This document shows positions 1 through 64,000 of a DNA stretch of 64,000 nt, in pieces. Origin of the DNA: Deltaproteobacteria bacterium (GTDB lineage Bacteria > Desulfobacterota > Desulfobulbia > Desulfobulbales > SURF-16); assembly GCA_016219175.1 (NCBI GenBank), contig JACRCD010000020.1, forward strand, positions 1-64,000. Reading direction: 5' to 3'. The notes below the pieces were generated by a model that was not told where the DNA came from, made no database searches, and saw only the letters and a list, made by a program, of their open reading frames with translations. The translations under genes were made by a program, and so were the position numbers. Each line of letters begins with the position of its first letter. Position 1 is the first letter of the stretch.

Positions 1-151
1 TAAAAAGTCGGCGACAAAGCCCGGATGGCTAAGTAACAAAATTCGATATACAAGGCGTAGTGTATTTTTGAGAGTGAGGCTATACATGTGGTATGCCGAA
101 CGAACAAAAATACGCTACAACGCAGTAGATCGGATTTTTTATGACGCCATC
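1..151. repeat. Long imperfect palindromic interspersed element
   Basis: Bases 24-71 and 104-151 are imperfect reverse complements of each other (GATGGC...GATATAC on the left against the complement of GTAGATCGG...GCCATC on the right), so the stretch can fold into a long hairpin. Bases 1-40 recur in inverted orientation at 1904-1943 with 39 of 40 identical, and a 20-bp piece resembling the right end recurs at 23731-23750. No coding capacity is recognised. From memory, palindromic elements of this style are scattered through many deltaproteobacterial genomes; this was not searched. Confidence 0.7.
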
Positions 152-389
152 AGGTGAGGTTCACGTCTTTTCCGACAGGCCCTCATTACATTATGGATCA
201 TCATTTGCTGCCGTCAAGGGAAATATTACGGTGTGGCAGTACAGCCAGGGGCAGAAAAAACAATGTTGCCGCCAGGTTACGAGAAAGAAAAGGGCGGCGG
301 ACATCCGTTGCATTATGAGGGGCCGCGCTGTCCGTCTGCGATGCGTGCCTGCGTACGGCCCGCATCGGGGACTGGGTGCGGGTGTGAAG
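152..389. other. Intergenic, no gene recognised
   Basis: This is the stretch downstream of the leftward flavoprotein gene. Open frames crossing it run antisense to that gene and have no recognisable domain. No terminator with a convincing T-tract was seen. Confidence 0.5.
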
Positions 390-965
390 CTACGCCCTGA
401 TTTTTTTTATCAGCCAGGCCATGTTCCTGCCAAGATCCTGCATGGTCCTGATGCCTTCATTGTCATTCAATACCTCGCCCGGATTGCGGCCTATGCCGAT
501 ATTCCAGTAGGAAGAACCAACGATGATCATCTGGCCGATGGTAAAGAAATGATTGAGGGAATTAAAGACGTGGGAGGCCCCGGCCCGCCTGACCGCGACA
601 ACGCCGGCTCCGGCTTTCCGCTGCAACATGTCATTGTTGGCGCGGGACACCATGCCGCATCGTTCAATCAGCGCTTTCATGGAGGCGGAGACATCGGCAA
701 AATAAGTGGGCGAGCCGAGCAGTATGCCATCCGCCTCTGACATCTTCTCGATGGCCTCGTTGATGATATCGTTGTCAACCGCGCACAGCCGGTTTTTTCT
801 CTCAAAGCATTTGAAGCAGGCAATGCATCCCGGCACGGGTTTGCCCGCCAGTTCGATCAGTTCCGTCCCGATGCCTTCCTTGGCGATTTCCTCGAGCACG
901 AGATTGAGCAGACTGGCGGTATTTCCTCCCTTGCGGGCACTTCCGTTAAAAGCGACAACTTTCAT
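390..965 (-). CDS. NADPH-dependent FMN reductase / iron-sulfur flavoprotein family
   Basis: This 191-residue protein begins with the flavodoxin-like FMN phosphate loop (MKVVAFNGSARKGGNT). A cysteine cluster follows (GCIACFKCF...LCAVDND, about residues 46-63), then the family motif GSPTYFADVSASMKALIERC. The fold points to a cytoplasmic FMN-binding oxidoreductase; the cysteines resemble the Fe-S ligands of archaeal/clostridial iron-sulfur flavoproteins but are not in the strict compact spacing, so a cluster is only possible. The start lies 14 bp after the batE stop on the same strand, suggesting co-transcription. Substrate is unknown. A second member of the family is at 28916-29488. Confidence 0.8.
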   Translation of the reverse strand: MKVVAFNGSARKGGNTASLLNLVLEEIAKEGIGTELIELAGKPVPGCIACFKCFERKNRLCAVDNDIINEAIEKMSEADGILLGSPTYFADVSASMKALIERCGMVSRANNDMLQRKAGAGVVAVRRAGASHVFNSLNHFFTIGQMIIVGSSYWNIGIGRNPGEVLNDNEGIRTMQDLGRNMAWLIKKIRA

Positions 966-979
966 GGCTCTTCTCCTTT

Positions 980-1777
980 TCAGATTAATTCACTGCTCTG
1001 CGACGGCAGCCAGCACTGTCTGCCGTCAGGTAATTCCACCCGCAGCCAGTTTTTCCGGTCTTCCAGGAGGGTAAACTCCGTGCCGGCATGCAGGGGGGCG
1101 GTAAAGCTCGGCTGATAATTCTGGCCATCTCCCTGGCGTGCTACAATCTCAGGGGCAACGATAACCCCTGTCCTGGGACTTTTCGTAAGATGTTCAATGG
1201 CGAGGGAGGCGGAAAGCAGCAGGGTGGGCGTCAAAAGTGAACCGGCCAGCCATCTGGATCCCGGCCGGCCCGAGAAAAACATGAAGCCGGCAGCCAGCCA
1301 GAAACCGATATAACAAACGGAAAAAAGCCTCATTCTTGTGTCGCGGGCCAGATCGAAATGCCAGAAGAAAAGGGTGCGCAAGAGCTTTTCCTCCTGTTTT
1401 TCCGGGATGCTGTCCTGTCGCGTGCTTAAAACATAGGCAAGATTCTGCCGGAGATTGCCGTCGGCAGGGATGAGTTTTTCGGCCCGCCGGAAATTGACAA
1501 TGGCCCGGCCGATATCGTCCAGTTCATGGTAGGTGTTGCCGATATTGTAGTAGAGTTTACCGTTTTGCACCTCCCGGCTGAGCTTTTCATAGCGGAGCAG
1601 GGCTTTTTCATAAAGTTTTCTCGCCTCAGCGGAGGAGGTTGCCTCGTTTGCCTGGGAGAAGAAGCGGTTGGCTTCGGAAAAAATGATACCGTTTCCCTGG
1701 CTGGCGGAATTGGCCGGTGAGGCCGGGAAAAAAAACGGCGCCAGCAGGAAAATGAGGGGTAAAGAAAATATTTTCAT
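980..1777 (-). CDS. batE: BatE-like TPR/SH3 membrane protein
   Basis: The 265-residue product has an N-terminal signal peptide (residues 1-25, ending near SPANSAS). TPR repeats follow at about 30-115 (YYNIGNTYHELDDIGRAIVNFRRAEKL), then two membrane segments at about 145-190, and a C-terminal SH3-like domain rich in W/L (ENWLRVELPDGRQCWLP type). This order is that of BatE in the Bacteroides aerotolerance (bat) system, whose proteins carry vWA and TPR domains and act at the cell envelope; their molecular role is not settled. Unusually it is about 9 kb from the rest of the bat genes (11018-18769), with a signalling block in between. Confidence 0.75.
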   Translation of the reverse strand: MKIFSLPLIFLLAPFFFPASPANSASQGNGIIFSEANRFFSQANEATSSAEARKLYEKALLRYEKLSREVQNGKLYYNIGNTYHELDDIGRAIVNFRRAEKLIPADGNLRQNLAYVLSTRQDSIPEKQEEKLLRTLFFWHFDLARDTRMRLFSVCYIGFWLAAGFMFFSGRPGSRWLAGSLLTPTLLLSASLAIEHLTKSPRTGVIVAPEIVARQGDGQNYQPSFTAPLHAGTEFTLLEDRKNWLRVELPDGRQCWLPSQSSELI

Positions 1778-1903
1778 GACCGATCTCCCTATTTTTTAAA
1801 GAAGGAATGAGCAATCTGTCCTGTCTTGGCTTGACAGGTGAAAAAAAATAGTGATATTGAATAATAATTCATTAATTGCGCGACACAAATTGTGCGACCC
1901 AGA

Positions 1904-1943
1904 TTTGTTACTTAGCCATCTGGGCTTTGTCGCCGACTTTTTA
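1904..1943. repeat. Inverted copy of the element end at 1-40
   Basis: The reverse complement of 1904-1943 equals bases 1-40 except for one A/G difference. The two copies face each other around batE and the flavoprotein gene. Only the outer 40 bp are present here; the palindromic core seen at 24-151 is missing. Confidence 0.85.
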
Positions 1944-1989
1944 CGAGTTCATCAGCTTTATAACATGATAATAATAACCGGAATGTGCT

Positions 1990-3936
1990 ATGTATTCATC
2001 AGAAAAAACCCCTGAGGCGCAGAACAGTTTTTCATTTTTCGGACTGTGCGGCTGTTCGTCTGAAAGTTTATTGGGCAGATTCCTGCAGAGATGTCTTGAT
2101 ACGAGCATTGCCGGGAAACTGATAGGAATGCTGGTTGTTTCCCTGGCCGGCTTTGCTGTTCTGATCATTTTAAATACCGTGTCATTGCAGAAGATAGCTG
2201 GAAGCGACCATGTGATCAGGGATATCGCCATACCCAGGTATAAAATCACCCAGTACATTTTGCGGAGCATTAACGGTTTTAAAATTTCCCTTCTCCATGT
2301 CCTCGATTCCCCGCAGATAAAGGACAATGATCTCAATGTGGCGGCCAACAGGCAGCGGCTGGCCGATATGGGTAGGATGATCCGGGCGCTGCGGGACGGC
2401 GGAACCGTTCAGGATGTGGCCAAGGTGGCCGGCCGGACTCTTGATGTTATCACCGTGGCTCCGGCGGTTGATCCCCGCGTGAAAGACCTTATTGCCGATA
2501 TCTCCAGGGAATATCAGCTGGTTGATGAGACCTATGAAAGTCTGATCACTTCCCTGGTCGGGAAAGGGACACCGCAGGAGAAAAATGAACGTCTTGATGA
2601 TCTCTTGTCCAGCCTTGATGAGATGTATGAGCTGGTCATCGTCATGACGGCCGAAATAAACAAACAGCAGGGCGAACAATTTAAGCAGCTGGAAAACATC
2701 ATCGGCAACTCCATGTCCCGTTCCATCTGGATCGGCGTGGCCATTGCCGCGGTCCTGACCGTGGCTACCCTGCTCTATATCCTGGTGATAGTTGTCCCTC
2801 TGCGCAGCATCCTGGAAAAGATCAGATTTATCGCCAAGGGAGAAGGCGAGCGGGCGCAGCACATTGATGTGCGCAGCAACGACGAGGTGGGGCAGCTTGC
2901 CCATCAGCTCAATACCATGGTGGATAATATCTTCAGCCTGAACTCCTTCAAGGCGATTATCGAAGAGGAGGAGTCCACCACCGAGGTCAATCAGCGTTTG
3001 GCTGCATTATTGAACGAACGCTATCACCTGGCCAGCATTTTTATTTATGAATTGACCGGCAACAAAAATAAGATGTCAGTGGCCTTTGCCTCTGATCTTG
3101 GCGAGGTGTGCAGTCCCCAGATCCTGGAGGATTCGAATTTCTGCCGGGCAAAGCGCACAGGTCACCCTATTTCCTCACTTGAATTTCCTGATATCTGCAA
3201 GCAGTTTCCCCACAAGGGCAGGATGGAGCATCACTGTATCCCGATGATTGCCAACGGCAGGGTGGTGGGCGTTGTCCAGTTTCTCTGCCCCATGGAAAGC
3301 GACCCTGAAGAACGTTCTAGGTTTGAAAAGACGGTGAAGAGGGCCTCCCGCTACATCAAGGAAGCGACCCCGGTCATTGAGGCGAAACGTTTCGCCTCGG
3401 CCCTGCATGAGACCACCATGCGCGATCCGATGACCGATCTCTACAACAGGCGTTTTCTCGAATCCTATACCGACACCCTGGTTGCCAGCACCTTGCGCCG
3501 GAAAACAAAGGTCGGCATTCTCATGTGCGATATGGATTTTTTCAAGGAGGTCAATGACACCTATGGCCATGAGACCGGAGATGTGGTGCTGATCAAAACG
3601 GCTGAAGTGCTTAAAAATTGTGTCAGGGCATCGGATATGGTCATCCGCTATGGCGGCGAGGAGTTTATCGTGCTGCTCATTGATGTAAAAAACAAGGAGG
3701 ATGTTCTGGAGCTGGCCGAAAGAATCCGTAAGACCATGGAAGCGACCGTGATCAATGTGCCGGACGGCACCCTGAAAAAGACCCTGAGTATCGGCGCCAG
3801 TGAATTCCCGGGAGATACCAACGGCTTCTGGGAGGCAATCAAATATGCCGATGTGGCGCTTTACCGGGCCAAGGAAGAGGGCAGAAACAGAGTGGTCAGC
3901 TTCACTCCGGAAATGTGGAAGGAGGATAAATACTAA
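1990..3936 (+). CDS. Membrane diguanylate cyclase (HAMP-GAF-like-GGDEF)
   Basis: The 648-residue protein has a cytoplasmic N-terminus, TM1 at about 44-62, a roughly 180-residue periplasmic sensor region, TM2 at about 247-272, a HAMP linker, a GAF-like region (about 330-460) and a C-terminal GGDEF domain. The active-site motif is GGEEF at 555-559. An RASD at about 546-549, five residues upstream, matches the RxxD inhibitory I-site. It should make cyclic di-GMP with product inhibition and periplasmic control of activity; the signal is unknown. The gene is tail-to-tail with the next kinase gene and overlaps its stop by 4 bp. Upstream lies the 1904-1943 repeat. The ribosome-binding site is weak. 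Confidence 0.9.
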
Positions 3937-5846
3937 AGAGGCAGAATGAAGGAAAAGGTGCTCCCCTGGCCTGTCCCCGCACTTTCCGCCCATATTCTGC
4001 CGTGGTGCAGCTCAACCAGCCGTCTGGTCAATGACAGTCCCAGTCCGGTCCCCTGGTATTTCCTGCTGGCCGAGCTTTCCACCTGCTCAAACGGGATGAA
4101 AATCCGCTTCAGATCCTTTGCGGCAATGCCGATGCCCGTGTCGCTAACGGAAATTTTCACCAGATTGTCGTCAGGCCCCAGATGTTCCCCATCCTCATCC
4201 GCCCAGTGATGCAGCCATTCCGCTCTGTCTGTCCTCGTCGCCTTTATGGCGATATGCCCGCCGGGCTGGGTGAATTTGAGGGCATTGGCCAGCAGGTTGA
4301 AGAGAATTTGCTTGACCTTGCGCTCATCCGCCCGGATTGTGCGCGGCACTGTTTTTTCTATATCAAGGGCCAGGGTGATGTCTGTCTTCTGCGCTTTGCC
4401 CTTGATCATGAGGAAGCTGTTGGCGAGCATGTTGGCAAGGTCAAAGTCCTCCAGGTGCAGTTCCAGTTTGCCTGCCTCCACCTTGGAAAGATCCAGAATG
4501 TCATTGATGAGGGAAAGCAGATGGCGGCTTGATTGCAGGACGTTGGCCAGATATTCCTCCTGAATGTCATTGATGTCGCCGAAATGTTTGTCAAGCACCA
4601 CCTCGGTAAAGCCGATGATGGCGTTCAGCGGGGTGCGCAGTTCATGGCTCATGTTGGCCAGAAATTCGCTTTTGGCGATATTGGCCACCTCGGCCTCCTT
4701 TCTGGCCCTGCTCAACTGATTATATGCCTCTTCCAGGGTGTTCATCATGTTGTTGAAGTCAATGGCCATATTCTCCACTTCATCAATGGCTTTTTTTTCG
4801 CCCCGGGGCATCGGCAGCCTGATGCTCAGATTGCCCTCCTTCTCCGTTACCTGATGCAGCGCGGTAATCAGCTGGTTGATCTTGTTAAAAACCCGGAGTT
4901 TCAACAGGAGAAAAAGGGCGACGGAGACGCTGACGGAGGCAAAGAAGGGAATGAGACTGGCGCCGATCAGCCTTCTTTTCTGTTGGATGTAGCTTTGCTG
5001 GTTGACCGCCACGGCAAGATAGCCTACCCTGACGTTCTGCTGGGTAACGAGTTCCTTGGTTTTACTGGCATAGGATACGGTATCAAGCGTGAAGATATCC
5101 TTGCTGGGAAAGCTGACGGAGTTGCCGGGAAAGCTGGTCAGTACCGTTTGCCGGTCTTTGTTGAACATGACGATTTCCGCTCCGGCAATTTCCTTCATAT
5201 GCCCGGCCAGCTCCTGGTTGCCGTTTATCAGCTTGACCATGATGATGTGGCCATAGGTGTCGCCTGAGTCGTGCAGGAGATGAACGACTGCTTGGATGCA
5301 GAGAATTCTGTCCATGCCGTGTTCTATCTTGTCACCCATGTGCTGCAGAGTGAGAATTTTCGAGGGAATCTCGGCCAGACCTACCTGCTGCCCATGGGTT
5401 TTCATGAAAATTTCATAGATTTCCGGCGCCTCGATATTGGCGCCAAGTCTGTTGCATGTCAGGAGATTGTCTTCGCCGTCAAAGAGAAAGATCAGGTCAA
5501 TGTTCTGTTTCGCGGCAATGGTCTGCAGCATGACGGTTATCGGGTTAATCTTGTCATAGTCCAGAAAATCAACAAACTTGCGATTCTGCTCCTTGATAAT
5601 TCCGGAAACCAGGCTGATTTTGTCAAGTTCATAATTTAAAATTGACTCGGCAATAACCATTTTCGCGTGTAATTGCTGGCCGAGTTGCAGATTGACCTTT
5701 CTGGTCTCCTGGATGGAAGAGTAGATGGCATTGCCGATGATCATGGCAATGAGCAGGATGAAGAGCAGAATAATCCTGCGAAAAATAGTGCGGTGAGGAC
5801 CTTTTATCAGCAATTTCGGGTCGTTATGAGGCGGGCTGGGGCGCAT
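3933..5846 (-). CDS. Membrane sensor histidine kinase
   Basis: The 637-residue protein has TM1 at about 24-42, a periplasmic region of about 240 residues (Cache-type sensor likely), TM2 at about 293-315, a HAMP-like linker and a coiled coil. HisKA follows with [15 protein letters not shown] (phospho-acceptor His401), then HATPase_c with N-box ([13 protein letters not shown]), G1 (VSDTGIGIA) and G2 (GTGLGLSLT). It has no receiver domain, so phosphate must go to another protein; the nearest receiver-only protein in the same direction is at 7582-7959. It is the last gene of a leftward cluster that includes the two selenocysteine-type rhodaneses upstream, 62 bp away. Confidence 0.9.
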
Positions 5847-5907
5847 GATTAATATAGAGCCAAAATCGCGTTGTTTTTGAGGCGGGAAAGGATGGCGCGC
5901 ATGGATT

Positions 5908-6750
5908 TTAATCGCAGGACAGTTCTCGGTGCAGACTGTCCTGCCCCAGAATCAATGGCAGTCCTTCCGTTTGCCAGCGCGCGGTTCCCCCCTTGAGAAT
6001 ACCGATCACATCATAGCCTTTCAAGGCGAGAAATTTTGCGGCGATGGTTGACTCCTTCATAATCCAGTCCGTCACCAGGATCCTGCGGTTTTTCGGAATG
6101 TGCCGATAGTTTTCCTCGAGAAAAACCAGGGGGCAGTGCACCGCCCCTTTGATATAATCGCCGGCCAGGATGGAGTTGTCCATGGCAAAAACCAGATCCG
6201 GGGTGTTCAAGGTCTGCCTGTCCAGCCCCCTGACATCAAGCAGGAAGATGTCGTCATTTTTATCCAGGAGTTTTTTGAATTCCAGGGGGGGGATCTTGGC
6301 GGCCTTGGTTTGCTGGCATTCTTCTTCAACGGCCATGGGGTAGTTGAAATAGCGCCACTCCGGCATGCCGCCCCGGAAGTAGTGCACGTTGTCGTAACCT
6401 CTGGCCACCGCAATCCTTGCGGCATGCTTGCCGTACGCTCACCTCTCGCTCAGGCAGTGAAAGACGAGGGGGGTATTCCTGTCCTGCGGCAGGGCATTGG
6501 GGTCCCGCATTTTAACAATGGGGATATTGATTGAGCCGCTGATGTGCTGGCAGTTAAATTCAATTTCACTGAGGACGTTGACGACAACCACCCTCTGGCC
6601 GCTGTCGAGCATCTGTTTCAGTTCAAAGGCGGTAATCTCCTGGTAGCCATCCATGGTTTTCTCCCCGGCGGACACGGGCCAGGGGAGGGCCAGCAGGCTC
6701 ATCAGCAACAGGCCGAGGCAGACCCGGTATGAAAATGCCCTGCTTTTCAT
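5908..6750 (-). CDS. Periplasmic double-rhodanese protein with in-frame TGA (predicted selenoprotein, copy A)
   Basis: Reading through a TGA at 6441-6439 gives a 280-residue protein: signal peptide (about 1-30, ending VSAG), rhodanese domain 1 (about 35-145) and degenerate rhodanese domain 2 (about 150-265). The TGA is codon 104, in the loop HC-LSER-U-AYG, i.e. the second position of a CxxxxC-type rhodanese active site. After it the same frame continues with strong rhodanese sequence ([19 protein letters not shown]). Domain 2 has Asp (about D228) where the catalytic Cys would be. The paralogue just upstream has a TGA at the same place. A hairpin with a GGA loop lies 22 nt after the TGA. Best reading is selenocysteine insertion; a plain nonsense mutation would split it into 6439-6750 and an orphan 5908-6408. 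Start ATG 6750 lies 13 bp after the paralogue's stop. Confidence 0.8.
6406..6424 (-). promoter_or_regulatory. bSECIS-like hairpin, copy A
   Basis: On the coding (minus) strand CCGCAA-GGA-UUGCGG forms a 6-bp perfect stem, extendable by G-U and U-G pairs, with a 3-nt GGA loop. The first loop G is 22 nt beyond the in-frame TGA, within the 16-37 nt range given for bacterial SECIS elements, and loop guanines are the SelB-binding signature. The sequence also encodes conserved residues, so structure alone is not proof. Confidence 0.6.
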
Positions 6751-6763
6751 TTCTGTTGACCTG

Positions 6764-7582
6764 TCAATCCGCGCAGAGTGCCGGGTCGTGAGTGGGAGAA
6801 TCCTCAACATGAGTAAACGGCAGCTTTTCATCACGCCAGCGGACGATGCCTCCTTTCAGCACGCAGAGAACATTATAACCTTTACTGATTAAAAACTTGG
6901 CGGCCAGGATGGATTTTTTGTTGGTCCAGTCGCTCACCACGATTTTGGCGTCCTTGGGGATGTTGTGGTGCCAGTCGGCCAGATAGTCCATGGGGCAGAT
7001 TATTGAGCCCTTGATGAAGATGTTTTCCCGGCCGCAGTCAATGGGACGGACATCAAGAACATAGATACTGCTGTCCTGCTCCAGCAGCGCATAGAGTTTC
7101 TTTGGACTGATCTTCATGACCTTGATGGCTGCATACCCTTCATTTGCGGTCAGGGGATAGTTGAATGACCGCCACTCGGGGATCCCTCCCTTGAAGCAGT
7201 AAACATTTGTGTATCCCATCTCGACCGCAATCCTTGCAGCCCTTGCACTGTATGGTCAGTCATGCCCCATGCAGTATGTGATGAGAGGAACGGTCCTGTC
7301 AGCCGGCAACAGGGTTGTGGAGCGGAAGCCGAGGACCGGGATGTTGATTGAGCCGGTGATGTGCAGGCCGTCATACTCGATCTTGCTTAAGGTGTCGATC
7401 ACCACTGTCCTGGGATCGTTTTCCATCATGTTTTTCACTTCCGGAGCGGTTATATATTGCAGCGTCTGGCCATAAGCGTTGGCAGAAAAAAACAGGGGCA
7501 GCAGATAGGCGACTAAGCGGGGAAGAAGCCATGGGCAAAATGCGGCAGGGGGTTTTCTGGAAAAGGCATGTGGGCGATGCAT
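6764..7582 (-). CDS. Periplasmic double-rhodanese protein with in-frame TGA (predicted selenoprotein, copy B)
   Basis: Reading through a TGA at 7258-7256 yields 272 residues: a hydrophobic signal segment (about 16-38, ending SANAYGQ), rhodanese domain 1 with YC-MGHD-U-PYS (Cys104, TGA codon 109), and a degenerate rhodanese domain 2 with Asp (about D218) at the catalytic Cys position. Copy A is similar throughout (RIAV..GY.NV...GG.PEWR.FNYP after the TGA), so the downstream part is coding in this frame. The start ATG at 7582 overlaps the stop of the upstream receiver gene (TGATG), which favours it over the longer upstream frame and implies translational coupling. Function is inferred: sulfane-sulfur or redox chemistry in the periplasm using a Cys/Sec pair. 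Accurate expression would need selA, selB, selC and selD, which are not in this window. Confidence 0.8.
7223..7241 (-). promoter_or_regulatory. bSECIS-like hairpin, copy B
   Basis: The coding strand has CUGCAA-GGA-UUGCGG with the same GGA loop and the same 22-nt spacing from the TGA as copy A. One stem position is U-G here and C-G in copy A, so pairing is kept despite the base change. Outer pairs C-G, G-U and G-C can extend the stem. Confidence 0.6.
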
Positions 7583-7959
7583 CAGCGGCTCTCTTTCAGG
7601 AAAAAAAGGACATCGTTGACAAAGCTGCGCGTGTCGATGGGTTTGCTGATATAGCCCGCGCATCCGGCTTCCAGGGCCTTTTTTTCATCGCTTTCCATGG
7701 CAAAGGAGGTAACGGCGATGACAGGAATGCCGCCGATGAGCGGATCTTTTTTGATAATGGTGGTGGCGGTTAAGCCGTCAAGCCTCGGAAGCTGTATATC
7801 CATGAGGATGATGTCCGGCAGCTCATTTCTGGCCAGGGCGATCCCCTGCTCGGCATCGCTTGCCTCAAGAACGGTGAAATCGGCAAGCTCAAGCAGGGTA
7901 CGGACAAGCTTCAAGTTGAGTTCGTTGTCCTCTATGACCAGAATCTTTTTCCCTGCCAT
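7582..7959 (-). CDS. Single-domain response regulator (DivK/CheY type)
   Basis: The 125-residue protein is a receiver domain alone: acidic pair ED at 10-11, phospho-acceptor Asp54 in ILMDIQLP, Thr/Ser switch in VTSFAM and the conserved Lys in ISKPID. No output domain is attached, so it acts by binding a partner or relaying phosphate. It overlaps the start of rhodanese copy B by one base (TGATG) and follows the hybrid kinase by about 115 bp, so it is probably a shuttle for the neighbouring kinases. Confidence 0.9.
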   Translation of the reverse strand: MAGKKILVIEDNELNLKLVRTLLELADFTVLEASDAEQGIALARNELPDIILMDIQLPRLDGLTATTIIKKDPLIGGIPVIAVTSFAMESDEKKALEAGCAGYISKPIDTRSFVNDVLFFLKESR

Positions 7960-8073
7960 GGCCTCATCTTCCGGATATGCAATACGCCTGATAGGGTTTG
8001 GCGTCTGCCCTGCATCATGCTGGATTAAGAAAAATAATTATGGCATATTTTGCCCGGAAATACAACCTCAACT

Positions 8074-10101
8074 TCATCCAGCCTGCGGTTCGCCAGGTGG
8101 CGGGCCGCTCTCCTTTTCCCCCGTAAGCGCCTCCCTGACCGCCACGGCAAAATCCCGGGTCAACACCGGCTTCATCAGATATCTGCAGATCCCGTATTGC
8201 CCGGCGTCTTCTTCACTCAGTAATTCACTAAACCCGGTGCAGAGGATTACGGGCAGATCAGGCCGCAACCCTTTGGCTTCCCTGGCCAGGTTCAGGCCGT
8301 TTATTTTTGGCATGGTCATGTCGGTAACAATGAGATCAATATCGTCAGGTGTTGTGCGGATGACCTTTAAGGCCTCTTCGCAGCTGGTGAAAGCTGTCAC
8401 CTGATAGCCCAGTTCTTCAAGAATGCGTTGTTCGAGCTTGACGATGGTTTCTTCGTCATCCACGACAAGAATCCGCTCTCCGTTCCCCCGGGGCAGCGTC
8501 TCTTCCGATGGGGGCCGGGGTGATTGTCTTCCCCCCCTGATCGCCGGCAGGTAGACATGGAAGGCCGTTCCCCTGCCTGGCTCGCTGTAGGCGGAAACGT
8601 GGCCGCCGCAGGAGGTGACGATGCCATGCACCACGGCCAGCCCCATGCCGGTCCCCTCGCCCTTGGGCTTGGTGGTGAAGTATGGTTCGAAGATCTTGTC
8701 CCTGGTCGCCGGGTCCATGCCGCAGCCCGTATCGCTCACCTCAAGCAGCACATAGGGGCCGGGGGCAAGATGCAGCACGGTGGCCCTGGCGTCCGCCTCC
8801 GTGAACGTCACCCCGGAGAGCCTGATGCCCAGCAGGCCGGAGCTGTTTTGTCTCATGGCCTGGTAAGCGTTGGTGCACAGGTTCATGAGGATCTGGTGGA
8901 TCTGGGTGGGGTCGGCAAGGATGGAGCCGCCGTCCTCGGCGATGTTCTGGCGGATTTCAATGGAACTCGGCAGGGAGGCGCGGAGCAGTTTGATGACCTC
9001 TTTGACAAGGTGATGGATCTGCAAAGGTTTGCGTTCCTGGCTGCTCTGCCGGCTGAAGGTGAGAATCTGTTTGACCAGTTCCTTGGCCCGCTGGGAGGCC
9101 TGGAGTATCTGGGCAAGGTCGTGGGCCACGGGATGGCTGACCCCGATTTTGGCCAGGGAAAGCTCGGTGTAGCCGATGATGGGGGTCAGGATGTTGTTGA
9201 AATCATGGGCAATGCCGCCGGCCAGGGTGCCGATCGCCTCCATTTTCTGGGCCTGGCGAAGCTGTTCCTGCAACAGACTCTGCTCGGTTATGTCCTTGGC
9301 GATGTGGACAAAGCTGTGCAGCCCGCCGTGCTCATTAAGAACAGGGAAGGAGGACACGCTAAAGGTCTTTTTGATCGTGTCATGGCGGATTTCCACACAG
9401 TGGGGCTTTAAGTCCGATTTTGTCAGGAGCTCGGGGCAACCTGGGCACGGTTGCTGTTCGCCCCGGAATATCTCATGACATTTTCGGCCGAGAAGTGCAT
9501 GGGGTTCAAGGCCGAAAAGCAGGCCGGCGGCCCGGTTGGCCCGGATGATGGTCATTTCCTGGTCGTGAATGGTGATCACCTCCTCGATGGAATCAAAGGT
9601 CCGCTCCCATTCCTCCTCGGCCTTGATGCGTTCGGCGATTTCCTTCTCCAGTCGTTGCGATTTGTTAAGTAAGGCATAGCGGGAGGCCTGCAATTCATCG
9701 AGGGTTCTGTTCAAGGCGATGAATTTGCTGGCGGATTGCGCCGGGGGCGAGAGTTGCAGGATGATGAGCCCGTCCCGGGGCGCAGAAGAAAGATGCAGGC
9801 GGAAACCGCGGCAGGGGGTTTTGCTCCGCGCGCCGGCCGCGGTGCGCCAGGTGATGGCGCCCACCACCGGACTGGTGGTGCGGCGGCAGTTTTGCAGGTA
9901 ATGCGCGAGCGCCTCCGGGTCTTCGGCGGTTAGAGCGGCGAGGTCTGTCCCGGTAAGCTCTCCGGGGGGTGAGCCGAGCATTTGCCGGGCCGCGGAGTTT
10001 ACGGCAAGTATGCAACCGCCGCTGTCGAGCAGAAAAAAGGCGTCCCCCTGCGCTTCGGTGAAGGCGTAAAAAAATTCCCTGAGAGTGGGCTGGTCAGGCA
10101 A
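8074..10101 (-). CDS. PAS-PAS hybrid histidine kinase with C-terminal receiver
   Basis: The product is about 675 residues: PAS1 (about 5-110), a coiled coil, PAS2 (about 165-280) containing a small Cys motif (QPCPGCPEL), HisKA with GGIAHDFNNILTPIIGYTEL (His299), HATPase_c (GMDPATRDKIFEPYFTT, GEGTGMGLAVV) and a receiver with Asp594 (IVTDMTMPK). No transmembrane segment is seen, so it is cytoplasmic. The frame stays open to 10287, but that extension overlaps the upstream gene and is Arg/His/Pro-rich shadow sequence. A TTG at 10101 preceded by GAGGAG six bases away is the better start, 11 bp after the upstream stop. Confidence 0.85.
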   Translation of the reverse strand: MPDQPTLREFFYAFTEAQGDAFFLLDSGGCILAVNSAARQMLGSPPGELTGTDLAALTAEDPEALAHYLQNCRRTTSPVVGAITWRTAAGARSKTPCRGFRLHLSSAPRDGLIILQLSPPAQSASKFIALNRTLDELQASRYALLNKSQRLEKEIAERIKAEEEWERTFDSIEEVITIHDQEMTIIRANRAAGLLFGLEPHALLGRKCHEIFRGEQQPCPGCPELLTKSDLKPHCVEIRHDTIKKTFSVSSFPVLNEHGGLHSFVHIAKDITEQSLLQEQLRQAQKMEAIGTLAGGIAHDFNNILTPIIGYTELSLAKIGVSHPVAHDLAQILQASQRAKELVKQILTFSRQSSQERKPLQIHHLVKEVIKLLRASLPSSIEIRQNIAEDGGSILADPTQIHQILMNLCTNAYQAMRQNSSGLLGIRLSGVTFTEADARATVLHLAPGPYVLLEVSDTGCGMDPATRDKIFEPYFTTKPKGEGTGMGLAVVHGIVTSCGGHVSAYSEPGRGTAFHVYLPAIRGGRQSPRPPSEETLPRGNGERILVVDDEETIVKLEQRILEELGYQVTAFTSCEEALKVIRTTPDDIDLIVTDMTMPKINGLNLAREAKGLRPDLPVILCTGFSELLSEEDAGQYGICRYLMKPVLTRDFAVAVREALTGEKESGPPPGEPQAG

Positions 10102-10112
10102 GGTGTGCTCCT

Positions 10113-10637
10113 CTATGCCCCGAAATATTCCCTGCCCGGCACCAGGGCGGATTGGCGGGTGGCTTTCAGGAAGACGGTAACCAGGCAGCGGGGATCGCCC
10201 TGGGCGATGGTTTCTTCCAGGGTTACCTTGGCGTAGCCGAGGTTCATGGCGGTGATGACGCCGAAAACATTGGAGGTCATCATGCACATGGAAGGCCTGT
10301 CGAGCATCTTGTCGACAAAGGGGCAGGAGCTGCTGCCCAGCACGATTTTTTCATCATTTACTTCAACAATGTGGAAATTCCCCTGTATCCTTTGCTTCAG
10401 ATCGACAAGCACTTCCGCCACCTGGGCGCGGGAAAGGGTGTCCGCATTCAGGGCGCCCCGGTAAATGTCGTTGATCCACAGGCCGATTTTTTGCCCAACC
10501 AGGCTGATATAACCCGCCGCTTCCTCGTAGCCCACCACCTCTTCCAGGATGGTGGCCAGCTCACGGATGAGGGTGCGCAGAAACAGGTCGCGTTCGAGGG
10601 GTATGTCGAGGTTCCGCATGGCGGAATGCGCTGTCAT
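10113..10637 (-). CDS. Methanogen output domain (MetOD1)-type regulatory protein
   Basis: The 174-residue protein has an N-terminal helical region and a C-terminal part with SSSCPF...MCMMTSNVFG, NLGYAKVTLEETIAQGDPRC and LVTVFL. These features match the methanogen output domain 1 / 4-vinyl-reductase-like sensor family often attached to kinases. No catalytic site is assigned. It is the first gene of the leftward cluster and is followed 11 bp later by the hybrid kinase, so it may modulate that kinase. Family recognition is from memory of the conserved cysteine and glycine pattern. Confidence 0.7.
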   Translation of the reverse strand: MTAHSAMRNLDIPLERDLFLRTLIRELATILEEVVGYEEAAGYISLVGQKIGLWINDIYRGALNADTLSRAQVAEVLVDLKQRIQGNFHIVEVNDEKIVLGSSSCPFVDKMLDRPSMCMMTSNVFGVITAMNLGYAKVTLEETIAQGDPRCLVTVFLKATRQSALVPGREYFGA

Positions 10638-10881
10638 GGATTATTTCCCGGTCCGGATTTTCAGGGGGTGTTCCGTGTGAAGACGTGGCCCATATATTCT
10701 TGCATTGTATTGATGAACCTTGAGAAAGGCAAAAGATATTTCCCCTGGTGCGAAAAAAGGAGGGGAGTCAGCAGGCAGGAGGAAACCGGAAACAACCCCT
10801 GTTTTCCGGATAGTGCATTGCGTTTACTATCCTGACTTTTGGGAATCTTGAAAAATTGACCTCTGGCCCGATTACTGCGTC

Positions 10882-10959
10882 GCGGCGAAAAGAAAAATGC
10901 TCACATATGCCCAATATGCGGAGTTTATACCCCTATGGGGTGCTTTTTATTTTCGCCGC
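10882..10959. repeat. Palindromic element in the 10638-11017 intergenic region
   Basis: Arms GCGGCGAAAAGAAAAATGC (10882-10900) and its near complement at 10942-10959 form a stem with two mismatches around a 41-nt loop that itself contains CCCCTATGGGG. The 380-bp gap between batD and the MetOD1 gene holds no other recognised feature. The element looks like an interspersed palindromic repeat, not a terminator. Confidence 0.6.
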
Positions 10960-11017
10960 TTCTTGTCCTCGAACCAGATGCCTCATTTTTCAAGGCACCC
11001 TTTTGTCTCCTGGGCAA

Positions 11018-12883
11018 TCACGATTTTTGGCGGAACCAGGGTTCCAGTTTCCTGGCCAGAAGCAGGGTCTTTTCCGTTACCTGACCGATATCCTGAATGG
11101 AGCTGCCCTGGCCCGCATAACGCCATGCCTCATGGAGAGCCAGCAAGTCCTTGAGTTCCGCACGGGTCGCCTCATCAACACCAAGGACAAGGAGGCCGGG
11201 TTCCACGTCGAGGAAGGTGAGGGCGCCAACACTTTTATGCAGTCTGGTTTCCAGGTATTCTTTCAAGGAGGCGGCAAGGTCGTCAGGGGAAAGTGACGGA
11301 GAGGCCAGCCGTCGTTCAAGTCTGCCCAGGGCGACTCTGGCCTGTCTGGAAACGGAATCATTTGTTCTTCTCTTCCGCGCCAGGGAGAGAAGGGCGGTCA
11401 GCAGAAAAAGGGCTGGCGGCCCGGCAATAAGCAGAATCCTCCATCCTGTCCCGGAAGAGAGCTGTTCCCGCTGGTCGATAAGGACATCCTCCCCTTCATA
11501 ATTACAGGCCAGCCCTTTTTCCGCTGCCTTGAGTTCCTGTTGGCTAACCCCCGCGTCCCTGCCTTCGGCATCCGTGGCCGTGACGATGCGCGTCGCCCGG
11601 ACGGTGAGGGGAATGGGGGCGGTTTGGGCGGTCTGGTAACTGTTTTGCTCCGGGTCGAAATAGCTCATGACAATGGTTGGGATTTCCGTGATCGCGGTAT
11701 CCTTCACCCTGATGGTTTGGGTGAAGATTTTCCGGTTTTCCCCCAGCTCCCCCGGGGCGATATCCTCAGGGACCTTAAAGGCCGCGGGCGGCAGAAATCC
11801 GCTGAGATCGGGCAGCTTGGCGCCCTGGGCAAACGGGCCGCTAATTGTCAGGGTCAGGGTGATGGGGTCGCCCAGGTTCATCTCCTGGGGCGAGGCGCTG
11901 GCCGCTATGGAATAATGACCCACCAGGCCGGAGAAATCAGCGGGTTTGTCTTTTTCCGGCAGGGCGGCGACAGTCAGCGCTGGTTCATTGGAGGGGACTA
12001 TCTGGGTACGGTAGACGGCTTCCCGTCCGCTGCTGAAAAAATCGTCAAACCCGCCGAAGGGAGAACGCCGCGCCGGGGAGCGAAGCGAAGAGAGGGTTTG
12101 GCAGGCAACGGTGGCCTGGGGCAGGGTGAAGGCGCCCGCCTCTTTGGCCAATAGCAGGAAGTGAAAGGTGACGGTGAGAAATTCCCTGCCCTGTATTTCC
12201 CCCTTGCCTTTCACGCCAAGGACCGACTCTTTGCCGAGCGGGATCTTGATCTCCTCCTGGGATGAACCTCCTGATTGCGCGGGAAGCGGCGCCAGAGCAA
12301 AACGGGGATCGTCCAGAATGGGCAGTTGAAATTCAAAACCATTGACATCCTTGCCCACAAACCAGGTAACCGTCATGGTGACGGGTTCGCCCACGTAGCA
12401 GTTGTTTGAGGAGAGAAAAAGCCGCAGTTTCAGGTCCTCCGTTTCCTCGGGCTGCCGGGCGATAAGGGTCACGGGTTTGGTCTGGTGGCTTTTGCCGTCA
12501 ACCTTCACGTCAACGGGGGGTATGGTCAGGGCGCCGGCTCGCTTGGGTGTCAGGGTATAGCTGAAGATATAGCCGAGCTGGGTGACCCGTTGCCACTTGC
12601 CGTTCATGTTGGTAACGGAGGTGCTGCTGGTGCTCTGTCCGCCCCGCTCTTGGACGTGAAAGTCGGCAAGCTGCGACAGATCGGGCGCTGCCGCGCTGTT
12701 TGCCCCGTTGATCCGCAGCTGCATGGCCAGGGATTCTCCCACCGTAACCTCCTGCCGGTCCAGCAGGAGGTCAACCGAGATGTCGGCTGCGGCGGAGAGC
12801 GGCGGGATGAAAAAAAGCCGCATGGTGCAAAAAATGAAAAGCAGGAAACAGGGCAACCTGTTTATCTTTTTGAAATTGTTCAT
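11018..12883 (-). CDS. batD: BatD oxygen-tolerance protein
   Basis: The 621-residue protein has a signal peptide (about 1-33), repeated beta-sandwich regions typical of BatD (DISVDLLLDRQEVTVGESLAM at the start; GHYSIAASASPQEMNLGDPITLTL later), one membrane helix at about residue 480 (WRILLIAGPPALFLLTALL) and a cytoplasmic helical tail. BatD is the large periplasmic partner of the vWA proteins BatA and BatB. The gene starts 6 bp after batBC and is the last of the operon. The first methionine at 12883 fits a basic n-region followed by a hydrophobic stretch. Confidence 0.88.
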   Translation of the reverse strand: MNNFKKINRLPCFLLFIFCTMRLFFIPPLSAAADISVDLLLDRQEVTVGESLAMQLRINGANSAAAPDLSQLADFHVQERGGQSTSSTSVTNMNGKWQRVTQLGYIFSYTLTPKRAGALTIPPVDVKVDGKSHQTKPVTLIARQPEETEDLKLRLFLSSNNCYVGEPVTMTVTWFVGKDVNGFEFQLPILDDPRFALAPLPAQSGGSSQEEIKIPLGKESVLGVKGKGEIQGREFLTVTFHFLLLAKEAGAFTLPQATVACQTLSSLRSPARRSPFGGFDDFFSSGREAVYRTQIVPSNEPALTVAALPEKDKPADFSGLVGHYSIAASASPQEMNLGDPITLTLTISGPFAQGAKLPDLSGFLPPAAFKVPEDIAPGELGENRKIFTQTIRVKDTAITEIPTIVMSYFDPEQNSYQTAQTAPIPLTVRATRIVTATDAEGRDAGVSQQELKAAEKGLACNYEGEDVLIDQREQLSSGTGWRILLIAGPPALFLLTALLSLARKRRTNDSVSRQARVALGRLERRLASPSLSPDDLAASLKEYLETRLHKSVGALTFLDVEPGLLVLGVDEATRAELKDLLALHEAWRYAGQGSSIQDIGQVTEKTLLLARKLEPWFRQKS

Positions 12884-12889
12884 ATGTTC

Positions 12890-14803
12890 TTACCAGTCTT
12901 TTTCCACGGGATCGGACTGCAAACGCAACCGTTGCATGCGTTTGGCCTGCAGTTTCTTCTCGGCCTCAAGGATGGCCTCAACAGTTTGTTCCGCTATCTC
13001 CTTTTCTTGGCCGGTCCGCGCTTGTTCCGCGCTCTGATTTGCCTCCCCTTGCTGGTTCCTTGCGCTGTCGCTCTGCCGACCCTGCTCGGGCTGGGAGGAT
13101 GAGCCCTGCTCGTTTTGCTCCCTTTGTTGGTTCTGCTCCTGCTTCTGGTCGTCGCCGGGCTGTCCGGCCTCTTCCCGCTGCTCGGGCTGCTCCCCTCCGT
13201 CGCGCTTGTTCGGCGGATTCTCCGACCGTTGCCGCTCCTCCTGTTGCCCCTGGTTTTGCTCCGTGTCCTGCTTCTGCCTTTGGTCCTGCTGGTCCTGCTC
13301 CTGCGGGTTTTTCCGCTGCCCGGCAAGCTGCTGTTCAATCTCTTTTATGTTACGGCGGCATATTTCAAGATTGCGGCCTGCCCCGGCCAGGGTTGCATCA
13401 TGCCGCAGGGCTTGCTGGTAGAAGCCCGCGCTTTCCTTGAGATCCGCCAGTTTCTCCTTGAGATCCTTTTTCTCTGCGGCTAGGCGGAAACGGGCGTTGC
13501 CTTGGTTGAACCAGCTTCTGGCCAGAAAATTTTTGTCCTTGGCATTGGCCGCGGCCTGGGTAAAAACCTTCTCCGCCTCGGCAAATTTTCCCTGGCGATA
13601 GAGGCTGTCTCCTTTGTTGAATGGCGCGGCGGGATCATCGGCTTGGCTAGCCAGCGCCTGGTCGTAGAATTTGTCCGCCTCGCTGAAGCTGCCGCTGCTG
13701 TAAGCCTGGTTGCCGGAGTTGATCAAGGAGCGCGGGGAGGCGGCCAGGCAATAATCCGGATGGAGCAGGGGCAGTAAACACAGGGCGCCAAGGACAAGCA
13801 GGCGGCCGAGCAGTGCTTCCGCGGCGAGCAAAACAAGGGCCGCGGCCACAAAGATCTGGAATTTCTCCTCATAGCGCTTGATGGTTTTTGATTCAAGCTC
13901 TTTCCGGTCAGCCGAGGCCACCAGGTCAAGATAGACTTCACCCAGGTCAACCGTGCCCGTGGCCACGGGCAGATAGCGTCCTCCCGGAGTGGCGTCCGCC
14001 ATCTGGCGCAGGGTTGTTCCGTCAAGCCTGGACCAGACCTCCCGGCCGTCGTATTTTAGAAAACCTCTCTCCCCCGCTTCGCTGGTGACGGGGATGCGCT
14101 CTCCCTCCCCCTCATCGCCGAGGCCGATGATCAACAGCCTGATGCCCGCCTCGCCCGCTTTCTGGGCGGCCTGGACCGGGAAGCTCTCATGATCCTCGCC
14201 GTCCGTGATCAGGATAATATCTTTAAACTGTTTATCCTGGTCATCAAAAACCTGTTGCAGGGTGGTGCGCAAGGCGTCGCCGAGCAGGGTGCCGCCGCGG
14301 CCGATGCTGTCGCTGTCGATGGCATCAAGCAGCATAAGAAAAAAACCGTAATCCTGGGTAAGGGGGCATTTGACCGCGGTGACGCCGGCAAAGGCCACCA
14401 GGGCAATGCGGTCTCCCCGGAGTTTCTCCACGCAGTCCCTGATGGCGATCTTGGCCCGTTCGAGACGGTTTGGCAGGAGATCCGTGGCCAGCATGCTTTT
14501 TGACACGTCCAGCATGAAGACCAGATCGCGGCCGGAGCGTTGCACGGTCGTCTCCTTGAGATTCCAGGCCGGGCGGGCCAGGGCGATAACCAGGCACGCT
14601 GTCGCCGCGCAGAAAAGAATAAAGCGGCTGCCCCGCCTGGCGGAACCCGCCCCGTGCTGGCATTTGGCGGCCAGGGCGGGCTCCATGAAGGCAGCCAGCG
14701 CTTTTTTGCGTTTGGTTGCGGCATAAAAAAAGAGCAAGGCCAGCAGCGGCAACAGCCACAGCAGCAGAAACATCTTTATGTCGGTGAAATGAATACCGTT
14801 CAT
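12890..14803 (-). CDS. batB: BatB-BatC fusion: vWA membrane protein with TPR tail
   Basis: The 637-residue protein has two N-terminal membrane segments (about 10-28 and 60-77), a vWA domain with MIDAS DVSKS (Asp99), a further membrane segment at about 315-345, and then three or so TPR units (INSGNQAYSSGSFSEADKFYDQAL; APFNKGDSLYRQGKFAEAEKVF) followed by a Q/E/N-rich low-complexity tail (about 490-600). The vWA half is BatB and the TPR half is BatC, which are separate genes in many genomes. The start overlaps the batA stop by 4 bp (ATGA). Confidence 0.88.
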   Translation of the reverse strand: MNGIHFTDIKMFLLLWLLPLLALLFFYAATKRKKALAAFMEPALAAKCQHGAGSARRGSRFILFCAATACLVIALARPAWNLKETTVQRSGRDLVFMLDVSKSMLATDLLPNRLERAKIAIRDCVEKLRGDRIALVAFAGVTAVKCPLTQDYGFFLMLLDAIDSDSIGRGGTLLGDALRTTLQQVFDDQDKQFKDIILITDGEDHESFPVQAAQKAGEAGIRLLIIGLGDEGEGERIPVTSEAGERGFLKYDGREVWSRLDGTTLRQMADATPGGRYLPVATGTVDLGEVYLDLVASADRKELESKTIKRYEEKFQIFVAAALVLLAAEALLGRLLVLGALCLLPLLHPDYCLAASPRSLINSGNQAYSSGSFSEADKFYDQALASQADDPAAPFNKGDSLYRQGKFAEAEKVFTQAAANAKDKNFLARSWFNQGNARFRLAAEKKDLKEKLADLKESAGFYQQALRHDATLAGAGRNLEICRRNIKEIEQQLAGQRKNPQEQDQQDQRQKQDTEQNQGQQEERQRSENPPNKRDGGEQPEQREEAGQPGDDQKQEQNQQREQNEQGSSSQPEQGRQSDSARNQQGEANQSAEQARTGQEKEIAEQTVEAILEAEKKLQAKRMQRLRLQSDPVEKDW

Positions 14804-15879
14804 GGGATCTTACGCAGCAGGGTCGTGCCCAGGAGCATTTCCGCCATGAGCAATGCCAGGGCCGTCATGACAAAGAGCGGAAAATGCTCAGCGTAATCAA
14901 TATGGCGGACACTTTCGATCTCGCTTTTCTCCAGCCGGTCTATCTCCTCATAGATGCTGCGCAAACTGTCGGCGTCAGAGGCCATGCGAAAGATGCCGCC
15001 CGAGGTCTGGGCGATTTCCTGCAGGGTTTTTTTGTCCACCCCGCGGCCGGCCTGGGTCAGGAGGGCGAAAAAGCCGCGCGCGCCTTCCGCTTCGGTATCC
15101 TCGCCAATGCCTATGGTGTAGATTTTGATCCCCCACTGCGCGGCAAGCTGGGCGGCCTCGAGCGGGGTGAGGTCGCCGGCGTTATGAACCCCGTCGGTGA
15201 GGACAATGATGATCTTGCTTTTGATTTCATACTGTTTGGCCGTGCCGTCGCCGTTGGCTTCGTCGTCGTCTCTGTTTTCCCGGGCCACCGCCTCGTCCGC
15301 CTTTTGCAGTCTGGCCGCGGCCAGGGCGATACCGTCACCGATGCTGGTTCCGTCTTCATCGCGGTTGCTGACCAGCTGGATGTTTGCCATGAAGCCGCTC
15401 ACCGCCTCGTGGGCCAGGGTCAGGGGGCATACTGTTTCCGGGTAGCGGGCAAAACTGACGAGCCCGATGAGGTCGTTGGGGCGGCCGGCAAGCTGGTTGC
15501 CGTTGCCGCTGACAAATTCGGCAAAGACCTTTTTGACAACCTCAAGCCGGTTTGCCCGCAGGTTGCCCATGACCATCTCTTGCCCCATGCTGCTTGAGCG
15601 GTCAATGACCATTTCAATGGCAATGCCGTGACTGATGTCATGGACTTTTTCAATCCCCTGCTGCGGACGGGCAAAGGCCGTGACCAGCAGGATCAGGGCA
15701 AGGATGCGCAGGATGAGGGGCAATGAGAGGAGGTGCTGCCGCCAGGAGATGCCGGCCGGGCGCAACAGCTCGATTGCTGAAAATTTGAGGGTCCTGGGGT
15801 GTCCTTTGCGCAGCCGGAAAAAAAGAAGAACCGGGATGAGCAGCAGGGCGAGAAAGGCGAAAGGCGAGGCAAATCTCAT
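14800..15879 (-). CDS. batA: BatA vWA membrane protein
   Basis: The 359-residue protein has the BatA plan: N-terminal hydrophobic segments (about 5-20 and 53-70), a vWA domain with MIDAS DRSSS (Asp93) and a C-terminal membrane helix (about 335-352). A charged insert lies at about 190-205. Its gene overlaps its neighbours by 4 bp on both sides, so it is translated from the moxR operon. BatA and BatB are thought to form a membrane complex with BatC-E; the biochemical function is unresolved. Confidence 0.88.
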   Translation of the reverse strand: MRFASPFAFLALLLIPVLLFFRLRKGHPRTLKFSAIELLRPAGISWRQHLLSLPLILRILALILLVTAFARPQQGIEKVHDISHGIAIEMVIDRSSSMGQEMVMGNLRANRLEVVKKVFAEFVSGNGNQLAGRPNDLIGLVSFARYPETVCPLTLAHEAVSGFMANIQLVSNRDEDGTSIGDGIALAAARLQKADEAVARENRDDDEANGDGTAKQYEIKSKIIIVLTDGVHNAGDLTPLEAAQLAAQWGIKIYTIGIGEDTEAEGARGFFALLTQAGRGVDKKTLQEIAQTSGGIFRMASDADSLRSIYEEIDRLEKSEIESVRHIDYAEHFPLFVMTALALLMAEMLLGTTLLRKIP

Positions 15880-16898
15880 CTGTTCCCCTCCCTTGGCCCG
15901 GCTGCCCGCGGCTCCTGGTTTTTCTCACCCGTGACCCGGATAAAGTGGCGGCACAGCTCGATACTCTCGGAAACCTCCGTTTCGGCCGGCATGACCCGGG
16001 CGAATTTTATCAAATCACTGCGGGAGAGAAAGGTGGTGAGCAGCTCCTTGTCTGTCGGGGCAAAAGCGGGGGTGGTGCGCAGCGCGTCGAGAAATTCCTC
16101 GGTGGTCTGCTCCGGGGCCTTGAGCCCGAAACCGGTTTCGATGTAATAGCGGAGAATAAGAGAGAGTTCCCCAAAGAAATAAGCATGGTCCCTGATTTCT
16201 TTGTTGTTTTGCAGCAGTCTGTCGATTTTCTCCAGGGCCGCGAGGTGGGGGGCGGGCGGCGGCGTGGCGCTTGCTTTTTTCCGCCTGCGGGCCTGGATTG
16301 CATAGCAGATAAGCGTGAGCAGGACAAGGATTGCCCCGCTGGCGATAAGCAGCTCACGAACGGGACGTGGCTGGGAAACCGGCGGGAAGATATCGGCAAT
16401 CTCCGGCTCTTTTTCGTCCGCGGCCAGAAAGGAGGTGACGGGGATGGTCCGGGCCGGGATGGTGATGAGCGGCGGGGTGTTTTCTTCGTCGTTCCGCCGG
16501 GCCGTGACCCGCATTGCAGGGATGACGTACTGGCCGGGCAGAAAGGGGGCAAGGGTCCAGGTCCGGCTCTGTCTGACGGTAGACCCGCTTAATTCTTTCG
16601 CTGTCGTATTCGTGGTCTCCAGGGTGAAATCCCCTAGGTGTCCGGTAAATTCCGGGAAGGTGACAACAAAATCCTCGGGCGCGGTCGCCGTCAGGGTGAG
16701 TTCCAGACTTTGCGCCACGGAGATCTGCTGGGCGGAGAGGGTGCGCTGCACGGTAAGCACTCCGCTGTGCATTTCCTCCGTAACGGTTGCAGGCCCCGGC
16801 GTATCGCTGCCCGCCTCCGGCGGTTGGCAGCCGTAAAGCAGCAGGAGGCAGAAGAACCAGAGGAAAGACCAGGCCGGAGAGGGTGTTTTTCGTACCAT
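15876..16898 (-). CDS. BatD-like / DUF4381-type lipoprotein
   Basis: The 340-residue protein begins with a lipoprotein signal (LLLLYGC, Cys about 24). A periplasmic beta-rich domain follows (about 45-175: QQISVAQSLELTLTATAP), a single membrane helix (about 182-200: LLIASGAILVLLTLICYAI) and a cytoplasmic helical tail (about 215-330). This is the architecture of the small BatD-like/DUF4381 proteins found between DUF58 and batA genes. It overlaps batA by 4 bp and follows the DUF58 gene by 6 bp. Role is inferred from context only. Confidence 0.7.
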   Translation of the reverse strand: MVRKTPSPAWSFLWFFCLLLLYGCQPPEAGSDTPGPATVTEEMHSGVLTVQRTLSAQQISVAQSLELTLTATAPEDFVVTFPEFTGHLGDFTLETTNTTAKELSGSTVRQSRTWTLAPFLPGQYVIPAMRVTARRNDEENTPPLITIPARTIPVTSFLAADEKEPEIADIFPPVSQPRPVRELLIASGAILVLLTLICYAIQARRRKKASATPPPAPHLAALEKIDRLLQNNKEIRDHAYFFGELSLILRYYIETGFGLKAPEQTTEEFLDALRTTPAFAPTDKELLTTFLSRSDLIKFARVMPAETEVSESIELCRHFIRVTGEKNQEPRAAGPREGNR

Positions 16899-16904
16899 GT
16901 CCTG

Positions 16905-17783
16905 CTACCGTCGCCGCCGTTCCCGCATCCGAAAAAAACGGACCAGGTCAAGGACATAATCGTGGGTGGTCTGCAAGGGGATATGGTCAACGCCCATGGC
17001 GGCAAACTGACCGGCCAGTTCCCGCGCCCTTTTGGCCGAGGAGGCGGCAAAGGCCCGGCGCACTAGCGGGCTGCCGCTGTCAATCATGATCCGCTGCCTG
17101 GTTTCCGCATCTTCCAGGGCAATGAGGCCCGCATCGGGCAGTTGCTGTTCCCTGGGGTCGGTGATGGAAACGGCGATGAGGTCATGACGCCGGGCAATAA
17201 TGCGCATGGGCTTTACGAAATCCCGGTCAATGAAGTCCGAGACAAGAAAGGCGACCGAACGCTTATGGCTGATGCGGCCCAGGAAATTCAGGCTGGCCGC
17301 GATATCGGTTCCGCCCCGCTCGGGTGAAAAATTAAGTATTTCCCGGATGAGCCGCAAGACATGGGTGGCGCCTTTCTTGGGAGGGATAAACATCTCCACC
17401 GTGTCGGTAAAGGCGATAAGACCAACCTTGTCATTGTTTTTGATGGCTGAAAAGGCCAGCAGGGCGCACAGCTCGGCCGCCACTTCATTTTTCAGGTGGT
17501 GCACGGTGCCGAAGATGCCGGAGGCGGAAAGATCAACCAGCAGGAAGACCGTGAGTTCCCGTTCCTCCACGTACTGTTTCACATAGGGATGCCCGGTGCG
17601 GGCCGTGACATTCCAGTCAATGGCGCGGATGTCGTCGCCCGGCTGATATTCCCGGACCTCATCAAAGGCCATGCCCCGGCCCTTGAAGACGCTTTCATAC
17701 TCACCGGCCAGGATATCGTTGACCGCTTTGCTGGTGTAAATACGGATGGCGCGGATTTTCCGGGCCAGTTCACTGCTGATCAT
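16905..17783 (-). CDS. DUF58 protein (vWA-like, MoxR partner)
   Basis: The 292-residue soluble protein carries the DUF58 signature near the N-terminus (GRGMAFDEVREYQPGDDIRA, ending IDWNVTARTG) and a vWA-like core starting VFLLVDLSAS. DUF58 proteins almost always sit beside MoxR ATPases, and this start overlaps the moxR stop by 4 bp. It probably acts as the substrate or adaptor of MoxR in assembling the Bat membrane complex; that role is inferred from family context. Confidence 0.88.
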   Translation of the reverse strand: MISSELARKIRAIRIYTSKAVNDILAGEYESVFKGRGMAFDEVREYQPGDDIRAIDWNVTARTGHPYVKQYVEERELTVFLLVDLSASGIFGTVHHLKNEVAAELCALLAFSAIKNNDKVGLIAFTDTVEMFIPPKKGATHVLRLIREILNFSPERGGTDIAASLNFLGRISHKRSVAFLVSDFIDRDFVKPMRIIARRHDLIAVSITDPREQQLPDAGLIALEDAETRQRIMIDSGSPLVRRAFAASSAKRARELAGQFAAMGVDHIPLQTTHDYVLDLVRFFRMRERRRR

Positions 17784-18769
17784 GGTACTTCAACCGTGTC
17801 AAGGATCATGCGGATCACGTCTTCGCTTGATTTTTCTTCCGCTTCCGCCTCATAGGTGATAATGACCCGGTGCCGGAGCACATCCATGGCGATGCTTTTG
17901 ATGTCCTGGGGGGTGACAAAACCCCGGCCGGCCAGCAGAGCATGGGCTTTGGCCGCTCTGGCCAGAAAGATGGTGGCCCTGGGGGAGGCCCCGTACTGGA
18001 TAAGATGGCGGATGTTCATTTTGTAAGCCTGGGGATTGCGGCTGGCATCCACCAGATTGACGATATATTCCTCAATCTTGCTGTCCAGGTAGATGCTGTC
18101 TGTTTTCCGGCGCAGACGCCTGATATCCTCATGATCGATCACCGGAGATACCTCCGGCGGCTGCGCGGCGGAGGCCATAAGGCGAAGAATCCGCTGCTCC
18201 TCGCTTTTTGACGGGTAGGTGATGTTGAGTTTGAGCATGAAACGGTCCACCTGGGCTTCGGGCAGGGGGTAGGTGCCTTCCTGTTCTATCGGGTTCTGGG
18301 TGGCCAGCACCATGAAGGGATCGCCTAGGGGAAAAGTCTCTTCCCCAATGGTGACCTGGCGTTCCTGCATGGCCTCAAGGAGCGCGCTCTGCACCTTGGC
18401 CGGAGCACGGTTGATCTCGTCGGCCAGGATGATGTTGGTGAAAATCGGGCCCTTTCTGGTGGTGAAATCACCTGTTTTCGGGTTGTAGATAAGCGTGCCG
18501 ATGAGATCGCCCGGCAGCAGATCCGGGGTAAACTGGATCCTCTGGAAAGAGGCCTTGATGACCTGGGCCAGGGTGGTTACGGTCAGGGTTTTAGCCAGTC
18601 CCGGCACCCCTTCGATCAGGACGTGGCTGTTGCAGAGCAGGGCCGCCAGCAGACGGTCAACCAGGGTGGTCTGCCCCACGATGACCTTGCTGATTTCCCT
18701 TCGTAACTGCTCGAGGAGCAGGGCTTCGGCCTCCACCTCTTTTGTCAGGTGCTGGATATCCATGGTCAT
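17780..18769 (-). CDS. moxR: MoxR-family AAA+ ATPase
   Basis: The 329-residue protein has Walker A GVPGLAKT (about 55-62), Walker B ILADEINRAP (about 113-122), the MoxR motif TQNPIEQEGTYPLPEAQVDR and a C-terminal lid domain. MoxR ATPases act as chaperones for vWA-domain proteins. It is the first gene of the six-gene leftward bat operon. The start ATG at 18769 has AGGAG about 8 bp upstream. Confidence 0.93.
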   Translation of the reverse strand: MTMDIQHLTKEVEAEALLLEQLRREISKVIVGQTTLVDRLLAALLCNSHVLIEGVPGLAKTLTVTTLAQVIKASFQRIQFTPDLLPGDLIGTLIYNPKTGDFTTRKGPIFTNIILADEINRAPAKVQSALLEAMQERQVTIGEETFPLGDPFMVLATQNPIEQEGTYPLPEAQVDRFMLKLNITYPSKSEEQRILRLMASAAQPPEVSPVIDHEDIRRLRRKTDSIYLDSKIEEYIVNLVDASRNPQAYKMNIRHLIQYGASPRATIFLARAAKAHALLAGRGFVTPQDIKSIAMDVLRHRVIITYEAEAEEKSSEDVIRMILDTVEVP

Positions 18770-18994
18770 TGTATCTCCTTGTCCGTTCTGTTTTTCGGAT
18801 AGACATCTTCCACTCTGAAAAGTTGCGGGTTTTTTAGCAAATGAGATTGTTTTTTGTCAAGCCCGCAATTGTTGCAACGTCTGCGTAACAGTAAGGGAAA
18901 AAAGAGAGGAAATCAGCCATTATTCATTATACTATTGAAAACCGCAGGCCATAATAGATATATTTCAGTATACGTTTCATCTTGTGGAGGTTGA

Positions 18995-19381
18995 ATGGGA
19001 GCAGAAAGCAACAATAAGCAGGTTTACGATTTACGACGCATTGAAGATGTTTTTGCCTGCCTGGAGATTATAAGTGTTGCCCGCGGCATGCTTTTTGGCG
19101 TTGATCCCGACCTTGCCCGGCGCATGGAAAAGGTGAGTGACGCCCTGGGCGTTTTTTCGCAACTGGTTCTGGAAGGCGGACTGGGAGAGGCCGCCGGAGG
19201 GGAAAGCTTCGCGCCGGCCGGGGAAACCGCGGTTGCAGAGCCTGCGAGAGATCTTTATGATCTAACCGTCAATCTTTCTCCCCCCCGGAAAACAATGCCC
19301 GGGCCGGAGCAAAAAAAGGTAGACGCAGAGGGAAAAGAAGATGACATTATAGATATTCTGACGGGTGAAAAAATACGATAG
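18995..19381 (+). CDS. Hypothetical protein
   Basis: This 128-residue protein is not recognised. It has a helical N-terminal half (about 12-65: RIEDVFACLEIISVARGML) and a low-complexity, acidic and proline-rich C-terminal half. No signal peptide or membrane segment is visible. A good ribosome-binding site (GGAGG) sits 5 bp before the ATG, which supports it as a real gene. It lies 63 bp upstream of a receiver gene in the same direction and divergent from moxR. Confidence 0.65.
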   Translation: MGAESNNKQVYDLRRIEDVFACLEIISVARGMLFGVDPDLARRMEKVSDALGVFSQLVLEGGLGEAAGGESFAPAGETAVAEPARDLYDLTVNLSPPRKTMPGPEQKKVDAEGKEDDIIDILTGEKIR

Positions 19382-19444
19382 TACCTGGGTGCAAAGATTT
19401 TCTGATAACTATTACCGACTTTCTGTTTCTTTTGGGGTTCCCGC

Positions 19445-19807
19445 ATGGCTAAAATTCTTGTCATAGATGATGAAGAGCAGATTCGCGCCCTGCTTAAACG
19501 GATTTTTGAAAGTCTGGATCATTTTGTTTTTGTTGCCGAAAATGGGGCGGTGGGGCTGAAAATGCTCGCTCAGGAGCCATTTGATCTTGTCATTACGGAT
19601 ATTTTCATGCCGGAGAAGGAAGGCATGGAAACAATCATTGAAATTAAACGTGATTACCCCCTGGTCAAGATTGTGGCCATGTCCGGGGGGGGGAGCAAGG
19701 GGTGCGACTACCTGCCCATGGCAAAACCGCTGGGCGCCGATGTCTGTCTGAATAAACCGTTCACTAAGGAGGTTATCGTCAGCATTGTCAGTGGGTTGCT
19801 GTCTTAA
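19445..19807 (+). CDS. Single-domain response regulator
   Basis: The 120-residue receiver has acidic residues DDE at 8-10, Asp52 in VITDIFMP, and Lys in CLNKPF. No output domain is present. A glycine-rich MSGGGSKGCDYL loop replaces the usual region around the switch residue. The cognate kinase is not adjacent. Confidence 0.9.
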   Translation: MAKILVIDDEEQIRALLKRIFESLDHFVFVAENGAVGLKMLAQEPFDLVITDIFMPEKEGMETIIEIKRDYPLVKIVAMSGGGSKGCDYLPMAKPLGADVCLNKPFTKEVIVSIVSGLLS

Positions 19808-19817
19808 GCAGCCAGTC

Positions 19818-19863
19818 ATCACAATGCAAGGCCGCATGGTATTTTTGTGCTTTGCATTGTGAT
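19818..19863. terminator. Bidirectional hairpin between convergent genes
   Basis: ATCACAATGCAA (19818-19829) pairs perfectly with TTGCATTGTGAT (19852-19863), a 12-bp stem with a 22-nt loop containing TTTTT. It sits between the end of the receiver gene and the end of the leftward DUF1566 gene. No strong T-tract follows, so a terminator role is likely but not certain. Confidence 0.6.
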
Positions 19864-19881
19864 TGTTATCGGCGTCAGTCT

Positions 19882-20823
19882 CTACACCTTGCGGCAGAGT
19901 CTGCCAAATCCTCCGGGAATCGTCCCGGAGGCCCAGTAGACAGTTCCCTGTTTGAAATCGCAGAACCAGTACCCGCCAGGCTCCCGCCTTCCCGCCAGAA
20001 AGATAAAGGGTTGCTCCGCTGAAAAACATTGGTGCAGATACAGCCCTTTAGTGTTGAGCGCCGGTTCCATGAGAGAAAGGGCCTCTTCAATGGTGGGCAA
20101 CCGCCAGTCGTTGTAGCCGGCAAGTCTGCCGCTGTTCATCAGCTGGATATAGTTTTGTATCTTGCGGATGCTGGTGATGTCGCAACCTCTGCGTTGCCAC
20201 ATGATGCCGGTAACCTTGTCCGTTACGGTCAGACCATCCTGGTTATCCACCAGATAGTTGGTGAAGCGCCCGGCCGGATTATGCTGCGTGTCAAAAAAAT
20301 TTCCTTTTCTGATCAGCTCCGGCATCTCCTTTTCCTGCAGGGGCAGCGGGTTGCTGTTTAAGGCGATTCTTGTCAGCGATTCGGGCAGTTCGCTGTCATG
20401 CCCGGGCAGTCCTGTTTCCATGGATTCCTTTTCCAGGACAGTTTCAATCGGGATGACCAGGGAGTCATCATCGGTATCGACAACATTTTTTATCAGCCAT
20501 GTTTTCAGGGTGTCATCAATGGCGTAACTTTTATCCAGACCCATGGTCTTGCCCTGGTTCTTTACGGCATTGTCGATCAGCTCCTGGGGAGCGGCGATAC
20601 GGGCCAGAACCCTCGCGAATTTGATGCCTCGTTCCATCAGGCAGAGAGTTGCCGGTTCCTCCCAGGTGTCAATGAAGAAATAATAAAAGCGCTCTTTAGC
20701 GCTCTTAACCCGCTCGCGTCCCCCCCAGCTTTCAAAGATGCCGAAGGTTTCCGCTGGAATAAGCTGCCAGTCAATGGCGGGTATGACGTCTGACGTAAAG
20801 CCGATTTTCTGAAATAAGCCCAT
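19882..20823 (-). CDS. DUF1566 (Lcl C-terminal) domain protein
   Basis: The 313-residue protein ends in a DUF1566 domain (about 195-313) marked by VTGIMWQRRGCD, GYNDWRLPTIEEALSLM and YWFCDFKQGTVYWAS. The N-terminal 190 residues are unrecognised apart from a possible helical region. No signal peptide is visible, which is unusual because many DUF1566 proteins are exported. Function unknown. Confidence 0.75.
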   Translation of the reverse strand: MGLFQKIGFTSDVIPAIDWQLIPAETFGIFESWGGRERVKSAKERFYYFFIDTWEEPATLCLMERGIKFARVLARIAAPQELIDNAVKNQGKTMGLDKSYAIDDTLKTWLIKNVVDTDDDSLVIPIETVLEKESMETGLPGHDSELPESLTRIALNSNPLPLQEKEMPELIRKGNFFDTQHNPAGRFTNYLVDNQDGLTVTDKVTGIMWQRRGCDITSIRKIQNYIQLMNSGRLAGYNDWRLPTIEEALSLMEPALNTKGLYLHQCFSAEQPFIFLAGRREPGGYWFCDFKQGTVYWASGTIPGGFGRLCRKV

Positions 20824-21006
20824 AATCCCCTCCTGTTTTGCGATGTGAGTTCCGGGAATCGTAAACTGCTACCATACCCGCCTTGCTGTTTCGGCTATTG
20901 CCGGAAAGCGGAAACGCCTTTTATTCATACAATACCGCACCCTGCGGATTGAGTAAATAGTAATTATTATCTGTGTAGCTGTCAAAGGGGAAGGATTGTC
21001 AATTTT

Positions 21007-21058
21007 CCCCGCAAAATTGGCGGCGGCGAGGCAAAAATCCCTGGCGCTATTTGCGGGG
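21007..21058. other. Inverted repeat in the 20824-21168 intergenic region
   Basis: CCCCGCAAA (21007-21015) and TTTGCGGGG (21050-21058) are exact complements separated by 34 bp. The 345-bp gap is AT-rich on both sides of it and holds no recognised gene. It could be a leader structure or operator for the small gene at 21169. Confidence 0.45.
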
Positions 21059-21168
21059 AGAGATTTCTTGCTATTTCTGCAAGACGATGATAATAGTTAA
21101 TTTATAGGCAGATGAAGTTAAAGATCGCGGGTGTTTTCTGTTTTTAATCGGGACGTTTTGGGGCGCTT

Positions 21169-21426
21169 ATGTACGTTAAGATCGACAAGGAATCTTTTGA
21201 GGTCGTCATTCTTACAGCAAATCTGAAAATTATTGGCACAATCCATACCCTTCCCCAGGAGCGCTTAACCGATTTCATGGCCGAGTCGACCACGGACTAC
21301 CTGCCGGTCACCAACGCCACTATTTATCATTTGTCCGATGACGCCGTAATCGCCAAAACGAAATTTTTCAGCATGAGCAGAAAGGATGTGACCCTCATTT
21401 TCCCCGTGTCGGAAATGATTAAATAA
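21169..21426 (+). CDS. Small conserved-looking hypothetical protein
   Basis: The 85-residue product is predicted to be beta-rich (FEVVILTANLKIIGTIHTLP; TNATIYHLSDDAVIAKTKFF). It has no signal peptide or membrane helix. I do not recognise a named function. It precedes the sigma-54 activator gene in the same direction by about 170 bp. Confidence 0.6.
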   Translation: MYVKIDKESFEVVILTANLKIIGTIHTLPQERLTDFMAESTTDYLPVTNATIYHLSDDAVIAKTKFFSMSRKDVTLIFPVSEMIK

Positions 21427-21598
21427 CGCAGCCGCGCCAGTTGCTTTCCCCTCCTGATGGTTTTTTGTGTTGATAGTGAATAAGGGCTTCGTATCGTGAA
21501 AAAGAGTCACGGATTATCAACCACAGCAAATTGTTTTTCCTTCCCTGTCGTTTGCCTTCCTGTAATGTCCGACAGCATGATTGCCCAGTAAGCGAGAA

Positions 21599-23152
21599 AT
21601 GGTCCAGCAAACCGCGGAATATGAATTAGCCGAAATCACGGCCCTTTATGAGATAACGAAAGTACTTGCCTCATCAATGGATCTTCGTGATTGCCTGCGC
21701 CAGGTCATGGAAATACTTGCCGAGAAAAAAGGCATGCGCAACGGCACGGTCAGCATTGTCAATCCTGCTACCGGCATCCTTGAAATCGAGGTGGCCCACG
21801 GCATGACCGCCGAGGCCCGGAAGCGGGGCAAGTATCAGGTGGGAGAGGGGATAACCGGACGCGTGGTTGCCAGCGGGACCCCGATAGTGGTCCCACAGAT
21901 CAGCGAGGAGCCTCTTTTTTTAAACCGTACCCGGTCCCGGGGTGATATCAAGGAGAAGATGGTCTCTTTCCTCTGTGTTCCTGTTAAGCAGGGGCAGCAG
22001 ACAATCGGGGCCTTGAGTATAGACAGGGAATACCGGCAGGGCCTTGATTTTGAAAAAGATCTGCGTTTTCTTACCATTTTAAGCGGGCTTATTGCCCAAT
22101 CCGTTACCCGTATTCTCGTGGTCAACGAGGAAAGAAAAAGGCTTGAACGGGAAAATACGCTGCTCAAAAAGGAACTGCGGGGCAAATACCAGATCGGCAA
22201 CATCATCAGCAACAGCAGCCGGATGCAGGAGGTTTTTGAGATGATGTACCGGGTGGCGGATTCCAACGCCACCGTGCTCCTGCGGGGGGAATCCGGGACG
22301 GGCAAGACCTTGGTGGCCAAGGCCATCCACTATAACAGCAAGCGGGAGAAAAAACCCTTTGTCGTGGTTAACTGTTCCGCCTTGCCTGAAACCTTGCTGG
22401 AGAGCGAGCTGTTCGGTCATGAAAAGGGCGCTTTCACCGGGGCCAGCAGTCTGAAAAAAGGCCGTTTCGAGCAGGCGGAAGGGGGGACCATATTCCTTGA
22501 TGAAATCGGGGATCTCAGTCATGCCGTGCAGGTAAAATTGCTGAATGTCGTCCAGGACCGTGAGTTTCAACGGTTGGGGGGGGCAAGTCCCATCAAATGT
22601 AACGTCCGTCTCATTGCCGCAACCCATAAGGATCTGGAGAAAGCCGTGGCAAGCGGTCAGTTCCGTGAAGATTTTTACTACCGTTTAAATGTTTTTCCCG
22701 TTTATCTGCCGCCTCTGCGGGAAAGACGCACCGATGTGCTGCTGCTGGCCGAATATTTTCTGCAGAAGTTCTGCGTGGAAAACGGCAAGAATATTTCCCG
22801 CATTTCGACCCCGGCCATTGATCTTCTCATGCAGTATCATTGGCCGGGAAACGTCAGGGAGCTGCAGAACTGCATGGAAAGAGCGGTGCTGATCTGCGAC
22901 GAGGATGCCATTAAAAGTTATCATCTGCCTCCCACGCTGCAGAGCTCGGAAAGCACCAGCGAGAGGAAAAATCCCCTCTCGCTGACCGCCGCGGTGGAAA
23001 ATTATGAAAAGGAGCTTATCATTGACGCCTTGAAAAAGGCCAATGGCAACCAGACCAAGACGGCTACTCTGCTTGATGCCAGCCTGCGGATCGTCAATTA
23101 CAAAATCCACAAATATCAAATTCAGCCCCAGGATTTTAAGGTGCGGGATTGA
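21599..23152 (+). CDS. NifA-like GAF/AAA+ sigma-54-dependent activator
   Basis: The product is about 517 residues: an N-terminal GAF domain (about 10-170), a sigma-54 AAA+ domain (about 195-425) with Walker A GESGTGKT, GAFTGA and Walker B GGTIFLDEIGD, and a C-terminal Fis-type helix-turn-helix (NGNQTKTATLLDASLRIVNYKI). The layout is that of NifA/Anf-type activators, but the interdomain four-cysteine motif of oxygen-sensitive NifA is not complete and no nif genes are nearby, so the target is unknown. ATG 21599 is preferred; a TTG at 21581 in frame is the alternative. It overlaps queH by one base. Confidence 0.88.
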   Translation: MVQQTAEYELAEITALYEITKVLASSMDLRDCLRQVMEILAEKKGMRNGTVSIVNPATGILEIEVAHGMTAEARKRGKYQVGEGITGRVVASGTPIVVPQISEEPLFLNRTRSRGDIKEKMVSFLCVPVKQGQQTIGALSIDREYRQGLDFEKDLRFLTILSGLIAQSVTRILVVNEERKRLERENTLLKKELRGKYQIGNIISNSSRMQEVFEMMYRVADSNATVLLRGESGTGKTLVAKAIHYNSKREKKPFVVVNCSALPETLLESELFGHEKGAFTGASSLKKGRFEQAEGGTIFLDEIGDLSHAVQVKLLNVVQDREFQRLGGASPIKCNVRLIAATHKDLEKAVASGQFREDFYYRLNVFPVYLPPLRERRTDVLLLAEYFLQKFCVENGKNISRISTPAIDLLMQYHWPGNVRELQNCMERAVLICDEDAIKSYHLPPTLQSSESTSERKNPLSLTAAVENYEKELIIDALKKANGNQTKTATLLDASLRIVNYKIHKYQIQPQDFKVRD

Positions 23153-23703
23153 TGAAGATTCTCCTGCATGTCTGTTGCGGGCCCTGCACGGTGTATCCCC
23201 TGGAGATTCTGAGGCGGGAGGGGATGGAGGTGACAGGCTTTTTTTATAATCCGAACATCCACCCGTTCCGGGAATTCAGCCAGAGGCTGCAGACCCTTGA
23301 AGAGCTGGCTCGGCAGGAGCAATTCCCTGTGGCAATTGACCGCGACTACGGGCTGCGCGACTTTTTGCGGAAGGTCGTCTTTCATGAGGAGCAGCGGTGC
23401 GGACTCTGTTATGAGATGCGGCTTGCCGCAACAGCCGCGCATGCCGCCGGCGGCAAGGCTGACGCCTTCACCACCACCCTGCTGTACAGCCGTTACCAGA
23501 ATCATGAGCTGATCAGGCAGCAGGGGGAGGCCCTGGGTAAACGGTACGGGGTACCCTTTTATTATCAGGATTTCCGCCGCGGCTGGCAGGAAGGAATCGA
23601 CAAATCAATAGCCATGGGGCTGTACCGGCAACCCTATTGCGGCTGCATCTACAGCGAGCAGGAGAGATTTGACAAGAAGTGGCGGCAAGGGCAGCCCGGC
23701 TGA
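23152..23703 (+). CDS. queH: Epoxyqueuosine reductase QueH
   Basis: The 183-residue protein has the QueH (DUF208) signatures: HVCCGPC near the N-terminus (Cys8, Cys9, Cys12), CGLCYEMRL and YCGCIYSEQERF. QueH reduces epoxyqueuosine to queuosine in tRNA in the last step of queuosine synthesis and uses an Fe-S cluster held by these cysteines. ATG 23152 overlaps the upstream stop (TGATG), so it is translationally coupled to the sigma-54 activator, an odd pairing with no evident functional link. Confidence 0.92.
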   Translation: MKILLHVCCGPCTVYPLEILRREGMEVTGFFYNPNIHPFREFSQRLQTLEELARQEQFPVAIDRDYGLRDFLRKVVFHEEQRCGLCYEMRLAATAAHAAGGKADAFTTTLLYSRYQNHELIRQQGEALGKRYGVPFYYQDFRRGWQEGIDKSIAMGLYRQPYCGCIYSEQERFDKKWRQGQPG

Positions 23704-23730
23704 GCGGCCCGTTGTGCTGGCGGGGGCCTC

Positions 23731-23750
23731 ATTTTTTACGACGCCATCAC
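23731..23750. repeat. Fragment of the 1-151 palindromic element
   Basis: This 20-bp stretch differs at only two bases from 131-150 at the right end of the first element (ATTTTTTA-GACGCCATCA type). It overlaps the last codon region of bamD, so the element end may have shaped that gene's C-terminus. Confidence 0.4.
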
Positions 23751-24562
23751 TCCTTGGCCGGGGCTTGCGGTGTTACCTTGCCGAAATCCTTGAACATGGT
23801 CCAGTCCGGCAGACCGATTTCGGGTATCCAATCGCGCCACTTGCCTTTTGGCTTTTCACCGGCCTGAAGCCCGGTGAGCAGCATGGCGGCCTCGGGCGCC
23901 ACCGAGGTGTCCGGGTAGTTGTCCAGAAGGTATTGGAGCCGGGCCATGCTTTGCTCCAGCTTGTCCATCTTGATGTAAAACCTGGCCACGTATAGTTCAT
24001 GTTCAGCCAGAAAATTCCGCGTGGCGCTGATTTTCCCCTTGGCCTCTTCCGTGTAAGGCGAAGCGGGGTAGAGCCGGACCAGTTTATTAAAGGCTATCTC
24101 CGCCTCGATGGCGCTGCCGGGGTCCCGGTCAATGGTATCCATCTGATTGAAGTGGCACATGCCGACCTGGAAGAGAACATAGGGCATGGCCTCGTTGGTG
24201 GGGTGATTCTTGGCAAAATCCTCGTAGGCGCTGATCGCTTCGGTGTAATGGCCGAGATAGTAGTGGCAGTCGGCTGATTTCAACTCAGCCATCAGACTGA
24301 AACGGCTGAACGGGAAACGTTCCTCTATCTCATTGAAAAGCTTGAGTGCATCGCTGTATTGGCCGTGGTTGAATTCTTCCAGGGCGTCCATGGCCAGGGT
24401 TTCGGGGCTCGCCTGCACCGGATCGGAATCGCCGGTGAAAATCGATTTGATATCGTGGTAAACGGAGCACCCGGAGAGAAAAAAGAGCGCCGCGCCCAGC
24501 AGGGCGATAACCAGCGGTTGTCTGAGCTTTTGCATGGGGAGGTTGGTTGCGAAATGTTTCAT
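23747..24562 (-). CDS. bamD: Outer-membrane assembly lipoprotein BamD
   Basis: The 271-residue protein has a lipoprotein signal peptide (ALLGAALFFLSGC, Cys about 32) followed by TPR-like repeats (EFNHGQYSDALKLFNEIEERFPFS; YYLGHYTEAISAYEDFAKNHP). BamD is the essential accessory lipoprotein of the BAM complex that inserts beta-barrel proteins in the outer membrane. The frame is open up to 24661, but the part before 24562 overlaps trxB and lacks signal character. ATG 24562 is chosen. The extreme C-terminus overlaps a repeat fragment. Confidence 0.85.
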   Translation of the reverse strand: MKHFATNLPMQKLRQPLVIALLGAALFFLSGCSVYHDIKSIFTGDSDPVQASPETLAMDALEEFNHGQYSDALKLFNEIEERFPFSRFSLMAELKSADCHYYLGHYTEAISAYEDFAKNHPTNEAMPYVLFQVGMCHFNQMDTIDRDPGSAIEAEIAFNKLVRLYPASPYTEEAKGKISATRNFLAEHELYVARFYIKMDKLEQSMARLQYLLDNYPDTSVAPEAAMLLTGLQAGEKPKGKWRDWIPEIGLPDWTMFKDFGKVTPQAPAKE

Positions 24563-24596
24563 TTCCGGATGTGTTGTTTCCTTAAGACTGCTTGTT

Positions 24597-25526
24597 CTAT
24601 TTGAGCGCGCCGAGATAGTTTTCCGCGGCAATGCTGGCGACCGCGCCTTCGCCCACGGCATTGGCTATCTGGCGCAGATTCTTGCTGCAAATGTCTCCCG
24701 CGGCCCATACGCCCGGCAGCGAGGTGCGCATTTCCTTGTCGGTCCTGATAAAGCCGCCATCATTGTCGAGCTGATCCAGGGGCAGCATTTCATTGTTCGG
24801 GCGGATGCCAATCAAAACAAAAACACCTTTGACGGCCAGGGCAGTCCTCTCGCCGGTCAAGGTGTTCCGTAACCCGAGGCCTTCGACTTCGTTGTTGCCG
24901 GTTATTTCGGTAACAGTCGAGTTCCAGATAAATTCTATTTTTTCACTGGCAAAGGCCTGTTCCTGGATGATTTTGGCGGCCCGGAGTTCATCGCGGCGAT
25001 GGATGACGGTCACTTTGCTGGCGAACTTGGTCAGGTGAACAGCCTCCTGGATGGCGGTATCTCCTCCCCCTACAACGGCGATCTCCAGTCCCCGGTAAAA
25101 TGGACCGTCGCAGGTGGCGCAGTAGGAGACGCCCTTGCCCGTCAGTTCTTTTTCCCCCGGGACGCCAAGCTGATTCGGCCGCGCCCCTGTTGCCAGGATG
25201 ACAGCAAGGCCGGTCAAGGTTTCCCCGCCTTCCAGAAAAATTTTTTTGACAGGCCCGCTCAGATCCATGGACTTAACTTCACAGTGTCTGGTGGTCAAAT
25301 CAAAACGTTGGGCCTGGGCAGCCATTTTTTCGGCCAGGTCAAAACCGGAAATTCCTTCGGGGAAACCGGGATAGTTGTCCACCCAGTCCGTGTTCATGAC
25401 CTGGCCGCCCGGCACCCCTTTTTCCAGCAGCACGACATTGAGCCTGGCCCGGGCGGCGTAAAGGCCGGCGGTAAGCCCCGCCGGGCCGCCGCCCACGATA
25501 AGCAATTGAAAGTCAGCCGCGGGCAT
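24597..25526 (-). CDS. trxB: Thioredoxin reductase
   Basis: The 309-residue flavoprotein has the FAD loop GGGPAGLTAGLYAARA (about 12-27), the redox-active CATC (Cys136, Cys139), the NADPH loop GGGDTAIQEA and the C-terminal FAD motif VWAAGDICS. It reduces thioredoxin with NADPH. Its start overlaps the trxA stop by one base (TAATG), so reductase and substrate are translationally coupled. Confidence 0.95.
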   Translation of the reverse strand: MPAADFQLLIVGGGPAGLTAGLYAARARLNVVLLEKGVPGGQVMNTDWVDNYPGFPEGISGFDLAEKMAAQAQRFDLTTRHCEVKSMDLSGPVKKIFLEGGETLTGLAVILATGARPNQLGVPGEKELTGKGVSYCATCDGPFYRGLEIAVVGGGDTAIQEAVHLTKFASKVTVIHRRDELRAAKIIQEQAFASEKIEFIWNSTVTEITGNNEVEGLGLRNTLTGERTALAVKGVFVLIGIRPNNEMLPLDQLDNDGGFIRTDKEMRTSLPGVWAAGDICSKNLRQIANAVGEGAVASIAAENYLGALK

Positions 25527-25849
25527 TATTTGTCAAGCATGGCCGCCAGCTGGGTTTTACCAACTGCGCCGGTGATCTGGTCGGCAACTTTACCGCCTTT
25601 GAAAAAGATAAGGGTCGGGATGGCCCTGATGCCATATTTTCCAGGGGTTTCAGGGTTTTCATCCACATTCATTTTGGCGACTTTAACCTTGCCTGCATAC
25701 TCGCCAGCCAGTTCGTTGATCATGGGCCCGATTGCCTTGCATGGCCCGCACCAGGGGGCCCAGAAATCAACCAAGGCCGGAATCGCGGATTTCAGGATTT
25801 CTTCCTCAAAATTCTTGTCAGTTACATGGGCAACTTTTTCATCAGCCAT
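25526..25849 (-). CDS. trxA: Thioredoxin
   Basis: The 107-residue protein has the active site WCGPC (Cys34, Cys37), cis-Pro motif AIPTLIFF and normal thioredoxin length. An in-frame extension to 26032 is ignored because ATG 25849 has a strong ribosome-binding site (GGAGG) and matches the family start. It heads a leftward trxA-trxB-bamD set. Confidence 0.95.
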   Translation of the reverse strand: MADEKVAHVTDKNFEEEILKSAIPALVDFWAPWCGPCKAIGPMINELAGEYAGKVKVAKMNVDENPETPGKYGIRAIPTLIFFKGGKVADQITGAVGKTQLAAMLDK

Positions 25850-26106
25850 TTTTTTTTCCTCCCCCTCGGATTGATATAGCAGAAACGGATAGTAAAAATC
25901 ATTGAATATGTTGGGATACTGACAAAATATCAAATCCATTGTAACGGGACTTCCCGGGGATGACAAGAAATTTCTGTGCGGGCCGAGACATTGTGGGGGG
26001 CGCCCAGCCCGTCCGTTCTTGGTTCTTGACAAGTACGTTCTTCCTGATATTGTGTCAGCAAATGGTAGACGAATTGCTTGGCGCCCCTTAACGACGGGAT
26101 GGAAAA

Positions 26107-28038
26107 ATGAGTAAAAAAATTACATTTCTGCCGGATAAAGCCGACATCATGGTGGATGATGGCGAAAACCTGCTGACAGCGGCAGCCCAGGCCGGTGTCT
26201 ATATCCATGCTTTCTGCGGCGGTGAGGGTGTATGCGGCAAGTGCAAGGTGAAAATCCTGGAAGGCGCGGTGGTCTCCGGCCGGGCCCAGCATCTTAAAGC
26301 GGAAGAGCATGAGCAGGGGGTCAGGCTGGCCTGCCAGACCGCCGTCACTTCCGATCTGGTGGTTGAGATTCCGGAACGGATGGGCAAGGATGGCCGGGCT
26401 CTGAAGCTCAAGCCGAAAACAACCAGGGCGATTTCGGCCCGTTCCCTTGAGAAGCTCATCGGCAAATGGGATGTCGACCCCCCGGTGGAAAAGCGTTTTC
26501 TCAAGCTCGAGCCTCCCAGCCTGGATGACAATGTGCCGGACCTGCAGCGTCTGCTGCGGGCCATCCGCAAGGGCTGCCATGAATGCAAGGAGCCGACCTA
26601 CGACCATCCGGAGATGTTGCGGGGACTTCCCTTTATCCTGAGGGAGGCCAACTGGGAGGTGACGGTCATCATGCTGCGAGGCAAGCGGGAAGAGGAGCCG
26701 GACAGGATCATTGCCGTTGAGTCCGGCAACACCACGGACAGGTTGTATGGCCTGGCGGTTGATATCGGCACCACCACGGTGAACGGCATCCTCATGGATC
26801 TGAATTCCGGCAAGGTTCTGGCCGAGGCCTCCGCCTATAACGGACAGGTGCGTTACGGAGAGGACGTTATATCCCGTATCATTTATTCCCAGCGTCCGGG
26901 GGGGCTGCGCACCCTGCAGGAAAAAGTCGTGTGCACCATCAATGAGATTATCGAGTCGGTCTGTAGGACGGTCATGATCAGCCCCAGTGACATCAGTTAT
27001 ATCATGGCGGCCGGCAACACCGTCATGAGCCATCTGCTGCTTGGCATCGACCCGAAATTCGTGCGGGAGGCCCCCTATGTTCCGGCCTGCAGCCAGTTCC
27101 CGTTGACCCGCGCCGCCTCCCTGGGGGTCATGGCCCATCCCTCGGTGCGTCTTTTCCTCTACCCATCCATTGCCAGCTATGTGGGCGGGGATATCGTCTC
27201 CGGGGTGCATGCCTGCCAGATGCACAAAAGTCCGGAGCTTACCCTGTTCATTGATATCGGCACCAATGGCGAGATTGTGGTGGGCAACCAGGACTGGATG
27301 ATGTGCACGGCCTGTTCGGCCGGCCCGGCCTTTGAGGGCGGCGGCATCCGGCATGGCATGCGGGCCAGCAGCGGCGCCATCGAGAATTTTCACATCCACC
27401 CGGAAACCTATGATCCGATGATTGTCACCATTGACCGCACCAAACCCCGAGGCATCTGCGGCTCGGGCCTTATCAGCATTGTCTCCGAGCTGCTGGAGGC
27501 GGGGGTGGTGGATCAGCAGGGCAAATTCAACCGCGCTATCAAACATCCCCGCATCAGGGAGGGGCGCGACGGCTTTGAGTACGTGCTCGCCTGGTCAAAG
27601 GACTCCCTCATCGGCGAGGACATTGTCATTACCGAGGTGGACATTGACAACCTGATCCGGGCCAAGGGGGCCATGTATGCGGGGTATCAGACCCTGCTCG
27701 AATCCGTCGGCATGACGTTCACGGATCTGGACCGGATCATCCTGGCCGGCAATTTCGGCGCGTATATCGATCTTGAGCGGGCCATCAGCATTGGTCTGCT
27801 GCCGGATCTGGACCGGGACAGATTTTATTATCTCGGCAACGGCTCGCTGCTGGGCGCCCAGATCAGTCTGGATGATCATAAGCGCTTCAGGGAGCGCGGC
27901 GAGGTGAGCCGGCTGATTACCAATATGGAACTCAGCGAGAATCCGCACTTCATGAACCATTACATGGCGGCCCTATTTCTGCCCCACACCGATTTGAACC
28001 TTTTCCCCTCGGTAAGAAGTAAACTTGCGGAGCTATGA
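26107..28038 (+). CDS. RACo-like corrinoid-protein reductive activator (2Fe-2S + ASKHA, DUF4445)
   Basis: The 643-residue protein starts with a plant-type [2Fe-2S] ferredoxin domain (Cys37, Cys43, Cys46 in FCGGEGVCGKC and Cys76 in LACQT). A linker follows, then a C-terminal actin-like ATPase (DUF4445) with phosphate motifs AVDIGTTTVNGILMD, LFIDIGTNGEIV and ILAGNFGAYID. Family members (RACo, RamA-like) use ATP hydrolysis to drive reduction of inactive Co(II) corrinoid proteins to Co(I) in methyl transfer. A methyl-H4folate:corrinoid-type methyltransferase lies 2.9 kb downstream (30949). No corrinoid protein gene is in the window. Confidence 0.88.
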   Translation: MSKKITFLPDKADIMVDDGENLLTAAAQAGVYIHAFCGGEGVCGKCKVKILEGAVVSGRAQHLKAEEHEQGVRLACQTAVTSDLVVEIPERMGKDGRALKLKPKTTRAISARSLEKLIGKWDVDPPVEKRFLKLEPPSLDDNVPDLQRLLRAIRKGCHECKEPTYDHPEMLRGLPFILREANWEVTVIMLRGKREEEPDRIIAVESGNTTDRLYGLAVDIGTTTVNGILMDLNSGKVLAEASAYNGQVRYGEDVISRIIYSQRPGGLRTLQEKVVCTINEIIESVCRTVMISPSDISYIMAAGNTVMSHLLLGIDPKFVREAPYVPACSQFPLTRAASLGVMAHPSVRLFLYPSIASYVGGDIVSGVHACQMHKSPELTLFIDIGTNGEIVVGNQDWMMCTACSAGPAFEGGGIRHGMRASSGAIENFHIHPETYDPMIVTIDRTKPRGICGSGLISIVSELLEAGVVDQQGKFNRAIKHPRIREGRDGFEYVLAWSKDSLIGEDIVITEVDIDNLIRAKGAMYAGYQTLLESVGMTFTDLDRIILAGNFGAYIDLERAISIGLLPDLDRDRFYYLGNGSLLGAQISLDDHKRFRERGEVSRLITNMELSENPHFMNHYMAALFLPHTDLNLFPSVRSKLAEL

Positions 28039-28044
28039 ACAAAA

Positions 28045-28809
28045 GTGGCGGAGGTGCAGCCTGACCTGACGATCTGTGTGGCCGCTTGCGGCGTGTTGGA
28101 GTCAACGCGCCGTTTTCTGCGCGCGGTTTATGCAACGGCGGGTCATGCCGGTCTGGAGGTGTTCGTTCTTGGTCTTGGCAGGCAGGCGGAAGCAGCCGCG
28201 CTGGCGGCCGAGTTCCCCGCTATTGCCATGCTGGGTGGCCATCCCGGCGAAAATATGACCAAGACGATCAACCGGGCCGTGCACGAGTCCGGGGGGCGTT
28301 ATGTTTCCGTCTGGGATGCCGGGTCAGTGGTGACGAGCGGTTGCCTGACAAGTCTGGTCGAGTTTCTGGACGAGGCGCCGGAGGCTGGGATTGCCGGGCC
28401 GAAAATCAGAAACGAAAGCGGGGAGATTCAGCAGGTGGCCAGAACCTCCCCTTCCATTTTTTCGCTGCTCTTGCCCTCCGGAATGGCGCCCGGTCGGCCT
28501 GCCGCCGGCTGGAACGAATATGGCGGCGGCGAAACGGATTGGTTTGCCGGCCCGGGTCTGACTGTCAGCCGCCATTTGCTGGATGACATCGGCGGCTTTC
28601 ATCCGGGCTTGACCCTTTACTGGCCGGTCGAGTTCTGTCTGCGCGCCAGACGGGCCGGCTGGCATGTCCATTATCTGCATGAGGCCCAGGCCGCCGGGTC
28701 ATTGGGGGCCTGGCGCCAGGCCCTGTCCGCGGGGCAGGAGTCATTTCTTCGTCGCCTGTGGGAAGCGTGCCTGCTCAAGGTGACCTGGCGCTTCAGGTCG
28801 GGTGTTTAA
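28045..28809 (+). CDS. Glycosyltransferase family 2-like protein
   Basis: The 254-residue protein has a GT-A-like layout: an N-terminal nucleotide-binding strand (DLTICVAACGVLESTRRFLRA), a middle segment WDAGSVVTSGCL where the usual DxD region is W-D-A-G, and an acceptor-side stretch GFHPGLTLYWPVEFCLRARRAG resembling rhamnosyltransferase-type GT2 proteins. A canonical DxD is not clear, so activity is uncertain. It starts with GTG six bases after the RACo-like gene and is probably co-transcribed with it. Confidence 0.65.
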   Translation: MAEVQPDLTICVAACGVLESTRRFLRAVYATAGHAGLEVFVLGLGRQAEAAALAAEFPAIAMLGGHPGENMTKTINRAVHESGGRYVSVWDAGSVVTSGCLTSLVEFLDEAPEAGIAGPKIRNESGEIQQVARTSPSIFSLLLPSGMAPGRPAAGWNEYGGGETDWFAGPGLTVSRHLLDDIGGFHPGLTLYWPVEFCLRARRAGWHVHYLHEAQAAGSLGAWRQALSAGQESFLRRLWEACLLKVTWRFRSGV

Positions 28810-28915
28810 GCCGAAGGCTGGGTCTAGGCCGGGATGCTGACCGGCCCGCACCCTGGCCGTCTATCCGCCTGGGCGGTTTTTGTATGTTGTCTTTTACACC
28901 GGAGGGAAAAAGACC

Positions 28916-29488
28916 ATGAAGATAGTCTGTGTATTGGGAAGCCCCAGAAAAACCGGGAACAGCGCCACCCTGGCCGGTCATTTTTTACAAACCGCGAACG
29001 CTCTGGGGGCCGAGAGTCAATCATTTCTGTTGAATGGATTGCGGGTTAAAGGCTGCCAGGCCTGTTACAGCTGCAAGAAAAACAGTGAGACCTGTGTGAT
29101 CCAGGATGATCTGACGGAGGTTCTGGCCGCGGTCAGCGAGGCGGAGGTGCTGGTAATGGCCACCCCAACCTACTACGGCGAAGTGTCCAGCCAGCTCAAG
29201 GCTTTCATCGACCGGACCTTCTCCTATCTGGTCCCGGATTTTCTGAGCAGCCCGCGGCCAAGCAGGTTGACTCCCGGCAAGAAGCTGGTTTTCATTATCA
29301 CCCAGGCCCAGCCCGACGAAAAATTATTCGCGGATGTCTTTCCCCGTTATGAAAGATTTTTCAAATGGTACGGTTACACGGATTGTCATCTGGTCCGGGT
29401 ATGCGGGGCAGGCCATGAGGCGGATATGCTGGAGCGCAGGGACATCGTGCGGCTTGTCGAGGAAACGGCGCGCAACATCTTGACGTAG
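28916..29488 (+). CDS. NADPH-dependent FMN reductase / iron-sulfur flavoprotein family
   Basis: The 190-residue protein has the FMN loop MKIVCVLGSPRKTGNSAT, a cysteine cluster GCQACYSCKK...CVIQDD (about 46-65) and ATPTYYGEVSSQLKAFIDR. It is a paralogue of the gene at 390-965. GGAGG lies 11 bp upstream of ATG 28916, which is preferred to the in-frame ATG at 28880. Substrate unknown. Confidence 0.82.
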   Translation: MKIVCVLGSPRKTGNSATLAGHFLQTANALGAESQSFLLNGLRVKGCQACYSCKKNSETCVIQDDLTEVLAAVSEAEVLVMATPTYYGEVSSQLKAFIDRTFSYLVPDFLSSPRPSRLTPGKKLVFIITQAQPDEKLFADVFPRYERFFKWYGYTDCHLVRVCGAGHEADMLERRDIVRLVEETARNILT

Positions 29489-29512
29489 GACTTCTGCCGG
29501 CATGAAAACGAA

Positions 29513-29550
29513 AAGCCGCTCCAGACGGCAAGAAGTGCCCGGAGCGGCTT
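29513..29550. terminator. Rho-independent terminator hairpin
   Basis: AAGCCGCTCC (29513-29522) pairs with GGAGCGGCTT (29541-29550). On the minus strand the stem is followed by TTCGTTTTC, so it serves the leftward cytochrome gene best, and it also lies just past the rightward flavoprotein gene. A second hairpin (GAGACGGC at 29582-29589 with GCCGTCTC at 29606-29613) sits between it and the cytochrome stop. Confidence 0.75.
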
Positions 29551-29621
29551 GGCGCAAAAAGCGCATGATGCACTAAAGACATGAGACGGCCCCGCTGTCC
29601 GGCGCGCCGTCTCAAGAGCTG

Positions 29622-30416
29622 TTATTTCTTGGCCATGGGCGGGGTGGGAACATTGTTGCCATGGCATTCCATGCAGTTCATCTGAGCGGTGATACCGAAC
29701 TCCTTGACCGGCGCATGGGTGCTTGCTGGTTTGTACTTGCCGTCTTTCCAGTCGTTGAGCAGCTCAACCAGGTGGTAGGCGTTGCTGGCTGCAACCCGCG
29801 CGCACCTGTCTTTTCGCTCCGGGCTGCCGATGGGGAAACCCGAGGCCTTCATCCATTTACCAACGGAGACATGACACAGGGGAGAGTCGCTTACGGTCTT
29901 GACCAGCTCGGTGGTGACCTTGGGTGTTTTCGGGACAAAAACCGGCATGGATGCCTCGGAATACCACTGGAACATGTCCTCGCTGATCTGATGTCCTTCA
30001 TGAGCCCCGGCGATTCTGGGGCCGATGATGAGATTGGCGACCATGGCCGCCCCGGTGTTGGAGCCGCACATCGTGCCCCAGCCCACCATGCCGCCTTCAA
30101 GAAAGACAAAGGAATCCACCGGGAATGATTTGTACGGTTCGCCGATTTTTTCCCGCAACTGGCTGAAAACGCTGTTAATGACCGCCGCGCCGCAGAAAAC
30201 CCGGTACCACTCTTCGTAGGCGAGCTCCGCGGTCTTGGCGGGATCAAGTTTTTCATAGGGCCATGGCCATTTCTCCGTCGAGCCGTCCTTTGCCTCGGCG
30301 GATTTCAGCAGACCACCGAAGTGAGCCATGGCCGCACCTGCCGCCAGAGCGCCGGTGCCGATCATCATCTGCCGGCGTGAGACCCCATTGTTTTCCACCT
30401 TTTCATTCGACTTCAT
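29622..30416 (-). CDS. Split-Soret-type cytochrome c (C_GCAxxG_C_C family), Tat signal
   Basis: The 264-residue protein has a twin-arginine signal (SRRQMMIGTGALAAGAAMA). Its mature part carries VFCGAAVIN, TMCGSNTGAA and PLCHVSV with a DRCARVA segment, the pattern of split-Soret cytochromes, and one canonical heme motif CMECH near the C-terminus. The Desulfovibrio enzyme is a dimer with two hemes per subunit and an Fe-S centre; here only one strict CxxCH is visible. A periplasmic redox role is expected. Dual use of a Tat signal and heme attachment suggests a cofactor such as Fe-S is inserted before export. Confidence 0.82.
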   Translation of the reverse strand: MKSNEKVENNGVSRRQMMIGTGALAAGAAMAHFGGLLKSAEAKDGSTEKWPWPYEKLDPAKTAELAYEEWYRVFCGAAVINSVFSQLREKIGEPYKSFPVDSFVFLEGGMVGWGTMCGSNTGAAMVANLIIGPRIAGAHEGHQISEDMFQWYSEASMPVFVPKTPKVTTELVKTVSDSPLCHVSVGKWMKASGFPIGSPERKDRCARVAASNAYHLVELLNDWKDGKYKPASTHAPVKEFGITAQMNCMECHGNNVPTPPMAKK

Positions 30417-30690
30417 TGACTTTTCCTCCTCGTCCTCAGGTTATGGTTTCTTGCTGTATCGTGTTGCTGGCGGTTCAATATTGTCTTCGTTGTTCGAATC
30501 ACGAACCGCGAAGGCTGAATAACCGGCAAGGTGACAGCGGCGCCTATGCATCATGCATATCTCCTTTGGCAGCTCTCATCTTGTCCCATCAAGGCGGTAC
30601 AACATTCGGCATGCTCCTAAACATGCCACATTGTGCTATCTTCATCTAGCAAATGATATAAAACTTGTCAATATCCTTATGGTAGGAAAA

Positions 30691-30735
30691 TGACACATTG
30701 TGTATTTTTTTTAACAAATTGCATAAAATGTGTCA
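30691..30735. promoter_or_regulatory. Inverted repeat in divergent intergenic region (possible operator)
   Basis: TGACACATT (30691-30699) and AATGTGTCA (30727-30735) are exact complements 27 bp apart in an AT-rich stretch between the leftward cytochrome and the rightward methyltransferase. A related CCACATTGTG occurs near 30626. The layout suits a regulator shared by both genes. The rest of the 532-bp gap (30417-30948) shows no gene. Confidence 0.45.
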
Positions 30736-30841
30736 ATGAGTGATATCGGATTTTACGATTACATGGAAGGGGGAATCAGGAATGGGAGAGGATGAAAGCT
30801 ATAATTTCTTGATCCGCTGACTGTTTAGGTAGTTTTGCGTG

Positions 30842-30870
30842 TTGACAAGGCAGGCGTCAGCCGCTATTTT
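30842..30870 (+). promoter_or_regulatory. Sigma-70-type promoter
   Basis: TTGACA at 30842-30847 and TATTTT at 30865-30870 are 17 bp apart, about 80 bp upstream of the methyltransferase start. The -35 is perfect; the -10 matches at four of six positions. Confidence 0.55.
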
Positions 30871-30948
30871 GTCAAGTTATTAATTTGAATTGCCAGTTTT
30901 TTCCGGCGCGAAAGTGACCTTTCAAACTACATATTAAGGAGAGATTCC

Positions 30949-31845
30949 ATGTCTCAGAAGGTATTAGCAATAGCTGAAAGCATCAATATCATGGGCAAGA
31001 GAAGCGGCGGGGCCATGAAAGAGAGAAATCCCGCGCCCATCCAGGAGATGGCCAGAGAGGAAAGCAAAGCGGGAGCCGGCTATCTTGATCTTAATATCGG
31101 ACCGGCCCGCAAGGACGGCACGGAGCTGTTGCCCTGGGTGGTGCAGACCGTGGAGGCGGTGACCGATACCCCTCTCTGCCTTGATACGACAAATACCGAC
31201 GCCATGGCCGCTGGTTTCAAGGCGGTAAAAAACAAGGTCAATGCCATCATGAACTCCATCTCGGCCCAGCCTGAGAGGATGCAAAAGCTTATTCCCGTCG
31301 CCGCCGAGGCAGGCTGCAATGTCATTGCCCTGCTCTGGGGACCGGAGGGCATGCCCCGTGATTCAAACGAGCGCGCGGCCATGGCGGTTGATCTGATGAT
31401 GGCCCTTGCCGAGGCGGGCATTCCCAACGAGAAGATGCTGTTTGATCCCATCGGCACCCCCATTACCCTTGGGGCCGACCAGATTGCCTCCGGCCTTGAA
31501 TTCATGAGCATGCTGCAGGACATCGCCCCCGGAGCCGGCTCCACCGTCGGTCTTTCCAACGTCTCCAACGGCGTGGCCGAGCATCTGCGTAAATATCTCG
31601 ACAGAACCTATCTTATCATGCTGATGAAACATGGCATCACCACGGCCATTGTCAACTCCTACGATGCCGAGCTGATGGCCATCTGCAAGGGTGAGCGGCC
31701 GGAACTGGTCAGCATGGTGCACGGCATGATGGATGGCAATGATCCTGATCCCGCCACCTTGAAGGGCACCGCCCTTGAACACTATAAAACCTATAAGGTT
31801 CTCTCCGGCCAGACCGTCTTTTCCGAATCCTGGCTGGAACTGTAA
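30949..31845 (+). CDS. Methyltetrahydrofolate:corrinoid methyltransferase (AcsE/MtrH-like pterin-binding)
   Basis: The 298-residue protein is a DHPS-like TIM barrel: LAIAESINIMGKR at the N-terminus, YLDLNIGPARKDG, CLDTTNTDAM, FDPIGTPIT and VGLSNVSNG. This matches methyl-H4folate methyltransferases such as AcsE that move methyl groups onto a corrinoid protein. AAGGAG precedes the ATG by 8 bp. A hairpin terminator follows at 31878. It could serve the Wood-Ljungdahl pathway or a demethylase system; the partner corrinoid protein and CODH/ACS genes are not here. The RACo-like gene at 26107 fits the same biochemistry. Confidence 0.88.
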   Translation: MSQKVLAIAESINIMGKRSGGAMKERNPAPIQEMAREESKAGAGYLDLNIGPARKDGTELLPWVVQTVEAVTDTPLCLDTTNTDAMAAGFKAVKNKVNAIMNSISAQPERMQKLIPVAAEAGCNVIALLWGPEGMPRDSNERAAMAVDLMMALAEAGIPNEKMLFDPIGTPITLGADQIASGLEFMSMLQDIAPGAGSTVGLSNVSNGVAEHLRKYLDRTYLIMLMKHGITTAIVNSYDAELMAICKGERPELVSMVHGMMDGNDPDPATLKGTALEHYKTYKVLSGQTVFSESWLEL

Positions 31846-31877
31846 GGCGGCCGGCCACCAAGAGAAGGATCGCGTGA

Positions 31878-31910
31878 AAAGGGGCCTTTGCGGCCCCTTT
31901 CCTGTTTTAT
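31878..31910 (+). terminator. Rho-independent terminator
   Basis: AAAGGGGCC (31878-31886) and GGCCCCTTT (31892-31900) form a 9-bp stem with a 5-nt loop, followed by CCTGTTTTAT. It ends the methyltransferase transcript. Confidence 0.8.
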
Positions 31911-31928
31911 TTTTCCGGAGAATCAGCC

Positions 31929-32531
31929 ATGATCGACATTCCCCAGCATCATATTGTTTATGGGACCTGCACGGATTATGTCACGGGCGAGACGCTGAGC
32001 GACACGGATGATGAACGTATCCGCCAGCATATCGCCCGCGTGCTGGTTGAGGAAAAGGGTTACGCCAAGAGCGCCCTGGAGATGAGACGGAAGATCGAAA
32101 CGCTTTTTGCCGGGCAGTTTGTGGTGTCGAAAATTGATATAACGGTGCACCATCGCGGCAAAAGATTGATGATTGTCCGCTATGCCCCCGGTTCGCTTGT
32201 CACCCGGGAACGGTCCGCCATAGCCGCGGCCAGGGTGCTTGAGCAAGAGTACCGGATTCCACTGGCAGTGGTGACAAACGGCCAGGATGCGGAGCTGATC
32301 GATACGGAAACCGGAGAGGTTCTCGGCGTGGGCCTTGGGGCAATCCCCGGCAGGGCCGAGGCGGACAAAATATTTGACAAACTGCGATTTGTTCCCTTTA
32401 ATGATAGCAAGAAAAATGAACGGGAATTGCGGATCCTGAATGCCTTTGATATCGAGGTTTGCTGCGCGGGTGGCCCTTGTGCCCTGCCGTCCGCCCCGGA
32501 AGGAAGAGGCGGAACCGAGCCGTTGTCATAA
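31929..32531 (+). CDS. Orphan HsdR N-terminal-like (HSDR_N) domain protein
   Basis: The 200-residue protein resembles the N-terminal nuclease-like domain of type I restriction R subunits (KIETLFAGQFVVSKIDITVHH, LMIVRYAPGSLVTRERSA, RIPLAVVTNGQDAELIDTETG). No helicase part follows and no hsdM or hsdS gene is near. The usual PD-(D/E)xK catalytic residues are not clearly complete, as is common for such stand-alone proteins. It ends in a Cys-containing tail (EVCCAGGPC). It lies between the methyltransferase terminator and the DAHP synthase gene. Confidence 0.75.
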   Translation: MIDIPQHHIVYGTCTDYVTGETLSDTDDERIRQHIARVLVEEKGYAKSALEMRRKIETLFAGQFVVSKIDITVHHRGKRLMIVRYAPGSLVTRERSAIAAARVLEQEYRIPLAVVTNGQDAELIDTETGEVLGVGLGAIPGRAEADKIFDKLRFVPFNDSKKNERELRILNAFDIEVCCAGGPCALPSAPEGRGGTEPLS

Positions 32532-32557
32532 CAGCCCCTAAATAACGGAGAAAACAG

Positions 32558-33895
32558 ATGTCTGAGTGGACCAAATCAAGCTGGCAGAAATTTACCGCGC
32601 TGCAACAACCTAAATGGCCGGACCAGAAGGCGTATCAAGAGGCCGTTGATACCATTTCCAAGTTGCCGCCCCTGGTTTTTGCCGGAGAAATTCGCGAGTT
32701 GAAAAAACAACTGGCCGATGCGGTTGAAGGTAAGGCCTTTCTGCTGCAGGGCGGCGACTGTGCCGAGGATTTCACCAAATGCACCGCCCCCGGCATCAGG
32801 GAGACCTTGAAGGTCATTCTGCAGATGGCGGTTATTCTCACTTATGCAGGCGGTAAACCAGTAATCAAGATTGGCCGCATGGCCGGCCAGTATGCCAAAC
32901 CACGCTCCGCTGACACCGAAATGGTTGGCGGCAAGGAGATTGCAAGCTACCGGGGGGACATGGTGAACAGTCCCGAACCGACGGAGGAAGCCCGCCGGCC
33001 CGATCCTCAGCGCATGGTCAAGGGCTATTATCTTGCCGCGGCAACCATGAATATCACCCGCGCCTTTACCAAGGGTGGTTATGCCGCCCTGCACCGGGTG
33101 CACGCCTGGAACAATGAGTTTGTCAAGGCCTCGCCCATGGGCCGTTCCTATGAGCGGCTGGCCCGCAACATAGATCAGGCCCTGCATTTCATGGAGGTGA
33201 TCGGCCTGGACACTGATATCCCTCAGCTCAACCAGGCTTCCTTCTATGTCTCCCATGAGGCGTTGCTGCTTGGCTATGAGGAGGCCCTGACCCGCCAGGA
33301 TTCCATCACCGGCGGGTGGTACGACTGCAGCGCCCATATGGTTTGGATCGGCGACCGGACAAGGCAGCTTAACGGCGCCCATGTTGAATTTCTGAGCGGG
33401 GTTTTAAACCCCATCGGCATGAAGATCGGCCCCAAGCATGATATCGGAGAGATCAAGAAGCTGATCGCCCGGCTCAATCCGGAAAATGAAGCGGGACGGT
33501 TGACCCTTATCACCCGCTTTGGGGCCAGGGATGTGGAAAAATACCTGCCCTCGCTTATCCGGGAGATAAAAAAAGAAGGACATAAGGTGGTCTGGAGTTG
33601 CGATCCCATGCACGGCAATACCTACACGGCCGAAACCGGGCATAAGACAAGAAACTTCAATGAAATTCTCCAGGAACTTCAATGTTTCTTTGAAATTCAT
33701 TGGGCTGAAGGGTCAATACCCGGCGGGGTCCATTTCGAACTGACCGGCGACAATGTCACCGAGTGTACCGGCGGCGGACGCAACATCCTCGATCAGCACC
33801 TGCAACAGAATTATCAGACAACCTGCGATCCCCGGCTTAATGCCGAGCAGAGCCTGGAGCTTGCCTTTCAGCTTGCCGAAATGATCCGCAGCTGA
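32558..33895 (+). CDS. Class II 3-deoxy-7-phosphoheptulonate (DAHP) synthase
   Basis: The 445-residue protein is a plant/Mycobacterium-type DAHP synthase: N-terminal WTKSSWQKFTALQQPKWPD, metal/substrate region LLQGGDCAEDF, GRMAGQYAKPRS, VWSCDPMHGNT, and HFELTGDNVTECTGG. It joins PEP and erythrose 4-phosphate in the first step of the shikimate pathway. The length and complete motifs suggest an active enzyme. CGGAG lies 8 bp before the ATG, and a terminator follows the stop. Confidence 0.94.
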   Translation: MSEWTKSSWQKFTALQQPKWPDQKAYQEAVDTISKLPPLVFAGEIRELKKQLADAVEGKAFLLQGGDCAEDFTKCTAPGIRETLKVILQMAVILTYAGGKPVIKIGRMAGQYAKPRSADTEMVGGKEIASYRGDMVNSPEPTEEARRPDPQRMVKGYYLAAATMNITRAFTKGGYAALHRVHAWNNEFVKASPMGRSYERLARNIDQALHFMEVIGLDTDIPQLNQASFYVSHEALLLGYEEALTRQDSITGGWYDCSAHMVWIGDRTRQLNGAHVEFLSGVLNPIGMKIGPKHDIGEIKKLIARLNPENEAGRLTLITRFGARDVEKYLPSLIREIKKEGHKVVWSCDPMHGNTYTAETGHKTRNFNEILQELQCFFEIHWAEGSIPGGVHFELTGDNVTECTGGGRNILDQHLQQNYQTTCDPRLNAEQSLELAFQLAEMIRS

Positions 33896-33921
33896 TTTTT
33901 TCTTCATTTTCCGTACGTCCC

Positions 33922-33960
33922 AACGGCCATGGCACAACGTGCCCCGGCCGTTTTCTTTTT
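33922..33960 (+). terminator. Rho-independent terminator
   Basis: AACGGCC (33922-33928) pairs with GGCCGTT (33946-33952), with an inner GGCAC/GTGCC stem, and is followed by TTCTTTTTT. It lies 27 bp past the DAHP synthase stop. Confidence 0.85.
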
Positions 33961-33998
33961 TAAGAATAATTTTTACTGGAAATGCGGCGATGATGTAT

Positions 33999-34011
33999 GT
34001 TACTTTGTAAC
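33999..34011. promoter_or_regulatory. Small palindrome upstream of the HTH gene
   Basis: GTTAC-TTT-GTAAC is a perfect inverted repeat 54 bp upstream of the XRE-family gene, in an AT-rich promoter-like stretch. It is a plausible autoregulatory operator. Confidence 0.4.
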
Positions 34012-34064
34012 TATACGCGCTGATATGAAATTATTCAAAAATATCAAAACAGAATATAAACATT

Positions 34065-34433
34065 ATGAATAAACTGGAATTTGCCAAGGCGAGAAAGAAG
34101 CTGGCAAAAACGCAGAAGGAGCTCGCGAGTCTTCTTGGCGTTTCATTAAAGGCCATCCACAGCTATGAGCAGGGGTGGCGGACGATCCCGTCCCATATTC
34201 AGAGGCAGATATTTTTCCTGCTTTCCAGTCAGCGCAGACAGGACGCCAATATGAAACCCTGCTGGGAAAGAAAGAACTGCCAGCGCAGGGATCAATGCCC
34301 GGCGTGGGAATTCCAGGCCGGCCATCTCTGCTGGTTTATCTGTGGCACTCTCTGTGACTGCACCTCCGATAAAAGCTGCAAGGAAAAGATCGAGGTGTGC
34401 AAGGAATGCGAGGTGCTCACCTCGCTGCTGTGA
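34065..34433 (+). CDS. XRE-type HTH protein with cysteine-rich C-terminus
   Basis: The 122-residue protein has an XRE/Cro helix-turn-helix at about 5-55 (KTQKELASLLGVSLKAIHSYEQG) and a tail with ten cysteines (KPCWERKNC, QCPAWEF, LCWFICGTLCDC, CKECE). The tail resembles the Cys/Trp-rich module found in deltaproteobacteria and may hold zinc or an Fe-S cluster, making the protein a candidate redox- or metal-sensing regulator. No clear ribosome-binding site precedes the ATG. Confidence 0.78.
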   Translation: MNKLEFAKARKKLAKTQKELASLLGVSLKAIHSYEQGWRTIPSHIQRQIFFLLSSQRRQDANMKPCWERKNCQRRDQCPAWEFQAGHLCWFICGTLCDCTSDKSCKEKIEVCKECEVLTSLL

Positions 34434-34538
34434 TGCTTCGGAGCCGCTAGGCTAGAACCTCTTCATTATTGAGCATTTTGTTCCGGTTCCTTCTCCATCG
34501 CTGCTATCCGGACAACGATATTATTTCATGACAACGGC

Positions 34539-35144
34539 TTACCCGCGGTAATTCAAACCGGGGGGGCCTTTGACGATCATCTCGGCCAGGGTCATCCTCA
34601 CCCTGGGGAGTATCCTTCTTTTTGGCCCCAGCCAGTCCATTTCTATCCGTACCAGTTCCTGGTACATCTCTGTCCTGTCGAGCCGCGCTATCGTTTTCCG
34701 CCCCGCAACAAGCTCCTGGCAGCGAAAGCAGCCGGGGAACTCCAGGTGTTTGCTGTCCGGCCGGGTCATGGCCGCCGGCACGCCATGCAGGCGGCAGATC
34801 ATCATCCTGTGCGGGTAGAGGGCACAGAGCCCTCCCTCGTTGATGGGGCACATGATTTGCGGCCTCTGCTCCCTGGCCAGCATCGTTTCGCTTTCCCGCT
34901 CATAGTCCGTCGCCCTGGCGATGAAATATTCTTTTTTTTCCCGCGGTAGGGCGGAAAGCCCTTCCCACAGATAGGCCCATTCCGTGTAGGTGTGGTGCTG
35001 GAAATAGCTGTCGCAGCAGTTGTCGGGGCACCCCGTGCAGGAAAAGGCCAGGTTATGGGCCAGGGCATCGTAGGCGTCCTGCATTTCATGGTACAGCGCC
35101 GCGATTCTGTTGGAGATATCGGCTGGCAGAATTTCCGGATTCAT
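34539..35144 (-). CDS. YkgJ-type cysteine-cluster protein
   Basis: The 201-residue protein has the Zn/Fe-chelating CxxCxxxCC signature (SCTGCPDNCC, about 37-46) and a second part GLCALYPHRMMICRLHG with the FRCQE segment typical of YkgJ proteins. The family is a putative metal-binding oxidoreductase or chaperone without an assigned reaction. The gene is convergent with the HTH gene and divergent from the sugar phosphomutase gene. Confidence 0.8.
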   Translation of the reverse strand: MNPEILPADISNRIAALYHEMQDAYDALAHNLAFSCTGCPDNCCDSYFQHHTYTEWAYLWEGLSALPREKKEYFIARATDYERESETMLAREQRPQIMCPINEGGLCALYPHRMMICRLHGVPAAMTRPDSKHLEFPGCFRCQELVAGRKTIARLDRTEMYQELVRIEMDWLGPKRRILPRVRMTLAEMIVKGPPGLNYRG

Positions 35145-35252
35145 TGCGGTTCCTTTTTAAAAAATTGACAAAGACCCGCTGATAATGGTCAATTAAGCTT
35201 TCCGTGTCAATTTATTCCTTTTTTGCCTCTAATTTTTTATGTGAGTATGCAT

Positions 35253-36620
35253 ATGACGTCAGATCATCTTGCCTGTTTCAAGGCCTATGACATCCGCGGC
35301 AGGGTGCCGGATGAACTTCATGAGGAGCTGGCTTTTCACATCGGTCAGGCCTATGCCTTACAGTTTAAGCCGCGGAAGATGGCCATCGGCCACGATATCC
35401 GCCTTTCGGGGCCTTCATTGGCAAAGGCCCTGGCCGATGGTTTTCTCGCGGCCGGGGTGGATGTGGTTGATCTGGGGCTGTGCGGCACGGAGGAGATCTA
35501 TTTCGCCGCCTTTTCTCTCGATGTGGATGGCGGCATTATCGTCACGGCCAGCCATAACCCGGCTGATTACAACGGCATGAAACTGGTCAGAAAGGGGGCG
35601 GTGCCGGTGAGCGGCGACAGCGGGCTGCGGGATATCGAGCACCTTGCCGCCGCGGGCCGTAAATTTACGGCGGGAGCGCCTGGCAGGATTGACAAGCTCA
35701 ACAACCGGAGCGGTTATGTCAGCCATCTGCTGTCCTATGTGGATCCGCTGGCGCTGAAACCTCTGAGGCTGGTGGTCAACGCGGGGAATGGCTGTGCCGG
35801 CCCTATCATCGACCTCCTGGAAGAGAAGCTGCCCTTTTCCTTTATCAAAATCTTCCATGGGCCTGACGGCGCCTTCCCAAACGGCGTGCCCAATCCCCTG
35901 CTGCCGGAAAACCGGCGGATAACCTCCAGGGCTGTGCTTGAACATGGCGCGGATATGGGCATAGCCTGGGACGGAGACTTTGACCGCTGCTTTTTTTTCG
36001 ATGAAAAGGGCGATTTTGTCGAGGGCTATTATATCGTCGGACTTTTGGCCCAGGCCATGCTGAAAAAGAGTCCGGGGGCAAGGATCATCCACGATCCCCG
36101 CCTGGTCTGGAATACCCGGGAACTGGTGGCTCAGGCGGGCGGCGAACCGGTCATGAGCAAGACCGGCCACGCCTTCATCAAGGAGAGGATGCGGGCGGAA
36201 GACGCTCTCTACGGCGGCGAGATGAGCGCCCACCATTATTTCCGCGATTTTGCCTACTGTGACTCCGGCATGATCCCCTGGCTGCTGGTGGCCGAGCTTG
36301 TCAGCAGGTCGGGCCGGAAACTTTCGGCGCTGATGGCCGACCGGCAGGCGGCCTTCCCCGTGAGTGGCGAAATCAACCGCCGGGTGGCTGATCCGGACGC
36401 GGTGATCGCCCGGATAGAAGAGGACTTCAGCAAGGAATGCCCGGACAGGGATTATACCGATGGCCTTAGCATGAGCTGCGACACCTTTCGCTTCAATATC
36501 CGCAAATCAAATACCGAACCCCTGTTGCGGCTCAATGTGGAAACCAGGGGTGACCGGGAGCTGCTGGAGAAAAAGACGGAAGAACTGCTTGGTCTTATTG
36601 GAGAATTTACGGGAACCTGA
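35253..36620 (+). CDS. Phosphomannomutase / phosphoglucomutase
   Basis: The roughly 455-residue enzyme has the alpha-D-phosphohexomutase domains: N-terminal [14 protein letters not shown], phosphoserine loop [13 protein letters not shown], metal loop [11 protein letters not shown], substrate loop [10 protein letters not shown] and C-terminal phosphate-binding [14 protein letters not shown]. It interconverts hexose 1- and 6-phosphates for envelope sugars and fits functionally with pgi downstream. Start choice is uncertain: ATG 35253 or 35247; an upstream TTG frame to 35223 lacks support. Confidence 0.9.
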
Positions 36621-36687
36621 TGGCTCCCGTAAATTCGGCGGGTTGCTTTGCTTACACACTGGATTCCGGCTTAAAACATGCCGGAAT
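36603..36687. terminator. Two hairpins after the phosphomutase gene
   Basis: GAATTTACGGGA (36603-36614) pairs perfectly with TCCCGTAAATTC (36625-36636); this stem includes the end of the coding region. A second hairpin, ATTCCGGC (36663-36670) with GCCGGAAT (36680-36687), is the short interspersed repeat type also seen at 45505-45532. Neither has a clear T-tract. Confidence 0.5.
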
Positions 36688-36779
36688 GACGAGCGGCAGT
36701 AATGGTATATAATTAACGGTTTCAATCCGTTCCGCCAACTCGGAAAGTTGAAGTTATTTATAAAAATCAACCGTCGGAG

Positions 36780-39086
<2,307 letters not shown>

Positions 39087-39105
39087 CTATTTTTTTCATA
39101 CAAGG

Positions 39106-39165
39106 GTGTGCAAACGGTTTCATCGTTTGCGCACGCGGATTGGTGGGCAATAAGACCTGCCCACC
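39106..39165. other. Two hairpins in the 39009-39543 intergenic region
   Basis: GTGTGCAAACG (39106-39116) pairs with CGTTTGCGCAC (39124-39134) with one G-T mismatch. GGTGGGC (39142-39148) pairs with GCCCACC (39159-39165). They abut the 106-bp repeat at 39170. Apart from these structures the 535-bp gap between icd and pgi shows no gene. Confidence 0.55.
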
Positions 39166-39169
39166 CTGC

Positions 39170-39275
39170 TAAGCCGTTGTCAATAAATTACTGTAACACA
39201 CCATGCGTGGCAACGGCATAAGGGGCCGTATAGGTGATATCAAATCTGTAATGGTTATTTTATAACGGCCCCTAA
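39170..39275 (+). repeat. 106-bp two-hairpin interspersed repeat, copy 1
   Basis: The element starts TAAGCCGTTG and ends GGCCCCTAA. It contains hairpin 1 (GCCGTTG 39173-39179 with CAACGGC 39211-39217) and hairpin 2 (AGGGGCCGT 39221-39229 with ACGGCCCCT 39265-39273). Copies are at 44605-44710 (inverted, 105 of 106 identical) and 61815-61920 (same direction, more diverged). Confidence 0.9.
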
Positions 39276-39543
39276 ACCAGCAAATGCTACAGGGTACCAG
39301 CCGTCACAGGTGGCTGTGTGCGGAAAAAATTAGCATATACCGATGGGGATTGCAAATATCATTATAGCCGGCCGGGAGTTCCCCCGCGGCAGAAAGGCGC
39401 GGATTTATCAGCTGGAAGGCCTCAATGCCTTGGGGCGGGAGCGGAAAAAAAATTGACGCCCTTCCTCTATTTGTGGTGAAATACCTTCATGTATAACACG
39501 TGCAGGTTATCGACGGCACGAATTCACTTACCCTTAAAACAGC

Positions 39544-41175
39544 ATGGATATGCCGATGATGTATAAAAATCTTGATCAACTTCCCTCGTATACCACCTTG
39601 AAAAACCTGGCGAGCCATCCGTTTGACCTGGCCGCGCCCTGGGCCTTAACCGCCCACCGGCTGCAAAGCTATGTCTGTTCCTCTGCTGGCTTTGACCTGC
39701 TTTACGGGACCCAGCGGATTGATGAGCAGGTGCTGGCCGCCCTGCAGAAACTGGCGGATGAGGGCGATGCGGTCAAGCAATTTCAGGCGATGAAAAGCGG
39801 AGCGGTGATGAACCGCATAGAAGGGTACGAATGCGAAAACCGGCAGGTGCTGCACACGGCAACCCGCGATGTGTTCAGCGATGCCCCACGGGAGCCGCGC
39901 GCCTCGGGCCAGGCCCGCCGGGAACTGGAAAAACTGAAGAAGTTTCTGGAGGATCTTGATAACGGCAATATTGTCAACGGCAAGGGAGAACCCTTCACCG
40001 GTATGGTACAGGTCGGCATCGGCGGCTCGGATCTCGGGCCGCGTGCCCTCTATCACGCCCTTGCCGCTTATAGAGTGCCGGGCCGGCGGGTGGATTTCAT
40101 CTCCAATGTTGATCCGGATGATGCGGCCGCGGTGCTGAATGGGCTGGATCTTTCCCGCACCCTGGTGAACGTGGTGTCCAAAAGCGGCGCCACCCTGGAA
40201 ACCTTGACCAACGAGGAGCTGGTCCGCCAGGCCTACAGCGATGCCGGACTTGATCCCCGCCTCCATTTTGTGGCGGTAACCGGCCAAGGGGGGCCGATGG
40301 ATAACCCGGCCCGGTATCTCCAGTCGTTTTACATGTTTGACTATATCGGCGGCCGCTACAGCGCAACCTCCATGGTGGGGGGTGTCATGCTCGGTTTCGC
40401 CTTGGGCCGCAAGGGATTTGTGGAGATACTGGGCGGGGCCCATGAGGCCGATCTGGCCGCCGAAGAAAGGGATATCCGCAACAATATCTCGCTGCTCATG
40501 GCCCTGCTGGGTATCTGGAACCATAATTTTTTACACTGCGAGACCCTGGCGGTTCTTCCCTACAGCCAGGGGCTGGTCCGCTTCGCCGCCCATTTGCAGC
40601 AGTGCGACATGGAAAGCAACGGCAAATCGATTAACCGGCGGGGCGAGAGTCTCAGCTATCAGACCGGCCCGATCATCTGGGGCGAACCGGGCACCAACGG
40701 CCAGCACGCCTTTTATCAGCTGATCCACCAAGGCACCACGATCATTCCCGTGGAATTCGCGGGTTTCCGCCACTCTCAGTACGGCCGGGATATCGTGGTC
40801 AAGGAGACCTCCTGCCAGGAAAAACTGCTGGCCAATCTGCTGGCCCAGTCCCTGGCCCTGGCCACCGGCCAGCATGATGACAACCCGAACAAACGGTTTG
40901 CCGGCAACCGTCCCAATTCCGTGCTCATGGGGGACAGACTCACCCCCCGCAGCATGGGCGCTCTGCTCGCCATCTATGAAAACAAAATCGCCTTTCAAGG
41001 CTTTCTGTGGAATATCAACTCATTTGATCAGGAGGGGGTGCAGCTCGGCAAGAAACTGGCCACTCAGCTGCTGCACCATTTCGCCGGTCTGCGCAAGGGC
41101 AAAAGTCACGGGGGTGGGGATGAGCCGGGCTGGGCTTTGCTGCAGGCCGCCGGGCTGGTTGGGTCCCGCGGCTGA
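39544..41175 (+). CDS. pgi: Glucose-6-phosphate isomerase
   Basis: The 543-residue enzyme has the PGI signatures: IGGSDLGPRALYHAL, VSKSGATLETLTNEE, GGRYSATSMVG, ESNGKSINRRGE and GEPGTNGQHAFYQLIHQG, with the C-terminal VQLGKKLA. It interconverts glucose 6-phosphate and fructose 6-phosphate. The size suits the long (about 550-residue) PGI class. Start ATG 39544 or 39553 cannot be separated. Confidence 0.95.
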   Translation: MDMPMMYKNLDQLPSYTTLKNLASHPFDLAAPWALTAHRLQSYVCSSAGFDLLYGTQRIDEQVLAALQKLADEGDAVKQFQAMKSGAVMNRIEGYECENRQVLHTATRDVFSDAPREPRASGQARRELEKLKKFLEDLDNGNIVNGKGEPFTGMVQVGIGGSDLGPRALYHALAAYRVPGRRVDFISNVDPDDAAAVLNGLDLSRTLVNVVSKSGATLETLTNEELVRQAYSDAGLDPRLHFVAVTGQGGPMDNPARYLQSFYMFDYIGGRYSATSMVGGVMLGFALGRKGFVEILGGAHEADLAAEERDIRNNISLLMALLGIWNHNFLHCETLAVLPYSQGLVRFAAHLQQCDMESNGKSINRRGESLSYQTGPIIWGEPGTNGQHAFYQLIHQGTTIIPVEFAGFRHSQYGRDIVVKETSCQEKLLANLLAQSLALATGQHDDNPNKRFAGNRPNSVLMGDRLTPRSMGALLAIYENKIAFQGFLWNINSFDQEGVQLGKKLATQLLHHFAGLRKGKSHGGGDEPGWALLQAAGLVGSRG

Positions 41176-41254
41176 AGACCGGGCACGTCAGGCCCTGCGC
41201 ATCCTATAGCTTGCCAATGATCGTCCACAGAACTTCTTGCAATGAGTGACAGTC

Positions 41255-41548
41255 CTACACTGACAAGCGGCCCAGCTTTTTTAAAACAAGACTTTTTTCA
41301 ATCGTGGTGAGGATGGGCTTGATCAGCGAGGGCTTGAGCAACCCGGCCTCCTGCCAGTCTTCCACCACGGTTTCTCCCGTTTTGCCGAGATGGCGCATCT
41401 GGCTCGTAACAGCCATGAGAATTATATCGGGCCGGTCACTGTTGTAGACATCGGAACTGACAACGACTGCCGGACGTTTCTTACTGGTTGCCTGGTCCGT
41501 GAAGGGAAACGGGACAAGGATAATGTCGCCGAAATTATAGGTTGTCAT
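41255..41548 (-). CDS. MazF/PemK-type toxin
   Basis: The 97-residue protein has the MazF fold motifs FGDIILVPFPFTDQ, KRPAVVVSS and LLKPSLIKPILTTIEKSLVLKKLG. Members are mRNA interferases. ATG 41548 overlaps the antitoxin gene by 14 bp; the alternative ATG 41557 adds three residues. It forms a toxin-antitoxin pair with the upstream gene. Confidence 0.85.
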   Translation of the reverse strand: MTTYNFGDIILVPFPFTDQATSKKRPAVVVSSDVYNSDRPDIILMAVTSQMRHLGKTGETVVEDWQEAGLLKPSLIKPILTTIEKSLVLKKLGRLSV

Positions 41549-41729
41549 ATTCGGCATCGTCCGGATTATCCCATACTTTTTGGAAGGATTTTTCCGAAAG
41601 CTTGGTGGCTGCCGCAGTCAAATGCATGTTGTCGTCACGGTGCCGCAGAAACTCGACAAAATCTTCGACCACCGCGATTTTCTCCGGTGGCAGTTTTTGT
41701 ATCTTGTCAAATAGTTCTTGTGGTTGCAT
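41535..41729 (-). CDS. Antitoxin partner of the MazF-like toxin (DUF2281-like)
   Basis: The 64-residue protein (LFDKIQKLPPEKIAVVEDFV, then SFQKVWDNPDDAEYDNL) resembles the DUF2281/VapB-like small antitoxins: a short helical N-terminus and an acidic C-terminal toxin-binding tail. It precedes and overlaps the toxin gene, the normal order. It begins 12 bp after the DUF2950 gene stop, so it may be expressed from that transcript as well. Confidence 0.75.
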   Translation of the reverse strand: MQPQELFDKIQKLPPEKIAVVEDFVEFLRHRDDNMHLTAAATKLSEKSFQKVWDNPDDAEYDNL

Positions 41730-41740
41730 AGTCTCTCCCC

Positions 41741-42739
41741 TTACTTGGCGGGTTCCCGGTGTCTGCGCCAGGTGCTGTCCGGGTCAAAATCGGTCATTGC
41801 CGCCGCCTCCGCCGTCTTCTCGCCCAGGTCTTTTTCATAGATCACCCCTTCCTGGTTGACGATGAAGGTCATGATGCCCGAGACCCCGTACTTGGCGGGA
41901 TAGGCGACCAGGGCGAAGCCGAGGACCATTTTGCCATTGGCCACATAGTCAAAGGGGCCGCCGGTGGCATGGCCGCCCTGGGCCTTGAGGATTTTGAAAT
42001 AATAGCCGTGAAAGGGTTCCGTCGGAACCTCAGCCAGGCCGCTCGTGTACCCTTCCTCCGTGGCCTTGGCGATCAGCGGGCCGAAAGGACTTTCCTCCTC
42101 GCCCTCCGCCGTCGGCCAATAGAGGCCGTCTTTCTTGCCCTCGCTGCTGGTAAACTTCTGGGCGAACTCAGCGCCTTCGCCATTGCGCTTCGTGCAGGCA
42201 TACTCACGCTGGGCCTCGGTATAGGCGTGCATCACTTCGATGGTATGCAGCTCGTTTCTGCCGATCCGCCGGTTGAGGATTTCCTCCTTGCCCGCTTGGG
42301 TGTCGAAGAGCCAGGCCGTGCCTTGCCGGACAAGGGGGATTGGGAATGGATAATCCTTGCCTCCGACCAGGAGCACGGCGCGGTCTTTCCTCTCCTGCGT
42401 GATGCTGTTTTTCTCCTCATAAGACTTGAGGAAGCGCGCCCTGCCGTTCTGGTCCGCGACCTCGTCGCCGGAGGAGATGAGGTCCTCCGAGCCTGACCCC
42501 AGGATGGCAAGCAGCGCGGCATCGTTATTGTCCCGCACCGCGGCGACCAGGGCGTCGACCGCCTGTTGCGGCGAGGCGAAACTCTTCTGGCCCGCCGGTT
42601 CCTCGGCCATGGCGGCCGAGACGGTCAGGAGCATCAGCGCGATGAGTATTGCCATTGGACCGGGGAACATCCCCCACATCCGGGGTTCATATGTTTTCCG
42701 CACCATTTTTTGGGTCCCTCTCTGTCTGAATGGAATCAT
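41741..42739 (-). CDS. DUF2950 exported protein
   Basis: The protein is about 332 residues, with a basic start, signal peptide (FPGPMAILIALMLLTVSAAMA) and a DUF2950 domain (FASPQQAVDALVAAVRDND type start; GPFDYVANGKMVLGFALVAYPA; SGIMTFIVNQEGVIYEKDLG). Function is unknown. ATG 42739 with GGAG 9 bp upstream is preferred to the TTG at 42745. It follows the DUF3300 gene by 16 bp, a pairing common in proteobacteria. Confidence 0.85.
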   Translation of the reverse strand: MIPFRQRGTQKMVRKTYEPRMWGMFPGPMAILIALMLLTVSAAMAEEPAGQKSFASPQQAVDALVAAVRDNNDAALLAILGSGSEDLISSGDEVADQNGRARFLKSYEEKNSITQERKDRAVLLVGGKDYPFPIPLVRQGTAWLFDTQAGKEEILNRRIGRNELHTIEVMHAYTEAQREYACTKRNGEGAEFAQKFTSSEGKKDGLYWPTAEGEEESPFGPLIAKATEEGYTSGLAEVPTEPFHGYYFKILKAQGGHATGGPFDYVANGKMVLGFALVAYPAKYGVSGIMTFIVNQEGVIYEKDLGEKTAEAAAMTDFDPDSTWRRHREPAK

Positions 42740-42755
42740 GGCCAAGTTCTCCGGT

Positions 42756-44354
42756 TCAGCGTCTGAAGCGGCTTCGGTCGTCGCCGCCGCCCCGGTCGTA
42801 ACGGCCGCCCGAACCGCCGTCGCTCATACGGCTCTTGCCACGGGAGTCGGTGCTCCCGCCTTGCCGGCTGGACTGGCCGCGCTCGCTGGACTGGCGTTCT
42901 CCCCTGCCGTTGTCGACCCGGTTGAAGATATTGTCACGGCTTTGCTCAGGCGCCCTCTGCCTCTGCTCGGCTTTGCCGCTGTCAACCCGTGCCGGCGGCC
43001 GCCTTTCCTGCTCGACCTGTTGCCGCTGCTGCCGGTCGCGCTCAGGCTGTTCACGTCTCTGCTTTTCCGGTTCGACCCGCTGTTGTTCCCGGCGCTCGCG
43101 TTCAGGCTGTTCACGTCTCTGCTTTTCGGGTTCGACCCGTTGTTGTTCCCGACGGTCACGGTCAGGCTGTCCACGCTCCTGCTTTTCCGGTTCGACCCGT
43201 TGTTGTTCCCGGCGCTCGCGCTCAGGCTGTTCACGCCTCTGCTTTTCGCGTTCGACCTGCTGCCGCTCCTGCCGGTCGCGCTCAGGCTGTTTGCGCCTCT
43301 GCTTTTCGGGTTTGACCTGTTGCCGTTCCTTCCGGTCGCGTTCAAGCCCGGTGCGGTCACCCCCTTGTCTCTCCCGGTCAATCCCGGACCGGTCGCCGTC
43401 GCGGCGGTCCCTGTCCCGATCCGGCCTGCTTCCTTCGGGAAAACCGCGGGTGTCGGGCCTGTACTCCCTGGAGCGGTAGCGGTGCTGGCCATATCTCTGG
43501 GCGGTGTGCTTGTCGCGGTAAGCGACCCCGCGCCGGTGGTGGGGAACATGATTCCAGCGGCCGGGCTTTTTTACCCACCGCTCATGTCTGACGAAGCGCG
43601 GCCGATTGTGCACATGGTAGTAAATAGAGCGGTGATGCCAATCGAAATAGGCCCAGTTGCCGAAGGAAAAGCCGAAGTAAAAGCCGGGCCAGAAAGAGAT
43701 GCCGAGTCCGAGGTTTACCCCCGGAGGCCCCCAGTAATAGGGCCGGTAGTCGGGATACCACCATGGGCCATAGATGATGTAGGGATCATAATATGGCACG
43801 TAGACAACCCGGGGGTTCGCCGGTTCGATGATGATCGTCTCTTTTTCGACAATGACCTTCTGCTCGGCGGTGGTGTTGAGGTTGCCCTGTTGCCTGGCTC
43901 TGGCCCGCAATTCCTGGACCATGGCCATGACCTCGGTCTCCTGGGCGAGAAAGGCGTTGCCGATGTTGGTGGTCTCGGAGATCCGTTCACTCATCAGGGT
44001 CAGGATTGACGGGAAATGGCAGACGGCCTTGACGCTGGGGTCCCAGTCCTGGTCCAGCAGCGCCGTATCCAGGGCTTCGTTCTGGAGCGCCGGGTTTTGC
44101 TTACGCCAGCGGTCGGCCTCGATCACTTCAATGGGATAGGTTGAGGCCATCAGGATCTGGGACAGGAGCGCGTCGGGATAGAGGGCGATGGGCGCCAGCA
44201 TCTGGGCGAGTTCCTGTTGGCTGTATTTTATGTCCGGCTCGGGGGGATCGGTGTCCTGGGCCTGGGCCTGGGATAGCGGCAGGGTAGGACAAAAGACAAG
44301 GAAAGAAATGATGAGCAAGCCGAGGAACGGACGGAAAATAGTGGCTGCCTTCAT
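42756..44354 (-). CDS. DUF3300 exported protein with repetitive charged tail
   Basis: The 532-residue protein has a signal peptide (about 1-32), a DUF3300 domain (about 40-260: QMLAPIALYPDALLSQILMAST, then AVCHFPSILTLMSE and NPRVVYVPYYDPYIIYG), a His/Tyr/Trp-rich segment and a C-terminal tail (about 330-530) of tandem charged repeats rich in R, E and Q. The tail is likely disordered or coiled and may bind envelope polymers or nucleic acid. GAGG lies 4 bp before the ATG. Operon with DUF2950. Confidence 0.88.
   Translation of the reverse strand: MKAATIFRPFLGLLIISFLVFCPTLPLSQAQAQDTDPPEPDIKYSQQELAQMLAPIALYPDALLSQILMASTYPIEVIEADRWRKQNPALQNEALDTALLDQDWDPSVKAVCHFPSILTLMSERISETTNIGNAFLAQETEVMAMVQELRARARQQGNLNTTAEQKVIVEKETIIIEPANPRVVYVPYYDPYIIYGPWWYPDYRPYYWGPPGVNLGLGISFWPGFYFGFSFGNWAYFDWHHRSIYYHVHNRPRFVRHERWVKKPGRWNHVPHHRRGVAYRDKHTAQRYGQHRYRSREYRPDTRGFPEGSRPDRDRDRRDGDRSGIDRERQGGDRTGLERDRKERQQVKPEKQRRKQPERDRQERQQVEREKQRREQPERERREQQRVEPEKQERGQPDRDRREQQRVEPEKQRREQPERERREQQRVEPEKQRREQPERDRQQRQQVEQERRPPARVDSGKAEQRQRAPEQSRDNIFNRVDNGRGERQSSERGQSSRQGGSTDSRGKSRMSDGGSGGRYDRGGGDDRSRFRR
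43010..43335 (-). repeat. In-frame 60-bp coding tandem repeat
   Basis: About five and a half copies of a 20-residue unit (pattern RREQQRVEPEKQRREQPERE with D/E, K/E and Q/R swaps) encode the DUF3300 tail. Unit length is a multiple of three, so copy number can change without a frameshift. Confidence 0.85.
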
Positions 44355-44604
44355 GGTGCCTCCTCATACGCCGGCGATGCGCGCCTGTTTCGGTGGCGGC
44401 AGGGAAACCGCTGTTGGGGGCCGGCCGGAAAATGTAGATGGAAATGTTCCGCTTTAGTATATGAGAAAATATCATAGCATGAAATGTTCCCAAAAACAAA
44501 AAATACCATCCTCCGGAAAGCGGCGCGTCAACCGGGCAGATCCCGCCCTTTGCGGACGCTTTCTGACCGGTTTTTTTCATTTTCCCTTCAGGCCCGAGAA
44601 ATAC
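44355..44604. other. Intergenic, no gene recognised
   Basis: This 250-bp upstream region of the DUF3300 gene is AT-rich near 44440-44500 and may hold its promoter. No gene or clear hairpin was seen. Confidence 0.4.
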
Positions 44605-44710
44605 TTAGGGGCCGTTATAAAATAACCAGTACAGATTTGATATCACCTATACGGCCCCTTATGCCGTTGCCACGCATGGTGTGTTACAGTAATTTATTGA
44701 CAACGGCTTA
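44605..44710 (-). repeat. 106-bp two-hairpin interspersed repeat, copy 2 (inverted)
   Basis: Its reverse complement is identical to 39170-39275 except for one base in the loop of hairpin 2. The last three bases form the TAA stop of the leftward small gene at 44708-44935, so insertion here probably set that gene's end. Confidence 0.9.
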
Positions 44711-44935
44711 GTTGCTCAATATGCGGTATTCTTTCCCGTCGTCATCCTGATCAGCCTCTCCGAGCAGACCTTCGCAGGCACAATCTTCCATGGGGCACAA
44801 CGCGAGGCATGCGTCGCGAATTTCTGCTCCGTCCACCTCGGCTACCCACTGGCCGAAGTCTGTTTCGTATGTGGTTTTGGCATGCACTTCTGCTCTCGTG
44901 CCGTGAATATCGTTTTTAATTATCAATGTTTTCAT
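44708..44935 (-). CDS. Small acidic hypothetical protein
   Basis: The 75-residue protein (TYETDFGQWVAEVDGAEIRD, ACLALCPMEDCACEG, then an acidic end) is not recognised. Four cysteines in the middle could bind metal. AGGTG lies 8 bp before the ATG. Its stop codon is the end of repeat copy 2, so the native C-terminus may have been longer. Confidence 0.5.
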   Translation of the reverse strand: MKTLIIKNDIHGTRAEVHAKTTYETDFGQWVAEVDGAEIRDACLALCPMEDCACEGLLGEADQDDDGKEYRILSN

Positions 44936-45500
44936 GGTTTTTCACCTTGTTGCTTTATGTTTACCCGCTCTTCCACTTGATTATAAAATAGGCCTGGTGC
45001 GAACAGTTGTTAATAGCACAATGAAAAAAAATATGAACCTGCATGGTGGAAGTGGGGCGTGCTTGGCTTATAAATTTTTTGCACATGTCGCTGCACCGGG
45101 CCGGTACGGCCTCAACCGGGCATAGCGGTGGGCGAAAAACGATTCAAAGTGGCGGGAAGCTTGACGGAGGGCAGCGGCGCCGAGGTGGGCCTGCCCCGCC
45201 ATGACGGGGCGCTGATTGGTGACTTATAGCGCTGTACCTCATTGCCAGGGGCACGGTGCAACAGCTGCCAAGAAAACTCTCCTGTTTGGAAGGCATCCAT
45301 GTTGACGCATACCCAGCACCGCCTACCGCAAAAATTCTTTCAAGACAGCTTGATGGCAACGTTTTGCTTCTGTTGCGGAAAATATTTGGCCTCGTGGTTC
45401 TTGACCGGTAATTGAGTATGTCCCCAGAATTGTCTGTCCCCAGAATTGTCCAGAATTCGTGCCCAGAATTCCGTGTAGGCTGTTTGCCAAAGTCGAAAAA
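44936..45500. other. Intergenic, no gene recognised
   Basis: Start of an approximately 1.15-kb stretch without a convincing gene before the beta-lactamase. Open frames here lack domains and ribosome-binding sites. A run of CCCAGAATTGTC-like short repeats is at 45424-45470. The sequence at 45060-45380 could be decayed coding DNA, but no protein family was recognised. Confidence 0.4.
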
Positions 45501-45501
45501 A

Positions 45502-45590
45502 GCCGTCATTCCGGCAGGCTTTTAGCCGGAATCCAGATACTAATGGCCTACAGAAAATGGATCCCCGATAAAAGCATTCGGGGATGACAA
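45502..45590. repeat. Pair of short interspersed hairpin repeats
   Basis: ATTCCGGC...GCCGGAAT and ATCCCCGAT...ATTCGGGGAT are adjacent hairpins of the CCGGAATGAC / GGGGATGAC type, which recur in many bacterial genomes. A copy of the first is at 36663-36687. Confidence 0.6.
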
Positions 45591-45673
45591 GCATTTTACA
45601 CGATGCTCACGCCTGAGCGGTTTCCGGGATTTCTCCTGCCCGCGGATACGTCTCGAAATTCACCTGTAATGAA

Positions 45674-45802
45674 GGCTCTTGCAAAATGAACTTGTGTGTC
45701 ATTCCGAACGCAGTGAGGAATCTTTAATTTCCTTTATTTTATTAGATTTCTCCCTTCGGTCGAAATGACAAGGGGCACTCTTTTGCTTATTTTGCAAGAG
45801 CC
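45674..45802. repeat. Palindromic MITE-like element
   Basis: Perfect 14-bp terminal inverted repeats GGCTCTTGCAAAAT (45674-45687) and ATTTTGCAAGAGCC (45789-45802) enclose a further imperfect inverted repeat (GTCATTCCGA...AGGAATCT against AGATTTCTC...AAATGAC). No coding capacity. It resembles a non-autonomous element. Confidence 0.65.
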
Positions 45803-46035
45803 TCATGCCCAAGGATGAGGGGCATGCGAAGTTATCCGGAAACTGGTTATTCCCTCATCTCGGATGATATACGGAAAAGCAATATTTTTTTAAAATTGGC
45901 TTGTCAGGGAAAATATATTGGAGTATGCAGAGGATAACGTTCATTTGTAGTCAAGTGGGCGATGCTTCCGGCTATGCGGGTACATATGGGGCACCCTTCA
46001 ATTTGGGGTGATATACAGATCTGTAGAATAACTTG

Positions 46036-46945
46036 TTGGGCGTACAGCGCATGATCTACTGTTCATTCATCGGGCAAAAAGATTTTGACATGAAAGTCAT
46101 AAAAATTGTGCTGGGGGCTCTCCTATTCCTGCACTCGTTCAAAGTAGGCGCTCTTGATTGGCAGGACAGCCCACAAGTGGACCATCTGTTTCGCAGTGCA
46201 GGCGTAACGGGCACATTTGTCCTTTATGACGTAACACAACACCAATTGATTGGTTACAACCGTGAGCGAGCCTACACGCCGTTCATTCCAGCTTCCACTT
46301 TTAAGGTTGCCAACACCCTCATAGGATTGTCTGTCGGCGCGGTAAAGAGCATTGATGAAACTCTGCCTTATGGCGGGAAACCTCAACCCGTCAAGGCATG
46401 GGAAAAAGACATGAGCCTGCGTGAGGCCATCGCCCTCTCTAACGTGGCCATCTACCAGGAACTCGCCAGACGTATCGGGCTTGAGCGCATGCGCGATTCC
46501 TTGGTCACGATGAGCTACGGAAATGCGGAAATAGGGATGATTGTTGATCGGTTTTGGCTGGTCGGCCCTTTGAAAATAAGCGCAGTGGAACAAACAGAGT
46601 TTCTCGCCAGCTTGGCTGAAGGAACATTGCCATTCCCAAAAACACAACAAGAAGAGGTGCAGGAATCTATCAGGCTGGAACAGCAGGATAACTGGACGCT
46701 TTATGGCAAGACCGGTTGGGAGAACTTTCCGAATCCGGGAGTAGGCTGGTGGGTCGGCTGGGTAAAGCAGGGCGGCCATGTATATGCCTTCGCGTTGAAT
46801 ATTGATATGCGGGAGGCAGCCGATGCTGTTAAACGTATCGAGCTGGGCAAAGCCAGCCTCAAAGCGCTCGGTGTAATATGAACTGCCCAACCAATCATTC
46901 CACCGGACCTGCGCAAAAAGCCGCGCAGTCCGGTGAATTCAAACG
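46036..46945 (+). mobile_element. Predicted integron gene cassette carrying blaOXA-like gene
   Basis: A core site GTTGGGC (46035-46041, consensus GTTRRRY) lies just upstream of the beta-lactamase. Downstream an attC-like hairpin opens with GCCCAAC, the exact complement of that core site, and closes with another core site GTTATAT (46945-46951). By the cassette rule, recombination points fall after the first G of each core site. No integrase or attI was recognised in the window. Confidence 0.75.
46090..46881 (+). CDS. Class D (OXA-type) beta-lactamase
   Basis: The 263-residue protein has a signal peptide (about 1-21, ending VGA) and the class D motifs: STFK (Ser69, Lys72), S-x-V (SNV, 117-119), YGN (143-145), the FWLVGPLKIS segment and KTG (207-209). 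It should acylate and hydrolyse beta-lactams in the periplasm; all catalytic motifs are intact. ATG 46090 is chosen because it starts the signal peptide; an open frame to 46033 crosses the cassette core site. The gene lies inside a predicted integron cassette. Spectrum cannot be deduced. Confidence 0.93.
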   Translation: MKVIKIVLGALLFLHSFKVGALDWQDSPQVDHLFRSAGVTGTFVLYDVTQHQLIGYNRERAYTPFIPASTFKVANTLIGLSVGAVKSIDETLPYGGKPQPVKAWEKDMSLREAIALSNVAIYQELARRIGLERMRDSLVTMSYGNAEIGMIVDRFWLVGPLKISAVEQTEFLASLAEGTLPFPKTQQEEVQESIRLEQQDNWTLYGKTGWENFPNPGVGWWVGWVKQGGHVYAFALNIDMREAADAVKRIELGKASLKALGVI

Positions 46946-46951
46946 TTATAT
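46885..46951 (+). other. attC recombination site
   Basis: The 67-bp site has R-double-prime GCCCAAC (46885-46891) and R-prime GTTATAT (46945-46951). Between them CACCGGAC/GTCCGGTG and TGCGC/GCGCA arms fold into a long stem with an A-rich apical loop (AAAAAGCC) and an extra unpaired base in the stem. This is the structure expected of integron attC sites. Confidence 0.8.
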
Positions 46952-46987
46952 TAGACTGATCGTATTAATCAAAAGGCCACCAATTAC

Positions 46988-48178
46988 ATGAGCAAGAACA
47001 GCCAAAATCGCAGATTAAATAAGAAAAAACTGAAAGCATCAAAGCTCAAACAAAAGGAAGAAATTATCAAATCTCGATACGGAAGGATTGGTGAAATTTA
47101 TTGTGATGAATCAGGAAATACCGGCACAAACTTATTGGACTCATCCCAACCAGTATTTGTATTAGGTTCATGTGATTTTACTGAAAGTGAATGTAAAAAG
47201 CTCCTCGCCCCTTTGGTGTCGAGAAATGCCGATGAAATAAAGTTTGTTAATCTAAAAAGAAAAGCTTCTGGTCAAGATGCAATAGTAAATATATTCAAAA
47301 ATCGGCTAGTTACACCTCGGCGATTAATGTTTTCTGTAATGCATAAAAAATTTGTCACTGTAACAAAAATTGTAGATGACTTGATAGAAAACACATTGAG
47401 CAGAGAAGGTTTTGATCTATACCAAGGTGCCCGGAATGTAGGTTTGTCAAATCTATTGTTTGCAGTTATCCCATCATTCTGTGGCCAAGTCGAATTTGAC
47501 ACCTTACTTGAACGTTTCATGGCAATGACCAAGAAAAGAGACAATGAAAGCATAGAAAGTTTTTATGCTCAAATTGAACAACTAAATAAAATATCTGTAG
47601 AAAAAGGACACAATCTAACTGAGGAAATAACTCTATTATTATCAACAAAAAAATATGTTCATGACATATTCAAAACGTTACCTAAAGATAGCAACAATCC
47701 AGCTGTACCTGCACTTTTCGCTTTGTCGTATTATTGGGGAAGACTTTATACTAAAGGAATAAATATCAAGCATGACAATTCAACGCCAGTGGAACAGCAG
47801 AAACAACTTTTGGCCCATTTCAGTGACATGAGCCAACAAAAAGTTAAATTTGGTTATGGTATTAGAGAATTTGAATTGCCGCTTAAGGTAAGAAAAATTG
47901 ATTTTTTGGATTCAAAAGATAACTATCGACTTCAGTTAGTTGACGTTTTTACAAGCTGCTTCGCATACTGGCTTAAACATAAAATTGAAGATGATAGCAC
48001 TGATACATTTTATAAAAAGTTAGAGAATATCCCCTTCGAGCAATATCTAAAAAACAATGTTTGGCCCTCACTAGATGTAACTCCTGAGTCACTTGGTGCT
48101 GATCCTTTTGAAATCAAAGAAAACCCTGCGGATGTTACTGCCAGTTTTTTACACCGGGCAGAAGCAAAGAGTGAATAA
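46988..48178 (+). CDS. DUF3800 domain protein
   Basis: The 396-residue protein has a basic N-terminus (about 1-35), the DUF3800 opening motif IYCDESGNTG (about 37-46), and the late motif YRLQLVDVFTSCFAYWL typical of this RNase H-like fold. Base composition is much more AT-rich than the flanking chromosome, indicating transfer. It starts 36 bp after the attC core site GTTATAT, and the complementary ATATAAC follows its stop, so it is probably the second cassette of the array. Role unknown; DUF3800 proteins are frequent in mobile and defence contexts. Confidence 0.8.
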   Translation: MSKNSQNRRLNKKKLKASKLKQKEEIIKSRYGRIGEIYCDESGNTGTNLLDSSQPVFVLGSCDFTESECKKLLAPLVSRNADEIKFVNLKRKASGQDAIVNIFKNRLVTPRRLMFSVMHKKFVTVTKIVDDLIENTLSREGFDLYQGARNVGLSNLLFAVIPSFCGQVEFDTLLERFMAMTKKRDNESIESFYAQIEQLNKISVEKGHNLTEEITLLLSTKKYVHDIFKTLPKDSNNPAVPALFALSYYWGRLYTKGINIKHDNSTPVEQQKQLLAHFSDMSQQKVKFGYGIREFELPLKVRKIDFLDSKDNYRLQLVDVFTSCFAYWLKHKIEDDSTDTFYKKLENIPFEQYLKNNVWPSLDVTPESLGADPFEIKENPADVTASFLHRAEAKSE

Positions 48179-48188
48179 TTAACTGAAA

Positions 48189-48195
48189 ATATAAC
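48189..48195 (+). other. Left half of a truncated attC (second cassette)
   Basis: ATATAAC is the exact complement of the core site GTTATAT that begins this cassette at 46945, and it sits 10 bp after the DUF3800 stop, where the attC should begin. No matching right arm or closing core site follows; the sequence turns into a tandem repeat at 48202. Confidence 0.6.
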
Positions 48196-48201
48196 CAGCC
48201 C

Positions 48202-48280
48202 ATAAAGGGATAAAGGAAAGGGATAAAGGGATAAAGGGATAAAGATAAAGGGATAAAGATAAAGGGATAAAGATAAGGGA
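48202..48280. repeat. Tandem repeat (GGGATAAA units)
   Basis: Repeated GGGATAAA and GATAAA units fill this stretch, directly left of the transposase element. It separates the broken attC from the inverted repeat at 48283. Confidence 0.85.
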
Positions 48281-48282
48281 AT

Positions 48283-49238
48283 GGGGTCGGGCCACGCTAA
48301 CTATTTAAAAGCAAAAGCAATAAGTATCAATTTGTACCCATATTTCAGTTTATAATGGCGATTTTGATGTCGAAAATACAAATATAATATAGATGATTCT
48401 ATTGGCGTAATGGCAAGGGCAAAGAGGCATTATCTTCCAGGACAAATATGGCATCTTACTCACCGATGCCATAAAAGAGAATTCCTGCTCAAGCTAGTGA
48501 TGGACACAGGCGGAAGTGGGTTCAATGGCTATTTGAGGCAAAAAAACGGTATGGGTTGGTGATACTGAATTATGCGGTGACCTCGAATCATGTCCATTTG
48601 CTCGTCCTGGATGAAAAGGGAAGAGACGTCATCCCTCAATCAATCAAGTTAGTGGCAGGAAGGACTGGGCAAGAATACAATTTGAGAAAAAACCGGAAAG
48701 GAGCTTTCTGGGAAGACCGTTATCACGCAACAGCTGTAGAATCTGAACAGCACCTGCTCAGGTGTCTTGTATGCATTGACTTGAATATGGTGCGTGCCGG
48801 CGTAGTCTCTCATCCGTCAGAATGGCCTTTCGGTGGTTATGGAGAAATTCAGGAGCCACGCCGAAAATCTGTGTTGATAGCATATCAAAAGCTTGCTGGC
48901 CTGGCAGGTTTTGCAACGTATGATGCTTTTCGGAAAACGCACAAAGAGTTGATAGACGAAGCCCTGACGCATGCGGGCACCTTCCGTCAAAGACAAAGTC
49001 AATGGACTGAGAGCATAGCGGTGGGGAGTAGAAGTTTTACCGAGATGATCAAAGAGAAATTGGGAATATTAGCCAAAGGACGCAAAATTCTTGAAAACGA
49101 GGCAGGATTTCAACTTCGGGAAAGCATGGGAACCTATATTGCCAATTTTGATGGCAAAAAAGACGATATAGGGGCTCAAAACGCCTATTATTGGGATCTT
49201 AATTATTGATTTCCAAATAGTTACCGTGGCCCGACCCC
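48283..49238 (+). mobile_element. REP-associated transposase element with inverted repeats
   Basis: 24-bp inverted repeats at 48283-48306 and 49215-49238 (starting GGGGTCGGGCCACG, 23 of 24 matching) flank a single IS200/Y1-like transposase gene. Such palindromes beside a RAYT gene are the hallmark of REP/RAYT units. Simple tandem repeats adjoin both ends (48202-48280 and 49239-49310). Confidence 0.75.
48410..49209 (+). pseudogene. REP-associated tyrosine (Y1/IS200-like) transposase, frameshifted
   Basis: Frame 2 from ATG 48410 encodes the normal RAYT start (RAKRHYLPGQIWHLTHRCHKREFLLK). Near 48500 the homologous sequence moves to frame 1 (RRKWVQWLFEAKKRYGL...), which stays open to 49209 with the HUH motif SNHVHLLV and the signature GAFWEDRYHATAV, CIDLNMVRAGVV. 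A one-base indel in the 48495-48505 region is the simplest explanation. A downstream start at 48556 would lose the N-terminal domain. The enzyme is likely inactive unless the indel is a sequencing error. Confidence 0.8.
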
Positions 49239-49310
49239 AGCGGGCCAGCGGGCAGCGGGCAGCGGGCCAGCAGCGCTTCCCAGCGGCCCAGCGGCCCAGC
49301 GGCCACCCAG
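49239..49310. repeat. GC-rich low-complexity tandem repeat
   Basis: Units of CAGCGGGC and then CCCAGCGG follow directly after the right inverted repeat of the transposase element. Confidence 0.8.
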
Positions 49311-49394
49311 CAGGGATCTGTGAGGGGGCGGTCGGGTAACTGGCCGTCCTACCTCGATGCTCCCTTAAACTTACTTGCAAAATCTATATTTCTG

Positions 49395-49412
49395 ATGCAT
49401 ATTAATATGCAT
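49395..49412. promoter_or_regulatory. Palindromic operator of the vapBC operon
   Basis: An 18-bp perfect palindrome (ATGCATATTAATATGCAT) lies 31 bp before vapB, with a further TGCATAT half-site at 49420. VapB antitoxins normally repress their own promoter through such sites. Confidence 0.65.
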
Positions 49413-49442
49413 AATTAGTGCATATATAGAGGGGGTGCGAAA

Positions 49443-49637
49443 ATGAGAACAACGTTAAATATTGAAGACGCTCTTGTTGAAAGAGCATCAAAACTTACAG
49501 GAATAAACGAAAAAACAGCACTTATCCGCAAGGGGCTTGAAGCCCTGATTAGTCTCGAGAGTAGCAAGCGTTTGGCTGCACTTGGGGGAAGCGAGAAAAA
49601 GATCCGGATGCCAAGGCGACGAAGATCGGAGCTATAA
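49443..49637 (+). CDS. vapB: VapB-type antitoxin
   Basis: The 64-residue protein starts MRTTLNIEDALVERASKLTG, the ribbon-helix-helix opening of the VapB/DUF2191 family, and ends with a basic tail. A GGGGGTG ribosome-binding site precedes the ATG. It is followed one base later by the PIN toxin gene. Confidence 0.85.
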   Translation: MRTTLNIEDALVERASKLTGINEKTALIRKGLEALISLESSKRLAALGGSEKKIRMPRRRRSEL

Positions 49638-49638
49638 A

Positions 49639-50004
49639 GTGATTCTTGCCGACACAAATGTTTGGATCAAACATTTCAGAGAATCTGATGCCGAACTTAT
49701 TTCTCAATTGAATATTGGTTTTGTTGCATGCCATCCGTTTATTATCGGAGAATTAGCCTGTGGCAACTTAGGCAACCGAGCAGAAATTTTGATGCTTCTC
49801 CAGGCGCTTCCTTCGTCACCTGTTGTTGAGATAACAGAAATTTTGGAATTTATCGAAAATTACTCACTAATGGGGCACGGCCTTGGATACGTAGATATCC
49901 ATTTATTAGCTTCTGCAATTATAGGAAATGTGGTTCTTTGGACTTTTGATCGACGTCTCCATGAAGCAGCGGCAGAATTGGGCGTCTCATATTCAAGGAG
50001 CTAA
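49639..50004 (+). CDS. vapC: VapC-type PIN-domain toxin
   Basis: Starting at GTG 49639, the 121-residue product has the PIN acidic residues: ILADTNVWI (Asp about 5), IIGELACG (Glu about 42), and GYVDIHLLASA (Asp near 90), with WTFDRRL near the C-terminus. PIN toxins are Mg-dependent RNases that often cut initiator tRNA or rRNA. The start one base after the vapB stop implies coupled translation. It belongs to the AT-rich accessory island. Confidence 0.88.
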   Translation: MILADTNVWIKHFRESDAELISQLNIGFVACHPFIIGELACGNLGNRAEILMLLQALPSSPVVEITEILEFIENYSLMGHGLGYVDIHLLASAIIGNVVLWTFDRRLHEAAAELGVSYSRS

Positions 50005-50131
50005 CCATGTTATTGCCCGAGGCATTGAACGCCGGAAAATCTTTCGGTCCAGTGTCCAGAAAGGACTGCCTGGATTTTTTGCGCAGGCTGTCAATGAATC
50101 AGCTTCATTGGCCGCGCCCGCTGAAGATTAG
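50003..50131 (+). pseudogene. Remnant of a second Y1/RAYT transposase
   Basis: Right after vapC the sequence encodes NHVIARGIERRKIFRS, the N-terminal signature of another RAYT subfamily. After a frame change the next segment reads SRKDCLDFLRRLSMNQ, the continuation expected in such proteins. The gene ends by 50131, so only about 40 residues remain. Confidence 0.6.
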
Positions 50132-50184
50132 TGTTAGTCGCCGAATAAGATCAAAGCATTGACTTTATCTGTAGCTGTGGTATT

Positions 50185-50208
50185 CTAAGATCAAAACAAT
50201 GATCTTAG
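50185..50208. promoter_or_regulatory. Inverted repeat upstream of the ATPase gene
   Basis: CTAAGATCA (50185-50193) and TGATCTTAG (50200-50208) are exact complements 6 bp apart, ending 9 bp before the ATPase start. A related AAGATCAAAGCATTGA occurs at 50146. This may be an operator or overlap the ribosome-binding site. Confidence 0.5.
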
Positions 50209-50217
50209 GTGAATAAG

Positions 50218-51654
50218 ATGAAAAAAGTGCCATCAGAACAAGTAATTAAACGCCTCAAAATCGAAAACCCCTGGTGGGAAATACAGAAAATTCCCAAAGC
50301 ATATCTTTCTTTTAGACCACGAGCTTATCTCGGTCTGTTTTATCCGTTGGTGCATACAAAAAAAATTCGTAGAGCAACTGTCCTGATGGGGCCAAGGCGA
50401 GTCGGAAAGACAGTAATGCTTCACCACACTATTCAAAACCTTATTGATGGTGGCTGTGAACCCAAAAAAATAGGATATTTCTCTGTCGATCACCCTATCT
50501 ATAATGGTTTAGGGCTGGAGGAATTACTGGAACTTTTTTCCGAGGCAACAGGAACCAATTTCAACGAGGAAGAGTGTTATATTTTTTTTGACGAAATACA
50601 ATACCTTAAGAATTGGGAAAATCACCTTAAAGTTCTCGTGGATCGACTGCCAAACTTAAAATGCACTGTCTCCGGGTCAGCCGCCGCAGCACTGCGCTTA
50701 AAAAGCGCCGAGTCAGGCGCTGGAAGATTTACAGATTTTTTGTTACCGCCATTAACATTCCATGAGTATCTTGAATTGTTAGGGAAAAATCATCTTGTAA
50801 CACCTCCCGAGATAGAAGATGGTTTTTTTTCATCTGAAAATATTGACGCCCTAAATGAAAGCTTCATTCATTATCTTAACTATGGGGGCTACCCAGAGGT
50901 TATTTTTTCGGAAATAATTCAAGCAGACCCTGGTCGCTTTATCAAAAACGATATTATCGACAAAGTCCTTCTGAGGGATTTGCCTGGCTTGTACGGTATT
51001 CAGGACATACAGGAATTGAATTACCTGTTTACGACACTGGCGTTTAATTCATCAAACGAAGTATCATTGGAGGAATTGTCTAAATGGTCAGGGGTAGCCA
51101 AAAATACAATCAAAAAATACATAGAGTATTTGGAGGCAGCATTCCTTATTAGAACTGTGCACAGAATCGACAGAACCGCAAAGCGCTTCAAGCGTGCTAA
51201 TTTTTTTAAAGTTTATTTGACTAACCCATCTATTAGAAGTGCTTTGTTTTCACCTATTACAAGTTCTGATGACGCAATAGGTCCACTTTCCGAAACTGCA
51301 ATCTTTTCTCAATGGTTTCATTCTGACACCCCACTTTATTACGCAAGGTGGAAAAACGGAGAGGTCGATATTGTTCTTTTAAATGAAAGGCTTAAGGCGA
51401 TGTGGGCTATAGAAGTTAAGTGGACCGATCGTTTTTTTCACAAACCTCAAGATCTTAAGAGTCTAATTCAATTTTGCCACTCAAATAATATAAATGATGC
51501 TGCCGTAACCACTTTAACAAAATCAGGGAAATTGACCTTTGATAATATTCATTTCGACTTTATCCCCACAAGTATTTATTGCTATACCGTTGGATATAAT
51601 ATCGTAAAAGGAAAACAAAATATTAGAGAAGGGCTAACCAGCGTGTCAACCTGA
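50218..51654 (+). CDS. AAA_14/DUF4143 ATPase
   Basis: The 478-residue protein has Walker A GPRRVGKT (about 60-67), Walker B CYIFFDEIQYL (about 122-132), an AAA_14 core and a C-terminal DUF4143 region ending in a PD-(D/E)xK-like stretch (GEVDIVLL...AIEVKW). Such proteins are widespread, mobile and of unclear function. ATG 50218 has AGGTG 6 bp upstream and is preferred over GTG 50209. AT-rich composition groups it with the accessory island. Confidence 0.85.
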   Translation: MKKVPSEQVIKRLKIENPWWEIQKIPKAYLSFRPRAYLGLFYPLVHTKKIRRATVLMGPRRVGKTVMLHHTIQNLIDGGCEPKKIGYFSVDHPIYNGLGLEELLELFSEATGTNFNEEECYIFFDEIQYLKNWENHLKVLVDRLPNLKCTVSGSAAAALRLKSAESGAGRFTDFLLPPLTFHEYLELLGKNHLVTPPEIEDGFFSSENIDALNESFIHYLNYGGYPEVIFSEIIQADPGRFIKNDIIDKVLLRDLPGLYGIQDIQELNYLFTTLAFNSSNEVSLEELSKWSGVAKNTIKKYIEYLEAAFLIRTVHRIDRTAKRFKRANFFKVYLTNPSIRSALFSPITSSDDAIGPLSETAIFSQWFHSDTPLYYARWKNGEVDIVLLNERLKAMWAIEVKWTDRFFHKPQDLKSLIQFCHSNNINDAAVTTLTKSGKLTFDNIHFDFIPTSIYCYTVGYNIVKGKQNIREGLTSVST

Positions 51655-51729
51655 CCGCAAGAAGCGCGGCGGCGCTGACGCGGCAAATCCGGTGGGCGGG
51701 GCAGGTTACCCTTTATAGGTTTTTTCTTG

Positions 51730-52140
51730 TCACTCCTCAGCCGGCCCGCCCCGACGGGTTGCATTCTGGGCGATTGCCTCATTGATCATGCGCACCAGTT
51801 CGTTGATCTCCACCGGTTTCATGAGGTAATCAAACAGGCCGCGGTGCATGCCCTCGATGCCGTCGGAGGTCGAGCCGTGGGAGGTGGCGATGATGACCTG
51901 GATGGATGGGTCATGCGCTTTGATCAGATTAAGGGCTTCGAGCCCATTCACCCCGGGCATTTTCAGGTCCAGAATTACGACCTCGGGCCTCCAGCCTGAT
52001 TTTATCAGGGCCATGGCCTCATTGGCGTCACCCGCTGATTTGGCGTGAAAGCCGCGCAGTTCGAGACATTCGACAACCGTCTCGGCAAAATCCAGCTCAT
52101 CATCAACAATAAGTACCTTGTGTTCGCTTGTCGCCGTCAT
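51730..52140 (-). CDS. Response regulator receiver protein
   Basis: The 136-residue protein is a receiver domain (DDELDF at 13-18, Asp58 in VILDLKMPGVNG, switch in IIATSHGS, Lys in YLMKPVE) with a short charged tail. Its start overlaps the kinase stop by 4 bp (ATGA), so it is the cognate partner of that kinase. It is the last gene of the leftward operon that starts with the sigma-54 activator. Confidence 0.92.
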   Translation of the reverse strand: MTATSEHKVLIVDDELDFAETVVECLELRGFHAKSAGDANEAMALIKSGWRPEVVILDLKMPGVNGLEALNLIKAHDPSIQVIIATSHGSTSDGIEGMHRGLFDYLMKPVEINELVRMINEAIAQNATRRGGPAEE

Positions 52141-53882
52141 TTTTTCACCAGGGGTTTAGTGGGAAAGGTGAGGATGAAGGTGGCGCCGCTTCCGACCTCG
52201 CTCTCGACCTGGATCTCTCCCTGTAGTTTTTTGACAATCCCGTAAGTGATGGAGAGCCCCAGGCCGGTTCCCTGTTTGTTTTCACCGGTCTTGGTGGTGA
52301 AGAAGGGTTCGAATATTTTATTGCGCACCTCGGGGGGCATGCCGGGGCCGTTATCGGAAATGGCGATCTGGATGGAGCCGCTGTCGTTTTGCCGGGTGGT
52401 GATCAGGATGTTGCCGTTTTTGCCCGCCGCATCGATGGCGTTATTGGTGATGTTAAGCAGGATCTGCTGGAGCTGGCCCTGGTCGCTGGTTATGGAGGGC
52501 AAGTCCGCCTGCAGGTCCTGCACAATCGCGATATTTTGGTACAGGGCCTCTTTTTCAAGAAAACTCAAGACCTCGCCAATCACCTCATTGACCTGGACCG
52601 GCTCTTGTCTGACCTCCATCCGCCGGGCAAAGCTGAGCAGCCGGTGGGTGATTTTCTGGCTCCTGTTCACCGCGTTATTCACTGACTCAAGCTGGTTCAT
52701 GAATTTATCCCGTTTGGCGAAGGTTGTTTCGTGTTCCAGCAGGTCTTGCATCAGCTGGGCTTTGGCTCCGATAATGGCCAGGGGGTTGTTGATCTCATGG
52801 GCCACCCCGGCGGCCAGCCTGCCGATGGAGGCCAGCCGGTCGGAATGTTCGGTCTGGGCGATCACGGCTTCGCGGAGTTCATCCGAGTTGCGGATCGAGG
52901 CAGCCACAAAGCCTGCGATGCGGTACACGGAAAAGATAATAATAACCGCGCAGACGCAGAAGGTGATGAGCAGCTGCTGTTTGAATTTCCGCCATGATAA
53001 CTTGTCGCCGTACTGCTGCTGCTCAAGCACCAGAATCCACGGCGTATCCTTGATGGCGGTGTAAGTGCGGATAACATTCTTGCTGCCGCGCTGATCGTGC
53101 ATGAGCACAACCCCTGTCGGCAGGCCGATGTCGGGCAGGGACATCTTGTCATTGACCTTGCCGTAGAAGTTGGATCTGCTCTGCAGCACGCCTTCCTGGC
53201 TGACCAGGAAGGCGTCGCTTGCTATTTCCGAGTTGACCGTGGCGATAAAGCGGTCCAGGGTCTCCGTGTCGACGCTGGCCCGCAGAACCCAATTCCCCTC
53301 GCTGCTGTCAGCCATTTTTCTGCTTACGGCCACGACAAAATGGGGGAAATTGCGAAACCCCATGAATACCTCGCTGATATAGCTCTTCTGGGCCAGGGTT
53401 TTATTATACCAGAAACTGTCGCGGTAATTTTTCCCCGCCAGGTTAAAGGCGCCGGAATAGGCGCGCTGCACTCCATCGGGACCGATGACGCTCAGGTCGA
53501 CAATACCGCGATTCTCCTGTTTGAGTTTTTCAAAAACCCCATCCAGCATTTTCTGGTCAATCAGTTCCTGGAAGGTGTAGGCCTCGGAAATAACGGAAAT
53601 GGAGAGGCGCAGCTTCTCCAGGAAGGTTTCGATGTTCTGCTGGGCGCCCATGGTGCTCCAGGTCGCGGCATTGTTGGTGTCCTCCTTGAGCAGCTGCCGG
53701 TACTGATAAAAGCTCAGTCCTGCCGTAACCAGCACCGGGGTCATGGCCACAAAAAACATGATCAGCCGCAATCCCCGGCGCAGGCAGTGGTAGCGCTCCC
53801 GGGCCGGAAGATTTAAGTCGTTGATGTTGCAGGGGAAGGCGTATTTTTTAAAGGGGTTGGTGGAACACGATACGGGCTTCAT
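52137..53882 (-). CDS. Membrane sensor histidine kinase with Cache-type sensor
   Basis: The 581-residue protein has TM1 at about 38-58, a double-Cache-like periplasmic region (FSYNKTLAQKSYISEVFMGF-like strands, about 60-285), TM2 at about 300-320, HisKA with GVAHEINNPLAIIG (His362) and HATPase_c (GQLQQILLNITNNAIDA, ISDNGPGMP, GTGLGLSI). It resembles the kinase at 57525-59243. ATG 53882 overlaps the NifX-like stop by 4 bp; an in-frame extension upstream is rejected on that basis. Confidence 0.9.
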   Translation of the reverse strand: MKPVSCSTNPFKKYAFPCNINDLNLPARERYHCLRRGLRLIMFFVAMTPVLVTAGLSFYQYRQLLKEDTNNAATWSTMGAQQNIETFLEKLRLSISVISEAYTFQELIDQKMLDGVFEKLKQENRGIVDLSVIGPDGVQRAYSGAFNLAGKNYRDSFWYNKTLAQKSYISEVFMGFRNFPHFVVAVSRKMADSSEGNWVLRASVDTETLDRFIATVNSEIASDAFLVSQEGVLQSRSNFYGKVNDKMSLPDIGLPTGVVLMHDQRGSKNVIRTYTAIKDTPWILVLEQQQYGDKLSWRKFKQQLLITFCVCAVIIIFSVYRIAGFVAASIRNSDELREAVIAQTEHSDRLASIGRLAAGVAHEINNPLAIIGAKAQLMQDLLEHETTFAKRDKFMNQLESVNNAVNRSQKITHRLLSFARRMEVRQEPVQVNEVIGEVLSFLEKEALYQNIAIVQDLQADLPSITSDQGQLQQILLNITNNAIDAAGKNGNILITTRQNDSGSIQIAISDNGPGMPPEVRNKIFEPFFTTKTGENKQGTGLGLSITYGIVKKLQGEIQVESEVGSGATFILTFPTKPLVKK

Positions 53883-54238
53883 GGGTTTTTTCCTGGGGTG
53901 GGGATCGCGGGAAAACCGACGATCTCCCCTGACTTTAATATGCCTTTGCACGCCTTCTGCAGCGCAAGTTCCGCGGGGGCGATCACTCTGTCAATTACCT
54001 TGATTTTTTTCCACAGCAGATATTGATAATGGGTGTCCTCGATACCGCCGCATACCACGGCATTGATGTTTTCCTTCAGGATGAGGCTGCACAGTTCATC
54101 GGCCGAAGGTTCGGGCAGGACAAAGGTCTTGAATTTGTCAGCCATGCGGCCATCCTCGGCCTCGGCGATGAGGACCTTGGTGGTGAGATCAAAGCGCGGG
54201 GCAATATTATTTTCCAGCAGGGTCAGCAGGATCTTCAT
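53879..54238 (-). CDS. NifX/NifB-type dinitrogenase-cofactor-like domain protein
   Basis: The 119-residue protein has the NifX/NafY/MTH1175-like fold: start MKILLTLLENNIAPRFDLTTKV, FVLPEPSADELCSLI, VVCGGIEDTHYQYL, and DRVIAPAELALQKACKG. In nitrogen fixation such proteins carry FeMo-cofactor precursors, but stand-alone members without nif genes are common. Being in an operon with a sigma-54 activator and kinase suggests a regulatory or Fe-S-related role here. The start codon at 54238 is close to the activator stop (54249). Confidence 0.78.
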   Translation of the reverse strand: MKILLTLLENNIAPRFDLTTKVLIAEAEDGRMADKFKTFVLPEPSADELCSLILKENINAVVCGGIEDTHYQYLLWKKIKVIDRVIAPAELALQKACKGILKSGEIVGFPAIPTPGKNP

Positions 54239-54248
54239 GCGCCACTCC

Positions 54249-55660
54249 TCATTCGAGCCCGTAGAATTTTAGTTTCCGCAGCAGCTTGCTCCGCCACCAG
54301 CCGAGCAGTAGGGCCGCCTGGGTCCGGTTGCCGTTTGTTTTGACCAGGGCGTCAAAAATATTCTGTTTTTCAAATTCGGACCAGCTGGGCACATCCTGTT
54401 TATTTTTAGTTTTGCTGTCTGGGAGAGCGGTCGAATCCGCGGTGTTGCGAGCCTGGGATTTTGTTGCCGGCTGGGGGTTGGCCGGCGGGGTTTCGGCGGC
54501 GGCATGCACATAGGCGGGAAGGTGCGGGAGTTTCACCGTCCGGTCCTGGCAGATATTGACGGCATATTCGATGATGTTGCGCAGTTCCCGGACATTGCCG
54601 GGGTAATGGTAGCGGCAGAGGCATTCTTCCGCCGCCTGGTCGAAACCGCTGATGTTTTTGTCCAGCGTTTTGCTGAGGACGTGCAAGAAATGTTCAATGA
54701 GCAGCTTGATGTCGTCCCCGCGCTCCCTCAGGGCCGGCATGTGGGCGCGCAGCACGTTCAGGCGGAAGAAAAGATCTTCGCGGAACTTTCCTTCCCGGAC
54801 CAGTTGCGGCAGGTCCCGGTGCGTGCCGGTGATGAGGCGGACATCGACCTTAACTTTTTTTGAGCCGCCCACCGGAAAAAATTCCCGGTCGTCCAGCACC
54901 GTCAGGAGTTTGACCTGCAGGGGCAGGGGCAGGTCGCCGATTTCGGTAAGAAAGATGGTGCCCCCTGGGCCAGCCGGAACATGCCCTGCTTGTCCGTGTG
55001 GGCGCCGGTGAACGCGCCCCGGACGTGGCCGAAAAGTTCCGATTCGAGCAGGGTTTCGGGCAGGGCGCCGCAGTTGACCTTGATAAAGGGCGCTTTGGCG
55101 CGTTTGGAGGCCTTGTGGATGGATTCGGCGAGCAGATCCTTGCCGGTGCCGGTCTCCCCGGTAATAAGCAGGGTTGTGTCGGAGTGGGACAGCACGGGCA
55201 GCAGGTCAAAAAGTTCCTGCATGGCCTGGCTGCAGCCGATAAGTCCCAGGCTGGCCGGGCCGCCGTCATCCCGTTGATTTAAGGCGCGTTGCAGGGATAT
55301 GTCTTCGAGGACAAAGAGAAAGCCTTCCAGGTTGCCGGCGGTATTGTGCAGTGGAGAAACGGTAATCCGGGCCGGGATGATCTTGCGGTTGACATTGATG
55401 ATATTCCCTTCTCTGTCAATCCTCTCGTCTCCGGCCAGAATTTCCTGGAAAAAACGGGAGGATACGCCAAGATTGCTGCGAACCACCTGGTCGATCAGCT
55501 GCCCGCGCGCGTTTTCCCCGTCGTAACCGGTCAGGGCCTCAAGAAAGTGATTGATGGCGGCAATCACTCCATCTCTGTCTACCAGGGCAATGCCATGGGG
55601 GATGCCGTTTATGATTTCCTCCAGGCAGGCTCTGTCCAGCATTGCTGATAATCGGTCCAT
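54249..55660 (-). pseudogene. PAS-AAA+-Fis sigma-54 activator, broken by a one-base frameshift
   Basis: Residues 1-230 (54902-55660 frame) give a PAS domain and the first half of the AAA+ domain (GETGTGKD, GAFTGA, FRLAQG). Then the sequence should read GGTIFLTEIGDL, but a G is missing in the GGGGG run at 54961-54965, shifting frame. The correct continuation (TIFLTEIGDLPLPLQVKLL..., RVGG, Fis-type helix-turn-helix at the end) is open in the other frame to 54249. Restoring one G gives an intact protein of about 470 residues. Either a recent mutation or a homopolymer sequencing error. Confidence 0.85.
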
Positions 55661-55853
55661 GCTCCTTCCGCGCCGTCGCCCCTTTTCGGGAGGGGTGGTT
55701 GACTGGAACTGTTACCGTAAATCGATCTGTATTGTCCTATTTTGATCATTACCATCTCTGCTGTCTCTTGTCAATACCTATTGTGGCGGCCGGATTGGCA
55801 GGGTTTCCGGGTTTGGCGGTCCGGTCCGGGCGGCGGCGCATGCAGTTCAGTGA

Positions 55854-55888
55854 TCCGTTTTGTACTGTATTGACCTGTTCCGTTTTGT
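55854..55888. promoter_or_regulatory. Direct repeats, candidate activator-binding sites
   Basis: TCCGTTTTGT occurs at 55854-55863 and 55879-55888, 25 bp apart, about 65-100 bp upstream of the sigma-54 promoter, the usual place of upstream activator sites. No perfect palindrome is visible, so this is tentative. Confidence 0.35.
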
Positions 55889-55952
55889 CCTCCTGGCTGT
55901 CCTGGCGGGGGTGTTTTGTGTAAATATTTGTTTTACAAGCATAAATTTACTA

Positions 55953-55968
55953 TGGCACGCCCCTTGCT
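55953..55968 (+). promoter_or_regulatory. Sigma-54 (-24/-12) promoter
   Basis: TGGCACG-CCCC-TTGCT matches the -24/-12 consensus with GG and GC elements correctly spaced (55954 and 55966). The start site is expected near 55979, 42 bp before the ATG at 56021. It drives the rightward signalling operon and faces the divergent sigma-54 activator gene. It is the only clear sigma-54 promoter I saw in the window. Confidence 0.85.
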
Positions 55969-56020
55969 CTTATAGAGGTTGAACAAATGCTCATCAAGAA
56001 AAACAAATAAGGAGTCTGCC

Positions 56021-56329
56021 ATGAAAAGAAACGCAACGGAATACAAAAGCTGGACGAACGCCATAACCTTTGCGGAAGCCGGAGAATGGGAAACGGCGCG
56101 GGAAATGATTCCCCAGGAAATGGCAAACCGAAAAGTATCCTGGTTTTTCAGAATGGCCGCGGCCGTGGCCTTTGCTGAAAGCGGCATGCAGGATGAGGCC
56201 GTGCGCATGAGCGAGACGGATTCTTATGTTTCTCCCGCCTCCCGGCGGAAAGGAGACTTTCTGGATACCGTCGGGCTTTCAGGGATACGGATGACCTATG
56301 GCGTGGTGGCGGTTGAGCTGAGTCGATAA
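56021..56329 (+). CDS. Small protein with repeated FAEAG-type helical motif
   Basis: The 102-residue protein contains two copies of a short helical motif: NAITFAEAGEWETAREM (about 13-29) and AAAVAFAESGMQDEAVRM (about 47-64). Related motifs end the next two proteins. It has no signal peptide or membrane segment. AAGGAG lies 6 bp before ATG 56021, which is preferred to an in-frame ATG at 55979 that coincides with the transcription start. It is the first gene after the sigma-54 promoter. Function unknown; the motif is TPR-like and could mediate contacts among the operon's proteins. Confidence 0.75.
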   Translation: MKRNATEYKSWTNAITFAEAGEWETAREMIPQEMANRKVSWFFRMAAAVAFAESGMQDEAVRMSETDSYVSPASRRKGDFLDTVGLSGIRMTYGVVAVELSR

Positions 56330-56399
56330 CCGCGCCTGATACGATGAATGATCGTGCGCGGAAATTGATTGAGCAATGGCTACCGCTAGACGGAAAGAG

Positions 56400-56918
56400 A
56401 TGAATTCCATCGTCTTTATCGAGTCCCAGGACGAAGGATTTGCCGAAATACTCTGCAGAACGCTCATCAGCCATGGGATCCCGGCTCAATGCGGGGAGGA
56501 CGGCAAGGGGATTCTGGCCAGTCTGGCCGAGCAGGCGATCGATGTGGTGCTGCTTGATGTCCGCCAGCAATATGAAAAGGTTCTTGCCGTCTTGCGGAGC
56601 ATCAAGGATGGCTTTCCCGAGGTGGAGGTTTTAATCATCAACCGGCCCTACAATATCTGGATTGCCGTGGAGGGCATGCGGGCAGGGGCCTCGGATGAAA
56701 TTACCGTCCCCCTTGATACCGATATCCTCAGGGCAAAGGTAACCGAGGCGCGGCTGCGGGCGGGGAAATTGCGGAAAAAGAAAAAAAAGTCGCTGCTGCA
56801 GAGATTCAGCAACGCCATGTCCGCCGCCACTTTTGCCCAGGCGGGTGATTTTGACACGGCCCTTGAGATGCTCAATGACGGCGGGACCGGGACTGAAAAA
56901 GATGCCGGGAAAACATGA
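56400..56918 (+). CDS. Degenerate receiver-like protein with C-terminal FAEAG-type motif
   Basis: The 172-residue protein has a receiver-type domain (about 3-118: IVFIESQDEGFAEILCRTL, VVLLDVRQQYEKVLAVL) in which the acidic N-terminal pair is ES-QDE and the Asp lies in LLDVR. The conserved switch and Lys regions are atypical (INRPYN, VPLDT). A basic linker (KLRKKKKKSLL) precedes the motif NAMSAATFAQAGDFDTALEM. ATG 56400 follows GGAAAG closely and starts at the receiver boundary; ATG 56376 is the alternative. Confidence 0.7.
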   Translation: MNSIVFIESQDEGFAEILCRTLISHGIPAQCGEDGKGILASLAEQAIDVVLLDVRQQYEKVLAVLRSIKDGFPEVEVLIINRPYNIWIAVEGMRAGASDEITVPLDTDILRAKVTEARLRAGKLRKKKKKSLLQRFSNAMSAATFAQAGDFDTALEMLNDGGTGTEKDAGKT

Positions 56919-56993
56919 GCGTATCCGAGGGGTATGCATGGGATGCAGGCAAGGGCGATAAACCATTGATTATTTGATTACAAGGAGAAGTCC

Positions 56994-57440
56994 ATGGGTG
57001 ACATCAGGATATTACTTGTTGATGACGAGGAAGATTTTATCAGTACCATTTCAGAGCTGCTCGACCTGAGAAATCTGGCAAGCGAAACAGCCTTCAATGG
57101 TGAACAGGCCATCGGCTATGTGGGTGAAAAGGAGCCGGATGTCATGGTGCTTGACCTGAAAATGCCGGGCATTGACGGCATGGAGGTTCTGCGCCAGGTC
57201 CGCAAGCTGTATCCGAACATTCAGGTCATCATTCATACCGGTCACGGCAACGATCTCGACGAGGCGGAGGCCAGGAGTCTCGGTGTTTTTGATTATCTGA
57301 AAAAACCCGTTGATATCGAACTGCTTGTCGAACGGATCAAGGCCGCCTACCGGGCCTCCCATGCCTCGGCGGACGCCATGTCGGCCGTTACCTTCGCCGA
57401 GGAGGGTGATTTTGAAACGGCCCGGATGATGGCCAAATAG
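56994..57440 (+). CDS. Response regulator with C-terminal FAEAG-type motif
   Basis: The 148-residue protein is a complete receiver (DDEED at 10-14, Asp54 in MVLDLKMPGIDGM, TGHG switch, Lys in YLKKPVD) plus a C-terminal extension DAMSAVTFAEEGDFETARMM shared with the two upstream genes. AAGGAG precedes the ATG. It should be phosphorylated by the kinase encoded next; the extension may be an output or docking element. Confidence 0.9.
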   Translation: MGDIRILLVDDEEDFISTISELLDLRNLASETAFNGEQAIGYVGEKEPDVMVLDLKMPGIDGMEVLRQVRKLYPNIQVIIHTGHGNDLDEAEARSLGVFDYLKKPVDIELLVERIKAAYRASHASADAMSAVTFAEEGDFETARMMAK

Positions 57441-57524
57441 ATCCCGTTCCGCTTCACGGAGCCGGATCCGCTGAAATTAATCTGCCTTGGCTGAATCGGA
57501 CAACAACACAGGGACTGAAACACC

Positions 57525-59243
57525 GTGAAGATGTATATGGCGACCATCCCTGCCGAGATGATGGAGCAAAAGCCCCGCTCGGCCTACTATGCGGGACAGA
57601 AAAGACTTTTTGTCATCGTCATTATCATTGTTGCCGTTCTGCCTCTGGTTTTCATCAACTGGAAGGTTTCACGCCTCTATCAGACGTCAATGATGAACAA
57701 GATGGATGTCGATCTTTCCGGTTTTACCCAGAGCAGAAAGGAGATGATTGACCTCTTTCTGGCCAGTCAGGAAAATATGCTCGCAAGCTTCACGGAGTTT
57801 TACGATCTGGCCTGGCTCGGCAAGAAAGAAAATATCGAAAACATTTTCTGCGCTGTCAACAGGAGCGGGGTCATGACGGATATCGGGGTGATTGATGCCG
57901 CCGGAAATCATGTGGCATATGTGGGGCCGTTTACCGAGAAGCTGGCGGGGAAAAATTATGCCAGTGCTCCCTGGTTTAGAAAGGTCATGCAGAATGGCAG
58001 ATACGTCAGTGATGTTTTTACCGGCTATCGCGGCATTCCCCATCTGGTGGTCGCTGTCGCCGATAAGGAAAAATCATGGGTGCTGCGGGCGACGATTAAT
58101 TCGGAAATGTTTAATGGCCTTGTTTCCAGCGCCAATGTCGGGCCGGACGGCGATGCCTTTATCATTTCCCGCGCCGGCGAGTTCCAGACGCCAAGCAGGC
58201 TCGGACACCAAAATATCAGTCCCGGCAATCTCGCCGTTTTGCGGGACATTGGTGCCGGAGGCACGAAAACGCAACGCAGGGGGCAATATCTTTTTTCCGT
58301 GGCGCCGCTTAAGGGGGATGACTGGCTGTTGGTCCTCAAGACCGATATCCACTCTTCGCTGGCGGATTTTTACGAAGCAAAAAATATTGGTCTGACCATT
58401 ATTTTCTGCACGGCATTATTGATCCTGTTCGTCACCCAGCTGCTGATCCGCTCCCTGGTCAACAGGATAGACCATACCGAACAGCAGCGGATGGTTTTGA
58501 CCAATAAGGTCAGGGAGGTGGAGAAAATGGCGCTCATCGGCCGTCTGGCGGCCAGTGTGGCCCATGAGATCAACAACCCCCTGCAGGTTATCAGCGCCCA
58601 GGCCGGCTGGGTTGATGAGCTGCTTGACGACGGCCCGGAGAAGTATGCGGAAAACGAAAGCGAATATCGCCTGGCAGTCAAGAAAATACGGGACCAGGTG
58701 AAAAGGGCGGGCAGCATCACCAAGAGACTGCTGAGTTTCTCCCGCATGCAGGAAGGGGCGCCGGCCGCGGTCGACATCAATCATACGGTGGAGGACTCCA
58801 TTCTGCTGCTGGAGAAAGAGGCGAAGAGCAACAGGATAAACATCACCCGCCAGTACCAGCAGGACCTGCCGGCCGTGAAAACAGACGCATCCCAGCTGCA
58901 GCAGGTTTTTTTGAATATTTTAAACAACGCGGTGGATGCCATAGGACAGGATGGCGCCATTGAGGTGAGAACAACCAGGCGGGATGGTGAAATAGTCATC
59001 GAATTCGCCGATACCGGACCCGGCATTGCCGAGCATATCATGGAAAATATCTTTAATCCGTTTTTCACCACCAAGGAAAAGGGCAAGGGAACAGGTCTGG
59101 GGCTCGCCATTTCCAGCAATATCATGCAGAGGCTGCGCGGTGGCCTGCGGGTCGCCAACCGTCCCCATGGCGGCTGTCTTTTCACCGTGGCCCTGCCGGC
59201 CAACGGGCAACCAGCTGTACAGAACCGGCCAGGTGTTAACTGA
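57525..59243 (+). CDS. Membrane sensor histidine kinase with Cache-type sensor
   Basis: The 572-residue protein has TM1 at about 28-46, a double-Cache-like periplasmic region (about 50-285; YASAPWFRKVMQNGRYVSDVF, GIPHLVVAVADKEKSWVLRA), TM2 at about 290-312, HisKA with SVAHEINNPLQVIS (His347 from the GTG) and HATPase_c (LQQVFLNILNNAVDA, ADTGPGIAE, GTGLGLAISS). It is a paralogue of the kinase at 52137-53882. The start is uncertain: GTG 57525 with GGGA 10 bp upstream, or ATG 57531/57537. Confidence 0.9.
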   Translation: MKMYMATIPAEMMEQKPRSAYYAGQKRLFVIVIIIVAVLPLVFINWKVSRLYQTSMMNKMDVDLSGFTQSRKEMIDLFLASQENMLASFTEFYDLAWLGKKENIENIFCAVNRSGVMTDIGVIDAAGNHVAYVGPFTEKLAGKNYASAPWFRKVMQNGRYVSDVFTGYRGIPHLVVAVADKEKSWVLRATINSEMFNGLVSSANVGPDGDAFIISRAGEFQTPSRLGHQNISPGNLAVLRDIGAGGTKTQRRGQYLFSVAPLKGDDWLLVLKTDIHSSLADFYEAKNIGLTIIFCTALLILFVTQLLIRSLVNRIDHTEQQRMVLTNKVREVEKMALIGRLAASVAHEINNPLQVISAQAGWVDELLDDGPEKYAENESEYRLAVKKIRDQVKRAGSITKRLLSFSRMQEGAPAAVDINHTVEDSILLLEKEAKSNRINITRQYQQDLPAVKTDASQLQQVFLNILNNAVDAIGQDGAIEVRTTRRDGEIVIEFADTGPGIAEHIMENIFNPFFTTKEKGKGTGLGLAISSNIMQRLRGGLRVANRPHGGCLFTVALPANGQPAVQNRPGVN

Positions 59244-59268
59244 CAAGCTTTAAAACGAAGAGACGACA

Positions 59269-59673
59269 ATGGAAAAAAGACGCATTCTCCTGGTGGACGA
59301 TGAAAGGGATTTTATTGATTGCCTGGCAAAGCGCTTGCAGCGGCGAGGCATCGATTGCCTGTGCGCATACAGCGGCGCGGAGGCAGTCTGTAAAATATCC
59401 GAGGGCGGATTTGACCTGGTTGTCCTGGATATGCTCCTGCCGGACACCAATGGCAACGAGGTGCTTCGTTTCATCAAACAGGCCACTCCCGACATGCCGG
59501 TTGTTATTCTCACCGGTCATGCCTCGGCCGCCTGCGGACGCGACAGTCTCGATCTTGGCGCCGTGGAATATCTGCTGAAGCCCATTGAGCTGGAGTCCCT
59601 GTATGAAAAACTCTGCTCCCTGCAACCGGGCAGGGAAAGTCATAACAAAGGTAGCCCTTTGTCGGGTATCTAG
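59269..59673 (+). CDS. Response regulator receiver protein
   Basis: The 134-residue receiver has DDERDF at about 10-15, Asp about 54 in VVLDMLLPDTNG, the switch ILTGHAS and the conserved Lys in YLLKPIE. It lacks the FAEAG-type tail of the upstream receivers. It follows the kinase by 25 bp in the same operon. Confidence 0.9.
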   Translation: MEKRRILLVDDERDFIDCLAKRLQRRGIDCLCAYSGAEAVCKISEGGFDLVVLDMLLPDTNGNEVLRFIKQATPDMPVVILTGHASAACGRDSLDLGAVEYLLKPIELESLYEKLCSLQPGRESHNKGSPLSGI

Positions 59674-59793
59674 GCTGGCGGCGGACGGGCAGGGTGCGGC
59701 GACACAATACATGTCGGTACCGGCCTGAAGCCTTCATTCTATCGACCTGAGCAGTTACCAGTTTAATCTATTCAATTGAGAAAGGAGAAAAAA

Positions 59794-61125
59794 ATGAGGT
59801 TCTTGAGAGAGATTTACGATTTGATGCTTTACGGGGCAAAGGCTTATGCCGATTGGGACCTGACCACATCAAGAAGGATTCTGCATAGCCGGAAGCGTTT
59901 GGCCATACTTGGCCTGTTGCTGGTTCCGGTTGTTATCGGAGGAATCGCCTTTGCCGATGACGTGGCAGGCGCGCTGCCAGGCATGCTCGGCGGCAAGACG
60001 GCGTATGCGCCGGCATTTTATACCGGCACTATTTTCTTTGCCTCCATCGCCGTCGGCCTGGTGGCGGGACTCATCACCGGTTGTATCGGCGCGGGCGGCG
60101 GCTTCATCATTGCTCCCGCCCTGATGAGCGCGGGCGTCAAGGGTATCCTGGCGGTCGGCACCGATCTTTTTCACATCTTCGCCAAGGCCATCATGGGCAG
60201 CGTGCTGCATAGAAAACTCGGCAACGTTTCCGTGGCCCTGGCGGGTGTCTTTTTGATCGGTTCGGTGGGCGGCGCCACCCTGGGCGGCTATATCAACCGT
60301 ACCCTCTATGAGGCAAACCCCGTACTGAGCGACGCCTTTATCACCACCACCTACGTGCTTATGCTTGGCTTTCTCTGTTCCTATGCCCTGTATGACTTTT
60401 TCCGCGCCCGGAAGCAGGACGTCAAGGATGCCAAGGCGATAGCAGCCGGCGGCAAAAAGAAAGCAGGCGCCATGACCGGCCTGGCCCAGAGGCTGCAGGC
60501 AATCAACCTGCCCCCCATGATCAAATTCGATGAGGGCGTTACCCCCGGCGGCCGCAGAATCTCCTGGCTTTTCCTCGTGCTGAGCGGCGGGCTTGTCGGT
60601 CTGGCAGCCGCCATCATGGGCGTGGGCGGCGGCTTTCTCACCTTCCCCATTTTCGTTTATGTGCTCGGCGTTTCGTCCGCCACCACGGTGGGCACCGATA
60701 TCTTCCAGATCATCTTTACCGCGGGCTACGCGGGTCTGGGTCAGTATGCCATTTACGGTTTTATTTTCTACACCCTGGCCATGGGCATGCTGCTCGGTTC
60801 ACTGGTCGGCATCCAGGTCGGCTCGCTGGTCACCAAGGTCGTCAGCGGCACCACCATCTGCGGTCTCTATGCCGTGGCCACCTCGGCTGGTTTTATCAAC
60901 CGGGCCTTTGCCCTGCCCGGCAAGCTTGCCAAGCTCGAATTCATCAGCATGAGCAAGGAGGCCGGCAAGATGCTGGACACCGTGGGGACCTACGTTTTCT
61001 TCGCGGTGCTCGGCAGCTTCGCCCTGTGGGTTTTCTGGATCTTTTTCACCAACATCAGGGTTCTGAAGGGTGAAGAAGAGGTATTTGACGAGAAACATAT
61101 GCACGCAAAGGAGGCAAAGGCATGA
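59794..61125 (+). CDS. TauE/SafE-family permease
   Basis: The 443-residue membrane protein has about ten hydrophobic segments arranged as two related halves, each with the family's glycine-rich signature (GCIGAGGGFIIAPALMSAG at about 96-114 and IMGVGGGFLTFPIF at about 274-287). A long cytoplasmic loop (about 205-255) carries basic residues. TauE/SafE proteins export sulfite, sulfoacetate or related anions; in sulfate reducers they are often called putative sulfite or sulfate permeases. AAAGGAG precedes ATG 59794. It overlaps the next gene by 4 bp and lies downstream of the sigma-54-driven signalling genes. Confidence 0.88.
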   Translation: MRFLREIYDLMLYGAKAYADWDLTTSRRILHSRKRLAILGLLLVPVVIGGIAFADDVAGALPGMLGGKTAYAPAFYTGTIFFASIAVGLVAGLITGCIGAGGGFIIAPALMSAGVKGILAVGTDLFHIFAKAIMGSVLHRKLGNVSVALAGVFLIGSVGGATLGGYINRTLYEANPVLSDAFITTTYVLMLGFLCSYALYDFFRARKQDVKDAKAIAAGGKKKAGAMTGLAQRLQAINLPPMIKFDEGVTPGGRRISWLFLVLSGGLVGLAAAIMGVGGGFLTFPIFVYVLGVSSATTVGTDIFQIIFTAGYAGLGQYAIYGFIFYTLAMGMLLGSLVGIQVGSLVTKVVSGTTICGLYAVATSAGFINRAFALPGKLAKLEFISMSKEAGKMLDTVGTYVFFAVLGSFALWVFWIFFTNIRVLKGEEEVFDEKHMHAKEAKA

Positions 61126-61808
61126 TTGCACATAAAAAAGAATTTGGCGGAGGGCTGCTGATGATGGCCGGTTTCTGGGCCGTGTTTGCGATCATCATGT
61201 CGCCGGTCTTTGCCGGGCAGAATCTGCTTGATTACATGGACAGCCTGTATAATTCCATTTCCAAGAATTCAGCCTATTACATCCCGTCCATGAAAACCAA
61301 GGCGGAAAAATTCAATGGCAATGAAATCTCAATCAAAATAAAGTCCGGAGACAAGGCTTCATCGGCGCGGATCGCCAATTTGCTGGCCGCATCAGGGGCC
61401 ACGGTGCAGGAAGGTGACGGCGAGCTGCGGATGAGCGGTGATCTGGGAACTATTCTTGCCAATGTTCTGGCGGATGCCGATGCCATGTTCGCCAACAACG
61501 GCGAGGCGGTGAAAGCCAAATACGGAGCGGATGGCAAGCAGACCCTGTATGACTGGTCCAAGGCCATGGAAGCGATGGAGAAACCGCTCAATAAACAGGA
61601 AAAATTCAATGAGTCCAAGATCCTCTACCAGGTGCGGACGAAATCCATTGAGCCGGCTTACAACTATTTCGGCATCCAGGCGCAGAGCATCAAGGAGAAA
61701 GCCGTGGTCGTGGTGCTGTCCCTGGTGGGTTATGTTATCTATACCATGTGGTTTGGGTTTTCCATCCTCTTCATGTTTGAAGGGTGGGGACTGAAATTAG
61801 AACATTAG
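61122..61808 (+). CDS. Membrane protein partner of the TauE/SafE permease
   Basis: The 228-residue protein has an N-terminal membrane segment (about 10-31: LLMMAGFWAVFAIIMSPVFAG), a soluble extracytoplasmic domain (about 35-190; TVQEGDGELRMSGDLGTILA) and a C-terminal membrane helix (about 193-218: VVVVLSLVGYVIYTMWFGFS). No family was recognised. The 4-bp overlap with the permease gene implies the two proteins work together. Repeat copy 3 begins 7 bp after its stop. Confidence 0.75.
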   Translation: MIAHKKEFGGGLLMMAGFWAVFAIIMSPVFAGQNLLDYMDSLYNSISKNSAYYIPSMKTKAEKFNGNEISIKIKSGDKASSARIANLLAASGATVQEGDGELRMSGDLGTILANVLADADAMFANNGEAVKAKYGADGKQTLYDWSKAMEAMEKPLNKQEKFNESKILYQVRTKSIEPAYNYFGIQAQSIKEKAVVVVLSLVGYVIYTMWFGFSILFMFEGWGLKLEH

Positions 61809-61814
61809 GCGCAT

Positions 61815-61920
61815 TAAGCCGTTGTCAATAAATTACTGTCACACACCATGCGTGGCAACGGCATAAGGGGCTGTACAGGCAATGTCACATCTGTAATGGT
61901 TCTTTAATAACGGCCCCTAA
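61815..61920 (+). repeat. 106-bp two-hairpin interspersed repeat, copy 3
   Basis: Same boundaries and length as 39170-39275, with about ten substitutions. In hairpin 2 a C-to-T change turns one pair into a U-G wobble, so both stems are kept. The rest of the 61809-62194 gap holds a terminator and an octamer repeat and no gene. Confidence 0.88.
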
Positions 61921-61996
61921 TAATCGGTTTCCGGTGCAAGCCGGAATTTTCTCTCTTCCCTGAGAAAGGGGCCATCCTCTGGCCCCGCAACCCTGG

Positions 61997-62034
61997 CAGG
62001 ACCGGAACTCCTCTTCTGGTCCTGCTTTTTTTTT
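61997..62034 (+). terminator. Rho-independent terminator
   Basis: CAGGACC (61997-62003) pairs with GGTCCTG (62018-62024), followed by C and nine T residues. It probably ends the permease operon transcript. Confidence 0.85.
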
Positions 62035-62060
62035 GATGACATGCGGCGTGGTGTTGGTTT

Positions 62061-62148
62061 AACGTTTAAACGCTCAAACGCTCAAACGCTCAAACGCTTG
62101 AACGCTTGAACGCTGGAACGTTGGAACATTGGAACATTGGAACGCTCA
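62061..62148. repeat. Octamer tandem repeat (AACGCTCA-type, 11 units)
   Basis: Eleven consecutive 8-bp units begin AAC and drift from AACGCTCA through AACGCTTG and AACATTGG back to AACGCTCA. The array ends 46 bp before the start of the PEP-synthase-like gene. Confidence 0.88.
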
Positions 62149-62194
62149 AGCGCGCAAATGAAGGTAAACGGAGAGCAGCCGGGGGATCAAGCCC

Positions 62195-64000
62195 ATGAGG
62201 CAATTTTTCAAGCAAATCTTCAGTCTGTTTCAACCGGAACCCAAAGCGGACTATGTCCAGTTGCAGAACATCTTCCAGCGCCATTACCGGAGCTTCAGGT
62301 CACTGCTCACCGCAAACAACAATGCCCTGGAATTGATGGCCGAGATGGAGGAAACGCTGGGGGCGGGCAAGCCGTTCGGCATGGCCTTTGTCCGCGGCAA
62401 CTGCACGGCATTATCGGCTAATATCTATAAGATGATCAAACATCTGGTGGAGCTTGCCGATGGTAAATACGCCACTCTGCATCCGGTGTTTCAGGAGATA
62501 ACAGGCCAGCTGGAAAACGTGCTCAGGAAGCGGAAAGACGACTCCGGGGGCAAGCACATTCTGACCATGGAGGAGATTGACAGAAACGCCATCGACCAGG
62601 CGGGCGAGAAGATGGCCAATTTGGGCGAGATCCGCAACAGAACCGGCCTTGCCACCCCGGACGGCTTTGTCATTACGGCATCCGCCGCCCGGTATTTCAT
62701 GGAGCAGAGCAAGCTGGATGATGAGATCAACCGGATCCTGCAATCCTTAAATGAGAACAACCTGGAGGAACTCTACACCGCCAGCGCCACAATCCAGAAA
62801 TTGCTCAGCAGTTCTCCGCTTCCCGAGGATCTGGAAAAAGAGATGACCGATGCTTATCAGCAGATGGCCGGGGGGACGGACAGCAATCCCCTCCTGGTCT
62901 CCATGCGCTCCAGCGCCCTTGGCGAAGACGGAACGAGGGTTTCCTTTGCCGGGCAGTATCGCACCCAGCTCAACGTTTACCCCGAATTCCTGGGTCAGAC
63001 CTATAAAGAGATCCTGGCCGGGAAATACAAAAGCCAGGCCATCGTCTATCGCGAGCAGAGAGGCTACCGTCATCAGGATGTGGTAATGTGCGTCGGCTGC
63101 CTCGCCATGGTTGACGCGGTCTGCAGCGGGGTTTCCTACTCAAGGCTGCCTGATAATCCCCATAGCGCGCAGCTCGTCATTTACGCGGTGCGCGGCCTTG
63201 GTTCGCATGCGGTGGACGGCAGCGCCCCGTATGACTGCTATCAGGTTTCCCGGCAGCCCGCCCACGATATCGTACTGCGGCAATCCGCGGCGGAAGGCGC
63301 TGCGATGGACGAAACGGGCGGGCGCGAACCTTTCATGCTGACCGACCCGCAGATTGTGGAACTGGCCAGGAGCACCGTCCTGCTGGAAAACCATTTCGGC
63401 CTGCCCCAGGATATCGAGTGGTCTATTGATAAAAGCGGCAAACTTTTTATCCTCCAGAGCCGGCCGCTGGGTGAAACCGAGCCGGTACAACAGACGGAGC
63501 CGGCAGGTGATCAGTCCGGCCCCGCCATCATGACCGGCGGGGTAACCGCAAGCCGCGGCGTGGCCTGCGGCCCTGTGTATTGGGTCAACTCCAGCCTTGA
63601 CGTGCTGCAGTTTCCCCAGGACGCGGTGCTGGCGGTCAAGGTGCCTTACCCTGACTGGGCGGTTCTGGTCAATCGCGCCGCGGCCATCATCAGTGAAACA
63701 GGGCAGGCCGCCACCCATCTTGCCACGGTGGCCCGTGAATTCGGGGTGCCGGCCCTGTTTAATACCGGGGCCGCCTCTGCTGAGCTTGCCAACGGCGCGC
63801 TGGTCACCGTTGATGCCACCCGGCGTCGTGTTTATCAGGGACGGATTGAGAGTATCCTGGCCGGGGAAGCACGGAAACCTGATCTGATGAAGGACAGCCC
63901 GGTGTATGAAATATTGAAAGAGGCCCTGGCGCATATCGCCCCCCTGAACCTGACGGACCCGGCCTCCCCTTTTTTCAGGGCTTCAGCCTGCAAAACCCTC
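62195..64000 (+). CDS. PEP synthase / pyruvate phosphate dikinase-like protein, truncated by window end
   Basis: The frame from ATG 62195 is open to the window edge (602 codons). After about 130 unrecognised residues comes a PPDK N-terminal ATP-grasp-like domain (LGEIRNRTGLATPDGFVIT, LLVSMRSSALGEDG, YAVRGLGSHAVDG, IEWSIDKSGKLFILQSRPLG). The phosphohistidine swivelling domain follows, with ISETGQAATHLATVAREFGVPALF (catalytic His in ATHLA). The PEP/pyruvate-binding barrel would follow outside the window, if present. GGGGGA lies 10 bp before the ATG. Whether it is a true PEP synthase or a stand-alone regulator-like variant cannot be decided here. Confidence 0.85.
   Translation, partial: MRQFFKQIFSLFQPEPKADYVQLQNIFQRHYRSFRSLLTANNNALELMAEMEETLGAGKPFGMAFVRGNCTALSANIYKMIKHLVELADGKYATLHPVFQEITGQLENVLRKRKDDSGGKHILTMEEIDRNAIDQAGEKMANLGEIRNRTGLATPDGFVITASAARYFMEQSKLDDEINRILQSLNENNLEELYTASATIQKLLSSSPLPEDLEKEMTDAYQQMAGGTDSNPLLVSMRSSALGEDGTRVSFAGQYRTQLNVYPEFLGQTYKEILAGKYKSQAIVYREQRGYRHQDVVMCVGCLAMVDAVCSGVSYSRLPDNPHSAQLVIYAVRGLGSHAVDGSAPYDCYQVSRQPAHDIVLRQSAAEGAAMDETGGREPFMLTDPQIVELARSTVLLENHFGLPQDIEWSIDKSGKLFILQSRPLGETEPVQQTEPAGDQSGPAIMTGGVTASRGVACGPVYWVNSSLDVLQFPQDAVLAVKVPYPDWAVLVNRAAAIISETGQAATHLATVAREFGVPALFNTGAASAELANGALVTVDATRRRVYQGRIESILAGEARKPDLMKDSPVYEILKEALAHIAPLNLTDPASPFFRASACKTL

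Follow-up and report, generated by a model that had tools for sequence, protein, structure and literature searches.

Tandem genes for predicted periplasmic seleno-rhodanese proteins beside a sensor kinase with a LuxQ-like predicted sensor domain

Organization of the locus

The window, i.e. the whole stretch of 64,000 nucleotides that was analysed, carries on its minus strand two rhodanese genes, RhdB followed by RhdA with 13 nt between them. An earlier note made from the letters alone had read them as tandem rhodaneses whose reading frames each cross a TGA five codons past the presumed catalytic Cys, and its coordinates prove exact. The sensor kinase gene that follows, outside the interval 5908-7582 covered by that note, is the other subject of this report. 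The features of the locus are as follows.

8074..9981, minus strand: second histidine kinase (PAS, HisKA, HATPase_c, receiver), upstream of RhdB and RhdA and in the same direction
7582..7959, minus strand: receiver-only response regulator, its stop overlapping the RhdB start (TGATG)
6764..7582, minus strand: RhdB, predicted periplasmic two-domain seleno-rhodanese, 272 aa (ATG at 7582, TGA stop at 6764-6766)
7256..7258, minus strand: in-frame TGA of RhdB, predicted Sec109 codon (codon 109, YCMGHD-U-PYS)
7224..7240, minus strand: SECIS-like hairpin of RhdB, +18 to +34 after the TGA, loop starting with G
5908..6750, minus strand: RhdA, predicted periplasmic two-domain seleno-rhodanese, 280 aa (ATG at 6750, TAA stop at 5908-5910)
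6439..6441, minus strand: in-frame TGA of RhdA, predicted Sec104 codon (codon 104, HCLSER-U-AYG)
6407..6423, minus strand: SECIS-like hairpin of RhdA, +18 to +34 after the TGA
3933..5846, minus strand: sensor histidine kinase (two predicted TM segments, HisKA, HATPase_c), starting 61 nt past the RhdA stop
4977..5711, minus strand: periplasmic sensor domain of that kinase, predicted LuxQ-like double-PAS (dCache-type), conserved at 18/18 linked loci
1990..3936, plus strand: convergent HAMP-GGDEF diguanylate cyclase, conserved at 7 of the loci

The HAMP-GGDEF gene, a possible output gene, shares the last 4 bases of the kinase gene. Further upstream, the gene at 10113-10637, beyond the second kinase, matches MetOD1 (methanogen output domain 1), and a same-strand run of genes at 11018-17783, of vWA/TPR type by sequence, is found beside the cluster at other loci too.

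Both proteins match the Pfam rhodanese family PF00581 (E 3e-22 and 1e-24) over two stretches each, and so comprise two rhodanese domains. The TGA lies five codons past the catalytic Cys codon in both genes, giving Cys104/Sec109 in domain 1 of RhdB and Cys99/Sec104 in that of RhdA, and the rhodanese sequence runs on past it to an ordinary stop. Across 35 aligned relatives Cys104 and Cys/Sec109 (RhdB numbering) are invariant, as is Asp218, which occupies the place of the catalytic Cys in domain 2; the alignment shows that domain 2 lacks its catalytic Cys and that domain 1 holds what is predicted to be a Cys-x4-Sec pair. The hydrophobic N-termini of RhdA and RhdB resemble signal peptides, from which we infer secretion. 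A structure model of RhdB (pLDDT 87) has the rhodanese fold and matches Sud (1qxn) with a Z of 13.6 in a fold search, while a sequence search of the PDB with the rhodaneses returned distant rhodaneses only.

The in-frame TGA codons are predicted to encode selenocysteine

The earlier note predicted selenoproteins and proposed searching the genome for the Sec machinery. In this genome (4.2 Mb, 98% complete) selA is found, selB scores over its cut-off, a tRNA-Sec with anticodon TCA (UCA) scores 68.9 bits, and selD contains an in-frame TGA of its own at the known Sec position (KAAG-U-AAK). The presence of selB is useless for telling Sec-form from Cys-form genomes, since most Cys-form genomes have it too; among 17 related genomes with these rhodaneses it was not detected in 4, all incomplete (72-88%), and is partial in a fifth. 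TGA is an ordinary stop in the window, ending RhdB itself and six of the neighbouring genes checked, which agrees with the note's view that the code is not reassigned. A readthrough of UGA with some other amino acid, by suppression or a general code change, is on these grounds hardly credible: the tRNA-Sec carries the TCA anticodon, TGA ends other genes, a hairpin resembling the bacterial SECIS follows the codon and the homologous residue is Cys.

Relatives were sought in 258 genomes of the class. Genes of the RhdA/RhdB clade occur in 18 of these, and the in-frame TGA is present in every copy that covers the site (26/26), a recurrence that cannot be put down to chance. In a tree of 71 proteins the 26 rows of the RhdA/B clade group together with support 100 and are all Sec, so Sec probably preceded the duplication and both TGAs of the window were most probably inherited from one Sec ancestor. 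The note had argued that independent nonsense mutations at the same codon of two paralogues would be an unlikely coincidence; the pattern indeed recurs throughout the clade, but the two TGAs are not independent events, and a separate origin for each is ruled out by their place in one all-Sec clade. Farther out among the two-domain rhodaneses this codon is TGC or TGT, or else TGA in subfamilies of their own (CKGPGU, CLGRTU and others), and the tree as a whole needs five changes between Sec and Cys, although this is a quick tree in which the starred branches alone force two. The alignment of homologues thus displays the Cys/Sec exchange that the note had expected to be natural at this site. A Cys-form rhodanese of the CKGPKC type is also encoded in the window's own genome (L073, contig C74). 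In a phylum-wide sample of 395 genomes no clear RhdA/B-clade rhodanese or kinase sensor domain was seen outside the class.

Downstream of the TGA, dN between close relatives is several-fold lower than dS, so purifying selection continues beyond the codon, in line with the homologous sequence that the note had traced past each TGA. The same region contains the SECIS-like hairpin, a stem of 7 bp in which +18 to +24 pair with +28 to +34 around a three-base loop. In all 28 Sec genes the first base of the loop is G and five stem pairs are intact, whereas the pairing is not kept consistently among 10 Cys genes. One stem pair exchanges C-G for U-A in 10 of the 27 rows; its two bases are the third letters of Ala codons, so the protein is unaffected. 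AGG is the loop Arg codon in all 26 rows that have Arg there, against 18% of Arg codons nearby. An Rfam scan of the window gave nothing at the gathering score, so the SECIS evidence is drawn from comparison; single-sequence folding is weak (the hairpin's energy ranks at 1-48% among synonymous shuffles), and the strength of the case lies in the comparison of Sec genes. A hairpin in a like position occurs in most of the phylum's other Sec rhodanese subfamilies.

The complete machinery, the TGA in 26/26 clade members, the Cys homologues, the covariation in the hairpin and the purifying selection together make it well supported from sequence that RhdB and RhdA are selenoproteins, with UGA read as Sec through the hairpin just downstream. 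The computational checks proposed by the note and run here all favour Sec, and none of the outcomes that it had named as refuting was seen. The rival view, that each TGA is a sequencing error or a genuine stop and the genes are pseudogenes or encode short domain-1 fragments, would fit the normal use of TGA as a stop in this genome, yet it is strongly disfavoured and very improbable given the same TGA in 26 genes from 18 genomes, the selection and the covarying hairpin downstream, the homologues with Cys at the codon and the complete Sec machinery.

Other Sec rhodaneses in the survey

Several further Sec rhodaneses were encountered. A third in the window's own genome (L074, C91:135409-135957) is about 457 aa long, with an N-terminal CxxCH, several rhodanese domains and an in-frame TGA in CAGFT-U-AMS followed by a strong hairpin. 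Small, single-domain secreted rhodaneses of about 135 aa (L063-L068) have CRGYD-U-GLAP with a downstream hairpin, and the one that was tested scores below every NCBIfam cut-off. Large secreted or lipoprotein-like rhodaneses of about 450-470 aa (L077-L083) have sites of the CGGYT-U-GMS type with a UxxS motif and are possibly the family listed as form 1 (see below). A Sec rhodanese with CKGLPT-U, whose active-site loop is longer by one residue (C-x5-U), lies near a multihaem cytochrome gene (L099/L172, genome G517).

More distant Sec rhodaneses are encoded beside a kinase or chemoreceptor at six loci (L166-L171). At L166, L167, L168 and L171 the Sec two-domain rhodanese adjoins methyl-accepting chemotaxis proteins, and in genomes G570 and G587 it lies between two of them.

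The rhodanese genes are linked to one type of kinase sensor domain

A histidine kinase gene lies downstream of the Sec rhodanese, or of the second of a pair, on the same strand at 18/18 loci, at a distance of -41 to 190 nt from the rhodanese stop, and in tandem loci the receiver-only regulator gene precedes RhdB. With the window's kinase as query the N-terminal half of the kinase is homologous in all 18 (E up to about 1e-42), and most copies have a periplasmic domain of about 250 residues between two predicted membrane segments; a few have fewer or extra segments, partly owing to rule-called start codons or contig ends. The cytoplasmic half varies, consisting of HisKA-HATPase alone, with added receivers or Hpt, or with PAS. 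Within the 258 genomes the sensor domain is found in 19, one copy each, and the rhodanese in 18, all of which have both (Fisher p 9e-27, a value that counts related genomes as independent and hence overstates the association). In the exception, genome G234, the kinase occurs but the rhodanese does not; the sensor is divergent (26% identity) and a different gene lies upstream. For the sister CKGP rhodaneses, both Sec and Cys, a kinase immediately downstream on the same strand was seen at 0 of 20 loci.

No significant match to the sensor domain emerged from the PDB by sequence profile, and the fold search alone was informative. For the sensor domain model (pLDDT 89) the five top-ranking entries are all LuxQ (Z 16.1-17.1, 192-202 residues at 2.7-2.9 Å), followed by DctB, of dCache type, with a Z of 15.0. 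The model therefore predicts a LuxQ-like fold, with the reservation that the fold is a common one and the lead over DctB is about 2 Z units. No cysteine is conserved in the sensor domain across all loci.

Discussion

Gene order, co-occurrence and predicted fold point to a likely signalling role for RhdA and RhdB. LuxQ relies for its sensing on the periplasmic protein LuxP, whose gene is adjacent, and because the sensor domain here is nearest to LuxQ in predicted fold, RhdA/B could provide the periplasmic input of the adjacent kinase. Taken jointly, the data are best explained if the selenoproteins RhdA/B are periplasmic partners of this kinase, which we consider fairly probable. We propose that the seleno-rhodanese acts as a periplasmic sulfane-sulphur or redox co-receptor, or as a ligand processor, for the kinase. 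A broader formulation, in which a selenoprotein is the dedicated periplasmic signal input of a two-component system, its Cys/Sec pair is charged by sulfane sulphur or oxidised, its state is read by the LuxQ-like kinase and Sec rhodaneses further removed may do the same for other kinases and chemoreceptors, seems to us about evenly poised between true and false.

The active-site loop of known rhodaneses is closed by the residue at Cys+5, which is Ser70 in GlpE and Thr252 in the bovine enzyme, so a Sec at this position should be able to attack a persulfide on the Cys. The persulfide chemistry, the RhdA/B-sensor complex and the signal that we infer would then proceed as follows. The domain-1 Cys would accept sulfane sulphur as a persulfide, which the neighbouring selenol would attack to give a Cys-S-Se-Sec bond (a selenylsulfide) with release of sulphide, so that RhdA/B might switch among reduced, persulfidated and selenylsulfide states. 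The LuxQ-like sensor domain would read this redox or persulfide state, or a ligand made or removed by RhdA/B, as LuxP serves LuxQ, and the signal could pass onward to the receiver-only regulator and possibly to a c-di-GMP output. Direct thiol exchange with the sensor domain is disfavoured as a general mode, as this domain has no universally conserved Cys, and the kinase would more likely read a conformation or a small ligand.

RhdA/B might instead be enzymes of periplasmic sulphur metabolism, e.g. in sulfane-sulphur reduction, with the two-component system merely regulating them or their pathway and no direct coupling between the two. A two-component system often controls the genes with which it shares an operon. 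In related Desulfobulbales, periplasmic rhodaneses show high expression (PMC13047784), and a psr operon encodes a secreted multi-rhodanese protein (PMC12142623), both of which would suit such enzymes. A regulated enzyme would, however, be expected to track the output regulator, whereas it is the periplasmic sensor half that is conserved beside the rhodanese while the output half of the kinase is exchanged, and the sister rhodaneses have no such kinase linkage. We consider this alternative unlikely but deserving of serious weight, and retain the partnership of RhdA/B with the kinase as the preferred reading.

Bacterial selenoproteins have mostly been treated as redox enzymes. The tie between a selenoprotein family and one sensor domain, with the kinase output exchanged, would bring selenium chemistry into signal perception; the position of RhdA/B beside the sensor kinase suggests that sulphur or redox signals beyond the inner membrane are detected by means of selenoproteins. 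If true, sulphur-cycling bacteria of the Desulfobulbales type would have a route for sensing polysulfide, thiosulfate or redox there. The tandem genes, strong hairpins and Cys-form relatives make direct Sec/Cys tests easy.

Comparison with known systems

A 2026 review lists five predicted seleno-rhodanese forms: form 1 with UxxS, for which WP_010941598 is the reference, forms 2 and 4 with UxxG, form 3 with CxU (NF041203) and form 5, TsoB, with UxxxxU (NF045694) (PMC13188914). The family that the earlier note thought worth describing is accordingly not new as a kind, yet it falls below the cut-offs of the NCBIfam models. Against rhodanese_LYCAU (NF041203, form 3) the two proteins score 82.7 and 51.9 bits with a cut-off of 115, and their motif is CxxxxU, not CxU; against TsoB, whose membership is defined by a cut-off of 805, a DsbD fusion and UxxxxU, they score about 59 and 56 bits over the rhodanese part only. 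NCBIfam's two seleno-rhodanese models stay below cut-off for six other Sec rhodaneses tested as well. Current NCBIfam models leave several of the phylum's Sec rhodanese subfamilies uncovered, and standard annotation is therefore likely to cut these proteins short. Among open-licence PMC papers we found no seleno-rhodanese linked to a kinase, and we rate the protein class as already known and the kinase partnership and likely role as new.

RhdA/B resemble forms 1-5 in having a rhodanese domain whose predicted Sec lies within or next to the active-site loop, and TsoB in the spacing of the residue pair; compared by motif alone, the UxxS of form 1 fits RhdB (UPYS) and not RhdA (UAYG). They differ from these forms as tandem two-domain proteins that keep the catalytic Cys and place Sec at Cys+5, with a second domain that has lost its Cys and a putative sensor-kinase partner. 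The Cys-form two-domain rhodaneses of the CKGPKC type have the same architecture at ~35% identity, with Cys-x4-Cys for Cys-x4-Sec, but they lack Sec, do not keep the hairpin consistently and are not directly followed by a kinase gene. Sud, the polysulfide-sulphur transferase of Wolinella, is, as RhdB is predicted to be, a rhodanese-fold sulphur carrier, but it is a single domain with Cys only, and we know of no kinase linkage for it. The sensor domain shares about 11-15% sequence identity with LuxQ. In the LuxP-LuxQ system of Vibrio, as here, the gene of a periplasmic protein lies directly upstream of that of the kinase, and the predicted sensor fold is LuxQ-like; LuxP, however, is a periplasmic binding protein of the sugar-binding type, whereas the putative partner here is a rhodanese.
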